Origin: Arcobacter sp. CECT 8985
GTDB lineage: Bacteria > Campylobacterota > Campylobacteria > Campylobacterales > Arcobacteraceae
Length of the DNA: 62,044 nucleotides
NCBI RefSeq assembly: GCF_004116495.1
Contig: NZ_PDKC01000015.1
Location: forward strand, 1-62,044
Direction: 5' to 3'
Below are positions 1 through 62,044 of the stretch, one piece after another. The notes under the pieces are model-generated. The model was not told the DNA's origin, searched no databases, and saw nothing but the letters and a program-made list of their open reading frames with translations. How positions within the stretch are numbered: the stretch's first letter is position 1; the number at the start of each line of letters is the position of its first letter. Made by a program: the position numbers and the translations under genes.

Positions 1-43
1 AACTCTCACTTATTCCTTTCGGCCTCAGCGAATTTGGACGGGA
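1..43 (-). other. 5' end of a transcript leaving the window (possible rRNA or stable-RNA leader)
   Basis: This stretch is about half G+C, in sharp contrast to the AT-rich sequence to its right, and lies directly downstream of a perfect promoter on the minus strand. The transcript would start near 37 and run off the left edge. The visible RNA ends in GUGAGAGUU, which resembles the first bases of a 16S rRNA (GAGAGUUUGAUC) but is too short to decide. A tRNA, another stable RNA or a highly expressed mRNA are equally open. Confidence 0.35.
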
Positions 44-72
44 ATTATAGTATCTTTTTTTACTTTTGTCAA
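44..72 (-). promoter_or_regulatory. Perfect sigma-70 consensus promoter, firing leftward
   Basis: On the minus strand the -35 box TTGACA (72-67) and the -10 box TATAAT (49-44) are separated by exactly 17 bases, the full E. coli-type consensus. Campylobacterota housekeeping promoters usually lack a recognisable -35 box, so a complete one points to a very strong promoter such as that of an rRNA operon. The bases after the -10 are G/C-rich, a discriminator typical of stringently controlled promoters. Confidence 0.8.
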
Positions 73-104
73 CACTTACACCTTAATATTAACTTAAATT
101 TTTT

Positions 105-245
105 AATTCTTTATACTCTCCCTCTTTCCCTTCTCTTTCTTATGCCTTTTTTATTACTTTTATCTGCTTTTTATTGCCTTCTTTTGCTTTTCGTTTTCTC
201 TCTTTTTCTTTTTGATATTTTTTTGTTTGCTTTTTTAGGTTTTTA
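105..245. other. Long pyrimidine-rich tract upstream of the strong promoter
   Basis: The plus strand is almost entirely C and T for about 140 bases (purine-rich on the minus strand). It sits upstream of the leftward promoter, where A-rich UP elements would lie. A 71-codon open frame crosses it on the plus strand, but its product would be only Leu, Phe and similar residues, and no ribosome binding site precedes it, so I do not call it a gene. From 246 to 372 I see nothing specific. Confidence 0.55.
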
Positions 246-372
246 TTAGAAGGTTGATTTTTATAACTTTTTATGACATTTGATTTATTTTGATATTATA
301 TATATCTATTTAGTGAAATGTAAAATTTTATAAGTATGGCTATTTATAAAGAAGTTTATATAGTATTAGTAT

Positions 373-402
373 AAAAACAAGTAGTTACTCTACTTGTTTT
401 TT
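373..402 (-). terminator. Intrinsic terminator of the mtnN operon
   Basis: Twelve-base arms (373-384 and 390-401) with a five-base loop form a perfect hairpin. On the minus strand it ends in a run of T, the form of a rho-independent terminator. The stop codon of mtnN (390-392) lies inside the hairpin. Confidence 0.8.
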
Positions 403-1088
403 AAAGCTTTTGCAATTTTTATTACATAGTCTGCAGATATTTTTGCACTTGAATGTAAAAAATCATCAAAATCAAAATTTGCATCCATATCTGCACTATC
501 TGAGATTGCTCTCAAAATAAAAAATGGTACATCTAGTGCATCACATATAACAGCTACACTTGCACCTTCCATTTCTAATGCATCTGCATTAAATGTATTA
601 ATAATAAAATCTTTTCTTTCATTTGAGTTTACAAACTGATCACCTGTAGCAATTGTACCCTCTAAAACTTTAAGATTATTTTCTTTAGCAACTTGTTTTG
701 CAATGTCTCTAATATCTTTTGAAGTTTTAACAAATACATCACCACCAGGAACATATCCATTTGCATGGCCAAAAACAGTAATATCTAAATCATGTTGACA
801 TAATTTATCTGCAATAACTAAATCACCAATTTTTAGTTCACTATTCACGGCACCTGCAACTCCTGAAAATAATAATGTATCACAACCAAATTTTTCAATC
901 ATTGTTGTCGCAGTTAAACTTGCAAACACTTTACCAATTTTTGAATATGCAATTACTACATCCAAACCATCAAGATTTACTTCATAATATTTATTATTTG
1001 CAAATTCTGTTACTTTTACATCATCAAAATACTCTAAAAGAGGTTGTATTTCCTCTTCCATCGCACCCATTATCGCTAGTTTATTCAT
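390..1088 (-). CDS. mtnN: 5'-methylthioadenosine/S-adenosylhomocysteine nucleosidase (MTAN)
   Basis: Hydrolyses the N-glycosidic bond of methylthioadenosine and S-adenosylhomocysteine in the cytoplasm. In Campylobacter and Helicobacter the same enzyme also cleaves 6-amino-6-deoxyfutalosine in the futalosine route to menaquinone, so that role is likely here. The 232-residue length is normal. Family residues are visible: Glu12 in the N-terminal GAMEEE segment, a Glu in the MEGA motif near residue 173, and the catalytic Asp in the RAISDSAD segment near 197. The start overlaps the end of fabD by eight bases, so the two are co-translated. It is the last gene of the operon and is followed by a hairpin terminator. 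Confidence 0.95.
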   Translation of the reverse strand: MNKLAIMGAMEEEIQPLLEYFDDVKVTEFANNKYYEVNLDGLDVVIAYSKIGKVFASLTATTMIEKFGCDTLLFSGVAGAVNSELKIGDLVIADKLCQHDLDITVFGHANGYVPGGDVFVKTSKDIRDIAKQVAKENNLKVLEGTIATGDQFVNSNERKDFIINTFNADALEMEGASVAVICDALDVPFFILRAISDSADMDANFDFDDFLHSSAKISADYVIKIAKALKNK

Positions 1089-2013
1089 TTAATGCCTCTA
1101 TTGTTTTATTTAAACTACTAAAATCGCTTACATTAAATGTAGGTTTTTTTGTAATTTTTCTATTTAATCCTTTTAAAACTATACCATTTCCAAATTCAAT
1201 AAAAGCATCTACATCTGCTTCTTTAGAAGCAATTGAATGTTTATATTTTACTGGGTTAATTAATTGTTCTGAAAGAAGGTCAATAGCTTCTTCTTTTGTA
1301 TTATATTCATTAGCTGTAACATTTGAAATCACACTATATTTAAAATCATCTTTTAAAAACTCTTCTAAATATGGTTTTAAATTTTCAACTGCACTTTGTA
1401 ACAATTCACAATGGCTTGCAACAGACATATCTAATACAATAGCTCTTTTAGCTCCTGCTTCTTTAAAAACATCAACTAAGCTTTCTAAATCTTGTTTTAA
1501 TCCTGCTAAAACTATTTGTCCATCCATATTATAATTTGCAGCCCAAACTTTTAAACCATTTTTTCTTTGTTCTTCACACATATCTTCAACAGTTTTATCA
1601 TCTAATCCAACTAATGCCATCATTCCTGCTCCTGCTCCTGCACAAGCTTCATTCATAAATTTTCCTCTTTTATGAACTAACTCAATAGCATCTAAATAAT
1701 CAATAGCCCCAGCACTTACTAATGCAGAAAATTCACCTAAAGAGTGCCCTAAAACAAACTCTGGCTTAATATCATATTTTTCATTGAATATTGCATTTGC
1801 AATTGATGAAACTAACAAAATTGCAGGCTGAGTATACTCTGTTTGCCCTATTTTATCATTTTCTTCAAATAGTAACTCGTTAAAGTTAATTCCTAATCTT
1901 TCACTTGCTTTTGAAATCATATCTTTTGCGATTTCACTATTATCAAAAAAATCTTTTCCCATTCCAATTTTTTGACTACCTTGTCCAGGGAAAATAAAAG
2001 CAACTTTTTTCAT
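1081..2013 (-). CDS. fabD: Malonyl-CoA:ACP transacylase FabD
   Basis: Transfers malonyl groups from CoA to acyl carrier protein, supplying the extender unit of type II fatty-acid synthesis. At 310 residues it has the normal length. The N-terminal FPGQGSQ motif and the nucleophile motif GHSLGE (Ser91) are intact, and the second catalytic His lies in the SVASHCE segment near residue 198. It overlaps mtnN downstream. About 130 bases with an inverted repeat separate it from slyD upstream, so it may be read through or have its own weak promoter. The same slyD-fabD-mtnN order occurs in C. jejuni, as far as I recall. Confidence 0.96.
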   Translation of the reverse strand: MKKVAFIFPGQGSQKIGMGKDFFDNSEIAKDMISKASERLGINFNELLFEENDKIGQTEYTQPAILLVSSIANAIFNEKYDIKPEFVLGHSLGEFSALVSAGAIDYLDAIELVHKRGKFMNEACAGAGAGMMALVGLDDKTVEDMCEEQRKNGLKVWAANYNMDGQIVLAGLKQDLESLVDVFKEAGAKRAIVLDMSVASHCELLQSAVENLKPYLEEFLKDDFKYSVISNVTANEYNTKEEAIDLLSEQLINPVKYKHSIASKEADVDAFIEFGNGIVLKGLNRKITKKPTFNVSDFSSLNKTIEALNE

Positions 2014-2088
2014 TTTTTTACCTCATTTTAAATTTTAATCATAGTTAAAACTATCTGTAAAAAGTAATTAATTACCCTTTATAAATAG

Positions 2089-2123
2089 TTTTGCCCAAAA
2101 GTGATATACACTCTTGGGCAAAA
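2089..2123. repeat. 15-bp inverted repeat between slyD and fabD
   Basis: Arms 2089-2103 and 2109-2123 pair over 15 positions with one G-T wobble and a five-base loop. On the slyD strand the T-run comes before the hairpin and pairs with the A-run after it, so there is no free U tail. It therefore does not look like an ordinary terminator and could instead be a processing or stabilising hairpin. No promoter is obvious for fabD. Confidence 0.6.
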
Positions 2124-2146
2124 AAAAGTTTTTAGTTAAGACTAAA

Positions 2147-2725
2147 TTAGTGTCCGCAACCGCATCCACCTGATTGTTTTTCTGCACCATCAGATGAACA
2201 ACAACCACCTTCACCGTGATCATGATCATGGTGACCACCACCACAACAACCGCCACCCATAGCAGCCATACCACCAACAACACCAGTTTCAATTTCTTCA
2301 GCTGTTGCATCTCTTAATGATAATATTGCTACTGAGAACATTAAACTTTTACCAGCCATTGGATGGTTATAATCAATTGTTACATCATTATCTGAAAAAG
2401 ATTTTACTGTTACTTGTACAGTTTCACCATTTTCTCCAGTTCCATATAGACTCATACCTTCTTGTAATTCAATACCAGCAAATTGTTCTTTTGGTAAAGT
2501 TTGCATAGCTTCTTCATTATACTCACCATACCCATCTTTTGGTTCAACTAAAACATCAGCTTCATCATTTAAAGCCATTTCAACTAATTTTGTTTCTAAA
2601 CCTGGGATTATTTGACCTTTTCCTGAAACGAACTCTAATGGTGCTCCACCAACATTTGAATCTAAGTGCTCACCTGATTTTGCATCTTTAAGTGTGTACT
2701 CAATTCCGATTACTTTATTTGACAT
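2147..2725 (-). CDS. slyD: SlyD-type FKBP peptidyl-prolyl isomerase with metal-binding tail
   Basis: Cytoplasmic prolyl isomerase and chaperone; SlyD proteins also bind nickel and help hydrogenase or urease maturation. The first 145 residues show the FKBP fold with the inserted flap domain (GEYNEEAM and following residues). The last 45 residues are a Gly-, Cys- and His-rich tail with a GGCCGGG run, HHDHDH and GCGCGH, a clear metal-binding segment. At 192 residues the length is usual for the group. It follows cpoB with a short gap and a ribosome binding site. A valine-rich open frame antisense in phase to this tail is a shadow. Confidence 0.95.
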   Translation of the reverse strand: MSNKVIGIEYTLKDAKSGEHLDSNVGGAPLEFVSGKGQIIPGLETKLVEMALNDEADVLVEPKDGYGEYNEEAMQTLPKEQFAGIELQEGMSLYGTGENGETVQVTVKSFSDNDVTIDYNHPMAGKSLMFSVAILSLRDATAEEIETGVVGGMAAMGGGCCGGGHHDHDHGEGGCCSSDGAEKQSGGCGCGH

Positions 2726-2751
2726 AATTACTCCTATTTAAATTTAATTTT

Positions 2752-3723
2752 TTATTTCGATATATTTTTACTTGCTATTTGTGCTTCTTTTGAATTTGGA
2801 TACACATCAATTAATGTACCATAAAATTTATTGGCATTACCATAATCTTTTACTTTTTCAAATGAAATAGCACTATGTAATAAAAGCTTAGGCATCCAAG
2901 AGGCTTTATCATACAATACTGCTGATTGTTTAAAATATTTAATTGCTTTTTTATATTTATCTCTGTAGTACCACATTTCACCCAGATAATAATTACTTTC
3001 AGCAGGTTTATAATTTAAATCAATCAACTGTTCAAACATTGGAATTGCTTTTGTAAAATAGTCTTTTTTAAACAATCTTTTTGCTTCATCCAATATTTTT
3101 TTCTTCTGCGCGAATGATAACTTTTTACTTTTAGTTGATGATTTTGTTTTTACACTAGTTTTGTGACCTAAACTTTTTTTAAATGCGTTAAATTCATCAA
3201 GAGTAACAAACTGTTTCATATTTGATTTTAATTCATTTGCAGAAACATATTTTTTATTAATTTCATTAACTTCTTTTACTAACTTATCTATAGCTTTTTT
3301 TAATGTATCAATATTTTTTTTATTCTCTTTTGAAATATCTTCTTGCATAGTCAATAATTGACTAGTAACATTTTTTAAATTTTCTATATCTGTACTATTT
3401 TTAGTAGTTATATTTTCTGTTTCTTCAAGTTTTTTAACTATATTATTTACTTTTAATACTGTATTATTTAATTTTTTTGAATCACCTTCATAAATTGATT
3501 CAATACCATCAATTCTTTCACTTAAAGACTCAACAGTAGTCTTTACACCTTTAAATTTAGTATCAATTTTTCCTAAATCAGTTTTATTCTTTAGAATATA
3601 TTTTTCTGTAGAATTTAGACCATAAGGTTCTTTAGAATTTAAGTTTCCAGCACCAAAAACAGATACTTCATTAGCATATGCTAATGAAGCTATAAAGATT
3701 ATAGATGTTAATTTTATATTCAT
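2752..3723 (-). CDS. cpoB: Tol-Pal associated periplasmic TPR protein CpoB (YbgF)
   Basis: The N-terminal signal peptide is cleavable and ends near residue 17. Residues about 35-175 are rich in Asn, Lys and Glu and predict as a long coiled coil, longer than the short trimerisation helix of E. coli CpoB. From about residue 200 there are TPR repeats (AKRLFKKDYFTKAIPMFEQL and the two that follow) typical of the family. In E. coli the protein coordinates outer-membrane constriction with peptidoglycan synthesis at the septum. It lies directly after pal, the canonical position. Confidence 0.9.
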   Translation of the reverse strand: MNIKLTSIIFIASLAYANEVSVFGAGNLNSKEPYGLNSTEKYILKNKTDLGKIDTKFKGVKTTVESLSERIDGIESIYEGDSKKLNNTVLKVNNIVKKLEETENITTKNSTDIENLKNVTSQLLTMQEDISKENKKNIDTLKKAIDKLVKEVNEINKKYVSANELKSNMKQFVTLDEFNAFKKSLGHKTSVKTKSSTKSKKLSFAQKKKILDEAKRLFKKDYFTKAIPMFEQLIDLNYKPAESNYYLGEMWYYRDKYKKAIKYFKQSAVLYDKASWMPKLLLHSAISFEKVKDYGNANKFYGTLIDVYPNSKEAQIASKNISK

Positions 3724-3748
3724 AAAATTTATTTAATCGTCTTAAATG

Positions 3749-4321
3749 TTATGGTAAAAGTTTGTGTTCAGCTCTTCTGTTTTTTTGCCAACACTCTTTA
3801 GTCTTATCAGTACACACTGGATTACTCTCTCCAAAACTTACTAATGTAATTGAATCTTCATTAATACCATCAGAAACTAAAGCATCTTTTGTTGCTTTTG
3901 CTCTTTTTAAACCTAAAGCATAGTTATACTCATCAGTTCCCCACTCATCACAATTACCTTCAATTTTGATTTTAGTAGTTGGTTTGATATCAGCAAGTTT
4001 TTCAGCATTTTCTTTTGCTTTTTCAATCATTTTTGAATCTAATTTGTATTTATCAAATCCAAAGTAGATATTTTCAATAAATACTTTTTTACCATTTATC
4101 ATGTAGTAGTATCCATTGTCAGCTTTTTGAGCTAATGTATCATTTAATGTATCTTCTTGAACATTACTATTATCGATACTATCTAAACTAGATTCAGAAT
4201 TTTTAACTGCACTCTGATTTTGTTCAGTTGCTGAACTTCCGTCCATCTCTACATTCTTTTGACTACAACCAGAAAACAACACTGCTGCAACTAAGAAAGA
4301 GTAAATACCTATCTTTTTCAT
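3749..4321 (-). CDS. pal: Peptidoglycan-associated lipoprotein Pal
   Basis: Outer-membrane lipoprotein that binds peptidoglycan and, through TolB, links the envelope layers during division. A signal peptide ends in a lipobox with the acylated Cys at residue 19 (LFSGCS). A Ser/Asn-rich linker follows, then an OmpA-type domain from about residue 80 containing the conserved segment NCDEWGTDEYNYALGLKRA, which carries the peptidoglycan-contacting Asp and Arg. Its 190 residues are slightly longer than in E. coli because of the linker. It follows tolB, with a 110-base gap. Confidence 0.96.
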   Translation of the reverse strand: MKKIGIYSFLVAAVLFSGCSQKNVEMDGSSATEQNQSAVKNSESSLDSIDNSNVQEDTLNDTLAQKADNGYYYMINGKKVFIENIYFGFDKYKLDSKMIEKAKENAEKLADIKPTTKIKIEGNCDEWGTDEYNYALGLKRAKATKDALVSDGINEDSITLVSFGESNPVCTDKTKECWQKNRRAEHKLLP

Positions 4322-4431
4322 AACAATTCCCTTATATAAATTTTAAATATTTTACAAAAAGTAAACTTAATTACAAATTACAAATATTTTCTCAAAAAAT
4401 GCCTTTACATCACTATTTATAGAGTTTCTTA

Positions 4432-5700
4432 CTACCAATCAATAGATTGAATTTTTCCACCAGTTAACGGGAAAGTAAATGACTTATTATAGTTTAATCT
4501 AATAATACCAACATAACTTTTACCATTTATGTTTTTAATATGTAAAATTGACTCTCCATCAGACGAAAATTTTGGGAACTGATTTACACCAGTTGCTGTT
4601 AATCTTCTTAAAAAATCACTTTTAGTTGACAATAAATAAAGATTAAATGTTCTTAATCCAAACTCATTTGCTTTATCTCTACTTGAATAAACAACATAAT
4701 TTTTATATGTAGTAGCAGAAGAATTGTTTTTCCCATGATAAACAACTCTTTGTACACCACGTTTACCTATAGTTTTTAAAAAGATATTAGGATAACTTAA
4801 TCTATCAGATACAAAAATAATCTTTTTGTCATTTTCTACAAAATGTGCTCCTACATCAATTCCTTTATATGTAGTTAATCTTTGTTTATATTTTGTAATA
4901 AGATTATATAAATATATATCAGCTTGGCCATTTGGAGATGCAGTAATTAATAATTTTTTTCCATCTGAACTCACATCAGAAGCTATTATCATTCCTTCAC
5001 TTCTCATTATAACTTGCTTTTTACCTGTATATAAATTTGCTTTTATTAAAGTTGGTACTTTGCCATTATATGTAGTATAATAATAACTTTTTTGATTTTT
5101 ATCTGCCCATTTAGGAAATATATTTAATCCACCATTAACTATTCTTTTTTTGAAAGTTAAAGTATAATCACCAATATAAATATCTGCTTTTCTTGAAGCT
5201 TCATAAACAGAGAATATTACAAACTTATCCATCCATTTTATAGATGGTGCTTTTAAATATTTATTTATAGATATTGATATTCTATGAGATAAAAATGGAT
5301 ATCTCTTTTCATATTTAGTACTAAAAGATTTTTTATTTACTAATTGTGTACTATTAATATCATAAAGTTCAGTATTAACAGTCACACCACCAAAACCTGT
5401 AATCTTTGAACTTAAATTTAAATATAAATCAATATTATTCTTTTTAAGTATATATAAATCTGGTTTTGTATTAAAATCTGTTGATACATAAGTTGGTTCA
5501 ACAGTAAAATGACCACTAACTTTTAAATCATTTTCAATTACTTTCTTTACTTTTTTTAGAAAATTAATATTTTTACTATTTTTTGCTATTGCAACAACAA
5601 TTTTTGGCAGATTAGTAGATTTTTTTATAATTTCTAATTTTGCATCAACTGCAAAAGCTAAATTAAAAAAACATAATAATAACACTACAAGTTTTTTCAT
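4432..5700 (-). CDS. tolB: Tol-Pal system translocation protein TolB
   Basis: Periplasmic beta-propeller protein that binds Pal and the TolA C-terminus. The signal peptide (MKKLVVLLLCFFNLAFA) is cleaved near residue 17. Residues 20-150 form the N-terminal alpha/beta domain and the rest a WD40-like propeller; its repeats show blade signatures such as DVSSDGKKLL and KFSSDGESIL. At 422 residues the length is normal. It starts five bases after tolA stops, so the two are translationally coupled. Confidence 0.95.
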   Translation of the reverse strand: MKKLVVLLLCFFNLAFAVDAKLEIIKKSTNLPKIVVAIAKNSKNINFLKKVKKVIENDLKVSGHFTVEPTYVSTDFNTKPDLYILKKNNIDLYLNLSSKITGFGGVTVNTELYDINSTQLVNKKSFSTKYEKRYPFLSHRISISINKYLKAPSIKWMDKFVIFSVYEASRKADIYIGDYTLTFKKRIVNGGLNIFPKWADKNQKSYYYTTYNGKVPTLIKANLYTGKKQVIMRSEGMIIASDVSSDGKKLLITASPNGQADIYLYNLITKYKQRLTTYKGIDVGAHFVENDKKIIFVSDRLSYPNIFLKTIGKRGVQRVVYHGKNNSSATTYKNYVVYSSRDKANEFGLRTFNLYLLSTKSDFLRRLTATGVNQFPKFSSDGESILHIKNINGKSYVGIIRLNYNKSFTFPLTGGKIQSIDW

Positions 5701-5705
5701 ATAAT

Positions 5706-6464
5706 TTATCCTTTTGATTTAAATGTAACTTCAATACTTGTGCTTCTTCCTTTATTATGAGGAGGATATGACAATTTTTTTTGTTCATTTAAAAACTCTT
5801 TTAGAAGAGTATCAAATTTTTCATTAGTAGAATATTTTAAAAACTTATAATCAAACTCTCCCGTACTTGAAATAATAATTAAAACTTTTGCTTCTAAGTC
5901 ATTTTCAATTAAAAGAGGGTTCCATCTAGTTGCTAAAATTTCATGTATTTTTGAAAAATATGGATCATTTGCATGTTTTGATGAAGTATCAATTGCTAAT
6001 GCTCTTTTTTTAGTTTTTACATCATCTAACATTTTTGATAAATTTAAATCACCATTCGTTCTTTTTTCTCTTTCAAACTTTGATTTAAATCTACTTGAAT
6101 TATTTGAAGCTTTTACATTATTAACAACTTTATCAACAACTTTTTTTTCTTTAGTCTTAACATTTGCAAATAACGATTTAATGTCCGCTTTTTGTTTTGA
6201 ACTTTTAGAAGTTGTTTTTTTTACAACATCATTCTTAACTTTTTTATTAACTTTCATTTTTGAAATTTTATTTTTTGTTTGATCAGGTAATACAACTTCT
6301 AATTCTAAAACTGTAGTTTTTTTTGAAGAGTCATAAATTTTTGCATCATTTTCATCTATATATAAAATAACAAGAGTAAATATAAATATATATATGAAAA
6401 AAGCTAAAAGACCAGATAGATAAAAATTTGTATCTTTTTGTGAATTGAAAAAAAGTTTTATCAT
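5706..6464 (-). CDS. tolA: TolA-like (TonB C-terminal family) envelope protein
   Basis: Inner-membrane anchored energy transducer. One N-terminal membrane segment (about residues 15-38) is followed by a Lys- and Ser-rich, largely helical periplasmic spacer, and a C-terminal TolA/TonB-type domain from about residue 165 (DPYFSKIHEILATRWNP onward). Sequence alone does not cleanly separate TolA from TonB here. The position between tolR and tolB decides for TolA. At 252 residues it is shorter than E. coli TolA because the helical domain is shorter, which is usual in Campylobacterota. Confidence 0.85.
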   Translation of the reverse strand: MIKLFFNSQKDTNFYLSGLLAFFIYIFIFTLVILYIDENDAKIYDSSKKTTVLELEVVLPDQTKNKISKMKVNKKVKNDVVKKTTSKSSKQKADIKSLFANVKTKEKKVVDKVVNNVKASNNSSRFKSKFEREKRTNGDLNLSKMLDDVKTKKRALAIDTSSKHANDPYFSKIHEILATRWNPLLIENDLEAKVLIIISSTGEFDYKFLKYSTNEKFDTLLKEFLNEQKKLSYPPHNKGRSTSIEVTFKSKG

Positions 6465-6470
6465 AAATAA

Positions 6471-6860
6471 TTATCCATCTGTAATTAATGATACTTTAAA
6501 AAATCCAGCTTCTTTTACTGTCTTTAATATATATATTACATCATCATAAACTAACGTCTTATCTGCTCTAATATGCACTGGAGTATTTCTATTTTTTGTT
6601 TTTGCAAAAAGAATGAAACTATCTGGAAAATCTTTTAAATCATATTTGTTTTTATTTATTGTAACTTCTCTATTTTTATTAATAAAAATTGTGATTTTTT
6701 TTACATTTTCTATCTGTTTAGTTTTACTACCACTAGGTAAATTAACTGGTTCTTCAAACTCCATAACAGGAGCAGTAACCATTAAAATCGCTAACAATAC
6801 TAACATAATATCAACTAGTGGTGTAACATTTAATTCTGGCTTTTGATTAAAGTCATACAT
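6471..6860 (-). CDS. tolR: ExbD/TolR family proton-channel subunit
   Basis: Small inner-membrane protein of 129 residues with one N-terminal membrane segment containing the proton-carrying Asp (PLVDIMLVLLAILMVTAP) and a periplasmic domain. Together with the ExbB/TolQ gene just upstream it forms the motor that energises TolA. C. jejuni annotation calls the corresponding genes exbB and exbD; the neighbouring tolB and pal favour a Tol role. Spacing to its neighbours is five or six bases, so this is a tight operon. Confidence 0.92.
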   Translation of the reverse strand: MYDFNQKPELNVTPLVDIMLVLLAILMVTAPVMEFEEPVNLPSGSKTKQIENVKKITIFINKNREVTINKNKYDLKDFPDSFILFAKTKNRNTPVHIRADKTLVYDDVIYILKTVKEAGFFKVSLITDG

Positions 6861-6865
6861 ACACT

Positions 6866-7426
6866 TTAACCTTTTGCAACTAAAATTTCAGCTTGTGCCT
6901 TAATATAAGTATTTAGTTCATAAACTTTTCTAACTAATATTTGATGAAATGTATATGCAAATATTGCAACAAAAATACCAGCAGCTGTAGCAACTAATGC
7001 TTCACTAATAGCAGGTGCAATAATAGAGAACCCAACTTTTCCATGATTTGAAAATTTGGCAAATGATTCTAATATACCTACAACAGTACCAAATAAACCA
7101 ATAAATGGTGCAGTAGAAGAAATAATAGATAACCAAGAAATACCAAAACTGGCATCTTTAATAATAGAAATTTCACATGCATGTAGAATATGTTTTGAAG
7201 ATGAACCACTTGAACATTTATATAATGATGACAATGGGCTAATATCACTACCTCTAGAAGTTAGAGTTTCTAATGATTTTTTTTCATTTAAAATTAATGA
7301 ATTTAAAGCCATTAGTCTATATATAAAAATCCAAAAAATTGTAACTAAGTAAGCAGATAGTAGCACTAACACAAGAATTGTGATAGCACTACTATTACTA
7401 AGATAATCTAATATCAAATCAATCAT
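6866..7426 (-). CDS. tolQ: ExbB/TolQ family proton-channel subunit
   Basis: Inner-membrane motor protein with three membrane segments (about residues 15-37, 100-125 and 140-165). The last two contain the MotA/TolQ/ExbB signature (APFIGLFGTVVGI and ISEALVATAAGIFVAI). At 186 residues it is on the short side for the family, as in other Campylobacterota. It lies ten bases after atpC, so the ATP synthase and Tol genes are probably one transcript. Both machines use the proton gradient, but no functional link is shown by sequence. Confidence 0.92.
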   Translation of the reverse strand: MIDLILDYLSNSSAITILVLVLLSAYLVTIFWIFIYRLMALNSLILNEKKSLETLTSRGSDISPLSSLYKCSSGSSSKHILHACEISIIKDASFGISWLSIISSTAPFIGLFGTVVGILESFAKFSNHGKVGFSIIAPAISEALVATAAGIFVAIFAYTFHQILVRKVYELNTYIKAQAEILVAKG

Positions 7427-7436
7427 AAGTTACTTT

Positions 7437-7814
7437 CTAAGCGAAAGAATTGATTTTTGCTTCAACTGAAGCTACAGATACGTTAGAATCTTTAACAGAA
7501 TTAACTAAATCTTTAGCTGCTTCAATATTTTTAGCAGTGTTAGAATCTTCACCTTGAGTTAATGCGATAGCTCCATCAGCTAAAACATCAACAGAACTTT
7601 CATTTACTTTAACGTGTCCCCAGTTTATAGCAACAGCCTCAGTAGAATTTTCTTTTTCAATAACAATTACACCTACTGTTAATGAAGAAACAAGTGATGA
7701 GTGACCAGGTAAAACACCGAACTCTCCCTCTTTTCCAGGAAGAGTTACAGTTTTAACATCATCATTAAAAATTTCTCCATTAGGTGTAACTATTGATAAT
7801 CTAATTGTTTCCAT
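7437..7814 (-). CDS. atpC: ATP synthase epsilon subunit
   Basis: Part of the F1 rotor stalk. The N-terminal beta-sandwich is recognisable (VTPNGEIF, LPGKEGEFGVLPGHSSLV). The protein has 125 residues, slightly shorter than E. coli (about 139), the difference lying in the C-terminal helical pair that can inhibit ATP hydrolysis. It is ten bases after atpD. Confidence 0.96.
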   Translation of the reverse strand: METIRLSIVTPNGEIFNDDVKTVTLPGKEGEFGVLPGHSSLVSSLTVGVIVIEKENSTEAVAINWGHVKVNESSVDVLADGAIALTQGEDSNTAKNIEAAKDLVNSVKDSNVSVASVEAKINSFA

Positions 7815-7824
7815 TAGGCTAACC

Positions 7825-9243
<1,419 letters not shown>

Positions 9244-10131
9244 TTATTTTAATGATTCAACACCACTGATAATTTCTATCAGCTCTGTTGTAATTGCAGC
9301 TTGTCTAGCTTTGTTATATTCAACTGTTAATGTATTAACTCTATCTTTTGCATTATTTGTAGCAGCCTCCATTGCTTGCATTCTTGCAGAATGTTCAGCA
9401 GCTAGAGAATCAATTAACGCATAATACATATTAAAATCTAAATATTTAGAAGTTAATTCATTTAACACTTCTTCGTCATCATCTGGTTCTAATGAAAGCA
9501 TTGAACTATCATTATCATTAGTTTCAACATTTTCTAAACTGATTGGTAAAAGTTCATTAACTCTTAACTCTTGAGTCAGCATATTTAAGAAACCGTTATA
9601 AATTAAAATTACTTTTTCAGTAATTCCATTATTAAAATCTTCTACAACATCATTAATAAATTCAGCTGCTCTGTCATAATCAGGTGCTGATGAAAGATCT
9701 GAAACTTTTTGTAAAAGTTCTTCACCTTGGAATGAAAAGTAATCAATACCTTTTCTTCCTACAGCTCTTAATCTAACATTTGCACCTTTTGCTTCATACT
9801 CAGCTTTTAATTTACTAACAGTTTTAATTGTTGCCATATTAAAACCACCGCAAAGACCTTTATCAGCAGTAACCAAAACAATATCAACTGTTCTTGGATT
9901 GTCATTTGGAATAAATGCTTTATCAACATTACCTTCTTCATGAACCTTGCTAACTCTATTTGCGATATCAGAAAGAACTTCATTTATCTTATGTGCATAA
10001 CTTCTAGCTTGTTCAGATAACTGTCTAGTTCTAGTAAGTTTTGCAGAAGATACAAGCTTCATAGCTTTTGTAGTCTTCTGAGTATTCTTAACACTATTAA
10101 TTTTAAGTTTAATCTCTTTTAAGTTAGCCAT
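9244..10131 (-). CDS. atpG: ATP synthase gamma subunit
   Basis: Central rotor shaft of F1. The N-terminal helix (MANLKEIKLKINSVKNTQKT) and C-terminal helix (EIISGVESL near the end) that form the coiled coil are conserved, as is the LCGGFN segment near residue 93. At 295 residues the length is normal. It sits between atpA and atpD in the usual order. Confidence 0.97.
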   Translation of the reverse strand: MANLKEIKLKINSVKNTQKTTKAMKLVSSAKLTRTRQLSEQARSYAHKINEVLSDIANRVSKVHEEGNVDKAFIPNDNPRTVDIVLVTADKGLCGGFNMATIKTVSKLKAEYEAKGANVRLRAVGRKGIDYFSFQGEELLQKVSDLSSAPDYDRAAEFINDVVEDFNNGITEKVILIYNGFLNMLTQELRVNELLPISLENVETNDNDSSMLSLEPDDDEEVLNELTSKYLDFNMYYALIDSLAAEHSARMQAMEAATNNAKDRVNTLTVEYNKARQAAITTELIEIISGVESLK

Positions 10132-10141
10132 ATGCTAATCC

Positions 10142-11659
10142 TTAATTTGCACTGAATACAGTTTTAAACTCATTTAATGCAGATTTTAATGCAGACTCAA
10201 TCTCATCATCAATTTTTTGTTTAGTTTTGATTGACTCTAAAATATTTGAATATTTTTGCTCAATAAATGCATGTAATTCTTCTTCGAATTTAACAACATC
10301 ATTTACAGCAACATCATTTAAATAACCTTTTGTACCAGCATAAATGATAACAATTTGTTTTTCAATAACTAATGGTTTATTAACACCTTGCTTTAATACT
10401 TCAACCATTCTTTGACCAAGTTCAAGCTCTTTTCTTGTTGATTCATCAAGATCAGATGCGAACTGTGCGAATGCTTCAAGTTCTCTATATTGTGCAAGCG
10501 ATAATTTTAATGTACCAGCTACTTGTTTTGTAGCTTTAATTTGCGCAGCACCACCAACTCTTGATACTGATAAACCAACATTAATTGCAGGTCTAATACC
10601 TGAGTTAAATAAATTAGTTTCTAGGAAGATTTGCCCATCAGTAATAGAAATTACATTTGTTGGAACGTATGCAGCAACATCTCCTGCTTGAGTTTCGATG
10701 ATAGGTAAAGCAGTCATTGAACCTGCTCCTCTTTCATCTGACATTTTAGCAGCTCTTTCTAATAATCTTGAGTGTAGATAAAATACATCCCCTGGATATG
10801 CTTCTCTACCTGGTGGTCTTCTTAATAATAAAGACATTTCTCTATAAGCAACTGCGTGTTTTGATAAGTCATCATAAACTATTAATGCGTGTTTACCATT
10901 GTCTCTAAAGTATTCACCAATAGTAACACCTGTATATGGAGCTAAAAATTGTAAAGCAGAAGACTCAGAAGCACCTGCATTTACTACGATTGTATAATCC
11001 ATTGCACCGTTTTCTTCTAAAGTTCTAACAACGTTAGCTACAGAAGAAGATTTTTGTCCAATTGCAACATAAATACAAATTACATCTTCACTTTTTTGAT
11101 TAAGAATTGTATCAATAGCAACTGTAGTTTTACCTGTTTGTCTATCACCAATAATAAGCTCTCTTTGCCCTCTTCCGATTGGAACTAGTGCATCAATAGC
11201 TTTAATACCAGTTTGTAATGGCTCATGAACAGATTTTCTAGCCATAATTCCTGGAGCTTTTTCTTCTACAAATCTTGTTTCAGAAGCTTCAATTGCACCT
11301 TTACCATCAATTGGTTCACCAAGTGCATTTACAACTCTACCAACCATAGCGTCTCCAACTGGAGTCTCTAATAGTTTTCCAACTCTTTTACAAGATACAC
11401 CTTCTGCAAGACCTTCTCCTCTTCCAAGAACAACAACACCTACTGCAGACTCTTCTAAGTTTGAAGCAAGACCTCTCTCACCATTTTCAAACTCTACAAT
11501 TTCTCCAGCCATTACATTTTTAAGACCGTATACTTGAGCAATACCATCTGCAAAAGAGATGATTTTACCAGTTTCATTTACATCTACATTTAATTCAAAG
11601 TTTTCGATTCTTTCTTTTATAATAGAACTGATTTCATCAGCTTGAATCTTTGCACCCAT
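10142..11659 (-). CDS. atpA: ATP synthase alpha subunit
   Basis: Non-catalytic nucleotide-binding F1 subunit. The Walker A loop GDRQTGKT is near residues 170-177. The signature [17 protein letters not shown], which carries the arginine finger, is near 365-380. At 505 residues it is the usual length. Ten bases separate it from atpG. Confidence 0.98.
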
Positions 11660-11680
11660 TAAAATTCTCCTTTATAAGTT

Positions 11681-12211
11681 CTAAACTGCTTTTAAAATAT
11701 GATCAATCATTTGAGATTTCAATCTATCTTTAGAAAAAGAAATTTCTACCCCAAGTCCATCAATATCAACTTTAATACCATTATAATCACAAACATTTTG
11801 TGTTAATGATAAATCTACATTAAATTTTTTACTAAACTCTTTTTCAATTGATGAAACATATTCAACAGCTAACTCTTTGTTAGTGTAAATAACACCTGTA
11901 TAAGAATTATTAATTGCTGCTAGCTGACGAGTCAACTCTTCTGCAATTTCTGGAATAATATCAAATCTCTTTTTTTCACCTAGTAATTTAATAAGATTTT
12001 TTAAAGTATCACTACAATTATCTAAAAATGAGATAATTAACTCAACTTTATCACTATTTTTTACTTCAGTAGATGATATAATAGCGATAAATTTATCATC
12101 ATTATAAGCTGAAGATAATTTTTCTAACTCTTCAGCTAAAGCAGTCACTGAAGCTACTTCTCTTCCATCTAATAAAGCTTTAACATATCTTTTTGCTACT
12201 AAATCAATCAT
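11681..12211 (-). CDS. atpH: ATP synthase delta subunit
   Basis: Peripheral-stalk subunit that joins F1 to the b-type subunits. It has 176 residues with an N-terminal helical bundle and the C-terminal segment GVEISFSKDRLKSQMIDHI, which matches the OSCP/delta family ending. Its start overlaps the atpF stop by one base, implying coupled translation. Confidence 0.95.
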   Translation of the reverse strand: MIDLVAKRYVKALLDGREVASVTALAEELEKLSSAYNDDKFIAIISSTEVKNSDKVELIISFLDNCSDTLKNLIKLLGEKKRFDIIPEIAEELTRQLAAINNSYTGVIYTNKELAVEYVSSIEKEFSKKFNVDLSLTQNVCDYNGIKVDIDGLGVEISFSKDRLKSQMIDHILKAV

Positions 12212-12723
12212 TATGCTACCTTCTTAAGTACAATATTTGATAACTCATCTTGAGTTAATTCAACATTGTCTGAGTTAAATAGCTCTTCAAGAACTTCAGC
12301 AACAACTTGTTTTTTTGCTTTTCTTAGTTCAACTTTTGTTTTCTCATCAAAGTTTTTCTCTAAATGAGCAATTTCAGCTTCAACAGCTGCAAGAACTTTT
12401 AGTTTAATTGAATCTACATCATTATTTGCAGTTTCAACTATTTCTGCAGCAAGAACTTTTGCTTCTTCTAATTGTTTATTAGCATTGTCAATCTTTTTTT
12501 GAGAAGCTTTTAAAGTATCTTGTACTTTATCAAGTTCAGCTTGGATAGAAAGACTTCTATCTGCAAAAAAAGCTTTAACTTTATCGGCTAATAAATACCA
12601 TAAAATTCCAGCAAAAATTATAAAGTTAACGGTTCTTTGAATAATATCTGTATCCGCACCTTCACTACTAGCAAATAATACAACAGGACTTAAAGCTAAA
12701 CCTAATAATAACAACTTTTTCAC
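12211..12723 (-). CDS. atpF: ATP synthase b subunit
   Basis: Peripheral-stalk subunit. A hydrophobic N-terminus resembling a signal sequence (residues 1-19) precedes a second membrane segment (about 32-47), and the rest is a long charged helix for coiled-coil pairing with b'. The extra N-terminal segment is typical of the Campylobacterota b subunit. It has 170 residues. Confidence 0.94.
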   Translation of the reverse strand: MKKLLLLGLALSPVVLFASSEGADTDIIQRTVNFIIFAGILWYLLADKVKAFFADRSLSIQAELDKVQDTLKASQKKIDNANKQLEEAKVLAAEIVETANNDVDSIKLKVLAAVEAEIAHLEKNFDEKTKVELRKAKKQVVAEVLEELFNSDNVELTQDELSNIVLKKVA

Positions 12724-12733
12724 TTTAATTCCT

Positions 12734-13156
12734 TTATATCGAGCTAAGCTTAGCTTTTAGGCTCTCATTAAATTGAGGCATAGAAGCTATTAATGAATCT
12801 TTCAATACTCTTGTTTCATCTTGTAAATGTTTAGTAAACTCTTCAGATTTAACTTCTAAGTTTGCTTTAGCATTTGCAAGTTTTGCATCAGCATTTTGTT
12901 TTGCTTCATTATAAGCTTTTTCTCTAATTGCAGCGGCTTCTTTTTTAGCAGCAGCAATCACATCATTTGCTTCAGCCAGCATGCCATCTACATTTGCACT
13001 GTTTGATTTTGCATCTTCTAAATCTTTTTTAATTGATTCAGACCTATCATCCATATGCTTTAGTAGAGGCTTGAATAGACAACTGTTTAGTCTAGCAACA
13101 ACTAACAAAAAGATGATACCAGAGCTAAGCAACAATACAGGACTTATGTCTAACAT
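12734..13156 (-). CDS. atpF': ATP synthase b' subunit
   Basis: Second, divergent b-type stalk subunit (140 residues). A single N-terminal membrane helix (about residues 5-24) precedes an Ala- and Lys-rich amphipathic helix. Paired b and b' genes are characteristic of phototrophs and of Campylobacterota. It is the first gene of this ATP synthase cluster. The membrane subunits a and c are not in the window, also a Campylobacterota arrangement. Confidence 0.92.
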   Translation of the reverse strand: MLDISPVLLLSSGIIFLLVVARLNSCLFKPLLKHMDDRSESIKKDLEDAKSNSANVDGMLAEANDVIAAAKKEAAAIREKAYNEAKQNADAKLANAKANLEVKSEEFTKHLQDETRVLKDSLIASMPQFNESLKAKLSSI

Positions 13157-13224
13157 TCATTCCTCCATATTTTTACAGTTTAGTTTGACTAAAACTGATT
13201 TATTTTATCAAAATGTTTTATAAA

Positions 13225-13230
13225 ATTATA
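13225..13230 (-). promoter_or_regulatory. Candidate -10 box for the ATP synthase/Tol operon
   Basis: TATAAT on the minus strand lies about 70 bases upstream of the b' start codon. No -35 box is clear, as usual in this group. The leader between them contains a short imperfect hairpin (13169-13191), and a GGAGG ribosome binding site precedes the ATG at 13156. Confidence 0.55.
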
Positions 13231-13258
13231 TTAAACAGAGGAATAATGTATAGAAAAT

Positions 13259-14128
13259 TTATAAAGTGTTACGAAAATAATTAGAAATCTTTTCTATATC
13301 TTCTTGAGAGTTAATTTCAATTTTAAAATAATTTTTTTCAGCCTTAACTTTTAGCTTATTATCTTTTAATGTTTTTACAACATCACTTAATGGATTGAAA
13401 TCATAATTCGCAGTTTTTTTATTTTTTTGTACTTTTTTTGTACTTGGATTTTTTAAATCTTTTACTAGTTTTTCAGTTTCTCTTACAGACAATTTTTGTC
13501 CAATAATTGAATCTGCAACTAATTTTTGTTGATCTTCTTCTAATCCCAACATAATCTTTGCATGGCCAGCACTTATTTTATTATTTGCAAGCAATTGTTG
13601 TACATATGAACTTAATTGTAAAAGTCTTAAAGTATTTGTAATTGATGTTCTACTCTTGAACACTTTTTTTGATAATTCATCATGTGTAATATTATGTTCG
13701 TTTAAAAGTTGAGCGTATGAGTATGCAAGTTCAATTATATTTAGATCATCTCTTTGAATATTTTCTATTAATGCTAATTCTCTTAATTTAAACTCTTCAA
13801 TATCTAATACAATTGCACTAATTTTATCAAGATTTGCAAGCTTATGTGCTTTTAATCTTCTTTCACCTGAAACTAATATAAAACCTTCATGTTTATCTTC
13901 AATAACAACAATAGGTTGTAGTAAACCATGTTCAACAATTGAATCACTTAATTCTTTTAATTTATCTTCATCAAATATTTTTCTTGGTTGATTTGGATTT
14001 GATTTAATTTTATCAATATCCAATTCAACAATATTACCTATTTGTGAATAATCATTTTTACTATTACCATTTTCATAAGCAATTTCAACTTCGCCTAATA
14101 ATTCTCCAAGTCCTCTACCTAGTGCCAT
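13259..14128 (-). CDS. parB: Chromosome partitioning protein ParB
   Basis: Binds parS sites, spreads along DNA as a CTP-dependent clamp and loads the segregation apparatus. Residues 30-120 form the ParB/Srx domain with the CTP-binding motif GERRLKAHKLA. A helix-turn-helix follows (HDELSKKVFKSRTSITNTLR) and a C-terminal dimerisation domain. The length of 289 residues is normal. It follows parA by four bases. I found no parS site (TGTTTCACGTGAAACA) in the window. Confidence 0.96.
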   Translation of the reverse strand: MALGRGLGELLGEVEIAYENGNSKNDYSQIGNIVELDIDKIKSNPNQPRKIFDEDKLKELSDSIVEHGLLQPIVVIEDKHEGFILVSGERRLKAHKLANLDKISAIVLDIEEFKLRELALIENIQRDDLNIIELAYSYAQLLNEHNITHDELSKKVFKSRTSITNTLRLLQLSSYVQQLLANNKISAGHAKIMLGLEEDQQKLVADSIIGQKLSVRETEKLVKDLKNPSTKKVQKNKKTANYDFNPLSDVVKTLKDNKLKVKAEKNYFKIEINSQEDIEKISNYFRNTL

Positions 14129-14132
14129 TTTA

Positions 14133-14909
14133 CTATCCTGCTATTGCTCTTGCTAAATTTGTGTATGCTTTTGTTCCAGTTGCTGCTGCATCATAAAGCA
14201 TAATTGGCTTTCCAAAACTTGGGCTCTCTGCAAGTTTAATATTTCTTGGAATCACAACATATGACGCATCATCAATCTTAAATAATTTACTCTCAAAGTG
14301 TTGTGCTAAATCAGCAAAAACTTGTTTTGATAAATTATTTGTAGAACTATACATAGTAGGTAAAAAACCTCTAATTTGTAATTGTCTATTAATTGTCTGT
14401 TTAACAAGTTTAATTGTATTAAGTAACTGTGCTAATCCTTCTAATGCAAAAAATTCACATTGAATAGGTATTAATACAGAGTTTGATGCACTTAATGTAT
14501 TTATTGTTATTGGTCCAAGTGCTGGTGGTGAATCAATAATAATATAATCATAATCTTTTTTTACAGGATCAATTTTTCTTTTTAAAATAAGTTCTCTTTC
14601 TTTGTTATTTTTATAAAACTCTTTTTCAATTCCAACTAATCCAATATTTGATGGTGCTACTTTTAGATTTTCAATTTCTGTATCTAAAATAATTTCATTT
14701 AACTCTTTAGTTCCAAGCATTACATGATATAGGTTATATTCATAAGTATCCCTATGAAAGCCTAAACTTGTAGTTGCATTAGATTGAGGATCAGCATCAA
14801 TTAAAAGAACTTTTTTACCTCTTAATGCTAAAGCTGCACTTAGATTAACGGCAGTTGTTGTTTTTCCAACACCACCTTTTTGGTTTGCTATTGATATTAT
14901 TTCTGTCAT
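14133..14909 (-). CDS. parA: Chromosome partitioning ATPase ParA (Soj)
   Basis: Deviant Walker ATPase that moves ParB-bound origins over the nucleoid. The motif KGGVGKTT covers residues 11-18, with the deviant-Walker lysine at 11. The Walker B segment YDYIIIDSPPALG lies near residues 120-132. At 258 residues it is the chromosomal Soj type, with no N-terminal regulatory domain. Its start overlaps the birA stop (ATGA), so birA-parA-parB form one unit. Confidence 0.97.
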   Translation of the reverse strand: MTEIISIANQKGGVGKTTTAVNLSAALALRGKKVLLIDADPQSNATTSLGFHRDTYEYNLYHVMLGTKELNEIILDTEIENLKVAPSNIGLVGIEKEFYKNNKERELILKRKIDPVKKDYDYIIIDSPPALGPITINTLSASNSVLIPIQCEFFALEGLAQLLNTIKLVKQTINRQLQIRGFLPTMYSSTNNLSKQVFADLAQHFESKLFKIDDASYVVIPRNIKLAESPSFGKPIMLYDAAATGTKAYTNLARAIAG

Positions 14910-15541
14910 CTTAAACTAAATACCTTTTTATTATCTATATTTATAGAACCGTCGCTATTTAAAACAGCGTTTTCTAATGATTTTTTTTGATTTTCAATTG
15001 TCACATGGAATCTTTTGCTATTTTGAAATTCTACCTTAAACTGACTAAATATTTCCTTCCATGAAATTTGTTTTTCAATATTATTAAAATAGTTTTTCAT
15101 TGTTTTATCAATATCAATTTTAATATCTAATTTACCAAATTCTTCACTAACATTATTAAGATTAATTCCTATTCCACAAAATAACAAATTGTTGCTCATA
15201 GTAGTGATTGTTCCACCTATTTTTTTATTATTTATATAGAAATCATTTGGCCATTTTATCCAAACATTTGAACCTAATTCTTCAAATATCTTTTTTAATA
15301 TAAAAGAAAAATATATTGAACAACTTTGAAGAGGTAAATCTATTGGCAAATCCTCAATTTCATAAACAAAAGAAAAAAATAGATTTCCTTTTACTCCTGT
15401 CCAACTATTTCCTCTACTTCCAACTCCATTAGTTTGATAATCAGTTATTATACAAGTGGGAGTAAAAACTTCTAAATTTTTAATGTAATTTTTTAAATAT
15501 GTATGTGTAGAATCTATTTGTGTTAATCTAATAATTTTCAT
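14906..15541 (-). CDS. birA: Biotin--[acetyl-CoA-carboxylase] ligase BirA
   Basis: Activates biotin with ATP and attaches it to the biotin carboxyl carrier protein. The 211-residue protein contains only the catalytic domain, with the signature RGNSWTGVKGNLFFS and the biotin-contacting segment VWIKWPNDFYINNKKIGG. The N-terminal DNA-binding domain of E. coli BirA is absent, so it cannot repress a biotin operon. The start MKIIRLTQIDST fits the family exactly, yet no ribosome binding site precedes it, and a TATAAT box lies five bases upstream, suggesting leaderless translation. Confidence 0.95.
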   Translation of the reverse strand: MKIIRLTQIDSTHTYLKNYIKNLEVFTPTCIITDYQTNGVGSRGNSWTGVKGNLFFSFVYEIEDLPIDLPLQSCSIYFSFILKKIFEELGSNVWIKWPNDFYINNKKIGGTITTMSNNLLFCGIGINLNNVSEEFGKLDIKIDIDKTMKNYFNNIEKQISWKEIFSQFKVEFQNSKRFHVTIENQKKSLENAVLNSDGSINIDNKKVFSLR

Positions 15542-15546
15542 AATTT

Positions 15547-15562
15547 ATTATATCAAATTATA
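15547..15562 (-). promoter_or_regulatory. Two phased TATAAT boxes immediately upstream of birA
   Basis: Minus-strand TATAAT boxes occupy 15552-15547 and 15562-15557, ten bases apart. The nearer one ends five bases before the ATG at 15541, so transcription from it would begin at or next to the start codon. The further one would give a leader of about eight bases. No Shine-Dalgarno sequence is present. Confidence 0.6.
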
Positions 15563-15643
15563 TTGCAAGATTTTATTAATACTTTTACGTATATATTATT
15601 AATGTAAATTGGATATTTAAAACTTATAGTATACATATCTAAG

Positions 15644-15689
15644 AAATTAATAGTTACATAATTTTATTATTTTATGTAACTATTAATTT
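15644..15689 (-). terminator. 18-bp perfect hairpin ending fmt
   Basis: Arms 15644-15661 and 15672-15689 are perfectly complementary over 18 bases with a ten-base loop. The fmt stop codon (15683-15685) lies inside one arm. The hairpin is AT-rich and ends in a weak T-run, so it probably terminates the rplU-to-fmt transcript ahead of the birA promoter. Confidence 0.65.
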
Positions 15690-16606
15690 AATATATCATT
15701 TACTTCTAATCTTTTACCTCTTAAATAATCAGCTATATTCATAGGTTTTTTCGAAACTGGCTGAACTTGATAAATTTTTATAGTTCCAACTTCACAAGAG
15801 ATGATTGCATAATCTTTTCCAATTTCTTGTATTAGTCCTTCTTTGTTAATTGAAGACTCTTCTAATAATTCTAAATTTTTTAATTTTAATCCAGATTCAA
15901 GAAAAATGCCAGGCCAATAACAATAAGCTTTATATTTTAAATAAAGTTTTTTTGCACTTTTAAAAGATACCAAGCCATTCTCTTTTTTTATTTTTTTACA
16001 AAAACTAACTTCTGAATCATTTTGTTTTTTAGGTAAAATATTTTCGAAATTGTCTAATGTTGTAAGAGTTAAATTAGCAGCAATTAATGATAATTTTTCA
16101 AAGACTTCATCTACTAACATCTCTTTTTTTAATTTCAAGTACTCAATAGCAAGTATATCCCCACTATCAAGTCCTTCTTCCATAAACATAGCTGTTACAC
16201 CAGTATATTCATCATCATTTAATATTGATTCTTGAATAGGACTCGCACCTCTATATTTTGGTAAAATTGAAGCATGTAAATTTATACATGGTGCTATAGC
16301 TAAAATTTCTCTTGGTAGAATTTGACCATATGCAGCAACAATTATAAAATCTGGTGACAATTGTTCTATTTGATGTGTTATCTCACTATTATTTTTTAAT
16401 TTTTCTGGTTGAAAGATTGGTAAATCTATATTATTATCAATACAGTATTGTTTTACATGAGGAGCAGTTAAAATTTGTTTTCTACCAACTTTTTTATCAG
16501 GTTGAGTAAAAAGTGCTAAAACTTCATATTTTTTAGATTTAACTAATCTATCAAATATTGCAGTTGCATAGTCTGGTGTTCCCATAAAAACAATTTTTTT
16601 CTTCAT
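15683..16606 (-). CDS. fmt: Methionyl-tRNA formyltransferase
   Basis: Formylates initiator Met-tRNA using 10-formyl-tetrahydrofolate. The N-terminal Rossmann domain begins IVFMGTPDYA. The catalytic segment CINLHASILPKYRGASPIQ (conserved Asn and His) and the conserved Asp in EEGLDSGDIL are intact. The C-terminal OB-type tRNA-binding domain is present. The length of 307 residues is normal. Its start shares one base with the proB stop. Confidence 0.97.
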   Translation of the reverse strand: MKKKIVFMGTPDYATAIFDRLVKSKKYEVLALFTQPDKKVGRKQILTAPHVKQYCIDNNIDLPIFQPEKLKNNSEITHQIEQLSPDFIIVAAYGQILPREILAIAPCINLHASILPKYRGASPIQESILNDDEYTGVTAMFMEEGLDSGDILAIEYLKLKKEMLVDEVFEKLSLIAANLTLTTLDNFENILPKKQNDSEVSFCKKIKKENGLVSFKSAKKLYLKYKAYCYWPGIFLESGLKLKNLELLEESSINKEGLIQEIGKDYAIISCEVGTIKIYQVQPVSKKPMNIADYLRGKRLEVNDILN

Positions 16607-17379
16607 TATACTTCCTGTGCTTTAAATAGTGTTCCACTTTTATGATTTTCATTTATAAAAAATTCATATGCATTTGTCAAATCAAATCCTGAACTTAAAA
16701 ACATTGGAATATTTCTATCCATTAAAAACTTAGCAGCTTTTAATTTAGTAACAATTCCACCAGTTGCAAATTCTGAATTTGGTGTATGTTTCATCTCTAA
16801 TTGAGACTCATAAACCACATCAACATTTTTTTGTAAAACTGCATCTTCAAACTCTCTTGGATTTTTATTATAATATCCATCAATATCTGAAAGTATTGCT
16901 AAAATATCAGCCTTAAAATAAAATGCAGCATGTGCAGCTAACTGATCATTATCACCAAATAACAACTCGTCATTTGCAACAACATCATTTTCATTTACAA
17001 TAGGGATTACATCATTTTCCAATAATATTTCAACTACATTTTGTGCATTTTTTGTTCTTTTTTTAGAATCAAAATCTGTTTCAATCATCAAAATCTGTCC
17101 ACAAATAATATCATATTCTCTAAATTTCTTTTTGTAGTGTTTCATCATTAAAGGTTGACCAATTGCCGCAAGCGCTTGTCTATTATAAATAATTTTTTTA
17201 TCTAAGTGTAATCTAGTATTTCCAGCGCCAACAGCACCAGAACTTACTAGAATTACTTCATATTTTTTTTCTTTTTTTAATTTTGCTATAAAATCAACTA
17301 AATTTGATAATCTTTCTAATGCTAATTTATTATTATCAGTCAGAACTGCTGTTCCAACTTTAATAACGATTCTTTTCAT
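16606..17379 (-). CDS. proB: Glutamate 5-kinase
   Basis: First enzyme of proline synthesis, phosphorylating the gamma-carboxyl of glutamate. The amino-acid-kinase domain is complete: [11 protein letters not shown] at the N-terminus, VSSGAVGAG near residue 48, and [10 protein letters not shown] and [12 protein letters not shown] in the middle. At 257 residues it lacks the C-terminal PUA domain of E. coli ProB (about 367 residues), the form usual in Campylobacterota. It overlaps obg by four bases. Confidence 0.95.
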
Positions 17380-18467
17380 CTACTATGTCCTAAAAGTTCA
17401 TATAAAGCATACCCGATTGATTTAGTATTTAAATGTGTAACTGATGATATTGGCAAAATAAAAAATGGTTTTGTTTTGTCATATCTTGATAGTGTTAGAT
17501 CTTGAATATAGTATGGTAATTTTCCATCAAATCCAAAATCGTTCTCTTTAGATTCTTCCAAATCTAAACTATCAATTAATTCTTTTATATCTTTATTTAA
17601 ATCTTCACCATAGTATGCGTCAGTTTTAGTTAACGCTATTGCAAAGTTTCTTCCACTAAGCTCTACTGAAAATTTTGCCAATTCTTCTTTTAATATTTCA
17701 AACTGTTCTGTTATTTTTCTATGGTTTGAAACATCAATAGTAAATAGTAAGGTTTTAGTTCTTTCTATATGTTTTAAAAACTCTATTCCTAAACCTTTTC
17801 CTTCACTAGCACCATCTATAATTCCTGGAATATCTGCCATTACAAAAGAGTTATACTCACCAACTTCAACAACACCTAATTTTGGTGTTAATGTTGTAAA
17901 CTCATAATTTGCAATTTCTGGTTCTGCATTTGACAATGTTGAAATAAGTGTTGATTTTCCAACATTAGGATATCCAACAAGCCCAACATCTGCTATAAGT
18001 TTAAGTTCAAGTTTTATCTCTCTTGATATACCTGGTAAACCTGGTTGACAATAAGTTGGTCTTTGATTTTTGGAATTTTTAAAGTGGAAATTTCCCATTC
18101 CACCTTTTCCTCCATCTAAGAACTTAACTTTTTCACCTTCATTAACTAAGTCTAATAATACTTCATTTGTATTTGCATCAATAACTTGAGTTCCAGGAGG
18201 TACAGTAAGTGTAAGTGCTGGCGCAGATTTACCTGTCATTCTTCTTCCCATACCTTGTTTACCATTTTCAGCTTTAAGTACAGTTCGACCTTTATACCAT
18301 GATAAAGTATCAGTGTTATTATCTACTAAAAAATAGACATCTCCACCTTTTCCTCCATCTCCACCATCTGGTCCACCCTTAACTACAAATTTCTCTCTTC
18401 TAAAAGAAGTACAACCTTGTCCTCCCTTTCCTGATGAAATTGTAAATTTTACACTATCTATAAACAC
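17376..18467 (-). CDS. obg: GTPase Obg/CgtA
   Basis: Ribosome-associated GTPase involved in 50S assembly and stress responses. The glycine-rich Obg fold occupies residues 1-158 ([22 protein letters not shown]). The G domain follows with [13 protein letters not shown] and LTKTD. At 363 residues it has no extended C-terminal domain. The start is GTG with an AGGAG ribosome binding site. It follows rplU-rpmA, but a strong terminator sits just 18 bases before the start. Confidence 0.97.
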
Positions 18468-18484
18468 TTTGTTCTCCTAAAACT

Positions 18485-18522
18485 AAAAAAGGGTGTAGGC
18501 AAACTGCCATACACCCTTTTTT
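18485..18522 (-). terminator. Strong hairpin terminator between rpmA and obg
   Basis: A run of A, the arms GGGTGTA/TACACCC with an inner GGCA/TGCC, and a run of six T form a textbook bidirectional intrinsic terminator. On the minus strand it lies right after rpmA. Only 18 bases remain before the obg GTG, and they contain the ribosome binding site but no promoter, so obg expression would depend on read-through. Confidence 0.85.
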
Positions 18523-18544
18523 AAAAAATATTTCTAACCTCAAA

Positions 18545-18799
18545 TTATGAAGCGTATACAGAAACTTTCTTTCTATCTTTATCTTTAATTTCAAACTTAA
18601 CTACACCGTCAATTAAAGAATAAATTGTATGGTCTTTACCAATTCCAACGTTTTCACCAACGTGTACTTTTGTTCCTCTTTGTCTTACTATGATGTTACC
18701 AGCTCTAACTGTTTCTCCACCAAATTTTTTTACACCAAGTCTTTTACCAGCTGAATCTCTATTATTCTGTGTAGATCCTTGACCTTTCTTGTGAGCCAT
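18545..18799 (-). CDS. rpmA: 50S ribosomal protein L27
   Basis: L27 contributes its N-terminus to the peptidyl transferase centre. The 84-residue protein begins [20 protein letters not shown], the standard bacterial form with no N-terminal extension of the type cleaved by Prp protease in Firmicutes. It follows rplU by 17 bases. Confidence 0.98.
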
Positions 18800-18816
18800 T
18801 TATTATCTCCTTAAAA

Positions 18817-19134
18817 TTATGCAGCGATTTTAGTAATTCTAATTTTTGTGAAGCTTTTTCTAAAACCTCTTTTTAATTTACTATCTTTTCTTCTTCTTTT
18901 TTTGTAAATGATAACTTTTTTATCTCTATTTACACCAGTACCATCTAGTACTACTTCTGCTTCAACTTTAGCAGCTGAAATAGCATCACCAGTTTTTAGT
19001 TCACCGTCATTTAATGCAATAACATCAGCGATTTCTACAGTTTCTTTTGCAGCTTTACCTAGGTAATCTACATTAAGAATATCACCTTCTTGAACTTTGT
19101 ATTGCTTTCCAGCACATTTAATAATTGCGTACAT
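18817..19134 (-). CDS. rplU: 50S ribosomal protein L21
   Basis: Large-subunit protein binding 23S rRNA. It has 105 residues, beginning [18 protein letters not shown] and containing the basic C-terminal segment [17 protein letters not shown]. It is the first gene of the rplU-rpmA-obg cluster. The roughly 60-base leader upstream has an AT-rich -10-like box near 19185-19192 but nothing strong enough to list separately. Confidence 0.98.
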
Positions 19135-19231
19135 TCTTCAATCCTCTAACTATCTATATCTATCAAATACGTATTTTTTGTGAAGCGAAATATTATCCAA
19201 TCTTAGTTTAAACTTTGTTTAAGCGAAAATT

Positions 19232-19615
19232 TTATTGATAATCATATGGCAATGCAATTACATCCATTTCAACAAGTACATTTTTTGGTAGAGTTTTAAC
19301 TGCTACTGTACTTCTTACTGGTTTATGATCGCCAAATGCTTCTGCATATAATACATTAACTATACCAAAGTCATCCATATTATTTAAAAATATTGTAACT
19401 TTAATTACTTTATCCATACCACTTTTACAGTCTTCTAACAGCTTTCTAAGATTTTCAAGAACTTGTCTAGTTTGAACTTTAATGTCCCCTTCTACTAGTT
19501 CTCCTTCTGCTGTTAAAGGGATTTGCCCAGAAGTATAAATTAGTCCATTAGCTTTTATTGCTTGTGAATATGGACCAATTGCTGCTGGCACTCTATCAGT
19601 ATGTAATAACTCCAT
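19232..19615 (-). CDS. ridA: RidA family enamine/imine deaminase
   Basis: Hydrolyses reactive enamine/imine intermediates such as 2-aminoacrylate from PLP enzymes. I place the start at the ATG at 19615 because an AGAGGAAG ribosome binding site lies just before it and the product (127 residues, MELLHTDRVPAAIGPYSQAI) matches the family. An in-frame ATG 36 bases upstream would add a charged tail unlike RidA. The signature segment with the conserved Arg (HKPVRSTVAVKTLP) is present. It follows dnaG by about 50 bases. Confidence 0.92.
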   Translation of the reverse strand: MELLHTDRVPAAIGPYSQAIKANGLIYTSGQIPLTAEGELVEGDIKVQTRQVLENLRKLLEDCKSGMDKVIKVTIFLNNMDDFGIVNVLYAEAFGDHKPVRSTVAVKTLPKNVLVEMDVIALPYDYQ

Positions 19616-19667
19616 TTTTTCTTCCTCTTTAATTTTTTTGTGATTATACAAGTTTTTGAATTAATTA

Positions 19668-21299
19668 CTAATTATAAGTAACCATTTTACCTTGTTTTAA
19701 CTGGAAAATTTTATCTTTTAATTTTCTTATTTCTAAAGATTTCTTTTTAAAATCCATATCTTTATCATATAAAAGTCTATTTAATTGGGAAGAGTAATAT
19801 TTAGATAAAAGAATACAAATTTCCAATTTTAATCTATCATCATCATAATCTTCTAATCTTTCATTTAATAAAATTCCATTTAATGCAGGATTATCAATAT
19901 CATTTAATAAAAGCTCAAACTGCTCTTTATGGTAATCAAAAATTGAAGAATCAACCATATCTAAAACATAATCTAACCTTGATGGTTTTTCTAATATAGC
20001 TTTTATTATGCTTAATTCTGCAATATCTATTTTTGTTGAACTATTATCTACTTTTCTTTTTACTTGATTTGATACTTTTACTAGATTTTCTCTAATATTT
20101 AATTTTTGTGCTAAATATCTTTTATACTCATCTTGATACAAAATACTCAATGTTTTTAAATAATCATTTGCTTCTTGCAAAGCTTTTTGTTTTTGATTTG
20201 CATCATTTATATTATACTTTGAAACAATATAATCAATTGCATATGAAATAAAAGCAATAGGATTATCAAATATTTTATTTAGTTGTTCAACTTTACCTTC
20301 TTTTACCATATCTGCAGGATCCATCCCTCCAGAAAATATTACAACTCCACCTTCAAATTCACTTTGACTTAACATCACGGAAGCTTTGAAAGCTGCATTT
20401 AACCCTGCTTTATCACCATCATATGCTACAATTATTTTTGGTTCACCCCTTCTTAAAATTGGCAAATGATCTTTAGTTAAAGCTGTTCCTAATGTTGCAA
20501 CTGCTGTATTAAATCCTGCTTGATGAAGCATTATTACATCTAAATACCCTTCTGTTACAATTATTCTATTCTTTTTATATATATTCTCTTTTGCAATATT
20601 ATATCCATACAATAATTTTGATTTATTAAATATTTTTGTTTGAGGTGAATTTACATATTTTGCATTATGACCTGTAATTGTTCTTCCACCAAAACCAACG
20701 ATTTTACTATTTAACCCATATATTGGAAAAGTAATTCTTTCTATAAATCTTGAATATAGACCATTTTCACCTGAGTCTATAACACCAAGCTCTTTTGCAT
20801 CTGCTAAATTTAAATAATTGTTTTTTAAATAATTTATTGTTTCAAATGATTTTGGTGCATAACCAATCTCAAATTTTTCTATAGAAAACTCTGAAATCCC
20901 TCTACTTTTTATATACTCTTTTGCTACATTATTACTTGCAAATAATTTTATATAATATTGATTTACAGAATCTAATACTTTCAGGTCTTGTTTTGGTTTA
21001 TGATTATCATCATAAGATAAAGTTACATTATACATCGAAGCTAATTTTTCAATAGCTTCAGGGTAATTTAATTTTTCATATTCCATTACAAATTTAATAG
21101 AATCTCCACCTGCTCCACAACCAAAACAATGGTATATTTGTTTAGCAGGACTCACAACAAAAGAAGGAGTATCTTCTCCATGAAAAGGGCAGCATGCTTT
21201 AAAGTTTGCTCCAGATTTTTTTAATTCTAGTGATTGTGAAACTACATCTACTATATCTAGATGATTTTTTAAATTCTCAATTGATTCTTTAGTTATCAT
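19668..21299 (-). CDS. dnaG: DNA primase DnaG
   Basis: Synthesises RNA primers for replication. The CHC2 zinc ribbon is at residues 37-61 (Cys37, His40, Cys58, Cys61). The TOPRIM catalytic core has VTEGYLDVIMLHQ and VAYDGDKAGLNAA with the acidic metal-binding residues. The C-terminal helicase-binding region is shorter and divergent, as in related species. At 543 residues it is within range. There is no ribosome binding site, and a TATAAT box ends six bases before the ATG. Confidence 0.97.
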   Translation of the reverse strand: MITKESIENLKNHLDIVDVVSQSLELKKSGANFKACCPFHGEDTPSFVVSPAKQIYHCFGCGAGGDSIKFVMEYEKLNYPEAIEKLASMYNVTLSYDDNHKPKQDLKVLDSVNQYYIKLFASNNVAKEYIKSRGISEFSIEKFEIGYAPKSFETINYLKNNYLNLADAKELGVIDSGENGLYSRFIERITFPIYGLNSKIVGFGGRTITGHNAKYVNSPQTKIFNKSKLLYGYNIAKENIYKKNRIIVTEGYLDVIMLHQAGFNTAVATLGTALTKDHLPILRRGEPKIIVAYDGDKAGLNAAFKASVMLSQSEFEGGVVIFSGGMDPADMVKEGKVEQLNKIFDNPIAFISYAIDYIVSKYNINDANQKQKALQEANDYLKTLSILYQDEYKRYLAQKLNIRENLVKVSNQVKRKVDNSSTKIDIAELSIIKAILEKPSRLDYVLDMVDSSIFDYHKEQFELLLNDIDNPALNGILLNERLEDYDDDRLKLEICILLSKYYSSQLNRLLYDKDMDFKKKSLEIRKLKDKIFQLKQGKMVTYN

Positions 21300-21305
21300 A
21301 GAAAA

Positions 21306-21311
21306 ATTATA
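21306..21311 (-). promoter_or_regulatory. TATAAT box positioned for leaderless dnaG mRNA
   Basis: The minus-strand TATAAT ends exactly six bases before the A of the dnaG start codon, so the predicted transcription start is the start codon itself. No Shine-Dalgarno sequence can be seen. Confidence 0.6.
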
Positions 21312-21378
21312 CTCTTTTATTATTTTATATGTGCTTTTATGATATTATATTATTACTATTTATATGTAAAGGTAATAT

Positions 21379-22428
21379 TTGGACAGTATAGTATTAGATT
21401 ATAGAGATCCTTTATTTAGTGTTATTATATTTTTTACCCTTGTATTTGTAATATCTTTTATTACATACTCAATAGGAGTATATAAAGAAAAAAATGCAAG
21501 AAAAGATTATAGAGAACTTCTTAATAGATTTGAATTAGGCAAACTAAAAGAAGAAGATTATGTACATTTATATAAAACATATAATCTTCCATTTGATTCT
21601 ATAATTTTATTGGCTTCAAGTTTTCTACACAAAGGTGATTATAATAAAGCAATTTCAGTATATTTAGCACTACTTGAACATGTTACAGATAAAGTAAAAA
21701 AAGAAGAGCTTTTAGAATTATTAGGTTCTACATATTTTAAAGGTGGATTTTTACAAAGATCAAAAGAGATATATTTAAAAATATTAAAATTCTCACCAAG
21801 AAATGAAAATGCATTAAAACATCTTCTTATAATTAATGAACGATTAAAAGAGTATGATAAAGCAATTGATGTAATAGAATCATTAGAAGAACTAAATATA
21901 AATGTTGAAAGAGAAAAAATCTATATAGAAGCACAAAAACTTCTAAATACACCTGATTTAAGTTATAAAGAAAAATCTAAAAAATTATACTCTTTATTTA
22001 AATCAAACAGCATAATTGAAAGACTTTTAGTTCAATATCTAATTCAATTTAACAAAGATTTTTTATGGAAAAATATTGATAAATTTGATATTAATAAATT
22101 TATTGATTTACTTTGGTTCTTAGATTTTAATGATATTGATTTTGATGTAGTTGATAAAAACAAACTATTAACTGAACTTTACAATGCTAAAGGATATCTA
22201 AAAACATGTGATCACAGTGATGATTTTGTATTTGATATTTTAATTGCATTAAACAAACATGAACATAAAGTTCCTGTAACATTAGATTTTGAATTTATTT
22301 GTAGTTCATGTAAACAAATACATCCAATATATGAATCAAGATGTCCACACTGTCACAACATATTAACATATAATGTAAAATATAATTTAACTAAGGATTT
22401 AAATGAAAGAAATCAATCTTTACAGTGA
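21379..22428 (+). CDS. Membrane-anchored TPR protein with C-terminal zinc ribbon (LapB-like)
   Basis: A single N-terminal membrane segment (residues about 11-32) is followed by TPR repeats between about 75 and 165 and a helical region to 280. The C-terminus has two CxxC pairs (CSSCKQIHPIYESRCPHCH), a rubredoxin-like zinc ribbon. This architecture is that of LapB/YciM, which in E. coli controls LpxC turnover and LPS assembly. Overall sequence similarity cannot be judged here, so the name is by analogy. The start is TTG, after an AAAGG ribosome binding site; no ATG is available. It overlaps rnhA by 26 bases. Confidence 0.75.
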   Translation: MDSIVLDYRDPLFSVIIFFTLVFVISFITYSIGVYKEKNARKDYRELLNRFELGKLKEEDYVHLYKTYNLPFDSIILLASSFLHKGDYNKAISVYLALLEHVTDKVKKEELLELLGSTYFKGGFLQRSKEIYLKILKFSPRNENALKHLLIINERLKEYDKAIDVIESLEELNINVEREKIYIEAQKLLNTPDLSYKEKSKKLYSLFKSNSIIERLLVQYLIQFNKDFLWKNIDKFDINKFIDLLWFLDFNDIDFDVVDKNKLLTELYNAKGYLKTCDHSDDFVFDILIALNKHEHKVPVTLDFEFICSSCKQIHPIYESRCPHCHNILTYNVKYNLTKDLNERNQSLQ

Positions 22429-22861
22429 TGGGTCAAGCTTAGGCAATCCAGGTCCTGGAGGTTGGGGAACAATCCTTGAATATAATGGAAAAGAGAAAGA
22501 ACTATGTGGAGGTCAAGACAATACAACTAATAATCAAATGGAATTAGTAGGTGTAATTGAAGGTTTAAAAGCACTCAAAGAACCTTGTATTGTAAATGTA
22601 ATATCTGATTCAACATATGTAGTAAAAGCTATAAATGAATGGCTTAAAGGATGGATTAAAAATAATTGGAAGAATTCATCAAAAAAGCCAGTTAAAAATT
22701 TAGAACTATGGAAAGAGTATTTAGAAGTTTCGAAACAACACAAAATAAATGCTTTTTGGGTAAAAGGTCATGCAGGGCATGAGCATAATGAAAGATGTGA
22801 TATACTAGCAAGAACATTTGCAGAAAATTTAAAAAATAATAAAGGGGAAGAAAATGAGTGA
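22403..22861 (+). CDS. rnhA: Ribonuclease HI
   Basis: Degrades RNA in RNA-DNA hybrids. The catalytic DEDD residues are in place: Asp in [17 protein letters not shown], Glu in [12 protein letters not shown], Asp in VISDSTYVV, and Asp in [10 protein letters not shown]. At 152 residues it is the normal size. It begins inside the TPR gene and ends eight bases into rnc, so the genes are translationally coupled. The window also encodes RNase HII (38656). Confidence 0.96.
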
Positions 22862-23531
22862 CTACTCAAAATTAGAAAAGTGTTTGGATTATCAGTTTAA
22901 AAGCAAGGATCTGATAATCGAAGCACTTACACATAAAAGTTTAAAAAAACCATATAACAATGAAAGATTAGAATTCCTTGGTGATGCTGTTTTAAACCTT
23001 ATTGTAGGAGAATATTTATATAAAAAATTTCCTACTTCAAATGAAGGTGAACTTTCTAAAATAAGAGCTTCATTAGTAAATGAAAATGGATTTACAAAAC
23101 TTGCCAATGAAATAAAACTTGGTGAATATATCTTTATATCAACAGCAGAAGAGAGAAATAATGGAAGACATAAAGCTTCTATACTTTCTGATGCATTTGA
23201 AGCAATAATGGGTGCTGTTTATTTAGAGTCTGGATTAGAAGCACTTAAACCAATAATCTTAGATTTACTTGAAAAATCGTATGACAAAATTAATCTAGAT
23301 GTATTATTTAGTGATTATAAGACTGCTTTACAAGAGATTACTCAAGCAGAATTTGGAAGTATTCCTGAATATAAAATAGAAGGTTCTTATGGTCCAGATC
23401 ATAAAAAAGAGTTTGAAGTATCAATTTGGATTGATGGTAAAAAATATGGTCAAGCAAAAGGTAAAAGTAAAAAACTTGCACAGCAAGCAGTTGCAAAAAT
23501 AGCAATTGAGCAATTTAAAGGTAAAAATTAA
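22854..23531 (+). CDS. rnc: Ribonuclease III
   Basis: Cleaves double-stranded RNA, maturing rRNA and some mRNAs. The signature [12 protein letters not shown] and the second acidic cluster ([16 protein letters not shown]) are intact, and a double-stranded RNA-binding domain fills the last 70 residues ([11 protein letters not shown] to the end). The 225-residue length is standard. Its stop overlaps the start of aroC by one base. Confidence 0.97.
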
Positions 23532-24607
23532 TGAATAGTTTTGGCCATAGATTTACATTTACAACTTTTGGTGAAAGCCATGGGAAAGCTTTAGGATGTG
23601 TTGTTGATGGAGTTCCAGCAGGAATAAAGATTGATGAAGAATTTATTCAATCTGAAATGAATAGAAGAAAACCAGGACAAAACAAATATGCTACAGCTAG
23701 AAAAGAAAGTGATAGTGTAGAAATATTAAGTGGAGTTTTTGAAGGAATAACTACAGGAACACCAATTTCTATGGTTATTTTTAATGAAAATCAAAAAAGC
23801 CGTGACTACTCAAATGTAAAAGATTTATTTAGACCTGGACATGCAGATTTTACATATTTTAATAAGTATGGAATTAGAGATTATAGAGGTGGAGGTAGAA
23901 GTAGTGCAAGAGAGACTGCTGCTAGGGTTGCAGCTGGTGCTATAGCAAAACTTTTGTTAAATGAACTTGGAATAAAAGTTCAAAGTGGAATTTGTGAAAT
24001 TGATGGTATAAAAGCAACAACTTATAACTTTGAAGAAGTAAATTCATCAGAGATATATGCCCTTGATAAAAGTGTTGAACAATCACAAAAAGATGCAATA
24101 TTAACTGCAAAAAATTCTCACAATAGTGTGGGAGGAGTTGCTTTAATTAATGTTTCAAATTGTCCTGTAGGATTAGGTGAACCAATATATTTTAAACTTG
24201 ACTCTCAACTTGCAAATGCAATGATGAGTATCAATGCTGTTAAAGCGATTGAAATTGGTGATGGATTTGAAAGTGTAAAAACAAAAGGCTTCGAAAATAA
24301 TGATGAGATAAGAGAAAATGGCTTCAAATCTAATCATAGTGGAGGAATGCTTGGTGGTATTTCAAATGGTGAAAATATTAATTTTAAAGTATACTTTAAA
24401 CCTACTCCATCTATATTTATAAAACAAGAAACAGTTGATATTTATAATAATGAAGTTGAATGTGAATTAAAAGGTAGACATGACCCTTGTGTTGCAGTAA
24501 GAGGAAGTGTAGTTGCTGAATCAATGACAGCATTAGTAATTGCAGATATGTTACTTTTAAATATGAGTTCTAAAATAGAAAATGTTAAAAAAATATATAA
24601 AAATTAA
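23531..24607 (+). CDS. aroC: Chorismate synthase
   Basis: Last step of the shikimate pathway, converting EPSP to chorismate with reduced FMN. All three family signatures are visible: [18 protein letters not shown] near the start, the [19 protein letters not shown] segment near residue 120, and RHDPC near 317. At 358 residues it is full length. It ends the rnhA-rnc-aroC operon and is followed by two hairpins. Confidence 0.97.
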
Positions 24608-24612
24608 AAGAA

Positions 24613-24661
24613 AATTATAATAAAAAAAGTAAGTTCTACTTAATTTTTTTTTATTATAATT
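24613..24661. terminator. AT-rich hairpin after aroC
   Basis: The two arms of about 20 bases flank a short TTCTA loop and contain A- and T-runs on opposite sides, so it can terminate transcription from either direction. One bulged base interrupts the pairing. Confidence 0.6.
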
Positions 24662-24668
24662 ACACCTT

Positions 24669-24698
24669 AGCATCTCTTTGGTCAAGGGATGCTTTTTT
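24669..24698 (+). terminator. Second intrinsic terminator after aroC
   Basis: GCATCTC (24670-24676) pairs with GGGATGC (24686-24692), with one wobble, around a nine-base loop, and is followed by six T. This is a classic terminator for plus-strand transcripts. It ends two bases before the stop codon of the convergent gene. Its loop and left arm are nearly complementary to the 5' end of the candidate RNA at 25147. Confidence 0.75.
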
Positions 24699-24700
24699 AT

Positions 24701-25036
24701 TTAAATTTTCTTTAATTTATCTTGCACAAAATCACTATATAATCCTAATACTTTTTTTCTTTTTTCTTCAGTAAAAATAGAGATTCCAACATTTTTTAAT
24801 TTCTTTTCCAATTGATTATCAATATGAGGAACAATTAAAACATTAAAATTATTTGATTTAAATAGTTTAACAATTTCATCTTCTACATTTTCATGTATTC
24901 TATTTTTCATTAATTCTACTGAACTAATAGTTTGTCCACTAAGATTTAATACAGTAAAGTAATTAGCTTCTTTTACATCTGGAGCAACATTTGACATATA
25001 ACTTAGATTTTCTACGGTAGGAAAAACAATTCTCAT
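24701..25036 (-). CDS. NifX/NifB-family (dinitrogenase iron-molybdenum cofactor-like) protein
   Basis: A 111-residue protein with the pattern of the PF02579 family: an N-terminal strand (MRIVFPTVEN), a second strand (YFTVLNLSGQTI), and a C-terminal half with NFNVLIVPHID and VGISIF. Known members bind or carry Fe-Mo cofactor precursors, but stand-alone copies in non-fixing bacteria have no settled function. It is divergent from the UPF0251 gene at 25444, a family often found next to NifX-like genes. A ribosome binding site AAAGG precedes the ATG. I recognise the family only from pattern and context. Confidence 0.6.
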   Translation of the reverse strand: MRIVFPTVENLSYMSNVAPDVKEANYFTVLNLSGQTISSVELMKNRIHENVEDEIVKLFKSNNFNVLIVPHIDNQLEKKLKNVGISIFTEEKRKKVLGLYSDFVQDKLKKI

Positions 25037-25134
25037 TTTTGAGCCTTTAATAATTTGATAATTTTATAAAAGGATTTTGTAAAAACTTAATACTTTTTAA
25101 TATCTTTTAAAAAAGTTTTTACAAAATTAATGGT

Positions 25135-25140
25135 TATAAT
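25135..25140 (+). promoter_or_regulatory. TATAAT box upstream of the structured intergenic region
   Basis: A perfect -10 box is followed seven bases later by the first helix of the candidate RNA. No -35 consensus is obvious, as usual in this phylum. Confidence 0.5.
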
Positions 25141-25146
25141 TTAGAT

Positions 25147-25380
25147 TGACCAAGAGAGGAGTGTTATTTGTATGTTAGGCTAGACAACTAAACAAAATGA
25201 CCAATCTAATTATATTTCTAATTATATATTCTAACAATCTTAACTCATATTTAAACTAAGAATAATTTGAGAGAGCGGGTTCACTTAGTTTTTATTATTA
25301 AATTCACAAAAATTTTCGAGTTAAGCCTTGTGAACATATGACCGTATAATAACATTAATTCGGTCATATGTCAAGTATAT
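25147..25380 (+). ncRNA. Candidate structured RNA or long regulatory leader of the UPF0251 gene
   Basis: Five helices of at least seven perfect pairs can be drawn: P1 25141-25148 with 25202-25209; P2 25239-25246 with 25318-25325; P3 25253-25260 with 25284-25291; P4 25303-25309 with 25328-25334; P5 25335-25344 with 25361-25370. The 3' strand of P2 lies in the loop of P4, so P2 and P4 can form a pseudoknot, and P4 and P5 abut. P1 overlaps the expected transcription start by a few bases. There is no open frame and no terminator T-run, so it is either a roughly 300-base 5' leader or an independent RNA. I see no tmRNA, RNase P, SRP or 6S signature. The call rests on pairing alone; short AT-rich helices also occur by chance. 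Confidence 0.4.
25334..25371 (+). promoter_or_regulatory. 11-bp inverted repeat enclosing a TATAAT box upstream of UPF0251 gene
   Basis: Arms 25334-25344 and 25361-25371 (ACATATGACCG and its complement) are perfectly matched, and the 16-base loop begins with TATAAT (25345-25350). As DNA this looks like an operator with a promoter between its half-sites; as RNA it is helix P5 of the candidate structure. A second -10-like box, TATGAT, lies at 25401-25406, closer to the gene. Confidence 0.5.
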
Positions 25381-25443
25381 TTCTACATTTTTAACAAAAT
25401 TATGATAAAATCTCTAATTAATAATTTTAAGGAATTAAATTAT

Positions 25444-26034
25444 ATGCCACGAGAAAAACTAGAAAGAAAACTAAATTTAAAGCCAGTAAGTAAATACTTT
25501 GGACCTAAAGATATAAAAGCTAGTGAAGACGTTGTTTTACTTCATGAAGAACTAGAAGCTATACACTTGATGGATTCATTTTGTATGTATCAAGAAGATG
25601 CTGCTAAAAAAATGAATGTTTCAAGAGCAACTTTTGCTAGAATCATAAAAAGTGCAAGAAAAAAGATATCACTTGCTTTGATTACAGGAAAAAATATAAA
25701 AGTACATGAAGTTAAAAATGAATTTAGAATAGCTATTTGTTCTAATAAGCAAGATGAACTAGTATACGCTGAGCCAGATGCTGAGTATATCTGGATTATT
25801 CTTATAAAAGATTATAAACTTGCTTCACAAAGTTGTATAAAAAACCCAATGTACAAAAATGAAAATGAAGCTACATGTAATGTTTTACCTGATGTGTTAT
25901 ATGACTACAAAGTAAACTATTTTATGTTAAATGACATTGATTATGATCTAAAAATATCATTAATTGCAAAAGGGATTTATCCTATGTTAAAAGAAAAGAT
26001 TGAATTAGATTCATTAGTAGATATTTTTCAATAG
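25444..26034 (+). CDS. UPF0251 (DUF134) DNA-binding protein with NifX-like C-terminal domain
   Basis: Residues 1-95 match the UPF0251 family of predicted DNA-binding proteins: MPREKLERKL at the start and a sigma-factor-like helix-turn-helix (YQEDAAKKMNVSRATFARII). The remaining 100 residues (from FRIAICSNK) have the strand pattern of a divergent NifX-type domain. I start it at the ATG at 25444, preceded by AAGGA; an ATG 42 bases upstream lies inside a -10-like box and would add a non-family tail. The role is unknown. Its position opposite a NifX-like gene, behind a long leader, suggests a regulator sensing a metal or cofactor, which is inference. Confidence 0.75.
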   Translation: MPREKLERKLNLKPVSKYFGPKDIKASEDVVLLHEELEAIHLMDSFCMYQEDAAKKMNVSRATFARIIKSARKKISLALITGKNIKVHEVKNEFRIAICSNKQDELVYAEPDAEYIWIILIKDYKLASQSCIKNPMYKNENEATCNVLPDVLYDYKVNYFMLNDIDYDLKISLIAKGIYPMLKEKIELDSLVDIFQ

Positions 26035-26054
26035 AGTTTTATCTCTATTGAAAA
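26025..26054. terminator. Shared terminator of UPF0251 gene and htpX
   Basis: Twelve-base perfect arms (26025-26036, 26043-26054) have T-runs on both outer sides. The stop codons of both convergent genes are inside the arms. Confidence 0.75.
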
Positions 26055-26896
26055 TTATGTTTTAATTCTTCTAATCTTGCAATTCTATCTTCAGTTGAAG
26101 GATGAGTTTTAAATAAATCTGAGAATTTTATATCTTTTCCACTAAAAGGATTAATAATAAACATGTGTGCTGTTTGTTCTGTTGCATTATGCATTTGTCC
26201 TGTTTTTGTAAAGTTTTCCAATTTTGCCAATGCACTTTGTAATCCACTTGGATTTCCTGTCAATTTTGCTGCACCTTCATCTGCCATATATTCTCTACTT
26301 CGACTAACTGTCATTTGAATTACAGCAGCTGCAATAGGCAAGATAATTGCCAATGCAAACATTACGAAAGGATTAGAATTTTCTCTATCATTCCCACCAC
26401 TAAACATTGCAGTAAATTGCATCATATTTGCAATCATAGCTATTGCACCTGCAAACACAGCAGCAATTGTACCAATAAGAATGTCATAATGTCTTACATG
26501 AGATAACTCATGAGCAATAACACCTTCAATCTCTTTTTCGTTTAATAAATCTACTAAACCTTGTGTAACAGCAACAGCTGCATGTTCATGATTTCTTCCT
26601 GTTGCAAAAGCATTTGGCATCTCATCTGGTATTAAATAAACTTTTGGCATTGGTAAATTTGCTTTTTGGGCTAGCTTTTCTGTTATTTTATAAATAAAAT
26701 GATTTTTATCAGTAATTTCAACAGCATTATAATGTGATAATACTTGTTTGTCTGAATAATAATAAGCATAAAAATTCATACCAGCTGCTATTAAAAAAGC
26801 AATTAACATACCATTTGCTCCACCAAAAGCGTATCCAATAAAAACAAATAGAACAGACAATAATGCAAGAAAAAATACAGTTTTAACTTGTTCCAT
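26045..26896 (-). CDS. htpX: Membrane zinc metalloprotease HtpX
   Basis: Inner-membrane M48 protease that degrades misfolded membrane proteins. Two N-terminal membrane segments (about residues 5-45) precede the active site HELSH at residues 129-133. Two more hydrophobic segments (about 145-165 and 180-200) follow, then the zinc-binding Glu in the [11 protein letters not shown] motif. At 283 residues it is full length. The start has an AAGGAAG ribosome binding site. Confidence 0.96.
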
Positions 26897-26922
26897 AACT
26901 GCTTCCTTTTAATTAAATTTAT

Positions 26923-26942
26923 ATATGATATCATATTATAAT
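26923..26942. promoter_or_regulatory. Divergent promoter region of htpX and sixA1 with a 14-bp palindrome
   Basis: ATATGATATCATAT (26923-26936) is a perfect palindrome, immediately followed by a plus-strand TATAAT (26937-26942). It could be an operator for one or both divergent genes. The -10 box lies only two bases before the first in-frame ATG of the downstream gene, which supports the later TTG start. Confidence 0.5.
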
Positions 26943-26988
26943 TATGAAGTTTAATAAACAATTTAAAATTTTATTTAAAGGAGTTTTT

Positions 26989-27480
26989 TTGAAAAACTTA
27001 TATTTAATAAGACATGCAAAATCATCTTGGAAAAACATGACTCTGTCAGACTTTGACAGACCTTTAAATAATAGAGGTAAAAAAAATGCTCCTTTCATGG
27101 CAAAACTACTTAAAAAAAAAGGATTAAAGCCTGATTTAATAATAGCTTCACCTTCATATAGAACAAGGAAAACAGCACATATCTTTGCTGATATATTTAA
27201 ATATAATAAAAAAGAAATACTATTTTTTGAATGTTTATATAATGCTTCAAAAAATGATATTTTAGAAACAATAAAATATATTGATGATAAATTTGAGAAT
27301 CTATTTTTAATTGGTCATAATCCTAGTTTAAATCAATTTGTACAAGAGTATGTAAATTTTAATGAGAATATACCTACATCAGGAATAATTAAAATAGAGT
27401 TTGATTGTAAGAGATGGAAAGAAACAAAAAAAAACAATGCTCAACTTATTTTCTTTGAATATCCAAAAAAGTATAATTAG
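26989..27480 (+). CDS. SixA-type histidine phosphatase, first copy
   Basis: Histidine-phosphatase superfamily protein; SixA removes phosphate from phosphohistidine on HPt domains or PTS proteins. The catalytic RHAK motif has His9. Further conserved residues lie in SPSYRTRKTA (Arg), FECLYNA (acid) and LIGHNPSL (second His). I start it at the TTG at 26989, preceded by AAGGAG with five-base spacing, giving 163 residues. The upstream ATG at 26944 abuts a -10 box and is probably untranscribed. A paralogue follows 27 bases later. Confidence 0.88.
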   Translation: MKNLYLIRHAKSSWKNMTLSDFDRPLNNRGKKNAPFMAKLLKKKGLKPDLIIASPSYRTRKTAHIFADIFKYNKKEILFFECLYNASKNDILETIKYIDDKFENLFLIGHNPSLNQFVQEYVNFNENIPTSGIIKIEFDCKRWKETKKNNAQLIFFEYPKKYN

Positions 27481-27507
27481 AATAAAATTTATAAATTAGG
27501 CAAAAAG

Positions 27508-27987
27508 ATGAAAACACTATATTTAATGAGACATGCACAAAAAGAGATAAATGAGAATAAAGATGATTATGATATTGAATTAACACAAGAAGGTAAAAAA
27601 AGTTTAACTTTCTTATGTGAAAGATTAAAACAAAAAAATATTAATATAGATATGATTTTAGCAAGTCCTGCAATTAGAGCTGAACAAACAGCTGAGATTA
27701 TAGCAAAAAACTTAGATTTTAAAGGCTCAATAATAAGAAATGATTCAATATATAAAGCTTTTTTAAATGAGTTAATTGAGACTATATCATATACATATGA
27801 TAATATAAATTCATTATTCTTAGTAGGACATAACCCTGCACTTGCAACTTTAGCATTTAAATTCACAAAAATAAAACAAAAAGTTGATATGGGAAGTGTT
27901 GTTAGAATTGATTTTGATTGTGACTCATGGTTAGATATAAATGAAAATAATGCAAAATTTGTTTATATTGAACATTCAGGTAAATAA
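27508..27987 (+). CDS. SixA-type histidine phosphatase, second copy
   Basis: 159-residue paralogue of the preceding gene with the same core: MRHAQ (His9), SPAIRAEQTAEII and LVGHNPAL. The ending is also shared (FDCDSWLDINENNAKFVYIE compared with the FDCKRWKETKKNNAQLIFFE region of copy one), so this is a tandem duplication that has diverged considerably. Which phosphohistidine protein each acts on cannot be told from sequence. It is convergent with mnmE. Confidence 0.88.
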   Translation: MKTLYLMRHAQKEINENKDDYDIELTQEGKKSLTFLCERLKQKNINIDMILASPAIRAEQTAEIIAKNLDFKGSIIRNDSIYKAFLNELIETISYTYDNINSLFLVGHNPALATLAFKFTKIKQKVDMGSVVRIDFDCDSWLDINENNAKFVYIEHSGK

Positions 27988-28003
27988 GAAATCTTATTTA
28001 CCT
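27978..28003. terminator. Shared hairpin between the second phosphatase gene and mnmE
   Basis: Twelve-base perfect arms (27978-27989, 27992-28003) separated by two bases. The stop codons of both genes are within the arms. There is no long T-run, so termination may be weak. Confidence 0.6.
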
Positions 28004-29340
28004 AAACAAAACTCCCCAAACATAACATCTAACATTTCATCATTATCAAATGGTCTAGTAATATTTGATATATTATGAAGTGCTTCAGTTATGTGATGAG
28101 CAAAAAATTCCAATTCTCCAGTGTGCAATGGAGTTATTGATTCATTTATATGATATAAAGTTTGTTCTACACTTTCAACTTGTCTTTTTGAGATTAGCGT
28201 CATCTCATCTGCATGTGTATTCTTATCTAAAATAGATTCCAATTTTGAAAGAAGAGGATTAATACTCTGTTTTGTACTAAGAGTAATAAAATCATTATCC
28301 AATCTATTTTTGTCAAACTTATTATTTAAATCTGATTTATTTAAAACTTTAATAATAGTTTTGTCATTAGTATTTTCTATAAGTGATAATATTTTTTCAT
28401 CTTCTTTATTACACTCGTTACTATTATCAAATAAACTAATAACAATATCTGCTTCATTAATTGCATTAATTGATTTTTCTATACCAATTTTTTCAATTGC
28501 ATCAGTAGTTTCATCTCTAATACCAGCTGTATCAACAATTTTTATTATATGTGTACCAATCTTTACTGATTCTTCAATAGTATCTCTTGTCGTACCTGCT
28601 ATATCTGAAATAATCGCTCTATCAAAATTTAACAACTTATTTAAAAGTGATGATTTTCCAACATTTGGTTTTCCTATAATTGCTATTTTAAAACCTTCAA
28701 TCATCCCTTCTCTTCTTTTACTTGCATCTAAAGTATCTGATAATTTTTCTTTTATATTATTTAATTTATATTCTATTTTTTCAAAAATATCAGTAGGTAA
28801 ATCTTCTTCAGCATAATCAATACTTACTTCAGTATATGCAAGCATAAAAAGAAGATCTTTTCTAATATCTTCAACGAAATTTGTCAATTCACCTTTTAAT
28901 TGTTTTGCAAGTAATTTTACAGCATCTTCACTTCTTGCTTCAATTATTTTAGAGATTGCTTCAGCTTTTGATAGATCTATTTTACCATTTAGAAATGCTC
29001 TTTTAGAGTATTCACCAGGATTTGCCATTCTAGCACCATGATAGATAACTTCATCTAAAACAATATTTGCTATTGCAATACCACCATGACATTGAAACTC
29101 TACAATATCTTCACCAGTAAAAGAAAATGGTGCTTTAAAATATATTAATAAAGCTTCATCGATTGGCTTTTCATCATGTGAATAAAGAGTAGATAAAGTA
29201 GCTAGTCTAGGAGTTAAAGTATTTTTTTTTGAGATTTTAAGAGCTATTGATAATGCATCTTTACCACTAACTCTAACGATTGAAATAGAACCTATTCCAT
29301 TTGCAGTTGCAACAGCAACAATTGTACTATCATCTAACAA
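27994..29340 (-). CDS. mnmE: tRNA modification GTPase MnmE (TrmE)
   Basis: With MnmG it installs carboxymethylaminomethyl groups at wobble uridine 34. The N-terminal tetrahydrofolate-binding domain begins near STIVAVAT. The G domain has GKPNVGKSSLLN and DTAGIRD. The C-terminus ends in the family motif FCLGK, with the essential Cys. I favour the TTG start at 29340: it has an AGAGG site six bases upstream, sits one base after the jag stop and gives the family N-terminus. An ATG at 29367 would add nine residues and overlap jag by 26 bases. Confidence 0.93.
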   Translation of the reverse strand: MLDDSTIVAVATANGIGSISIVRVSGKDALSIALKISKKNTLTPRLATLSTLYSHDEKPIDEALLIYFKAPFSFTGEDIVEFQCHGGIAIANIVLDEVIYHGARMANPGEYSKRAFLNGKIDLSKAEAISKIIEARSEDAVKLLAKQLKGELTNFVEDIRKDLLFMLAYTEVSIDYAEEDLPTDIFEKIEYKLNNIKEKLSDTLDASKRREGMIEGFKIAIIGKPNVGKSSLLNKLLNFDRAIISDIAGTTRDTIEESVKIGTHIIKIVDTAGIRDETTDAIEKIGIEKSINAINEADIVISLFDNSNECNKEDEKILSLIENTNDKTIIKVLNKSDLNNKFDKNRLDNDFITLSTKQSINPLLSKLESILDKNTHADEMTLISKRQVESVEQTLYHINESITPLHTGELEFFAHHITEALHNISNITRPFDNDEMLDVMFGEFCLGK

Positions 29341-29341
29341 T

Positions 29342-30211
29342 TTATTCCTCTTTACTTCTATATTCATTTACTAATACATATCTATCGCCTCTAACATTTG
29401 TTTTTACTGCGACATATTTATTAGGGAATTCATCTCTTAATCTTTTAAGAGCGATATGTACTAAAATACCATCCAATGGCTTTGTTTTAAAGCTACCTTT
29501 TTCTTTAATTGTTTCAATTGCAGGTTCTAAATAATTATAAATAGCTTCTTCTTGATTTTTCAAAAATTGAGCTACCTCTAGTCTCAACATTAAACCATAT
29601 TTTTCATTAATCCAATTAAATAAGATATAAGATAAAGCTTTATATCTATATCCTTCTTTTCCAATTAATAATGCAGAGTCTTCACCTGTAAATTCAATAT
29701 ATAAAGTTTCTTCATCATAAAATTCAACTTTTATATCATCTATTTCATAACAAGTATTTGAAAATAAAGAATCAATTCCTTTTTTTACTTCTGTTAAAAT
29801 TTCATCTGAATCTTTTCTAATTATAATTTGAGAGATTTGTTCTTTTTCTTCTACTTCATAAAAGTTATCAAAAATTTTCTCTTTTTCACTAACTTTTGTA
29901 ACTTTATTTAATGGCTTTTTAGTTTTTGTCTCTTTACAACTTTTGTGATTACATGCATTTTCTATTTTTTCTGAGACGTCTTCAATTTTTATATCTTTTT
30001 TTCTAAAGTGTTTTTCTTTTGGTCTTTTTTCAAATTCACTTTTAGAGTTTTTTTCAATAACTCTAATTATTGCACTTTTTCGACCAAGACCAAGAAATCC
30101 TTTTCTTGGTTGTTGATCTACTTCTATTTCTAAATTAGTAATAGAACATTTAAATTCGCTTTTTGCTAATTCATATGCTTCTTCTAGAGTTTTTGCTTCA
30201 AACTTTTTCAT
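29342..30211 (-). CDS. jag: RNA-binding protein Jag (KhpB)
   Basis: Contains the N-terminal Jag domain (residues 1-55, with GFLGLGRKSAIIRV), a charged linker of about 80 residues, a KH domain (LYIEFTGEDSALLIGKEGYR near 175-195), and a C-terminal R3H domain (GILVHIALKRLRDEFPN). In other bacteria it binds RNA and affects cell division. It lies directly downstream of yidC, the conserved neighbour. It has 289 residues. Confidence 0.93.
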   Translation of the reverse strand: MKKFEAKTLEEAYELAKSEFKCSITNLEIEVDQQPRKGFLGLGRKSAIIRVIEKNSKSEFEKRPKEKHFRKKDIKIEDVSEKIENACNHKSCKETKTKKPLNKVTKVSEKEKIFDNFYEVEEKEQISQIIIRKDSDEILTEVKKGIDSLFSNTCYEIDDIKVEFYDEETLYIEFTGEDSALLIGKEGYRYKALSYILFNWINEKYGLMLRLEVAQFLKNQEEAIYNYLEPAIETIKEKGSFKTKPLDGILVHIALKRLRDEFPNKYVAVKTNVRGDRYVLVNEYRSKEE

Positions 30212-30220
30212 AATTAAATC

Positions 30221-31834
30221 CTATTTTTTTAAAGCTCTTTTCTTTTCAAACATTTTATTTATTGTATATTGTTGAGCAATTGTAAATACGTTGTTTATAA
30301 ACCAATATAGTGTTAACCCTGCAGGGAACCATAAGAAGAAGAACGTAAATACCACAGGTAAGAACTGGAATATCTTCTTTTGCATTTCATCTTGCATTGT
30401 ATTTGGAGTAAGTCTTTGTTGAATAAACATAGAAACACCCATTAAAATTGGTAATACAAAGTATGGATCCATTTCTGCTAAATCTTTAATCCATAAAATC
30501 CATGCTGAACCTTTAAGTTCAATTGCATTTAATAACACTCTATATATAGCGAAAAAAACTGGGATTTGTAAGACTATAGGTAAACAACCACCCATTGGAT
30601 TAGCCCCATGTTTCTTATAAAGTTCCATCATATGCATAGATGCTTTTTGTTTATCATCTTTATATTTAGTTTGAATCTCTTTTATTTTAGGAGCTAAATC
30701 TTTTAGTTTTTGCATAGAAACCATACCTTTGTATGATAACGGATATAAAACTAACTTGATTAAAATTGTAGCTAATACAATTGTCCAACCCCAGTTTCCT
30801 ACTAAATTATGAATATATTGTAAGAATATAAACATTGGTTTTGCAATAAATGTAAACCATCCATATTCAATTACATCAGTTAATTCAGGATTTAAATTTT
30901 TTAAAGTTTTAAACTCTTTTGGTCCTAAATATCCACTAAATGAAATATTACTGTTTCCGTGAATAAATCCTTCAGGATTATCTTCTTTATCTGGCATTAC
31001 TGTAATTGCAAAAGATTTATCAAAATTATAAATTACTGTAGCATAGTATCTATCAAAACTAGAAACAAATTTAATTCCAGTGTAATTTTTTGTTTTTTCT
31101 AAATCACCATCTTTTGTCAGCTCCATTGTACCATCATTTTGTTTTACATATAAACCATGATCTGCATACATATCAGCTAACACATCTGGTCTAAAACCAT
31201 TTGTAATAAAAAATTTCTTACCATTTGTTGCATTTACATTTAAATCATAATGTCCATCTGAATAAAATGTAAAAGTTTTTGTTAATACTGTATCTTTTAA
31301 TTTTTGAGTTAAAACTAATTTTTGATTAGATTTAGTTGCATCGATATTGCTTTTTGATACTGAAACATTAGTTTTAAATGCTTCAGTGTTAATTTTAGAA
31401 TCTGCAAATCTAACTTCTAAAGGTCTAAGTTGATTAGCATCAAATAGTTTTATTTTTTGTTTATTTTCATCGATATACTGTCTATCTTCTAAAACAACTT
31501 GTGCAATTCTACCTAAATTATCAATTTTAATAATATTGTGTTTAGTTCTAATTGTAGATACAATCTCATCTGAAGAAACCGCTTTTGCTGATAATCCTTC
31601 AGCAGATTTAGAAATACTTTCAGCTGACGCTGTAACATCTGAACTATTTTGTTTAACAGTAGGTGCACTATTTTCCTTGGATACTTGTTCTTTTTTAATT
31701 TCAGCTTGCTTGGCTTCTTGTTGTGGCTTTAAAACCAAAAATTCGTAAGCAATAAAAAATACAAAAACAACTAATGTCATTATTAGCATTCGTTTTTGCA
31801 TACCTTTGTCCTGATTAAAATTGTTATTCATCAT
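30221..31834 (-). CDS. yidC: Membrane protein insertase YidC
   Basis: Inserts and folds inner-membrane proteins, alone or with SecYEG. At 537 residues it is the proteobacterial long form: an N-terminal membrane anchor (residues 15-32), a large periplasmic beta domain (about 90-320) and the conserved five-helix core from about 335, with the motif GGCLPIVLQIPVFFAIYRVL and the conserved Arg facing the groove (ILIKLVLYPLSYKGM region). It is part of the rpmH-rnpA-yidD-yidC-jag-mnmE block. Two successive ATG codons are possible starts. Confidence 0.97.
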   Translation of the reverse strand: MMNNNFNQDKGMQKRMLIMTLVVFVFFIAYEFLVLKPQQEAKQAEIKKEQVSKENSAPTVKQNSSDVTASAESISKSAEGLSAKAVSSDEIVSTIRTKHNIIKIDNLGRIAQVVLEDRQYIDENKQKIKLFDANQLRPLEVRFADSKINTEAFKTNVSVSKSNIDATKSNQKLVLTQKLKDTVLTKTFTFYSDGHYDLNVNATNGKKFFITNGFRPDVLADMYADHGLYVKQNDGTMELTKDGDLEKTKNYTGIKFVSSFDRYYATVIYNFDKSFAITVMPDKEDNPEGFIHGNSNISFSGYLGPKEFKTLKNLNPELTDVIEYGWFTFIAKPMFIFLQYIHNLVGNWGWTIVLATILIKLVLYPLSYKGMVSMQKLKDLAPKIKEIQTKYKDDKQKASMHMMELYKKHGANPMGGCLPIVLQIPVFFAIYRVLLNAIELKGSAWILWIKDLAEMDPYFVLPILMGVSMFIQQRLTPNTMQDEMQKKIFQFLPVVFTFFFLWFPAGLTLYWFINNVFTIAQQYTINKMFEKKRALKK

Positions 31835-32162
31835 TATAGTTATTCCACTCCCTATTTCTAACTACCAAATATTTATTATTATTTATAGGTATATACCAAT
31901 ATTTGATTTTAATTTTTTTAAAATTTATATTATTATGCTTAATCACACTTTTTACAACGGGATAATCAATTCCACCCGCAAAAAGTTGATTACATTTTAA
32001 TATCCTTGTTATTGTAAAATAAATAGCCTTAAAAAAAGTATTATTTTCAAATTGCCAAATTGCATATTGAGAACAAGTTGGATAATATCTACAACTTCCA
32101 TGAGAAAAAATAGATAAATATTTTTGATAAAACCTTATAAAAGATCTAGCAATACTATTCAT
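31824..32162 (-). CDS. yidD: Membrane protein insertion efficiency factor YidD
   Basis: Small protein with the family signature RFYQKYLS and GSCRYYPTCSQYA, including the two conserved Cys. It has 112 residues, longer than the usual 70-85 because of a C-terminal extension that is rich in Lys and Asn. It overlaps yidC by 11 bases and rnpA by four, so the three are co-translated. Confidence 0.94.
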   Translation of the reverse strand: MNSIARSFIRFYQKYLSIFSHGSCRYYPTCSQYAIWQFENNTFFKAIYFTITRILKCNQLFAGGIDYPVVKSVIKHNNINFKKIKIKYWYIPINNNKYLVVRNREWNNYNDE

Positions 32163-32494
32163 TTTAATAACTTAAGATTTCTTAATGCAAATATAAAATC
32201 TTTTTCCAGTTCTTGGGGGTTTCTTTCAAATATTTTTTGTTTAGCAACAAAAATGTAATTACCAGAAATTACTCTATTTTCAAAAGAAACAAACATGCCT
32301 CTAAGTCTTCGCTTAGATCTATTTCTTTGTACTGCTCCACCCACTTTTTTAGAAGCTACAAATGCAACTTTTAAATTTTTACTGGGCGAAAAAAAAGCGA
32401 CAAATGAATGGGTATGCCATTTTTTGTCGCTTTTATATATTTTGTTAAAATCGCGTGAACTATTAATTCGGTGTTTTTTGCTTAAGCAGCTAAT
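32159..32494 (-). CDS. rnpA: Ribonuclease P protein component, apparently starting at ATT
   Basis: Protein cofactor of RNase P, which matures tRNA 5' ends. The frame encodes a complete RnpA: an N-terminal segment [20 protein letters not shown], the central [20 protein letters not shown] (RNR motif), and a normal C-terminus. No ATG, GTG or TTG exists in frame upstream of a GTG at 32344, which would delete the first 50 residues, including half the fold. The best start is ATT at 32494, with AAAGG nine bases upstream inside rpmH, giving 112 residues. The frame is closed by TAG at 32501-32503. A second ATT at 32467 is less suitable. Confidence 0.85.
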
Positions 32495-32616
32495 CTTTTT
32501 CTACCTTTAGCTCTTCTAGCCTTGATAATTTTTCTACCGTTTTTAGTTGCCATTCTAACTCTATAACCATGTGTTCTCTTTCTAGGAGTATTATGTGGTT
32601 GATATGTTCTTTTCAT
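32482..32616 (-). CDS. rpmH: 50S ribosomal protein L34
   Basis: The 44-residue basic protein ([19 protein letters not shown] and so on, ending GRKRLAA) is an unmistakable L34. A GAGGAAAG ribosome binding site precedes the ATG. Its last four codons overlap the proposed rnpA start. In many bacteria dnaA lies on its other side; here it is clpB. Confidence 0.98.
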
Positions 32617-32657
32617 TTTAGCTTTCCTCTTGTTGACTTTGACTAATTAAGTTGCGG

Positions 32658-32663
32658 ATTATA
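32658..32663 (-). promoter_or_regulatory. -10 box of the rpmH operon
   Basis: TATAAT on the minus strand, followed by a C/G-rich discriminator (CCGC), as at the promoter at the left edge of the window. It lies about 40 bases upstream of the rpmH ATG and would serve the rpmH-rnpA-yidD-yidC-jag-mnmE unit. Confidence 0.65.
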
Positions 32664-32736
32664 GTTAAAGTTTACTTAAAGTTACTTTAGTTTAAACTCT
32701 TTAAAAGAATATAAATTAACTATATTTATCAACTTT

Positions 32737-35313
32737 TTATTTAATATTTACTTGAATTTCATCATTTACATAATCAAATTCAACACTACTTCCTTCTTTT
32801 ATTTTATCTTCTAAAATTAAATCAGCAAGTCTATCTTCTACTATTTCATAAATTGCTCTTTTAAGTGGTCTTGCACCATATACAGGGTCATAACCAGCTT
32901 TTGCAATAAATTCTTTAGCGCTATTTGTTAAAGAGATAACTATATCTTTTTCTTCTAATTTTCTTTTTATATTATTAAATAATATATCTACTATATTTGT
33001 AATCGCATCTAAATTCAATTGTTCAAAAATAATTATATCATCTAATCTATTTAAAAATTCTGGTTTAAAATTTAATTTTAATTCATCAAGTACTTGTTTT
33101 TTTCTATTTTCTTTATCTGATATCTCAATAATCTTAGTACTACCGATATTTGAAGTTAAAATTATAATTGTGTTTTTAAAATCAACAGTTACTCCCTTAT
33201 TATCTGTCAATCTTCCATCATCTAATACTTGTAATAAAATATTAAAAACATCTGGGTGTGCTTTTTCTATCTCATCAAATAATATTACGCTATATGGTTT
33301 TCTTCTTACAGCTTCTGTTAATTGCCCACCTTCATCATATCCAACATAACCAGGTGCTGCTCCAATTAATCTTGATACTGCATGTTTTTCCATATATTCA
33401 CTCATATCAAATCTAATTAAAGACTTTTCATCATCAAATAAGAATTTTGCTAAAGTTTTAGCACTTTCAGTTTTACCAACACCTGTTGGTCCTAAAAACA
33501 TAAAAGAACCAATTGGTCTATTTGCTTCACTTAGACCTGCTTTATTTCTTTTTATTGCTCTACTAATTGCTTTTATTGCATCATCTTGACCTATTACATC
33601 TTGTTTTAAAACAGACTCAACTTGTAAAACTCTTTGTTTTTCAGAATCCATCATTTTATTTACAGGAATTCCTGTCCATCTTGAAACAATACTTGCAATT
33701 GATTCTTCATCAACTGAGTTTCTTAATAAAGTACCCTCTTTTTGCATTTGCTCCCATTTTGATTCATTCTCTTTTATTTGTTTTTCTAATGCTGGAATTT
33801 CTCCATATTCAATAGAAGCTGCTTCTTCAAATTTTGATTCTCTTTTTGCAATATTTGCTTTTGTTCTTAACTCTTCAATTTTTGATTTTAGAGTTGATGT
33901 TGCATTAAATGTCTCTTTTTCATTTTGAAATCTAGACTCTAATCCTCTTTTCTCTTCATCTTTATTTGCTAACTCTTTTTCAATCTCTTTTAATCTTTGT
34001 TCATTCTTTTTAGTTTTTTCCATTTTTAAAGCTTCTTTTTCAACATTTAAAGATTGAATTTCTCTTTTTATTGCTGAAAGAGCATATGGTTCTGATTCTA
34101 TTTGCATTTTTAATTCTGCAGCTGCTTCATCAATCAAATCAATAGCTTTATCTGGTAAAAATCTATCAGTAATATATCTATCACTTAATTTAGCAGCAGC
34201 TACTAAAGCACTATCATTAATAGTTACATTATGATGTGTTTCAAGTCTTTGTTTAATTCCTCTTAATATTTGCAATGCTTCATTTACATTTGGCTCATCT
34301 ACTTTTACAGGTTGAAATCTTCTTTGCATTGCTGCATCTTTTTCAAAATATTTTCTATACTCTTTTAAAGTTGTTGCACCAATTGTATGAAGTTCACCTC
34401 TTGCTAAACTCGGTTTTAATATATTAGCTGCATCCATACTTCCTTCACTAGCACCTGCACCTATAATTGTATGAATTTCATCAATAAATAAAATTACATT
34501 TCCTGCTTTTTTTACCTCATCGATTACAGATTTTAATCTATCTTCAAATTCACCTCTATATTTGGCACCTGCAATCAATGCACTCATATCAAGTGCTACT
34601 ACTTTTTTATTTAATAAACTAGTAGGAACATCTTTATTTACTATTTTTTGAGCTAAACCTTCAGCAATTGCAGTTTTACCAGTTCCTGGTTCACCTAATA
34701 ATACTGGATTATTTTTCGTTTTTCTTATTAGAATTTGCATCATTCTATTTATTTGTTCATCTCTTCCAATAACAGGATCAAGTTCCCCATCAATTGCTTT
34801 TTTATTTAAATCAGTACCAAATTTTTCTAAGCTTTCCAATGTTTCATCAGATGTTGCACTATCAATTTTAGCACCTGCTCTTATTGCTTCTAGCTCTTTT
34901 TTTGCATCTAACAAATTAATATATTTTCCTAAAACTTCTTTTACTTGTTTTTCATCAAAATTGGCAATAAGCCAAGTATCTATTGCTATAAAACTATCCC
35001 CATTTGAGCTCATTAATCCATGAGCTTTCTCTAATGAATTCATAAAGTTTTTTGATAATTTAATATTCTCTTTTGATATATTCGATGATGTTGGTAATTT
35101 TGATGCATTAGATTTAATTTCTAACTCTATTGCTGCTTTATCAACATTCATTTTATTTAATAATTGATTTAAAACTGAATTTGTATTTGTTATTAATGCC
35201 CATAAAAAGTGTATAATATCTACTTCTTGATTTTTATTATGTAAACTCAAAGATACAGCTGAATCAATTGTTTCAGCCACTTGGTTTGTTAGTTGTTCAA
35301 ATATTTTTTTCAT
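32737..35313 (-). CDS. clpB: ATP-dependent disaggregase ClpB
   Basis: Hsp100 chaperone that, with DnaK, extracts proteins from aggregates. The N-terminal domain (1-140) is followed by the first AAA+ module (Walker A GEPGTGKT near 205), the long coiled-coil middle domain (about 400-520) that separates ClpB from ClpA/ClpC, and the second AAA+ module (GPTGVGKTE near 600). I start at the ATG at 35313, eight bases after AAGGAG; the GTG at 35322 touches that site. Its 858 residues are standard. A heat-shock type operator overlaps its promoter. Confidence 0.97.
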
Positions 35314-35345
35314 TTTTAGCACTCCTTTATTTTAACTGCTAATTA

Positions 35346-35376
35346 ATTATAGCAAGTTGAGTGTATTAATGTCAAG
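35346..35376 (-). promoter_or_regulatory. clpB promoter with a HAIR-like (HspR) element
   Basis: On the minus strand TTGACA (35375-35370) and TATAAT (35351-35346) are 18 bases apart. Across the -35 box, 35356-35376 reads GTTGAGT-N7-TGTCAAG, matching 11 of 14 positions of the HAIR operator CTTGAGT-N7-ACTCAAG with exact spacing. HspR represses clpB-type operons in Helicobacter and Campylobacter. The -35 box overlaps the stop codon of the sensor kinase gene. Confidence 0.6.
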
Positions 35377-37495
35377 TACTTTCTACAGAATTGAAATAAA
35401 TTTTAAATTCGCATCCTAGATATTCACAATTTTCATATACTGTTTTAACATTTTGTATATCAATTCTTCCTTCCATATGATCTACAACTATTTGATGTGT
35501 CATATAAAGTCCAATACCTGTTCCTTGTTTCTTATGCTTTGTAGTAAAATATGGTTCAAAGATTTTTGATTGAATACTTTCTGGTATTCCTCCTGCATTA
35601 TCTTTTATGTAAATTACAACTTTATTATCTTCTAACTTTGTTGATATAAATATAACTTTTTTATCAACATCTTGTTCTTTTAGTGCATCTTTAGCATTAT
35701 TAATTATATTTATAAAAGCTTGTGTTAATTCATTTGCATAACCTTTGATAAATAAATTATCTGTAAAATCTTTTTTTATTTTTATATAGTGATTTTTAAA
35801 ACTTGCACTTAAAAGTTTAAGTGCTTTATCTATTATTATATTTATATTTATAATATCAATATCTTTATCTATTTTAAAAAAGTTTCTAAAATCATCAATT
35901 GTTTTTGAAAGATATCTTGTATTTTTTATAATCATATCTAAGGAATCTTCTAATGTTTCATCATCCAAAAGACCAACCTCTTTTTCTATTTTTATACCAC
36001 TTGCAGCTGTACTAATAGAACTTAAAGGTTGTCTCCATTGGTGTGCAATATTTCCAATCATCTCTCCCATTGAAACCATTTTTGACTGTTGAAAAATAAG
36101 TTTATCTTTATTTTTAAATTCTGTTATATCTACAAAATTACTAATTTTTACTCTCATGCCATTTAACTCAACAAACTTACCTTGAGTTAATACAGTGAAT
36201 ATCTCTCCATTTAATCTTTTAAGATTTATTTCATAAGGTTCAATATCTTTGTGTATTTTATTTAAGACATTATCCAAAGAAGATTCATCAATAAAATCAT
36301 AAATACTTTTATTTATAATATCTTCTTTTGTTTTTGCACCTAATAGTTTTATAGTTACATTATTTACATCAATACATTTTTTTGTATCATGAATAATTAT
36401 TGCTTCCATAGTAGAGTTAAAAAGGAATTCAAAATTTTCTAATGATTTTTTTAAATTATCTTCTCTTTTATTTATCTCAATCTTCATTTTTTCAAAACTT
36501 TTTACCAATTCATGAATCTCTTTGTAACTAGCCAATTTTACTGTTTGTAAATAATCTCCATTAGCAATATCATTTATTGTCTTTTGTAAATAATCGAATT
36601 GTTTAAATATTTTATTAAATACTTTAAATATAAGATACATTATAAATATAATAAAAAAAGCAACTAACATAAATACTAAAATTAGATAACCTTTTAAGGT
36701 ATTTAAAACAACATCATAACTTTCCCTTACAACTATAATCCACTTTGTTTTATCAATTTTAGTATACATTCCAAAATTTTTCATGTTAGTGTTTGCAACT
36801 ATATAAGAAGCTAATTTGTACTGTTTATTATTTTTTATTAAATCATTATAAATTGAATTGTTTTTTACATTAAACCGTTGATTTACTAACTTTTGAAAAT
36901 CAGGATTATAAATAAATACTCCCTTCTCATCTAATATTCTAATCATATGTGATTTATCACTATTTTTAAATTTTGTAATAAAGTTTGAAAATTTTTCTAT
37001 TTTTAATAAAATGACAATTATTTCATTTTTGCCTTTTAAGGTATAAGATATACTTGGCTTATTGTCAAGTGAAGATAAGAATATATTAGACCAATATGTT
37101 TTTTTAGTATTATTTACTGATTTAAAAAATACTTTATTAGAATAATCAAACCCTTTATATATATGATCATTTTTTGTAGCATAAAAATCTATCAACTTTC
37201 CTGCATTATTTAAAATAAAAATCGATGAAATATCACTATTTAAATCTATTATATTTTTTAAAATTCTATTTTCACTATCATAATTATCAAGTACATAAGT
37301 TGCTGTTTTTTCTATTTTATTAAGAAAATCTTCTGCTTGAGAACGCACCTGCTTCAAAATTTGTTTTTGTGAATGTTCTACACTATTTATTTTCATATCA
37401 TAAAGACTTATTACAGATAATACACCAATAATTATAGAAACTACTATTACTGAAAAAATGATAAATGATGAGATTGTACTTTTTAAATTTTTCAT
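35372..37495 (-). CDS. Membrane sensor histidine kinase (Cache-HAMP-PAS-kinase)
   Basis: Two membrane segments (about residues 10-32 and 270-292) flank a periplasmic sensor region of Cache type. A HAMP linker, a PAS domain (about 360-460), a phosphoacceptor helix IAHQWRQPLS with His near residue 484, and an ATPase domain with N-box (INNAKDAL), G1 (DNAGGIPES) and G2 (GTGIGL) follow. It has 707 residues. It starts one base after a periplasmic binding-protein gene, so that protein may deliver the signal. No response regulator gene lies nearby. The ligand is unknown. Confidence 0.9.
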   Translation of the reverse strand: MKNLKSTISSFIIFSVIVVSIIIGVLSVISLYDMKINSVEHSQKQILKQVRSQAEDFLNKIEKTATYVLDNYDSENRILKNIIDLNSDISSIFILNNAGKLIDFYATKNDHIYKGFDYSNKVFFKSVNNTKKTYWSNIFLSSLDNKPSISYTLKGKNEIIVILLKIEKFSNFITKFKNSDKSHMIRILDEKGVFIYNPDFQKLVNQRFNVKNNSIYNDLIKNNKQYKLASYIVANTNMKNFGMYTKIDKTKWIIVVRESYDVVLNTLKGYLILVFMLVAFFIIFIMYLIFKVFNKIFKQFDYLQKTINDIANGDYLQTVKLASYKEIHELVKSFEKMKIEINKREDNLKKSLENFEFLFNSTMEAIIIHDTKKCIDVNNVTIKLLGAKTKEDIINKSIYDFIDESSLDNVLNKIHKDIEPYEINLKRLNGEIFTVLTQGKFVELNGMRVKISNFVDITEFKNKDKLIFQQSKMVSMGEMIGNIAHQWRQPLSSISTAASGIKIEKEVGLLDDETLEDSLDMIIKNTRYLSKTIDDFRNFFKIDKDIDIININIIIDKALKLLSASFKNHYIKIKKDFTDNLFIKGYANELTQAFINIINNAKDALKEQDVDKKVIFISTKLEDNKVVIYIKDNAGGIPESIQSKIFEPYFTTKHKKQGTGIGLYMTHQIVVDHMEGRIDIQNVKTVYENCEYLGCEFKIYFNSVEST

Positions 37496-37496
37496 C

Positions 37497-38591
37497 TTAT
37501 TTCTTTATTTTAAATTCTTGATTTTTTACTTCTACTAAGAAATACTCTCGAGAGACATCTCCATATTTATTAAATTCAATTTTACCTTGAAGTCCATCAT
37601 ATACTCTATTATTTAAAATATACTCTTTTATTTTTTTTGGATTTGTTGTATGTTTTAATGCATCATACAAAATCATTGCAGTTTCATATGATTGTATAGC
37701 TGAAGATGATGGTTTTTCATAATATTTTTTCATATACTTTTTTTGAAACTTTTTATAATCAGTTCTTTTTGAATTGTTATTATATCCTGTACAAAAAAGA
37801 ACTCCTTCAACTGCTTTTCCACCCTCTTGAATAAAACTATAATCTTTCCCCCACGCAGATGAAGCTATAAGTTGTTTTATATTATTTAATCTCAAAAATT
37901 GTATAAGTTTTGCACTATCTAAAGAGTTTGCAATAATAAATATTACACTTTTATTATCAAGATTTTTTAATATTTTTTCATATCCAATATTTATTTTAAT
38001 TAATGAGGTAATTTTACCTTTATATTTTTCTTCGTAAGATGATTTAAGACTATTAATAATATCTTGGGAATATAAGTTATTAGATGAATCATAAATTATT
38101 TGAATTGTCTTTTTAGCATTTTTAATTAAATACAAAGATAAAGGATCAAACATACTTGGATTTATTTCTGCTTGCAATCTTACAAAATTATCATCTTTAT
38201 TAGAGAACTCTTTACTACTAGAATTTGGTGAGATTAAAAGAACATCATCTTTATTTTTAAGTTGACTTAATGATACCTTTGTCATTGCACTTGTAGTATT
38301 ACCAATTATAATTTTTATATCTTTTTTCAACATTTTATCTATTGCAATCTTTGCTTCTTTAGGATTTTGTTTATCATCTTCTATTATTAATTTAATATTT
38401 TTATTTCCAACTTTATAATTATTCTCTTCTAAAAAAAGTTTGAAGCCATTTAAAACTGAATGTCCAACTGACGAATATTTGCCACTTAAACTTGAGATAA
38501 AGCCAATATTTATAGTTTGTTTATTATTATTCAAAATATAAAAAAACATAGATAGTAAAATAATTATAATTAATAATAGAACTTTTTTCAC
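37497..38591 (-). CDS. Periplasmic ligand-binding protein, branched-chain amino acid (LivJ-like) family
   Basis: Type I periplasmic binding protein: INIGFISSLSGKYSSVGHSV at the N-terminus of the mature part, then IKLIIEDDKQNPKEAKIAID, typical of the Leu/Ile/Val or amide-binding family. A hydrophobic N-terminus (about residues 3-20) without a lipobox Cys suggests a signal peptide or an uncleaved anchor. I start at the GTG at 38591, which follows AAGGTG; a GTG at 38642 precedes the TATAAT box. No ABC permease or ATPase genes are adjacent. The kinase immediately downstream suggests a sensory role. Length 364 residues. Confidence 0.85.
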   Translation of the reverse strand: MKKVLLLIIIILLSMFFYILNNNKQTINIGFISSLSGKYSSVGHSVLNGFKLFLEENNYKVGNKNIKLIIEDDKQNPKEAKIAIDKMLKKDIKIIIGNTTSAMTKVSLSQLKNKDDVLLISPNSSSKEFSNKDDNFVRLQAEINPSMFDPLSLYLIKNAKKTIQIIYDSSNNLYSQDIINSLKSSYEEKYKGKITSLIKINIGYEKILKNLDNKSVIFIIANSLDSAKLIQFLRLNNIKQLIASSAWGKDYSFIQEGGKAVEGVLFCTGYNNNSKRTDYKKFQKKYMKKYYEKPSSSAIQSYETAMILYDALKHTTNPKKIKEYILNNRVYDGLQGKIEFNKYGDVSREYFLVEVKNQEFKIKK

Positions 38592-38624
38592 AACAATCAC
38601 CTTGAATAAAAAATAAGTTTTTAT

Positions 38625-38630
38625 ATTATA
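38625..38630 (-). promoter_or_regulatory. -10 box of the binding-protein/sensor-kinase operon
   Basis: TATAAT on the minus strand, about 34 bases upstream of the GTG start at 38591 and divergent from rnhB. Confidence 0.55.
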
Positions 38631-38655
38631 CTTAAAAATCACTAAAAGGGATAAA

Positions 38656-39222
38656 ATGCTTTGTGGTATTGATGAAGCTGGAAGAGGTCCAATTGCAGGT
38701 CCTTTAGTTGTAGCTGGTGTAGTTTTAAATAAAACAGTTAAAGAATTAAATGATTCTAAAAAATTATCTGAAAAAAAAAGAGAAGAATTATTTGATAAAA
38801 TAGTTAATGCAAGCCAATATCATATTGTATTTAAAACAAATAAACAAATAGATTTAAAAGGTATAAGTCAATGCTTAAAAGAATCAATTCAAGAAATAAT
38901 GGAAAATATATCTGCAGATGAATTTTTAATGGATGGAAATACATCATTTGGAATACAAACACTTCAACATAAAATAAAAGCAGATGCAACGGTTATGGAA
39001 GTTAGTGCAGCTTCAATATTAGCAAAAGTAAGTAGGGATAGATATATGTGTAAAGTTTCAAAAAAGTATCCTGAATATAATTTTCAAAAGCATAAAGGTT
39101 ATGGAACAAAAGCTCATGTTGAAAAAATTAAAGAGTTTGGAAGAAGTGAACTACATAGATATAGTTTCAAATTAAAAGAATTAGGTGAAGAAAAAGGTGG
39201 AATTCAAAAAAGCCTGTTTTAG
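38656..39222 (+). CDS. rnhB: Ribonuclease HII
   Basis: Removes RNA from RNA-DNA hybrids and single ribonucleotides from DNA. The N-terminal catalytic GIDEAGRGPIAGP motif (Asp6, Glu7) is followed by the conserved MDGNTS segment, AASILAKVSRDRYM and HKGYGTKAH. At 188 residues it is typical. The ribosome binding site is AAGGG, five bases before the ATG. Confidence 0.97.
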   Translation: MLCGIDEAGRGPIAGPLVVAGVVLNKTVKELNDSKKLSEKKREELFDKIVNASQYHIVFKTNKQIDLKGISQCLKESIQEIMENISADEFLMDGNTSFGIQTLQHKIKADATVMEVSAASILAKVSRDRYMCKVSKKYPEYNFQKHKGYGTKAHVEKIKEFGRSELHRYSFKLKELGEEKGGIQKSLF

Positions 39223-39230
39223 GCTATTTT
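39211..39230. terminator. Hairpin between rnhB and the thiamine-binding gene
   Basis: AGCCT (39211-39215) pairs with AGGCT (39221-39225). On the minus strand it is followed by T-runs, giving a terminator for the convergent minus-strand operon. Both stop codons fall in or next to it. Confidence 0.65.
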
Positions 39231-39541
39231 GAAACCTCCCCTATATAACTTTCAACAGATTTAATTTTCTGTTCTATTCTATTTTCATGGTTTTTTCTAA
39301 TATCAAAAGTAATAGTTGAATAAACTCTATTACAGCCAGCTTCTTCTAATACTTTATAACACTTACCAACTAATTCTAATGCTTGACTCATAGTCTTTGT
39401 TTCAATAATAGTACACATTGATGTTAACTGATATTTGTATCCACTATTTCTTATAACTTCAATAACTTTTGAAACTTCTTTTGCTTTACTCTCACCTTTA
39501 TCAGTGGGAAACATTGCCATTTGTAAAAGAATTGAATTCAT
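39224..39541 (-). CDS. MTH1187/YkoF-like thiamine-binding family protein
   Basis: A 105-residue single-domain protein of the PF01910 (DUF77) family, with the starting pattern LLQMAMFPTDKGESKAKEVSKV and the central segment YQLTSMCTIIETKTMSQALELV. Family members bind thiamine or its precursors in the cytoplasm; no pathway gene is adjacent. It starts ten bases after the superoxide reductase gene, so the two are probably cotranscribed. Confidence 0.8.
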   Translation of the reverse strand: MNSILLQMAMFPTDKGESKAKEVSKVIEVIRNSGYKYQLTSMCTIIETKTMSQALELVGKCYKVLEEAGCNRVYSTITFDIRKNHENRIEQKIKSVESYIGEVSK

Positions 39542-39551
39542 AATCTATCTT

Positions 39552-39980
39552 TTAAACTTTCATTGAATAAGTATAATTACCATGTAATGTACACCTAGAA
39601 GTTGCAGAAATCTCTTTTACACCATCAAGTTTAACTCTTGAAGCTAAATAGCCTCTTGATTCAATAGGTTCTAAAGATACTTTTGAAACCTCTTTACCAT
39701 CTACATATAAGTCAATTTCATAAATCCAATGTTTTGCAGTACTTGGATGTATAATTCCATGTTGTCCAATACTAACTTCAACTAATGAATAACCTTTTTT
39801 ATCTTTATCACCAATTTTTATTTCAGGTAAATGTTTATACTCAAAATCTGTTGGGTGAGTAGGATCTTTAACTTTCATATCATTTGTATTTTTAACTAAT
39901 TTCTTATCATAACCAAAAGCATAAGTTGCAGATGCAAAACTAAGTAATCCTGCTAATTTTAATAAATCTCTTCTTTTCAT
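39552..39980 (-). CDS. Exported superoxide reductase (desulfoferrodoxin family) with Tat signal
   Basis: The five ligands of a superoxide-reductase iron centre can be placed: His50 (EYKHLPEI), His78 and His84 (HPSTAKHW, spacing six), Cys130 and His133 (SRCTLH, spacing three), the same spacing as in Pyrococcus superoxide reductase. An N-terminal twin-arginine signal (KRRDLLKLAG) predicts export in folded form to the periplasm, unlike most family members, which are cytoplasmic. There is no N-terminal rubredoxin-like domain. A SoxY/SoxZ assignment was considered but the ligand pattern favours this one. It has 142 residues and a ribosome binding site AAAGGA. Confidence 0.8.
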   Translation of the reverse strand: MKRRDLLKLAGLLSFASATYAFGYDKKLVKNTNDMKVKDPTHPTDFEYKHLPEIKIGDKDKKGYSLVEVSIGQHGIIHPSTAKHWIYEIDLYVDGKEVSKVSLEPIESRGYLASRVKLDGVKEISATSRCTLHGNYTYSMKV

Positions 39981-40265
39981 TTTCTATCCTTTCATATTTT
40001 TTACAATACTACAGGAAAATATTCAAATTTGCAAGTATATATTTTTTTATATTTTTTTTAAAGAATTTGAAATATATTATTATCTAATAAATACTTTTTT
40101 GACACTAATTATTTATTTTATTTAAAAGTAATTTATGCAGAAAATGGTTACCATATAAAATAAATATCTAAGAAATTTGTAAAACTAAAAATTTGTTTAT
40201 ATTTTTAATAGTTTATTCAAATTAAATTTGTTATATTTAAACAATAAATTCCAAGGAGAAAAACA

Positions 40266-40607
40266 ATGCAAATTGAAGTAAATGCAGAAGTAGTACTATC
40301 TCAATTAGGCTACACAAAGAATGAGAGTTCGTTAAAACAAGCAGAAGATATTATTGAAAACACTAAAGATTTTGATAAATTTGCTAAACATATAATCTCG
40401 TTAAATGATAATTTAAAGAAAATGAATGCCTATGTAGCGCTTTCAAATACAAATAACTATTTGAAAATCAAATGTGATGAAAATGATGCAGAAGAGATTT
40501 TAAATCAATTTCATCAGTCTGTAAAAAATTGGGCAGAAAAATATAATGTAGAACTTCAAAAAGTAGAGAATAAAGAAGTTTACTATATTCTTGGAATTGC
40601 TGCTTAA
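40266..40607 (+). CDS. Conserved-looking protein of unknown function
   Basis: A 113-residue, acidic, mostly helical protein with no membrane segment and no motif I recognise. A good ribosome binding site (AAGGAG) precedes the ATG and codon use matches the surrounding genes, so it is very likely real. It stands alone behind a 285-base AT-rich region with a TGGTTACCA palindrome at 40145-40153, and is convergent with msrBA. Confidence 0.75.
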   Translation: MQIEVNAEVVLSQLGYTKNESSLKQAEDIIENTKDFDKFAKHIISLNDNLKKMNAYVALSNTNNYLKIKCDENDAEEILNQFHQSVKNWAEKYNVELQKVENKEVYYILGIAA

Positions 40608-40624
40608 TAGAATTGGCACTAGCA

Positions 40625-40656
40625 CTAGAAGTATATAAAAATTTATATACTTCTAG
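40625..40656. terminator. 15-bp perfect palindromic terminator
   Basis: CTAGAAGTATATAAA and its exact complement, separated by two bases, with a T-run on the plus-strand side. It contains the msrBA stop codon (40653-40655) and serves both convergent genes. Confidence 0.75.
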
Positions 40657-41507
40657 AATATTTTTCTATAACTATGACAATAAGGAGTTTTTCCTGTTTT
40701 TTCATAATAATTTTGATGATAATCTTCGGCACTATAAAAATGTGTCATTTTTTGTAAGGTAGTTGCAACAGCATAACCTTTTTCACTTAATATCTCTAAA
40801 ATACTCATTGCAATCTCTTTTTGTTTTTCATCAACATAAAATATAGCAGATAAATATTGACTTCCTATATCTGGTCCTTGCCCATTAACTTGCGTAAAAT
40901 CATGTATTTCAAAAAAATATTTTACTAATTCTTCATAGGTAACTTCACAACTATCAAACTCAACCTTTACAGCTTCTAAATGTCCTGTCATTCCACTACA
41001 AACCATTTGATATGTAGGATTTTTTATATCTCCACCCATATAACCAGATTCAACTTTATAAACACCATTTAATTTTGAAAAGTAATATTCTACTCCCCAA
41101 AAACATCCTGCTGCAAAATATGCTACATTATGATTTTCACAACATTTACTTTTACTATCAAAAGTTAATGAAATTGAGTTTACGCAATGTCTAGTATTTT
41201 TAGAAGTAAAACCTTCGCCTTCAAAAACATGTCCTAAATGAGCATTGCAATTATTACAAACAATTTCCATTCTTCTACCATCTTTATCAGGTATTCTTTT
41301 TACTGCACCTTTTATTTCATCATCAAAACTTGGCCATCCACAACCAGAAGAAAATTTACTATCAGATTTATATAATGGACTATTACATTTTTTACATCTG
41401 TAAATACCTTCTTCATAAAAGTCGTTATATCTTCCAGAAAAAGGTCTTTCTGTGCCCTTTTGTTCAATAACATACTCTTCTTCAGATGAAAGTTTATTGT
41501 ATTGCAT
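40653..41507 (-). CDS. msrBA: Bifunctional methionine sulfoxide reductase MsrB-MsrA
   Basis: Repairs both diastereomers of oxidised methionine. Residues 1-118 are MsrB, with zinc ligands Cys38/Cys41 and Cys84/Cys87 and catalytic Cys108 (RHCVNS). Residues 126-284 are MsrA, with catalytic Cys135 in AAGCFWG. The B-then-A order is the reverse of the common A-B fusions but is known in some bacteria. No signal peptide is seen, so it is cytoplasmic. It is a single gene with its own ribosome binding site. Confidence 0.95.
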   Translation of the reverse strand: MQYNKLSSEEEYVIEQKGTERPFSGRYNDFYEEGIYRCKKCNSPLYKSDSKFSSGCGWPSFDDEIKGAVKRIPDKDGRRMEIVCNNCNAHLGHVFEGEGFTSKNTRHCVNSISLTFDSKSKCCENHNVAYFAAGCFWGVEYYFSKLNGVYKVESGYMGGDIKNPTYQMVCSGMTGHLEAVKVEFDSCEVTYEELVKYFFEIHDFTQVNGQGPDIGSQYLSAIFYVDEKQKEIAMSILEILSEKGYAVATTLQKMTHFYSAEDYHQNYYEKTGKTPYCHSYRKIF

Positions 41508-41637
41508 ATTATCCTCTAATGTTTAAATTTTAGGTATTTTAACAAAAGAATAAAAGCTAAGAATAAATTTTTTATATAACTTTTGATTTTAATTTTTTTT
41601 AAATAATCATAAGTTTTTTTTTAAAAAATAAAGCTAA

Positions 41638-42255
41638 TTATAAAACCTCAAACCTTTGCTCTACTAATAAGTTATCTTTATTAAATATTTTTCCAACAAA
41701 TACATCACCTTTATTAAACTCTCCAACACCTTTGGGCGTACCTGTCATTAAAATATCCCCATCTTCAAAATCTAAAAAACTATTTGCTTCTTTTATAATT
41801 TCATATGGTTTATTTATCATCAAAGAGATATTACCTTTTTGTCTTAATTCACCATTAATAAATAACTCTATGTTTAATTCATCAATGCTTTGATTAAATG
41901 ATACAAATTTAGAAAATACTGCTGAATTTCTAAAAGCTTTTGCTCTCTCCCATGGTAATCCAGCTTTTTTAAGTTTTGATTGAGTATGTCTTAATGTTAA
42001 ATCAAGCCCAAATCCAACTGCAGTGATTTTATTCTCCTCAATTAAAAAACTTATTTCAGCTTCATAATGACAAGAAGGTTCACCTTTAGGAAAAATTAAT
42101 TCATTTGAAATTGATGAATTTGGTTTAATAAAAAACACCATATCATCTGGTATATCATTTTTTAGTTCTTTTATATGTTCAACATAATTTCTTCCAATAC
42201 AAACTACTTTTGATGATTTTACTTTTACATCTTCATTTAAAATTATACTTTTCAT
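41638..42255 (-). CDS. Fumarylacetoacetate hydrolase family protein
   Basis: A 205-residue single-domain FAH-fold enzyme, with CIGRNYVEHIKEL at the start, the metal-binding acids in HYEAEISFLI and the SGTP-like motif MTGTPKGVG near the C-terminus. Members include acylpyruvases and oxaloacetate tautomerases; this short form resembles YcgM/FAHD1-type acylpyruvate hydrolases. The substrate is not determinable from sequence. It lies nine bases after the NUDIX gene. Confidence 0.85.
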   Translation of the reverse strand: MKSIILNEDVKVKSSKVVCIGRNYVEHIKELKNDIPDDMVFFIKPNSSISNELIFPKGEPSCHYEAEISFLIEENKITAVGFGLDLTLRHTQSKLKKAGLPWERAKAFRNSAVFSKFVSFNQSIDELNIELFINGELRQKGNISLMINKPYEIIKEANSFLDFEDGDILMTGTPKGVGEFNKGDVFVGKIFNKDNLLVEQRFEVL

Positions 42256-42263
42256 GCTTTACC

Positions 42264-42920
42264 TTAATATTTTTCTAAAAAATCTCTAATTATAACAGAA
42301 GTCATACCCCAAATCACATCTTGTTTGTATTTAAAAACCCAAACTTTGTGCTTTTTATTTCCCCACGGTTTTTGATACATTTTAGGTAAGTTTAATTTAT
42401 CTGAAGGGAAATATACTTCTTTATTTCCATTTTCATCTATATGGTATGGTTTTACTTCATTTCTTAATGTATACTCTTTTGGTTTATTATTTTTAAAAAA
42501 AGATACTGGAATTAGTAGTGTTTTTTCAACTTCACTTTTATCTATTTTCATATTTTTTAAAGCTTTTTTCTTTACTATTCCTACAAAAACTTCTACAATA
42601 GCTCCCATTGGAGCAACCATTGTATCAAGTTGTCCTATAACTTTTATGCTTTTCTTTTTTATTCCTAACTCTTCTTTTATCTCTCTTAAGGCAGTTTGTT
42701 TAAAATTTTTATCAACACCTTTTTCAAAACCACCACCAGGGAAACAGATATCTCCACCTTGTCTAATTGTTGCTGCTCTTTTTTGAAATAAAATGTAGTA
42801 TTCACCTTTTATTTGCACTAAAGGTATTATAACAGCCGAACTAAAAAATCTATTTCTACCCAAAACATTTGGGTATTTAGGAAAGTTTTTAACTGCTTTT
42901 TTTAAATCGGCTTTTTTCAT
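42264..42920 (-). CDS. NUDIX hydrolase (CoA pyrophosphatase-like)
   Basis: The NUDIX box is complete: GGGFEKGVDKNFKQTALREI continuing into KEELG at about residues 70-95. The preceding LFQKRAATIRQGGDICFPGG resembles the NudL/CoA-diphosphatase signature. A basic N-terminus and an aromatic C-terminal half make up 218 residues. It starts one base after the bioA stop and is probably cotranscribed with bioA and the FAH gene. Confidence 0.82.
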   Translation of the reverse strand: MKKADLKKAVKNFPKYPNVLGRNRFFSSAVIIPLVQIKGEYYILFQKRAATIRQGGDICFPGGGFEKGVDKNFKQTALREIKEELGIKKKSIKVIGQLDTMVAPMGAIVEVFVGIVKKKALKNMKIDKSEVEKTLLIPVSFFKNNKPKEYTLRNEVKPYHIDENGNKEVYFPSDKLNLPKMYQKPWGNKKHKVWVFKYKQDVIWGMTSVIIRDFLEKY

Positions 42921-42921
42921 A

Positions 42922-44187
42922 TTACTTCTTAATTGTTTTTATTGCATCTATCATTGTATTTATAATTTTTCTTAAATCATTATGATCTATAGTATAAGAA
43001 ACAATTGAATATATTAATTTTCCAAATGGTCTTACCCAAACACCATGTTCAACACAATAATCTTGAATATATTGTGCATAAGATCCATCATTTAACTCAA
43101 TAACCCCAATTGCACCAATATTTCTTATACTTGCAACAATTTCTAAATCTTTTGCTTTTTCTAACTCTTCACTAAATATTTTTTCAATATTTAATACTCT
43201 TTCTTCCCATGGAGTTTCTAAAAGTAAATTTATACTCTCAATTGCAACAGAACAAGCAAGAGGATTTCCCATAAATGTTGGTCCATGCATAAGTATTCCA
43301 AGTTCAGAATTAGAGATTGTATCACTTACTTTTTTACTAGTTATCATCGCTGCCATAGTCATATAACCACCAGTAAGTCCCTTACCAACAGTCATAATAT
43401 CTGGCTTTATATTCGCATGTTCAACTGCAAACATTTTTCCTGTATGCCCAAAACCTGTGGCAATTTCATCTGCTATAAATAAAACATCATACTTATCACA
43501 AAGTTCTCTTGCTTTTACTAAAAACTCTGGATTATATACTCTCATTCCTCCTGCACCTTGAACAACTGGTTCTATTATAAATCCAGCAACTTCTTCATGG
43601 TGATTTTTAAATGTTTGTTCTAATGCAGTTATAGCCTCACTACAATCTTTATTAAAACCAATTTGTGGAGCTTTAGTAAATATATGTTTTGGTAAATATG
43701 TACCATAAATACTATGCATAGAATTTTGTGGATCACAAACACTCATTGCAGCTAGAGTATCTCCATGATATGAATGTTCACAAGCAATAAACTTATATTT
43801 TTTTAGCCCTTTTGCTTCTTGATATTGAATTGCAGTTTTTAAAGCAACTTCAACAGATACAGAACCACTATCACACAAAAATACACTATTAAGACCAGTT
43901 AAATCAACTAAAAGTTTTGAAAGTATTGAAGCTTTTTCATGTGCAATACCGCCAAACATAATATGAGGCATAATATCAACTTGTTTTTTTAATGCATCAT
44001 TTAATCTTGGATTATTATACCCATGAATAGCACTCCACCATGAACTCATTGCATCTAATAATTCTTTATCATCTTCTAAAAAAATTGACGTTTTATTAGT
44101 TCTTTTAACTCCTAAAAGTTTTGTAGAAGATGGCAAAGAATTATAAGGGTGCCATACATGTTCTTTATCAATATCTAACCAATGCAA
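42922..44187 (-). CDS. bioA: Adenosylmethionine-8-amino-7-oxononanoate aminotransferase
   Basis: PLP enzyme of biotin synthesis that uses S-adenosylmethionine as amino donor to make DAPA. Visible are WHPYNS near the start, the SSWWSAIHGYNN substrate-binding segment, the PLP-contacting FIADEIATGFG and the Schiff-base Lys in TVGKGLTGG near residue 270. It has 421 residues. The start codon is TTG, preceded by AAGGA at five bases; no ATG is closer. No other bio genes are in the window besides birA. Confidence 0.95.
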   Translation of the reverse strand: MHWLDIDKEHVWHPYNSLPSSTKLLGVKRTNKTSIFLEDDKELLDAMSSWWSAIHGYNNPRLNDALKKQVDIMPHIMFGGIAHEKASILSKLLVDLTGLNSVFLCDSGSVSVEVALKTAIQYQEAKGLKKYKFIACEHSYHGDTLAAMSVCDPQNSMHSIYGTYLPKHIFTKAPQIGFNKDCSEAITALEQTFKNHHEEVAGFIIEPVVQGAGGMRVYNPEFLVKARELCDKYDVLFIADEIATGFGHTGKMFAVEHANIKPDIMTVGKGLTGGYMTMAAMITSKKVSDTISNSELGILMHGPTFMGNPLACSVAIESINLLLETPWEERVLNIEKIFSEELEKAKDLEIVASIRNIGAIGVIELNDGSYAQYIQDYCVEHGVWVRPFGKLIYSIVSYTIDHNDLRKIINTMIDAIKTIKK

Positions 44188-44288
44188 AATTATCCTTTTT
44201 TATTTTGATTTTATCAAAAAATTATTTTATAACTACTTTTAAACAAATTTATGATAATTTACATTACTATACTTTGATATAGTTAAAT

Positions 44289-44294
44289 TATAAT
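44289..44294 (+). promoter_or_regulatory. -10 box upstream of the 44312 gene
   Basis: TATAAT lies 17 bases before the start codon, leaving a leader of only about ten bases that contains AGGAG. Confidence 0.5.
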
Positions 44295-44311
44295 AAAATT
44301 TAGGAGTTAGT

Positions 44312-44593
44312 ATGCAGCACCATGACCTAGAATTGAAACATATTGCTAGTGTGGACGATAAAAGATATTTTATATCTACTATTAGAATGCTTGTAAGACA
44401 TACTTGGCTTGATCAACATGATAATGTTTCTGTATATGAGACTATGATCTTTAAAAAAGAAAACGGAAAAGTTCTATATTTAGAACCTATATATACAAAA
44501 AGATATGATGCATATGATAAAGCAATAGATGGACATCAGTATGTAATAGAAAATATCAAAAATATTGTAAAAAAATCACTAGAAAATGAATAA
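44312..44593 (+). CDS. Small protein of unknown function
   Basis: A 93-residue soluble protein, beginning MQHHDLELKHIASVDDKRYF, with many His, Tyr and Lys residues and no membrane segment. A -10 box and AGGAG site precede it, and codon use fits the neighbourhood. I do not recognise a family. It is divergent from bioA and followed by another small gene about 110 bases on. Confidence 0.7.
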   Translation: MQHHDLELKHIASVDDKRYFISTIRMLVRHTWLDQHDNVSVYETMIFKKENGKVLYLEPIYTKRYDAYDKAIDGHQYVIENIKNIVKKSLENE

Positions 44594-44705
44594 TAACTGT
44601 TTTTAAAAATTACATTTTGATTACAGTTACAATTTGGAAACAAAGAAATTAATGTATATTAAGAGATAACTTGTCATTATTTCATAAAATTTTTTGGAGG
44701 AAATA

Positions 44706-44918
44706 ATGACATTTATCCCTATATCTATTCAGCTTACACAAGCAATAAAATCAAACAATGCACAAAAAGTAGAAGAACTTATTTTAAATAGCGATATGAG
44801 AAAAGAGTTAATTAAAAAATATGTTTCTACAAACGATATCGAATCATTAGTTAATTTACTACCGAAATTTAAAAGCAAAGGATTGATTTTAAATATCAAG
44901 GTTTTATTAGACATTTAA
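44706..44918 (+). CDS. Small helical protein of unknown function
   Basis: A 70-residue protein (MTFIPISIQLTQAIKSNNAQ and onward), predicted all-helical and amphipathic. The ATG at 44706 follows a GGAGG ribosome binding site; a TTG 12 bases earlier lies on that site and is rejected as the start. A terminator hairpin follows immediately, so it is probably monocistronic. No family recognised. Confidence 0.65.
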   Translation: MTFIPISIQLTQAIKSNNAQKVEELILNSDMRKELIKKYVSTNDIESLVNLLPKFKSKGLILNIKVLLDI

Positions 44919-44945
44919 AAGTGCCAGTATAAAACCAGCACTTTT
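44917..44945. terminator. Hairpin shared by the small gene and gntP
   Basis: AAAAGTGC (44917-44924) pairs with GCACTTTT (44938-44945). Its A/T flanks let it act as a terminator in both directions. The stop codon of the plus-strand gene overlaps it. Confidence 0.75.
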
Positions 44946-44951
44946 AATTAT

Positions 44952-46292
44952 TTAAAGTATTATGCTTGATAAAACATAAACTACAAAAATAGTAACTAAC
45001 CCTTGAACTAAAGTTGCAGTTGTATAAGATTTATATGCTGTTGGAACATCCATTTTACTAAATCTAGAAACAACCCAGAAGAAACTATCATTAGCATGAC
45101 TTACAGTCATTGCACCAGCACCAATTGCCATAACTACCAATACTTTTCCTAACTCACTATCTAAACCTAAATTTGCAAGTAATGGATAAATTATTGAAGA
45201 AGTAACAACTAATGCAGTTGTTGATGAACCTTGTGCTGATTTTAAAGCAGCTGAAATAATAAATGGAACAAAAATACCTAAACTTAAAGTTTGTAAAGTT
45301 TCTCCTAAATATTGTCCAATTCCACTTGCTTTTAAAACTGCACCCAAAGCACCACCTGCACCAGTAATTATCAAGATTTCACCAGCACTTTTAATTCCTT
45401 CTCCTATCCAACCAGAAAGTCTTTCTTCATCAAACTTAGGTAAAAGAGTAGCTGCAAATAAAAGCCCTATAAATAATGCATTAGTTGGTTCACCTAAAAA
45501 TATAAAAATTTTATAAATAAAAGTATCACTTGAATCTGGGAAAAGAAGTTTTATAACACTAGCTAAAGCCATAAGTAAAATTGGAATAAAAATTGGAGCA
45601 AAAGATTTAAATGCACTTGGTAGTTGACCATATTTTGCGATAACTTCACTATCATGTTCTAAGTCACTTAATAAATCTTCACCACTAGTATGTATTTTTC
45701 CTGAACGAATTGCCCAAAAGTAACCAGCAAGCATTGTAATTATTGAAATTCCAATACCAAAAATAATAACTAATCCTAAATTGCCAATATGTAAATTACC
45801 AGCTGCAGCAATTGGACCAGGAGTTGGTGGTACCAAAGTATGTGTAGCAAAAAGTCCTGTTGCTAAGGCAACACTCATTGCAACTCCAGAAACTTTTAAT
45901 TGCCTTACCATTGATCTTTTTAATGCATTTAAAATAACAAATCCACTATCACAAAATACTGGAACTGAAACAATATATCCTATGATTGACATTGCAAGTA
46001 CAGGTCTTTTTTTACCAACAACTTTTAATACAACTTCTGCCATTTTAATAGCAGCACCGCTCTTTTCTAATATTACACCTATAATAGTTCCAAGAACAAT
46101 TACTATACCAATGTATGCAAGAATTCCACCAAATCCTTTAGTAATTGTTTTTGAAATTTCTATGTATCCCATACCAACACTCATTGCAATTCCATAAGCT
46201 GCAATAAGTAGTGCTATGAAAGGATGTAATTTTAATTTACTAGTAGCAAATACTATAAAAGCAATTGCAATTAATAAAATGATCACCAACAT
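44952..46292 (-). CDS. GntP family permease (gluconate:H+ symporter-like)
   Basis: A 446-residue membrane protein with 12 or more hydrophobic segments. Family features include GFGGILAYIGIVIVLGTIIG, the IVSVPVFCDSGF segment and the LVPPTPGPIAAAG signature shared by GntP, YgbN and glycerate permeases. The substrate is a sugar acid or hydroxy acid, not decidable here; no kinase or dehydratase gene is adjacent. Of two consecutive ATG codons I take the second, five bases after AAGGAG. Confidence 0.85.
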   Translation of the reverse strand: MLVIILLIAIAFIVFATSKLKLHPFIALLIAAYGIAMSVGMGYIEISKTITKGFGGILAYIGIVIVLGTIIGVILEKSGAAIKMAEVVLKVVGKKRPVLAMSIIGYIVSVPVFCDSGFVILNALKRSMVRQLKVSGVAMSVALATGLFATHTLVPPTPGPIAAAGNLHIGNLGLVIIFGIGISIITMLAGYFWAIRSGKIHTSGEDLLSDLEHDSEVIAKYGQLPSAFKSFAPIFIPILLMALASVIKLLFPDSSDTFIYKIFIFLGEPTNALFIGLLFAATLLPKFDEERLSGWIGEGIKSAGEILIITGAGGALGAVLKASGIGQYLGETLQTLSLGIFVPFIISAALKSAQGSSTTALVVTSSIIYPLLANLGLDSELGKVLVVMAIGAGAMTVSHANDSFFWVVSRFSKMDVPTAYKSYTTATLVQGLVTIFVVYVLSSIIL

Positions 46293-46571
46293 CATATCTC
46301 CTTATAAATAATACTTTCTAAAACGAAAAAAAACTATATCATAAATTAAAGGCTAAAGTAAATAAGAGTTTATAAAAAAATCAAATTATAATTATTTAAT
46401 GTGAAGCTTTTATTTTGGTTACCACCTAAATAAGCTATACACAGAAAAAAAGATTAAAATAAAATATTTTTTAAAAAACTTTTAAAATATATAGTTTTAA
46501 TAAAATATTTATAAGCTTAAAAGTACAAATTTGTAATAAAATCAATTAAAAAAAGAGATAAAAGGAATATT

Positions 46572-47267
46572 ATGAAAAATCTTGACTTTTTGCATAAAGA
46601 TTCATTTAGTATTGATGAATACAAAAATATGGTAAAATCGTATCAAGATAAAAAACATCCACTTGGATGGTTTGATAATATATATGAAAGTGCAAATGGT
46701 GATTATACAAAAGTATTTTGGGCAGATTTAGAACCAAGCCCTTATTTAATAGATTGGCTAAATAAAAATTATGTAAAAATAAAGAATAAAAAAGCATGTG
46801 TAATTGGCTGTGGTGTTGGAGATGATGCGCAAGCATTAAATGATTTTGGCTTTAAGGTAACTGCATTTGATATTTCACCAACTGCTATTGAATTATGTAA
46901 AAATAGATACCCAAATAGCAAAGTAAATTTTGTAGTTGCAGATTTATTTAACTATCCAAATGAGTGGTTTGAAAACTTTGATGTAGTTTATGAATGCAAT
47001 ACAATTCAAGTTTTACCGGATGATTATAGAAAAAAAGCAAGAGAAAGAATGAGTTCACTTATTTCGAAAAATGGTTATATTTTAGTATCTTGTAGAAGTA
47101 GAAAAGAAAATGAAAAATTAGATGAAATACCAAAGCCACTTACAAAAAGTGAAATCGATGAATTTCAAACTATTAATAATTTAGAACAACAAAGTTTCTT
47201 AGCTTATGATGATAATCAAGAACCAAGAGTTCCTCATTTTTTTGCAGTTTATAAAAAGTGTAGGTAA
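46572..47267 (+). CDS. SAM-dependent methyltransferase (TPMT-like class I)
   Basis: A 231-residue Rossmann-fold methyltransferase with motif I VIGCGVGDDAQAL near residue 77, the acidic end of strand 2 (TAFDISPTAIEL), and YECNTIQVLP at motif IV. The N-terminal extension, with W-rich FDNIYESANGDYTKVFWADL, and the overall size resemble thiopurine S-methyltransferase-type proteins that act on small thiols, selenium or tellurium compounds. The substrate is unknown. The ribosome binding site is AAAGGA. It is convergent with the thioesterase gene. Confidence 0.8.
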   Translation: MKNLDFLHKDSFSIDEYKNMVKSYQDKKHPLGWFDNIYESANGDYTKVFWADLEPSPYLIDWLNKNYVKIKNKKACVIGCGVGDDAQALNDFGFKVTAFDISPTAIELCKNRYPNSKVNFVVADLFNYPNEWFENFDVVYECNTIQVLPDDYRKKARERMSSLISKNGYILVSCRSRKENEKLDEIPKPLTKSEIDEFQTINNLEQQSFLAYDDNQEPRVPHFFAVYKKCR

Positions 47268-47305
47268 TCATTATAAAAATTTAGAACTTAGAATTTTAAA
47301 ATAAG

Positions 47306-48058
47306 CTATTTATCTATTTTTTTCCATGTAGTTTTTCCAGTAGCACATACTTTATTTGTGCCTTTTATTTTGATTGTATGAATAAATGAGTTATCAACAA
47401 TATCTCTTTTTGTAGAAGACAAAATCACATCACCATATTGTGCTTCAGAGATAAAACGACCATCAATAAAATATAAATAGTAATTATTTAATATTTCATC
47501 AGGTATTGACTCTATAAGCCACTGTAAATATCTAAGATTATTTACATGCTTATTAGTATCAGTATCATACATATTAACTCTAAACTCTTTTTGATACTCA
47601 AAAAAATTAAGAGGTTTTATTTTGTTTGTTATACTATGATTTAAAGGTATGGATTCATATGATGACCATTTTTCTAAAAAATCTGGATGTATTTTTATTG
47701 GTCTTCTTCTTTTTATATCATAAAAAAGCCATAATCCTCTTGCCCTTCCTATAATATTATAATCTTTATCATAAATAATATTTTCTCTAACTCCCCTTAC
47801 TGCATAATATTTTGAGATCCATGTTCTTATTATTATTTTTTCTTTATATAAAGGATAACGTTCCATTTGCATCACACCAGATAATAAAACCCATCCAGTA
47901 TTTTCAGACATTAATGAAAGAAGATTATGTCCTGCATAATCACAATGTTCAGCAGCAGCCTCCTGAAGTAGAGTTAACATAGCAATAGGAGATGCTTCCC
48001 CTAATCTATTCATCTCAAAAAATCTCAATTCAAACTCTTTTTCAAAATAATTGTGCAT
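47306..48058 (-). CDS. Acyl-ACP thioesterase (FatA/FatB-like, double hotdog)
   Basis: A 250-residue protein with two hotdog domains. The first (residues 1-140) has FFEMNRLGEASPIAMLTLLQ and TGWVLLSGVMQ; the second has the catalytic DTNKHVNNLRYLQW (Asp, Asn, His) near residues 172-186. The family releases free fatty acids from acyl-ACP. The downstream use of fatty acid is not evident from context. The AAGGGG ribosome binding site precedes the ATG. It is preceded by a 293-base AT-rich region without a gene. Confidence 0.88.
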   Translation of the reverse strand: MHNYFEKEFELRFFEMNRLGEASPIAMLTLLQEAAAEHCDYAGHNLLSLMSENTGWVLLSGVMQMERYPLYKEKIIIRTWISKYYAVRGVRENIIYDKDYNIIGRARGLWLFYDIKRRRPIKIHPDFLEKWSSYESIPLNHSITNKIKPLNFFEYQKEFRVNMYDTDTNKHVNNLRYLQWLIESIPDEILNNYYLYFIDGRFISEAQYGDVILSSTKRDIVDNSFIHTIKIKGTNKVCATGKTTWKKIDK

Positions 48059-48201
48059 TATAACCCCTTATATAAATAGAATATATACTTTTTAATCTGT
48101 ATTATCAATGAAATAAAATACAAATTATAATTATAAAATCAACTTTAAAATTTTTTATTCATGACATTAAAAAAATACATAACTAATAGACAAAAATATA
48201 A

Positions 48202-48240
48202 TTGGTAATACAGAACAGAAGAATATAGTAAAATTACCAA
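48202..48240. repeat. 8-bp inverted repeat in the purH-thioesterase intergenic region
   Basis: TTGGTAAT (48202-48209) and ATTACCAA (48233-48240) are perfect complements, with 23 bases between. They lie about 145 bases upstream of the thioesterase start. They may be operator half-sites or a chance pairing. The rest of 48059-48309 is AT-rich, with no gene or strong promoter. Confidence 0.35.
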
Positions 48241-48309
48241 ATCTTAATCAATTTGCCATAATTTAACTGTTATTAATTCTAAAATTTTGCATATCATAAT
48301 AATAATAGT

Positions 48310-48331
48310 GCTAGAAGCTATAGCCTCTAGC
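48310..48331 (-). terminator. Hairpin downstream of purH
   Basis: GCTAGAGGC and GCTTCTAGC pair over nine positions, with one wobble, around TATA, about 20 bases after the purH stop on the minus strand. The following T-run is interrupted, so it is a moderate terminator. Confidence 0.6.
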
Positions 48332-48351
48332 ATTAAAAAAAATAATTATTT

Positions 48352-49884
48352 TTAGTGTAAGAAGTGTCTTTTCCCTGTAAAGTATAAAGCCATTCCAAAT
48401 TCATCTGCAGCTTCTATAATTTCATCATCTCTAATGCTTCCACCTGGTTCAATAACACATTTAACACCAGCTTCTTGTGCAGCATCAATTGAATCTCTAA
48501 ATGGGAAGAATGCTTCTGATGCTAGAACAGAGCCACTTACATCAATTCCTAAGTCTTCTGCTTTTCTAAGTGCAGCTTTTGCAGCATCTACTCTTGAAGT
48601 CATACCCATACCAACTGCTACCATTGCAGAGTTTTTAATATATACAACACAGTTAGATTTTGTACCAGCAGCTACTTTTACAGCAATTTCCATATCTTTA
48701 ATCTCTTGTTCTGTTGCAGTTCTTTTTGATTTAAGTTCAGCTGTTCTAACTTCATCTTCTTCAACTTTATCAGAATCTTGATATACAAATCCACCATCTA
48801 CCATTTTGAAACTATGTGCATCATTTGATAATTCTAGTTTTTTTGTACCTTGTTTAAATAATTTAATTCTTTTTTTTCTGCTTAATTCTTCAACTGCTTC
48901 AGCAGTAAAATCTGCTGCAAATACAACTTCTAAGAAAATTTCATTCATTTTTTTAGCTAAATCAAGTTCTACAATACCATTTACAGCAACTACTCCACCA
49001 AATGCAGAAATTGGATCGCATTTAAGTGCTTCAGTATAAGAGTCTAAAAGTGTATCTTTTATAGCAAATCCACAAGGATTACCATGTTTTACAATACAAA
49101 CAGCATTATCTTCACCAAACGAAGCAGCAATTTTAGCTGCACCACTGATGTCACCCATATTGTTAAAACTTGCTTCACCTTTTACTGTTATAAATTTATC
49201 TGTAAATTGGTTATCAAATTCATACAATGCACCTTTTTGGTGTGGATTCTCACCATATCTAGTATCAAATACTTTAGTTCCTACAATAAACTGTTTTGCA
49301 CCCATACCATTATTAAATCTTTTATTCATATAGTTTGCAATCATAGAGTCATATGCAGCTGTATGCTCATATGCCTTAATCATCAAGTCTCTTCTAAATT
49401 CAGCACTATTTGTATTATTTTTTAAGTTTTCTAATACCAAATCATAATCAGCAACATCAGTTACAATAATTACACTATCATGGTTTTTAGCTGCACTTCT
49501 TACCATTGCAGGGCCACCAATATCAATATTTTCAATAATCTCTTCAAAATCATCAGTTTTTTCAATAGTTTCTTTAAAAGGATATAAATTTACACATACT
49601 AAATCAATACCTTCAACTCCAAGTTCTTTTGCTTGATCAAGGTGAGATTGTTTATCTCTTCTATGTAAAATACCACCATGAATATATGGATTTAAAGTTT
49701 TTACTCTTCCTTCAAAACACTCTGGAAACTTTGTAACTTCATTTGCTTCAATTACTGCAATTCCTGCTTCTTGAAGTTTTTTATAAGTACCACCAGTAGA
49801 AATTATTTCATAACCTAAAGATACTAACTCTTTAGCAAAATTCTCAACACCACTTTTATCACTTACACTGATTAATGCTCTCAT
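48352..49884 (-). CDS. purH: Bifunctional AICAR transformylase / IMP cyclohydrolase PurH
   Basis: Last two steps of purine synthesis. The N-terminal IMP cyclohydrolase domain (MGS-like fold, [18 protein letters not shown]) spans about 1-195. The AICAR formyltransferase domain follows, with [14 protein letters not shown], the catalytic KHGNPCG and [13 protein letters not shown]. The 510 residues are standard. A GGAGAAA ribosome binding site precedes the ATG. It lies downstream of purL, but a strong terminator separates them. Confidence 0.98.
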
Positions 49885-49929
49885 TAAAATTTTCTCCTAT
49901 AAAAATATTATTAACTTTTAAAAATAAAA

Positions 49930-49957
49930 AAAGCCAAGCTCAAATGAGCTTGGCTTT
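49930..49957 (-). terminator. Strong terminator of purL
   Basis: Thirteen-base perfect arms (AAAGCCAAGCTCA and complement) with a two-base spacer, followed on the minus strand by a run of six T. purH therefore needs either read-through or a promoter in the roughly 45 bases before its start, where none is obvious. Confidence 0.85.
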
Positions 49958-49969
49958 AAAGTAGGCTTA

Positions 49970-52183
49970 TTATAAATCCTGTTCAATTACTCTTCTAAAT
50001 TTATTATAATATGTATCACTTGCTTCTGTTAATGTTATTCTAATATCATTGATAGAAATCATTCCAGATTTAACTGTACCAATTTCTTCAAATTTCATAC
50101 CATTATCTTTTGCAACTGCTTCAAATGCTTCTTTATTTGATGGTTTAACTTCAACAATTGCTCTACTTAAAGTTTCTGAGAAAATATCTTTTGAATCATC
50201 AAATTTAATATTTACTTCAACACCTTTATTTCCAACAACTGCCATTTTAGCTAATGAAATTGCAATACCACCAACATTTACATCTTTTGCAGATTCAAGT
50301 AAACTTTGTTTATTTGCTTCAATAACTGTATTCCAAAGTTTTAACTCTTTTTCAAAACTAACTTCTGGGTGAGTCCCTGCAACTTCTTTATACACTTTTT
50401 TCATGTATAAACTTCCACCAAATTCTGATTTAGTTTCACCTAAAATATATAATAAATTACCATCAGTTTTTAAAGATGAATGTAATACTTTATTTGCATC
50501 ATCATTTACACCAACCATTGCAATTGAAGGAGTTGGGAAAACACCAACACCATTTGTTTCATTATATAAAGAAACATTTCCACCAATTACAGGAGTAATT
50601 AACTCTCTACAAGCATCTTTAATACCTTCACAAGATTGTGCAAATTGCCACATTACTTCTGGATTTTCTGGATTACCAAAATTTAAACAATCTGTAATTG
50701 CTTTTGGCATTGCACCAGTCATTGCAACATTTCTTCCTGATTCCATAACTGCTGCACTTGCACCTAATTTTGGATCAATATAGCAAAATCTTGTATTACA
50801 ATCAGCACTCATTGCAAGAGCTTTTCCAGTTTCTTTTACTCTAATACAAGAACCATCTAATTTTCCAGGTCCTTTTACAGTATTTGTTTGTACCATTGAA
50901 TCATATTGCTCATAAACCCATGATTTATCTACTATTTCCATATCACTAAACATTGCATCAAATGCTTCTTGATTTGAAATATTTTTATCTAATTTAATAT
51001 TTTTTATATCTTTTAAATATTCAGGCTCTTTTGTAGGTCTATCTAAAATTGGTGCTTGTTCACTTACTGGTTGAACAGGAACTTCTGCACATTTTTCTCC
51101 ATGCCAAAATAATTCCATATTACCTGTATTTGTAACTTCACCAATTACTGCAACATCAAGTTCCCATTTTTGGAATATTTCAATAATTCTATCTTCTGTA
51201 CCTTTTTTAGCACAAATAAGCATTCTTTCTTGAGATTCAGATAGCATAAAGTCATATGGAGTCATTCCAGTTTCTCTTGCTGGAACTTTATCAAGATGCA
51301 TAATCATACCACTATTACTTCTTCCTGCCATTTCAAATGAAGATGAAGTAAGTCCAGCAGCACCCATATCTTGAATACCAATAATTAAATCTTCTTTAAA
51401 TAACTCTAAGCATGCTTCTAAAAGTAGTTTCTCTGTAAATGGATCACCCACTTGTACTGTTGGTCTTTTTGATTCACTATCTTCATCAAATGAAGCTGAT
51501 GACATAACAGCCCCACCAAGACCATCTCTACCAGTTTTAGAACCAACATACATAACTGGGTTTCCAATACCTTCAGCTTTACCATAAAAAATTTCATCAG
51601 CTTTTGCAATACCTAAAGTAAAAGCATTTACAAGGTTATTTCCTGCATAACACTCTTCAAATGTTGTTTCTCCACCGATAGTTGGTACACCCATACAGTT
51701 ACCATATCCACCAATTCCAGCAACAACACCTCTTAATAAAAATCTGTGTTTTTTTGCAGTTTCACTTTTACCTTCAATTCCAGCGAATCTAATAGAGTTC
51801 ATATTTGCAACAGGCCTAGCACCCATTGTAAATACATCTCTTAAAATACCACCAACACCAGTTGCTGCTCCTTGATAAGGTTCAATAAAAGAAGGGTGAT
51901 TGTGAGATTCCATTTTAAATACTGCTGCATATCCATCTCCAATATCAATAACACCAGCATTTTCCCCTGGACCTTGGATAACCCAAGGAGCTTTTGTTGG
52001 GAAACCATTTAAATATTTTTTACTTGATTTATATGAGCAGTGCTCACTCCACATAGCAGAGAACACACCAATTTCAACATGGTTTGGTTCTCTTCCTAAA
52101 ATATCCCGAATTTGATCTAATTCTTCAAGTGATAAAGAGTGCGCTAAAGCTATCTCTTCAATATTCATCTCTTTTTGTTGCAT
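49970..52183 (-). CDS. purL: Phosphoribosylformylglycinamidine synthase subunit PurL
   Basis: Large synthetase subunit of the three-protein (PurL-PurQ-PurS) FGAM synthase. At 737 residues it is the small form, unlike the fused 1300-residue E. coli enzyme, so purS and purQ must be elsewhere. Family features include [40 protein letters not shown] and [16 protein letters not shown]. The ATG at 52183 follows AAGG. Confidence 0.97.
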
Positions 52184-52219
52184 CTGTTACCTTAAAAGTT
52201 ATTTCATAGTTAAGATGCG

Positions 52220-52225
52220 ATTATA
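52220..52225 (-). promoter_or_regulatory. -10 box of purL
   Basis: TATAAT on the minus strand followed by a CGC-containing discriminator, about 37 bases before the ATG. No -35 consensus. Confidence 0.6.
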
Positions 52226-52249
52226 TCCAAAAAGGGGTTAAATAAAGTT

Positions 52250-53206
52250 TTAGCCTTCAACTAATATTTTGATTGTATTGTTAACAATCTCAAGAAAAAG
52301 TTCTTTTTGACCATCAAATTTATAATGTTTACTTCTATATTTTTCATCCATTAAAACTCTATATATTTTTTTGTTTAATGAATTAGGATATGGGATTACA
52401 TTAATATTTGAAAAGTGAATTTGAGTATCTTCTTTTTTAGCGAAAACTCTTTTTTTGTATTCTTTAAATCTTTCTAAGTCATATCCATTGCTTTTTTTAA
52501 AATCTTTTGAATAAAAAGACAAGTAACCATCTAAATCTGATTTTTTCCATGCATCTTTCCATTTGTATATAGATGATAAAATAAGACTTATATCTTCTTT
52601 TGTACTTTTTTTAATCTCATTTTCTGAAATCAAAAGTATAGAATCATTTAAATCAATATTTTTTTCTAACTTCTCCAAATTTATATTATCTAATGCAATA
52701 CAACCTTTTGTATAATCTTCTCTTTTTTGATTAATTGGCATACCATGTATCCAAATACCATGTCCACCTTTATTTAATGTTTTATCAAATATATTTGGAT
52801 ATGAAGTCACCAAAGCTACTGGACCATAAAATGGATCAAGTTTTGTTAGTTTATTTGTTAATCTATAAACACCTTCTGGTGTTCTTAAATCACCTTCAGT
52901 TTTTTTATCACCCGGATTTTCACCAACTATTACATCGTCATTTGCAACCTGAGAGAAACCATTATCTATTTTTTTTAGAAGTCTAAGTTTCTTTAAATTT
53001 TTATCAACAACAATTAAATATTTTGTAGATTCGTAATAACCATATTGTATATCTTTATCTTGTAAATAATTTTCCCAATAACTTTGCTTTCTCAATTGAC
53101 TTTCTAATTTTTCTTTAACAGCTTGTATACCTTGAGTTCTATATATATCAATTAAGTCTGCAAATAATAATGTAGTAGTAAGTAGGAAGATTCCTAAAAT
53201 TCGCAT
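52250..53206 (-). CDS. YkuD-domain L,D-carboxypeptidase/transpeptidase (Csd6/Pgp2-like)
   Basis: Periplasmic peptidoglycan enzyme. The signal peptide is MRILGIFLLTTTLLFA. The YkuD domain spans about residues 75-195, with the catalytic HGMPINQKREDYTKGCIALD (conserved His, and Cys as nucleophile). A C-terminal NTF2-like domain covers the last 110 residues. This is the architecture of H. pylori Csd6 and C. jejuni Pgp2, which trim tetrapeptides to tripeptides and set helical cell shape. I start at the ATG at 53206 (GGAG seven bases upstream), giving 318 residues; a further upstream start would place 12 polar residues before the signal. Confidence 0.87.
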   Translation of the reverse strand: MRILGIFLLTTTLLFADLIDIYRTQGIQAVKEKLESQLRKQSYWENYLQDKDIQYGYYESTKYLIVVDKNLKKLRLLKKIDNGFSQVANDDVIVGENPGDKKTEGDLRTPEGVYRLTNKLTKLDPFYGPVALVTSYPNIFDKTLNKGGHGIWIHGMPINQKREDYTKGCIALDNINLEKLEKNIDLNDSILLISENEIKKSTKEDISLILSSIYKWKDAWKKSDLDGYLSFYSKDFKKSNGYDLERFKEYKKRVFAKKEDTQIHFSNINVIPYPNSLNKKIYRVLMDEKYRSKHYKFDGQKELFLEIVNNTIKILVEG

Positions 53207-53245
53207 TAAAATACTCCAACTAGATTTTTTTAAGTTTTGCAATTG

Positions 53246-53251
53246 TATAAT
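53246..53251 (+). promoter_or_regulatory. -10 box of the M23 peptidase gene
   Basis: TATAAT in the 77-base region between the divergent csd6-like and csd3-like genes, about 33 bases before the plus-strand ATG. Confidence 0.5.
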
Positions 53252-53283
53252 ATTACCCCTAATTTTTATATAAAAGAAGTCTA

Positions 53284-54468
53284 ATGAAAATCATATTTAC
53301 ACTAATCATATTTTTAACATCTGTTTTTGGTCTGCAAGTACAAGAATTAACTTGGCCAAAAGGAGATAGTTTTCTAACATTTTTAAGCAAACAAAATATT
53401 CCCAATAAGCTATATTTTGATTTAGCAAAAGAAGATAAAGAACTTTGTTCAGAGATTGATGCAGGTATGAAATATGAATTGTTATTAAATGATGATGGAA
53501 CATTAAAACAAGTATTGATACCAGTTTCTGAAGAGATGCAACTTCATGTTTATGAGGATAAAAAAGGTGAATATAAATTTGAAGCAATTCCTATTGCACT
53601 TCAAACAATAGATGAAACAATTGCAATTGAAATCAAAAGGTCACCATTTCAAGATATAGTAGATGCAACAAAAAATGTTAATTTAGCAAATGAAGTAATG
53701 AGAATTTATGGTAAAAGTATCAATTTTAGACATATTCAAAAAGGCGATTTCGTAGCATTAAAGTATACTCAAAAAATAAGAATGGGAAAATACTTTGGTT
53801 CACCAGATGTCATTGCTGCACTTGTAGAAGTAAATGGTAGAAAAAATTTTAGATTAAAAAATATCCATAATGACAAATATTATGATGAGAAAGGTAAAGG
53901 TTATTCTAAAATTTACTTCTTTAAAGTGCCTGTTAGATATACAAGAATATCAAGTCCATTTACACCAAGAAGATGGCATCCAGTTCTAAAAAGATATAGA
54001 GCCCATCTAGGTACAGATTTTGCTGCACCAAGAGGAAGAAAAATTCATGCAGCAGCAGCAGGAAGAATTATTTTTAGAGGAAGAAAAGGTGGATATGGTA
54101 ATGTGATTATTATTGATCATCACAATGGTTATAGAACATTATATGCACATCAAAGTAGATTTAGAAAAGGTCAACATGTAGGAACAAATGTAAGAAAAGG
54201 CCAAGTAATTGGTTATGTAGGAACTACAGGAGTTAGTACAGGTCCACACTTACACTTTGGTTTATATAAAAATGGTAGAGCCATCAATCCAATGAAAGTA
54301 TTAAAAAGAGGAAGAGAACTTGTACTTTCTGGTAAGAAAAAAGCTACATTTATTGCAAATACAAAAGAATATGTAAAAGAATTAAAAGATATAGTTAGCA
54401 ACGTAGATAGAAACTTACCTACAAAATTAACAAGAAAAGAGAGTTTTTCAACATTAAAAAACAACTAA
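53284..54468 (+). CDS. M23 family D,D-endopeptidase/carboxypeptidase (Csd3/HdpA/Pgp3-like)
   Basis: Exported peptidoglycan hydrolase of 394 residues. The signal peptide covers about residues 1-16, a helical and OB-like region comes before residue 215, and the LytM domain contains the zinc-binding HLGTDFAAPRG (His, Asp) and GPHLHFGLY (HxH) motifs. Length and domain order match Csd3/HdpA of H. pylori and Pgp3 of C. jejuni, which relax cross-links and trim pentapeptides. It is divergent from the Csd6-like gene, so the two cell-shape enzymes are neighbours. The ribosome binding site is weak (AAGAAG). Confidence 0.88.
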   Translation: MKIIFTLIIFLTSVFGLQVQELTWPKGDSFLTFLSKQNIPNKLYFDLAKEDKELCSEIDAGMKYELLLNDDGTLKQVLIPVSEEMQLHVYEDKKGEYKFEAIPIALQTIDETIAIEIKRSPFQDIVDATKNVNLANEVMRIYGKSINFRHIQKGDFVALKYTQKIRMGKYFGSPDVIAALVEVNGRKNFRLKNIHNDKYYDEKGKGYSKIYFFKVPVRYTRISSPFTPRRWHPVLKRYRAHLGTDFAAPRGRKIHAAAAGRIIFRGRKGGYGNVIIIDHHNGYRTLYAHQSRFRKGQHVGTNVRKGQVIGYVGTTGVSTGPHLHFGLYKNGRAINPMKVLKRGRELVLSGKKKATFIANTKEYVKELKDIVSNVDRNLPTKLTRKESFSTLKNN

Positions 54469-54488
54469 TATAATATTAAGGAGTAAAT

Positions 54489-55841
54489 ATGCAAAACGAA
54501 GATCAAATAACTGATCCACATAAATTACTAGAAAATCTAGATAATTTGCATCCCACAGACATTGCATATTCTCTTAAGAAAATAGAAAATGAAAGTGTTG
54601 ATGATTTTTTCTATGTACTTAAAAACTTAAAAGAAGAAGTTCTTGGTCAAGTTCTTTTAGAACTTCCTGATAACTTAAGAGAAGCTGCCTATAACGAACT
54701 TTCTGCAGAAAAATTAACAGAAGCTGTTGATGAACTAGAATCAGATGATGCTACAGATATTATTCAAGAAATTGAAGAAATAGATATTGAAAAAGCTAAA
54801 GAGATTTATGATGGCTTAGAAGAAGAAGATAGAAAAGATATTGAGTGGCTAAAAAGATATGAAGAGGATGAAGCTGGTGCATATATGCAAACAGAGTTAT
54901 TCTCTGCAAAACTTAGTGAAACAGTTGGTGATTCAGTAAATAGATTAAAACATGCAAAAGCAGAAGATGAATTAGAAAATATTCATCAAGTTTTTGTTAC
55001 AAATGATGAAAATTCATTAATTGCATCAATTCCACTTGAAGATTTAATCATTTTTGATTTTGATACAACATATGAAGATATCTTAAGCACTGCAGATGAA
55101 TTTAAATATAAACCATTTAAAGTAAGTGATGATACACATATTGACGAAGTTGCAAAAAATGTTGAACAATATGATTTAAGTGTTGTTGCAGTTGTTGGTT
55201 ATCACGATATATTAATGGGAAGAATTACAAGTGATGATATTTTAGATGTAATTGAACAAAATGCAACAGAACAAATTTATCAATTAGCTGGGGTTCATGA
55301 AAATTTTGAACATGAAGAAAAAGTTATAAACACAGCTAAAAGAAGAGCATTGTGGTTATTTTTGAACTTAGGAACTGCAATATTAGCTTCTTTAGTAATT
55401 GGTCTTTTTGATCAAACAATCCAAGCATATGTTGCACTTGCAATTTTAATGCCAATCGTAGCATCAATGGGTGGAAATGCAGGTACACAAACACTTGCAG
55501 TTATGGTAAGACAATTAGCTTTAGGTGATATAGAATTAGCAAATGCTAAAGATGCAGTAAAAAAAGAGGTCATTATATCTTTGATCAACGGATTTTTATT
55601 TGCAATAATAATGGGACTTATTGCTTGGGTATGGTTTGATGAAAAATTATTAGGAGTCGTAATAGCTGCTTCAATGGTAGTTAATCTTTTTAGTGCTGGA
55701 TTTTTTGGAGCATCCATTCCACTTTTTTTAAAAAAACTAGATATTGATCCAGCTGTAGGAAGTACAGTTTTATTAACAACAGTTACAGATATTGTAGGTT
55801 TCTTTAGTTTTTTAATGCTTGCTAAAGTTATACTTTTATAA
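54489..55841 (+). CDS. mgtE: Magnesium transporter MgtE
   Basis: Dimeric Mg2+ channel. The 450 residues divide into the superhelical N domain (1-130, acidic), two CBS domains (about 135-255) with LMGRITSDDILDVIEQ at the second, the connecting helix, and five membrane segments from about 285, with the pore motif MPIVASMGGNAGTQTLAVMVRQ and neighbours. Mg2+ binding between N and CBS domains normally closes the pore. An AAGGAG ribosome binding site precedes the ATG. Confidence 0.95.
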   Translation: MQNEDQITDPHKLLENLDNLHPTDIAYSLKKIENESVDDFFYVLKNLKEEVLGQVLLELPDNLREAAYNELSAEKLTEAVDELESDDATDIIQEIEEIDIEKAKEIYDGLEEEDRKDIEWLKRYEEDEAGAYMQTELFSAKLSETVGDSVNRLKHAKAEDELENIHQVFVTNDENSLIASIPLEDLIIFDFDTTYEDILSTADEFKYKPFKVSDDTHIDEVAKNVEQYDLSVVAVVGYHDILMGRITSDDILDVIEQNATEQIYQLAGVHENFEHEEKVINTAKRRALWLFLNLGTAILASLVIGLFDQTIQAYVALAILMPIVASMGGNAGTQTLAVMVRQLALGDIELANAKDAVKKEVIISLINGFLFAIIMGLIAWVWFDEKLLGVVIAASMVVNLFSAGFFGASIPLFLKKLDIDPAVGSTVLLTTVTDIVGFFSFLMLAKVILL

Positions 55842-55880
55842 AATTGCGCAAACTAAAGATTATAAAAAAAGGAAAAGATA

Positions 55881-56222
55881 ATGGCGCTATTAGATAATGA
55901 AAAATGTGTTTTACCTTTAAGTAGTATTGCCGAACTACTAAGCACAAAATCTAGAACACTTAAAATGTATGAAGATAAAGGTTTATTCCCAAGAAGATTA
56001 AACCAAACAAAGAAATTATACTCAATTAATGATGTAAGATTCATAGCATTTGTCCATTATCTTGCCAGTGTAAAAAAAATAAATGCAAATGGAATTAAAT
56101 ATATTTTAGAAATTCTTCATACTAATATGGATGAAAAAAATAGAAATGAATTTTTGGATATTGTTGAAGGTAAACTAGAAAAAATTTCTACTAAAGATGT
56201 TCATGATATTGACAATTTCTAA
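55881..56222 (+). CDS. MerR-family (HspR-like) transcriptional regulator
   Basis: A 113-residue protein. Residues 12-80 form a MerR-type winged helix-turn-helix: IAELLSTKSRTLKMYEDKGL, then RLYS-like KLYSINDVRFI. The segment INANGIKYILEIL follows, but no long dimerisation helix or metal-binding Cys cluster. The short architecture resembles HspR/GlnR-type members more than metal sensors. A HAIR-like element lies upstream of clpB in this window, but linking the two is speculation. The ribosome binding site is AAAGGA. It follows mgtE by 39 bases. Confidence 0.75.
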   Translation: MALLDNEKCVLPLSSIAELLSTKSRTLKMYEDKGLFPRRLNQTKKLYSINDVRFIAFVHYLASVKKINANGIKYILEILHTNMDEKNRNEFLDIVEGKLEKISTKDVHDIDNF

Positions 56223-56250
56223 ATAACTACTGCAAAAAAACACTTTAAAA

Positions 56251-56287
56251 AAGGAAGTTAGTTTCTCAACTAGCTTCCTTTTTTTAT
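56251..56287 (+). terminator. Terminator after the MerR-type gene
   Basis: GGAAGTTAGTT pairs with AACTAGCTTCC (one wobble) around TCTC and is followed by nine T. It ends the mgtE-merR transcript. Confidence 0.88.
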
Positions 56288-56346
56288 ACTTAAAATGTCA
56301 AATAGTACACTTTTATATTATTATATTTTAAGTAATAATAATATAT

Positions 56347-56393
56347 ATTACATACTTAATGTAAAAATAATACATTAAGTATGTAATTTTTTT
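56347..56393 (+). promoter_or_regulatory. 17-bp hairpin plus T-run in the leader of the BCCT gene (possible attenuator)
   Basis: Arms 56347-56363 and 56371-56387 are perfectly complementary, the loop has seven bases, and seven T follow directly. This is an intrinsic terminator, yet the previous gene already has one 70 bases upstream, and only 29 bases lie between it and the BCCT start. Any promoter must be upstream of the hairpin (AT-rich boxes near 56310-56330), so transcripts have to pass through it. Confidence 0.6.
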
Positions 56394-56422
56394 ACAATTA
56401 AATATCTTTTTTTAGGAGTATT

Positions 56423-57979
56423 ATGAGTCAAGAATATACAACTGATTATGAAGTAGGTCAAGATAATTTACAAAAATTTGGATTAGATGTACACAATCCT
56501 GTATTTATAATAAGTGCTTTGATAATTTTAGCATTTGTTATAGTTACTCTTATGTTTCCAGTAGAAGCAAAAACTGTATTAGATGGGGCTAAAGAATGGT
56601 CAATAAATCATTTTGATTGGCTTTTTATGCTCTCTAGTAATATTTTTGTACTGTTTTGTTTAATATTAATTTTTTTACCTGTTGGTAAAATTAGAATTGG
56701 TGGGAAAGATGCAAAGCCTGAGTTTTCTAATATCTCATGGTTTGCGATGTTATTTGCTGCTGGAATGGGTATTGGTTTAATGTTTTGGTCTGTAGCAGAA
56801 CCTGTTGCATATTATACTGGATGGTGGTATACACCACTTAATGTTACTGCTGATACACAAAAAGCAGAAAACTTAGCAATGGGTGCTACAATGTTCCACT
56901 GGGGATTACACCCTTGGGCGATTTATGCTGTAGTTGGTTTATCATTATCATTTTTTGCATATAGTAAAAAATTACCCCTAACTATGAGATCAGCTTTTTA
57001 TCCTATTTTAGGAGATAGAGTTTGGGGTTGGCCTGGTCATATAATAGATATTCTTGCAGTATTTGCTACTATTTTTGGCCTTGCAACTTCTCTTGGTTTA
57101 GGTGCGCAACAAGTATCATCTGGACTACATTTTCTATTTGGTATTGAAAATGTAAAAAATACACAAATATTGATAATTGTAGGAATCACACTTCTTGCTG
57201 TTATCTCTGTAGTTAGAGGATTAGAAGGTGGAGTAAAAATATTAAGTAATATAAATATCTTATTGGCTTTTATTTTAATTTGCTTTCTTATTATTGTAGG
57301 TCCAACAATAGATATTTTCAAAGGTTTTTTTGATACAGTAAATGATTATGCTACTAATTTTTTTAGTCTTGCAAATTTTATAGATAGAAAAGATAAAATT
57401 TGGTTTCATGATTGGACAATATTTTATTGGGCATGGTGGATTGCTTGGTCACCTTTTGTAGGAATGTTTATTGCTAGGGTTTCAAAAGGTAGAACAGTAA
57501 GGGAGTTCTTAATAGCAGTACTTTTAATTCCTACACTAATTACAACTATTTGGATGAGTGCTTTTGGTACAACTGCGCTTCATCAAGTTATTTCACAAAC
57601 AGGTGAATTAGCAAATGGTATTACAAATAAATCACTTGCAATGTTTCAAATGTTTGAAAGTTTACCACTTTCATCAATAACTTCAGTTGTTGCAATACTT
57701 TTAGTAATAGTATTTTTTGTTACATCTTCTGATTCAGGTTCACTTGTAATTGATAGTATAACAGCAGGTGGTAAACTTGATGCTCCAGCTCCACAAAGAG
57801 TATTTTGGGCATTAATTGAAGGTGGTGTTGCTATTTCACTTCTATATATTGGAGGGAAAGAAGCACTTGCCGCACTTCAAGCAGGTTCTATTACAACAGC
57901 ATTACCATTTACTATAATCTTATTAGTAATGTGTTTTAGTTTGTATAAAGGCTTAAAATCAGAATTGCCTGTAAAATAA
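56423..57979 (+). CDS. BCCT family betaine/choline/carnitine transporter
   Basis: A 518-residue secondary transporter with 12 membrane segments. The BCCT signatures are visible: GMGIGLMFWSVAEPVAYY near residue 115 and the Trp-rich WAWWIAWSPFVGMFIARVSK near 340. Members import glycine betaine, choline or carnitine with Na+ or H+, usually for osmoprotection. The C-terminal tail after the last helix is very short, so the cytoplasmic osmosensing tail of BetP is missing. An AGGAG ribosome binding site precedes the ATG. The leader carries a terminator-like hairpin. Confidence 0.93.
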   Translation: MSQEYTTDYEVGQDNLQKFGLDVHNPVFIISALIILAFVIVTLMFPVEAKTVLDGAKEWSINHFDWLFMLSSNIFVLFCLILIFLPVGKIRIGGKDAKPEFSNISWFAMLFAAGMGIGLMFWSVAEPVAYYTGWWYTPLNVTADTQKAENLAMGATMFHWGLHPWAIYAVVGLSLSFFAYSKKLPLTMRSAFYPILGDRVWGWPGHIIDILAVFATIFGLATSLGLGAQQVSSGLHFLFGIENVKNTQILIIVGITLLAVISVVRGLEGGVKILSNINILLAFILICFLIIVGPTIDIFKGFFDTVNDYATNFFSLANFIDRKDKIWFHDWTIFYWAWWIAWSPFVGMFIARVSKGRTVREFLIAVLLIPTLITTIWMSAFGTTALHQVISQTGELANGITNKSLAMFQMFESLPLSSITSVVAILLVIVFFVTSSDSGSLVIDSITAGGKLDAPAPQRVFWALIEGGVAISLLYIGGKEALAALQAGSITTALPFTIILLVMCFSLYKGLKSELPVK

Positions 57980-58003
57980 AAGTAGCATTAGCTACTTTTA
58001 TTT
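57974..58003. terminator. Shared terminator of the BCCT gene and folE
   Basis: AAATAAAAGTAGC and its exact complement flank a four-base loop. The stop codons of both convergent genes are inside the arms. Confidence 0.78.
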
Positions 58004-58570
58004 ACGAAAAGAAGAAGAAACTATAGATAAAAATTCATCTTTTGTTTTTTTATTTTGTTTAAAAAGACCTCTTAATGCACAAGTAACAGTTGTTGAACAA
58101 ATTTTTTCAACTCCTCTCATCTCCATACACATATGTCTTGCATCAATCATAACAGCAACACCTTTTGGTTGTAATGCATCATTTAATGCATCACAAATTT
58201 GTTCAGTTAGTTGTTCTTGAATTTGTAATCTTCTAGCAAAAATATCAACTACTCTTGGTATTTTACTTAATCCAACTACTTTACCATTAGGAATATACGC
58301 AACATGTGCTTTTCCAATTATTGGCAGAATATGGTGTTCACATTGACTATAAAATTCAATATCTTTGATAACTACCATTTCATCATTAGTACTAGTAAAT
58401 AATGCTGAATTTATCACTTCTTTTGGATCTTGATTATATCCTCCACACATAAATTCAAAAGCTTTTCTTACCCTACTTGGTGTTTTTTCTAAACCTTCTC
58501 TATTGATATCTTCACCAACATACTCAAGAATTTTTTTAACTGAATCTTCAAACTCTTTTTCACTTACCAT
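57998..58570 (-). CDS. folE: GTP cyclohydrolase I (FolE)
   Basis: Converts GTP to 7,8-dihydroneopterin triphosphate for folate, and supplies the queuosine route. The zinc ligands are in [10 protein letters not shown] and [11 protein letters not shown], and the [15 protein letters not shown] segment is conserved. At 190 residues it is the normal type IA enzyme. The ribosome binding site AAAGGAA precedes the ATG. It is the last gene before the secretion-type cluster, which is on the same strand. Confidence 0.97.
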
Positions 58571-58580
58571 TATTTTTCCT

Positions 58581-59759
58581 TTAATACTTTATCATATCAC
58601 TCATACTCCACATTGGCACAAATATTGCTATAATCAACCACAAAATCAAACCCACAATGAGCATAAATACAATTGGTTGAACCCAAAAAGATAGTGATTT
58701 TACTCTACTTTCATATTTTTGTTTATAAATTTTTTCTATTTCAAAAGTAACAATATTCATCTTATTTGAATGTTCACCTGTTTGTATCAAATTTAATACA
58801 AGATCATCAAATAAATTTGAATAATCAAAAGAATAACTAATAGTTTTTCCACTTTTCAATAGATTTTTAATGAGCGCTATTTTATCTAAAAGATATTTGT
58901 TTTTTATTAAACTATTTGCACTACATAATGTATCATGAAATTCATAATTTGCATTTTGTAAAATATTTAAAACTATAAATAATTTATACAACTCAAATGT
59001 TTTAATATATAAACTAAAAAAAGGTATATATAAAAATAATGTCTTATTTATAAAATACTCAAATTTACTATTAAATTTATAAAAAAGAAGTGTACCTATA
59101 ATAGAAATAATAGTAATTAAGAGTAAAAATAAAATATTATTTTCTAAGAAATGTTTAAAACTAAATAGTAATATAGTTGCATAATTACTTTTAATTGCAT
59201 TTGAATTAATTAAATTTTCAAATGTTGGTAAAACAAAATAAAAAATTGAAAAAAAACATAAACATAAAGTGATAAGCAAAACAAAAGGATATGAAAATGC
59301 TTTTTTTAACTCATTTTTCATTTGTAAATCAAATTGTAATAATTTAACTAATGTACTTATTGCCAAATTAATATTGCCTTTTTTATTTATAAGGTTAAAA
59401 AAATTTATTACACTTTTATCAATTATAAAATTTTCATATTTAATACTTAAACCATTTCCACTTTGTATTGAATCAAGCAACTCTTTACAAAACTGTTTTA
59501 ATACATTACTTTTTCTATTTTTACAAATAATATTCAATGCATTATTTATATTTATATTTGCTTGTAACATCATATCTATTTCATAAAACAATTGATAAAT
59601 TTGTTTATTTGAAATACTCTTTTTTTTAGTAAAAAAATCTGAATAGACTCTTTTAATTTTTATTACATTTTTAGGTAAATTCTCAGTTTTTAAATTTTGT
59701 GTATCTATAATTTTTGAAAATAATTTGTTGTTATTTTGATATATAATTTTATACTTCAT
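58581..59759 (-). CDS. GspF/PilC family inner-membrane platform protein (CtsF-like)
   Basis: Platform protein of type II secretion or type IV pilus machines. Two GspF domains are separated by membrane segments: [20 protein letters not shown] near residue 160, a second near 215-235, and a C-terminal one ending [17 protein letters not shown] prefer the ATG at 59759 (MKYKIIY), 18 bases inside the earlier ATG at 59777; it overlaps the ATPase gene by 11 bases. It has 392 residues. By gene order it corresponds to ctsF of the C. jejuni DNA-uptake locus, an inference. Confidence 0.87.
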
Positions 59760-61134
59760 CTTGAGATCCCAAAACATTAAAAACTTCTTCTAAGGATGTT
59801 TGTTGTTGTTTTGCTTTTTGTTTTCCATCATAATATATATTCTTATAATCAATTTGCTTTAAATAATTTTTATATTCACTTATAGCTTTATTTTTTGATA
59901 TTAATGATGCTATTTTTTCATCAATTTTTAAGTACTCAGATATAATTGTTCTTCCACTATATTTTGTAAAATTACATTTTTCACAACCTTTAAAATTACA
60001 ATAAGGACAAGTTTTCAAAACCAATCTTTGATAAAAAATGTACTTTAAGGTTGAACTTAATAAAAAATTTTGTGGATTTAAATCTATTAATCTATTTATT
60101 GAATTAATCGCTGAATTTGAGTGAATTGTTGAAAGTACTAAGTGTCCAGTTAATGATGCTTGTATAGCAATTTCTAAAGATAATCTATCTCTAATTTCTC
60201 CTATAAAAATAATATCAGGATCTTGTCTTAATATATTTCTTAGTACAGTTGAAAAGCTAAGTCCAATTTTTTCATTTATATTAATTTGAGTAATAGATTT
60301 AATCTTATACTCTACTGGATCTTCTACAGTAATAACTTTTTTATTTTCTAAATCAAAACTTTCTAATAATGAATACAAAGTAGTCGTTTTTCCACTTCCT
60401 GTTGGTCCACATACTAAAACTAACCCTTGTGTTAACATCTTAATATTAGATAATTCTTTAAATACATGGGAAGAAAAACCCAATCTTGATAACTCTTTTT
60501 TTTCTTTACTATTATCTAATATTCTTAAAACAATTGACTCACCATAAATAGTAGGTAAAATTGATATTCTAAAATCAAACTCTTTACCTTCAATTGTTTG
60601 AGTAATTCTACTATCTAATGCTTTTCGATATTCAGTTATATCAAGATTTGATTTTAATTTTATTATAGAACTTAATATTTTATACAATTGTATATCAAAA
60701 TTTATAATATGTCTTAGTTTCCCATCTATTCTAAACCTTACACTTAATGTATGCTCATTTGTTTCAATATGTATATCACTAGCTTTTTTATAAACTGCAA
60801 AACTAAGTAATTTTATTAAAAACTGGTCTATATAGCTTTGATCAAAATTATTTTGTTGTATACAATTTTGAGCTAAAGAAAAAAGATTCATTCTTATATC
60901 TAAATCACTTAAATAAAAAAGAATTGTCTGTTTTTTTACATTTATAAAATTTGTTAAATTAAAAAAACACTTTTTTGCAAACTCTATATTTGTATCATTA
61001 CATATAGCACAATTTGAATATACATCATCTTCATTTAATGGTAAAACAAAATTTTTTATTAATGCTGTAGTATCATATTTTTTAATCAAATTATAATTAA
61101 TTATACAATTTGATAAAGTTGTTATTTTTTTCAT
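59749..61134 (-). CDS. GspE/PilB family secretion ATPase (CtsE-like)
   Basis: Hexameric ATPase that drives pseudopilus or pilus assembly. Walker A GPTGSGKTTTLY is near residue 245, the Asp box and Walker B (DPDIIFIGEIRD) near 310, the His box (TGHLVLSTIHSNSA) near 340, and a tetra-cysteine zinc element (CPYCNFKGCEKC) near 375-386. The N-terminal domain is shortened and Cys-containing. It has 461 residues. It lies between a small membrane protein and the GspF-like gene, as ctsE does in C. jejuni. Confidence 0.9.
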   Translation of the reverse strand: MKKITTLSNCIINYNLIKKYDTTALIKNFVLPLNEDDVYSNCAICNDTNIEFAKKCFFNLTNFINVKKQTILFYLSDLDIRMNLFSLAQNCIQQNNFDQSYIDQFLIKLLSFAVYKKASDIHIETNEHTLSVRFRIDGKLRHIINFDIQLYKILSSIIKLKSNLDITEYRKALDSRITQTIEGKEFDFRISILPTIYGESIVLRILDNSKEKKELSRLGFSSHVFKELSNIKMLTQGLVLVCGPTGSGKTTTLYSLLESFDLENKKVITVEDPVEYKIKSITQININEKIGLSFSTVLRNILRQDPDIIFIGEIRDRLSLEIAIQASLTGHLVLSTIHSNSAINSINRLIDLNPQNFLLSSTLKYIFYQRLVLKTCPYCNFKGCEKCNFTKYSGRTIISEYLKIDEKIASLISKNKAISEYKNYLKQIDYKNIYYDGKQKAKQQQTSLEEVFNVLGSQDEV

Positions 61135-61686
61135 CTAATTACCCCATCTATTTTTTAATAACTTATGATTAAAAACTACGGCATTTATTTTTTGATTTGT
61201 CTGTTGCTTTTTAATTTCTAAAAATGATAATTTAGAATCAAACTGTTTTATATCAATTTTTTTATATTTTTTTGATGTTGAAATATCAAGATTCATTAAA
61301 TATTTTTTATCATAATTAATAGAAAAAGAAGTAATATTTGTATACGGATCATATTCTTCAATATAATCAAATAATTTCAAGAGTTCTTTTAATTTTCCAG
61401 TTGATTGAAGTATTATTAAATCATTCTCTTTTAGTATCTTTTTGACTTTTATATTATTCTTTTCACAATATTTACTAAAATCATTTAATGCTTTTAAATG
61501 ATTATAACTATTTGATTTATTAATAAAAGTATCTTTCAACTTTACTAATTTTTTACTGTTTGTATCAAATAAAAAATAGATAATATAAGATAACAAAAGA
61601 GGTAATAAAAACAATTTTATCTTTTTATTTACTTCTAATTTATCTATCTTATTTTCATAAGCTACTAATTTTGCAAACAAGTTCAT
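61135..61686 (-). CDS. PilO/GspM-like bitopic membrane protein (CtsX position)
   Basis: A 183-residue protein with a short basic cytoplasmic N-terminus, one membrane helix (about residues 24-42) and a Lys- and Ile-rich periplasmic part. This is the topology of PilO/GspM assembly proteins, but I see no diagnostic motif. Its place directly upstream of the ATPase gene matches ctsX in C. jejuni. The ribosome binding site AAAGG is followed by the ATG. It overlaps the next gene upstream by 32 bases and ends one base before the ATPase start. Confidence 0.65.
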   Translation of the reverse strand: MNLFAKLVAYENKIDKLEVNKKIKLFLLPLLLSYIIYFLFDTNSKKLVKLKDTFINKSNSYNHLKALNDFSKYCEKNNIKVKKILKENDLIILQSTGKLKELLKLFDYIEEYDPYTNITSFSINYDKKYLMNLDISTSKKYKKIDIKQFDSKLSFLEIKKQQTNQKINAVVFNHKLLKNRWGN

Positions 61687-62044
61687 TTTTTTGCCTTTGA
61701 TTATTATAATTTAAAGATACAACATCAATTTTATAAATTTTAGAGTCTATGAATTTATGGATATTATTTATATTTATAGAAGATACAAATAAATTAAATT
61801 GATTATTTTCAAATGATAATTCATCTAGATTAAGGTCATAATTTTTCAAAACTTCTAAAATATTTACTAATTTTTGTGCTTTATATTTATATAAAGAAAT
61901 ATGAGTAATTGACTTTTTTTCAATCTTTTTTTCATTATTAAAAAATGAAAGATATGATAAACAAGATAGACTAATTGATATAATTAAAAAAAATAGTAAT
62001 AAATTGGGGAAATTAAAAGGTTTAATAATATTTGAGTGAATTTT
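61655..62044 (-). CDS. PilN/GspL-like membrane protein, 5' end outside the window
   Basis: The reading frame is open from the stop codon at 61655 to the window edge, so at least 129 residues are visible and the start lies beyond 62044. Near its visible N-terminus is a single membrane segment (NLLLFFLIISISLSCLSYLS), then a charged helix (NNEKKIEKKS) and a small folded part (LVNILEVLKNYDLNLDELS). A short hydrophobic helix followed by a coiled segment and an alpha/beta part is typical of PilN. A shorter version beginning at a TTG at 61849 would lose the membrane segment and is unlikely. Confidence 0.6.
   Translation of the reverse strand, partial: KIHSNIIKPFNFPNLLLFFLIISISLSCLSYLSFFNNEKKIEKKSITHISLYKYKAQKLVNILEVLKNYDLNLDELSFENNQFNLFVSSININNIHKFIDSKIYKIDVVSLNYNNQRQKNELVCKISSL

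Follow-up and report, generated by a model that had tools for sequence, protein, structure and literature searches.

A probable DUF134-controlled small RNA on the minus strand beside a NifX-like gene in Arcobacter-type bacteria

In sparing systems of the RyhB type, a repressor that senses the state of the cell controls an RNA that lowers metabolic enzymes. Among described bacterial small RNAs, the Neisseria molecules NgncR_162 and NgncR_163 are the same as NmsRA and NmsRB. The targets of this sibling pair, according to one account, include the prpC, prpB and gltA mRNAs (PMC9973317), and, by the title of a second paper, Neisseria has Hfq (PMC5458458). Within the Campylobacterota, the small RNA RepG of Helicobacter pylori uses a C/U-rich loop to pair with the leader of an mRNA (PMC8295292).

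Here we describe a locus of Arcobacter sp. CECT 8985, within a contig of 62,044 nucleotides that was analysed as a whole (the window), whose minus strand, judged by sequence, probably encodes a trans-acting small regulatory RNA of ~265 nt controlled by a DUF134 protein. The likeness to RyhB-type sparing RNAs is that of a repressor-controlled RNA that would, as we propose, lower metabolic enzymes, with DUF134 as the regulator instead. Like the Neisseria pair, the corresponding RNA of a related genus group (g19, Halarcobacter-type, 16 genomes) has prpC as its predicted target; the Neisseria RNAs belong to another phylum and come as two siblings, whereas no second sibling was seen here, and the two systems are likened by their targets, not by sequence or promoter. 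The present RNA comes from the same phylum as RepG and, as proposed, would share with it a C/U-rich loop directed at an mRNA leader, but RepG occupies a different locus, its target is tlpB and its pairing loop is the loop of a terminator, and here no such terminator was found. Among the paper titles listed for DUF134 or for UPF0251 regulators, none was about the function of the protein, and hardly any literature on small RNAs of the Arcobacter group was found, with Malaciobacter titles sampled in part.

The proposed RNA lies between a NifX-like gene and a divergent DUF134 gene (Table 1). DUF134 was detected in 49 of the 104 genomes of the family, and the interval between the two genes is conserved in all six genomes of the window's genus, Malaciobacter (g1). 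As the first-pass annotation of this DNA had held, the interval is non-coding, the open reading frames of at least 20 aa in it being 20–28 aa long, the 5′ end of DUF134 aside, and it bears no known RNA signature: Rfam 15 gave no match in the window, either at the gathering threshold or, in the region itself, at E values up to 10. The same search on eight related loci at E up to 5 returned five hits, all far below their own gathering scores. No relative was found among viral contigs, and a plasmid search gave no match. Regions with the same position and promoter are present in g1 (6 genomes), g19 (16), g14 (3), g15 (3) and g10 (1), the RNA of g14 being deduced solely from promoter, position and 3′ hairpin.

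Table 1. Window coordinates of the proposed RNA, its parts, its control elements and the flanking genes.
Feature	Position	Strand	Remarks
NifX-like gene, Nitro_FeMo-Co domain	24704..25036	-	PF02579 25.2 bits, just under the cut-off of 26.3; downstream of the RNA
Proposed small RNA	25075..25339	-	both ends predicted; interval conserved in 6/6 genus members
3′ hairpin	25075..25126	-	arms UUUUGUAAAAACUU 25126-25113 / AAGUUUUUACAAAA 25088-25075
Core domain	25141..25209	-	P1 25209-25199/25151-25141; P2 25198-25192/25171-25166; P3 25191-25188/25178-25175
Core CU-rich bulge AACACUCCUCUCUU	25165-25152	-	
Core apical loop UUGUCUAGC	25187-25179	-	part of the P3 hairpin
5′ domain	25239..25334	-	first hairpin 25334-25328/25309-25303; loop helix 25325-25318/25246-25239 (possible pseudoknot); second hairpin 25290-25284/25260-25254
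Putative DUF134 operator	25331..25374	.	inverted repeats TGACATATG.. / ..TCATATGTTCA flank the promoter
Sigma70-type promoter	25346..25374	-	-35 TTGACA 25374-25369; 17-nt spacer; extended -10 TATTAT 25351-25346
DUF134/UPF0251 DNA-binding protein gene	25444..26031	+	PF02001 61.3 bits vs Pfam gathering cut-off 27; divergent from the RNA; proposed repressor of the RNA promoter

The first-pass annotation took the interval for an undescribed structured RNA, either a leader of the UPF0251 gene, perhaps a cofactor riboswitch, or an independent small RNA. A structured RNA is indeed likely, and three kinds of evidence suggest that it is likely to be read from the minus strand, opposite to that gene. 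First, in g19, where the locus holds an alignable RNA, the helices that RNAalifold places on both strands contain 27 G-U against 2 A-C cells when read as minus, in 13 pairs and 1 pair and not as independent events; read as plus, these shared helices would carry 27 A-C mismatches and 2 G-U pairs. The union of the pairs from both strands gives 62 G-U against 58 A-C, pairs predicted on one strand only necessarily favouring that strand, in g1 as in g19. Second, compensatory changes were found in homologous regions, where the first-pass annotation had suggested looking for covariation: a 22-pair helix of the g19 RNA (15 distinct rows) has 96.4% of its cells paired and six pairs changed on both sides, with a covariation score reached by none of 500 shuffles and a number of further pair types reached by 33 of 500. 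Third, a helix set of the g1 RNA, P1–P2–P3, which we named on the minus strand, contains 13 G-U cells, no A-C cells and two other mismatches. For g1, RNAalifold itself is undecided, with energies of −61.7 for minus and −62.8 for plus, 1 G-U against 0 A-C among shared pairs and 33 against 30 in the union; since covariation in g1 is also modest, the strand call rests mainly on g19. The fold of the minus strand over 25070–25339 (z −3.06, with none of 200 shuffles as good) is accompanied by an ordinary one of the plus strand over 25140–25443 (z −0.78, 22 of 100 shuffles as good), a comparison that alone does not decide the strand because the two spans differ.

This strand assignment runs opposite to a leader of the UPF0251 gene and takes away the basis for a cofactor riboswitch of that gene, the RNA probably not being on its sense strand; a plus-strand riboswitch was set aside on the strand evidence, the g1 RNAalifold energies alone being undecided. 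The broader alternative, a plus-strand leader or riboswitch of DUF134 or else a plus-strand RNA overlapping the minus one, is very improbable. It would agree with the position of the interval upstream of DUF134 in the RNA-bearing genera, with the slightly better plus-strand energy in g1 and with the TATAAT at 25135–25140, proposed as a promoter in the first-pass annotation and kept in six of six g1 genomes; in g19, of 15 sequences checked (L049 left out), only one has a TATAAT at most 60 nt from the equivalent place, and the A-C mismatches and the ordinary plus-strand fold also speak against it. The −10-like box on the plus strand (25131–25140, six of six g1 genomes) could drive an antisense transcript.

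The favoured minus-strand RNA has, by sequence, a promoter of its own. That of the window is an 11/12 match to sigma70, with TG preceding the −10, and that of a g19 locus (L041) is a 12/12 match; a start of the RNA near 25339 is predicted from the window promoter. The sequence TTGACATATG of the −35 region was present in all 28 sequences compared, which come from five genera, and among these same 28 the downstream promoter/repeat half is altered in two (L039 and L061). At L039 (G002, in g1), the stretch upstream of the RNA has lost or rearranged its −10 region and second repeat half.

Inverted GAACATATG repeats frame this promoter, and the inverted repeat ACATATGACCG / CGGTCATATGT (~25336–25371) makes more sense as a DNA operator flanking it than as an RNA helix. 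In the organism's own genome GAACATATGNC has six matches, of which one is at the RNA locus, two flank the promoter in front of a small gene and cydA, and three are single matches elsewhere. The product of cydA matches cytochrome bd models of NCBIfam with scores below their cut-offs, and the small gene beside it is presumably DUF4492. In other genera, the same repeats stand between DUF134 and either small/cydA-type genes or a NifX-like gene. Because the repeats recur beside DUF134 genes at the RNA, cydA and other-genus loci, we infer that DUF134 protein binds them as a repressor. The cydA site of the organism's own genome is at L081 (~919–970), where these inverted repeats stand between a second DUF134 gene and, divergent from it, the small gene followed by cydA; L080 (G003) holds a third, short DUF134-like gene with TGAACATATG repeats of its own.

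Within the RNA, the helices listed in the first-pass annotation can be placed as proposed. In the 5′ domain, the helix of the second hairpin never varies in g1, and its invariant loop contains CCCGCUCUCUC. The first hairpin, aligned in five of the six g1 genomes (L039 was left out, as its 5′ end is deleted), shows one compensatory pair, C-G in three genomes and U-A in two, with a covariation score reached by 56 of 500 shuffles. Both strands of the loop helix are present in all six genomes, and L040 has two G-U pairs in it; the first strand of L039 is located within what remains of the promoter there and so would lie outside the transcript. The pseudoknot that this helix would form with the first hairpin, part of the first-pass annotation, is therefore kept in sequence and possible, but with the hairpin covariation at this level it is not proven. 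In the core domain, 98.4% of the 129 cells of P1–P2–P3 are paired and two pairs are changed on both sides, the covariation being modest (40 of 500 shuffles as high). The loops UUGUCUAGC and CACUCCUC are candidate pairing sites of the window RNA.

The RNA ends, by prediction, in an AU-rich 3′ hairpin whose exact pattern occurs at one place each in 11 of the 104 family genomes, and in 10 of these 11 that place is the RNA locus. Its arms co-vary in L062 and L060, and a run of at least four U follows soon after it in 11 of the 12 loci compared (the exception is L061); the pattern was not found in g19. This hairpin is possibly a weak terminator or a stabilising end. The palindrome TGTAAAAAC...GTTTTTACA was ruled out as a general operator, since 10 of the 11 genomes with the exact pattern have it here; in the eleventh, G113, it is an AU hairpin between other genes.

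We give least credence to the reading that only the operator and promoter are functional and that the remainder is a conserved spacer with chance helices. Such helices are abundant in AT-rich DNA, and by shuffles the covariation of the g1 core and first hairpin is weak; a spacer would leave aside the invariant loops, the covariation in g19, the locus-specific 3′ hairpin and the complementarity to prpC described below.

A structured 5′ UTR or riboswitch acting in cis on the NifX-like gene is another minus-strand alternative, and an unlikely one. The gene adjoins the region, next on the same strand, in g1 (6), g19 (16) and g10 (1). A pattern scan of the minus strand in the window and in the g19 locus L041 found no terminator, neither between RNA and nifX nor elsewhere in what was scanned, so read-through into nifX is possible; the leader would then be ~300 nt. 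Set against this, g14 and g15 (three genomes each) keep the promoter and intergenic region although no nifX match was found beside them there, the two g9 genomes have nifX and the repeats with a gap of merely ~190–240 nt, and the g19 loop matches a distant mRNA.

The grounds for regarding the g1 and g19 RNAs as one kind are position, promoter, strand and layout; sequence gives none. A model of the g19 RNA, R1, matches 16 of the 104 genomes, all of them g19. When 12 loci were searched permissively with R1, nothing convincing turned up where the RNA would be expected in g1, g14, g15 or g10, and the best hit overall, with an E value of 0.033, fell on the operator repeats of L064; as R1 misses g1 too, failure to match R1 is poor evidence that the RNA is absent. 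Compared with shuffles, the g1 core is similar to the cores of g15 (0 of 300 shuffles) and g10 (5 of 300), whereas its resemblance to the g19 core is at the level of shuffles (177 of 300). Because of this lack of sequence similarity, the g19 target described next must not be carried over to the window RNA.

The complement of the invariant g19 loop was searched for and led to prpC leaders, after which PrpC was searched over the 104 genomes and the leaders were read. In g19 the RNA segment CUUUUCCCUAG(U/A) finds its complement in the leader of prpC, the gene for 2-methylcitrate synthase, sometimes covering the Shine-Dalgarno site. Between each g19 RNA and its own prpC leader, the longest complementary run is 12–13 pairs in 15 of the 16 genomes and 9 in G104; in G102, G099, G111 and G112 this longest run is an A-rich GAAAAAAAGTAA, adjoining CTAGGG in the same register. 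CTAGGG stands 14–28 nt before the prpC ATG in 15 of the 16 g19 genomes, in leaders that are on average 51% identical, and in none of the 20 prpC leaders taken as controls from g6, g11 and g12. Those control genera have no R1 match, and the DUF134 loci read there face cydA-type genes, cydA being named by reading. Nor was CTAGGG found in the prpC leaders of g14 (3), g15 (3) or g10 (1), and in g1 it occurs in one of six. That g1 case, L230 (G001), has ACTAGGGAAAAAGG before prpC while its own RNA is without CCCUAG; the leader was perhaps inherited or transferred.

Duplex energies, computed without accessibility, place prpC first among 43 leaders, the others being those of window genes, in 11 g19 genomes, second in four and seventh in one, and first among 21 when the others are control prpC leaders, in 16 of 16 genomes; some window-gene leaders form strong chance duplexes with the g19 segment, the lowest at −25.6. 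Both types of prpC protein, the second of them putative, carry the site in g19. In L221 and L245 the first type scores above the cut-off of NCBIfam for a 2-methylcitrate synthase, and prpB lies upstream of prpC by reading. Conserved complementarity to an mRNA leader is hence present in g19, with prpC, and was not found in the window's genus. With its probable reading from the opposite strand, a promoter apparently controlled by DUF134 and the match of the g19 loop to prpC mRNA, the structured RNA is less likely to be a riboswitch than a small regulatory RNA, in favour of the independent RNA that the first-pass annotation had offered as one of its two options.

In the window's genus, prpC leaders gave ordinary duplex energies with their own RNA, none of which stands out; gltA leaders, for which five of six fetched regions gave a start, showed no target site; and pattern searches in the six g1 genomes found no conserved leader site for the window RNA. 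With at most one mismatch, AAGAGAGGAGTG has 56 matches in the six genomes against 22 in the reversed control, and TTGAGAGAGCGGGTTC, with at most three, has 29. Among the 50 of these 85 matches that were read, there was one leader site in the organism's own genome (L111), before a gene that we take to be DUF485-like. At L111, the ribosome-binding region of that gene is AAAAGAGGAGTG, which nearly matches the complement of the CU-rich bulge. Repeated in-frame matches in a ribH-like gene were set aside as conserved coding sequence. For TAGGCTAGACAA, at most one mismatch gave 28 matches, six being the RNA locus itself; the other 22, all read, include sites in the final codons ahead of a hemN-like gene (in G000 and G003) and others within the opening codons of a thiC-like gene (in G004 and G005), each in two of the six genomes and with gene names by reading. 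When whole prp loci were scanned, the best core duplex fell in the coding end of prpB, at −30.1 in G004 and −28.7 in G005, energies reached by 3 and 1 of 30 shuffled cores, respectively; G000 (12 of 30) and G001 (21 of 30) did no better than shuffled cores. A sequence near position 1400 of the sense strand at the prpB end, TATGTTAGG (L231 and L240, from G004 and G005), fits a window-type core and does not occur in the prp loci of either G000 or G001.

In g19, TGACTAGGGAAAAGA with at most two mismatches found prpC in at least three genomes among the matches listed. The site GGATTAGGGAAAAGATG, where a purA-like gene (by reading) begins, also fits the g19 loop in G101, G036 and G105 (L213, L214 and L215), again at least three genomes among the matches listed, and this second repeated site means that prpC may not be the sole target. 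The exact 10-mer CTAGGGAAAA has 134 matches in g19 against 41 in the reversed control; 16 of the 134 belong to the RNA and 14 precede prpC, the 10-mer being inexact in G102 and G104. Of the 109 places read, some of them RNA or prpC, 58 fall in sense frames, 16 precede a start and 35 do neither. Five of the 16 places before a start are prpC and three (L295, L351 and L355) share one coding-like context, with none of the rest seen repeated.

In the mechanism that we propose, DUF134 protein would bind the GAACATATG repeats around the promoter and repress the RNA, presumably in step with the cydAB (cytochrome bd) operon, which has the same kind of site and a DUF134 paralogue. Once repression is lifted, the RNA would be made, and its helices would present invariant C/U-rich single-stranded segments for pairing with mRNA leaders. 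In g19, CUUUUCCCUAG(U/A) would then pair with the prpC leader, a complementarity supported by sequence, and would likely lower prpC translation. More tentatively, Arcobacter-type DUF134 proteins may be repressors through which cytochrome bd is switched on jointly with a small RNA turning down the methylcitrate cycle, with locus, promoter and layout kept across genera while the pairing loop and its target are exchanged. The GAACATATG-type repeat common to the cydA promoter and the RNA proposes an operator and a small regulon for DUF134. If true, the orphan DUF134 family would gain a regulon, and the predicted prpC target would link respiration and propionate use.
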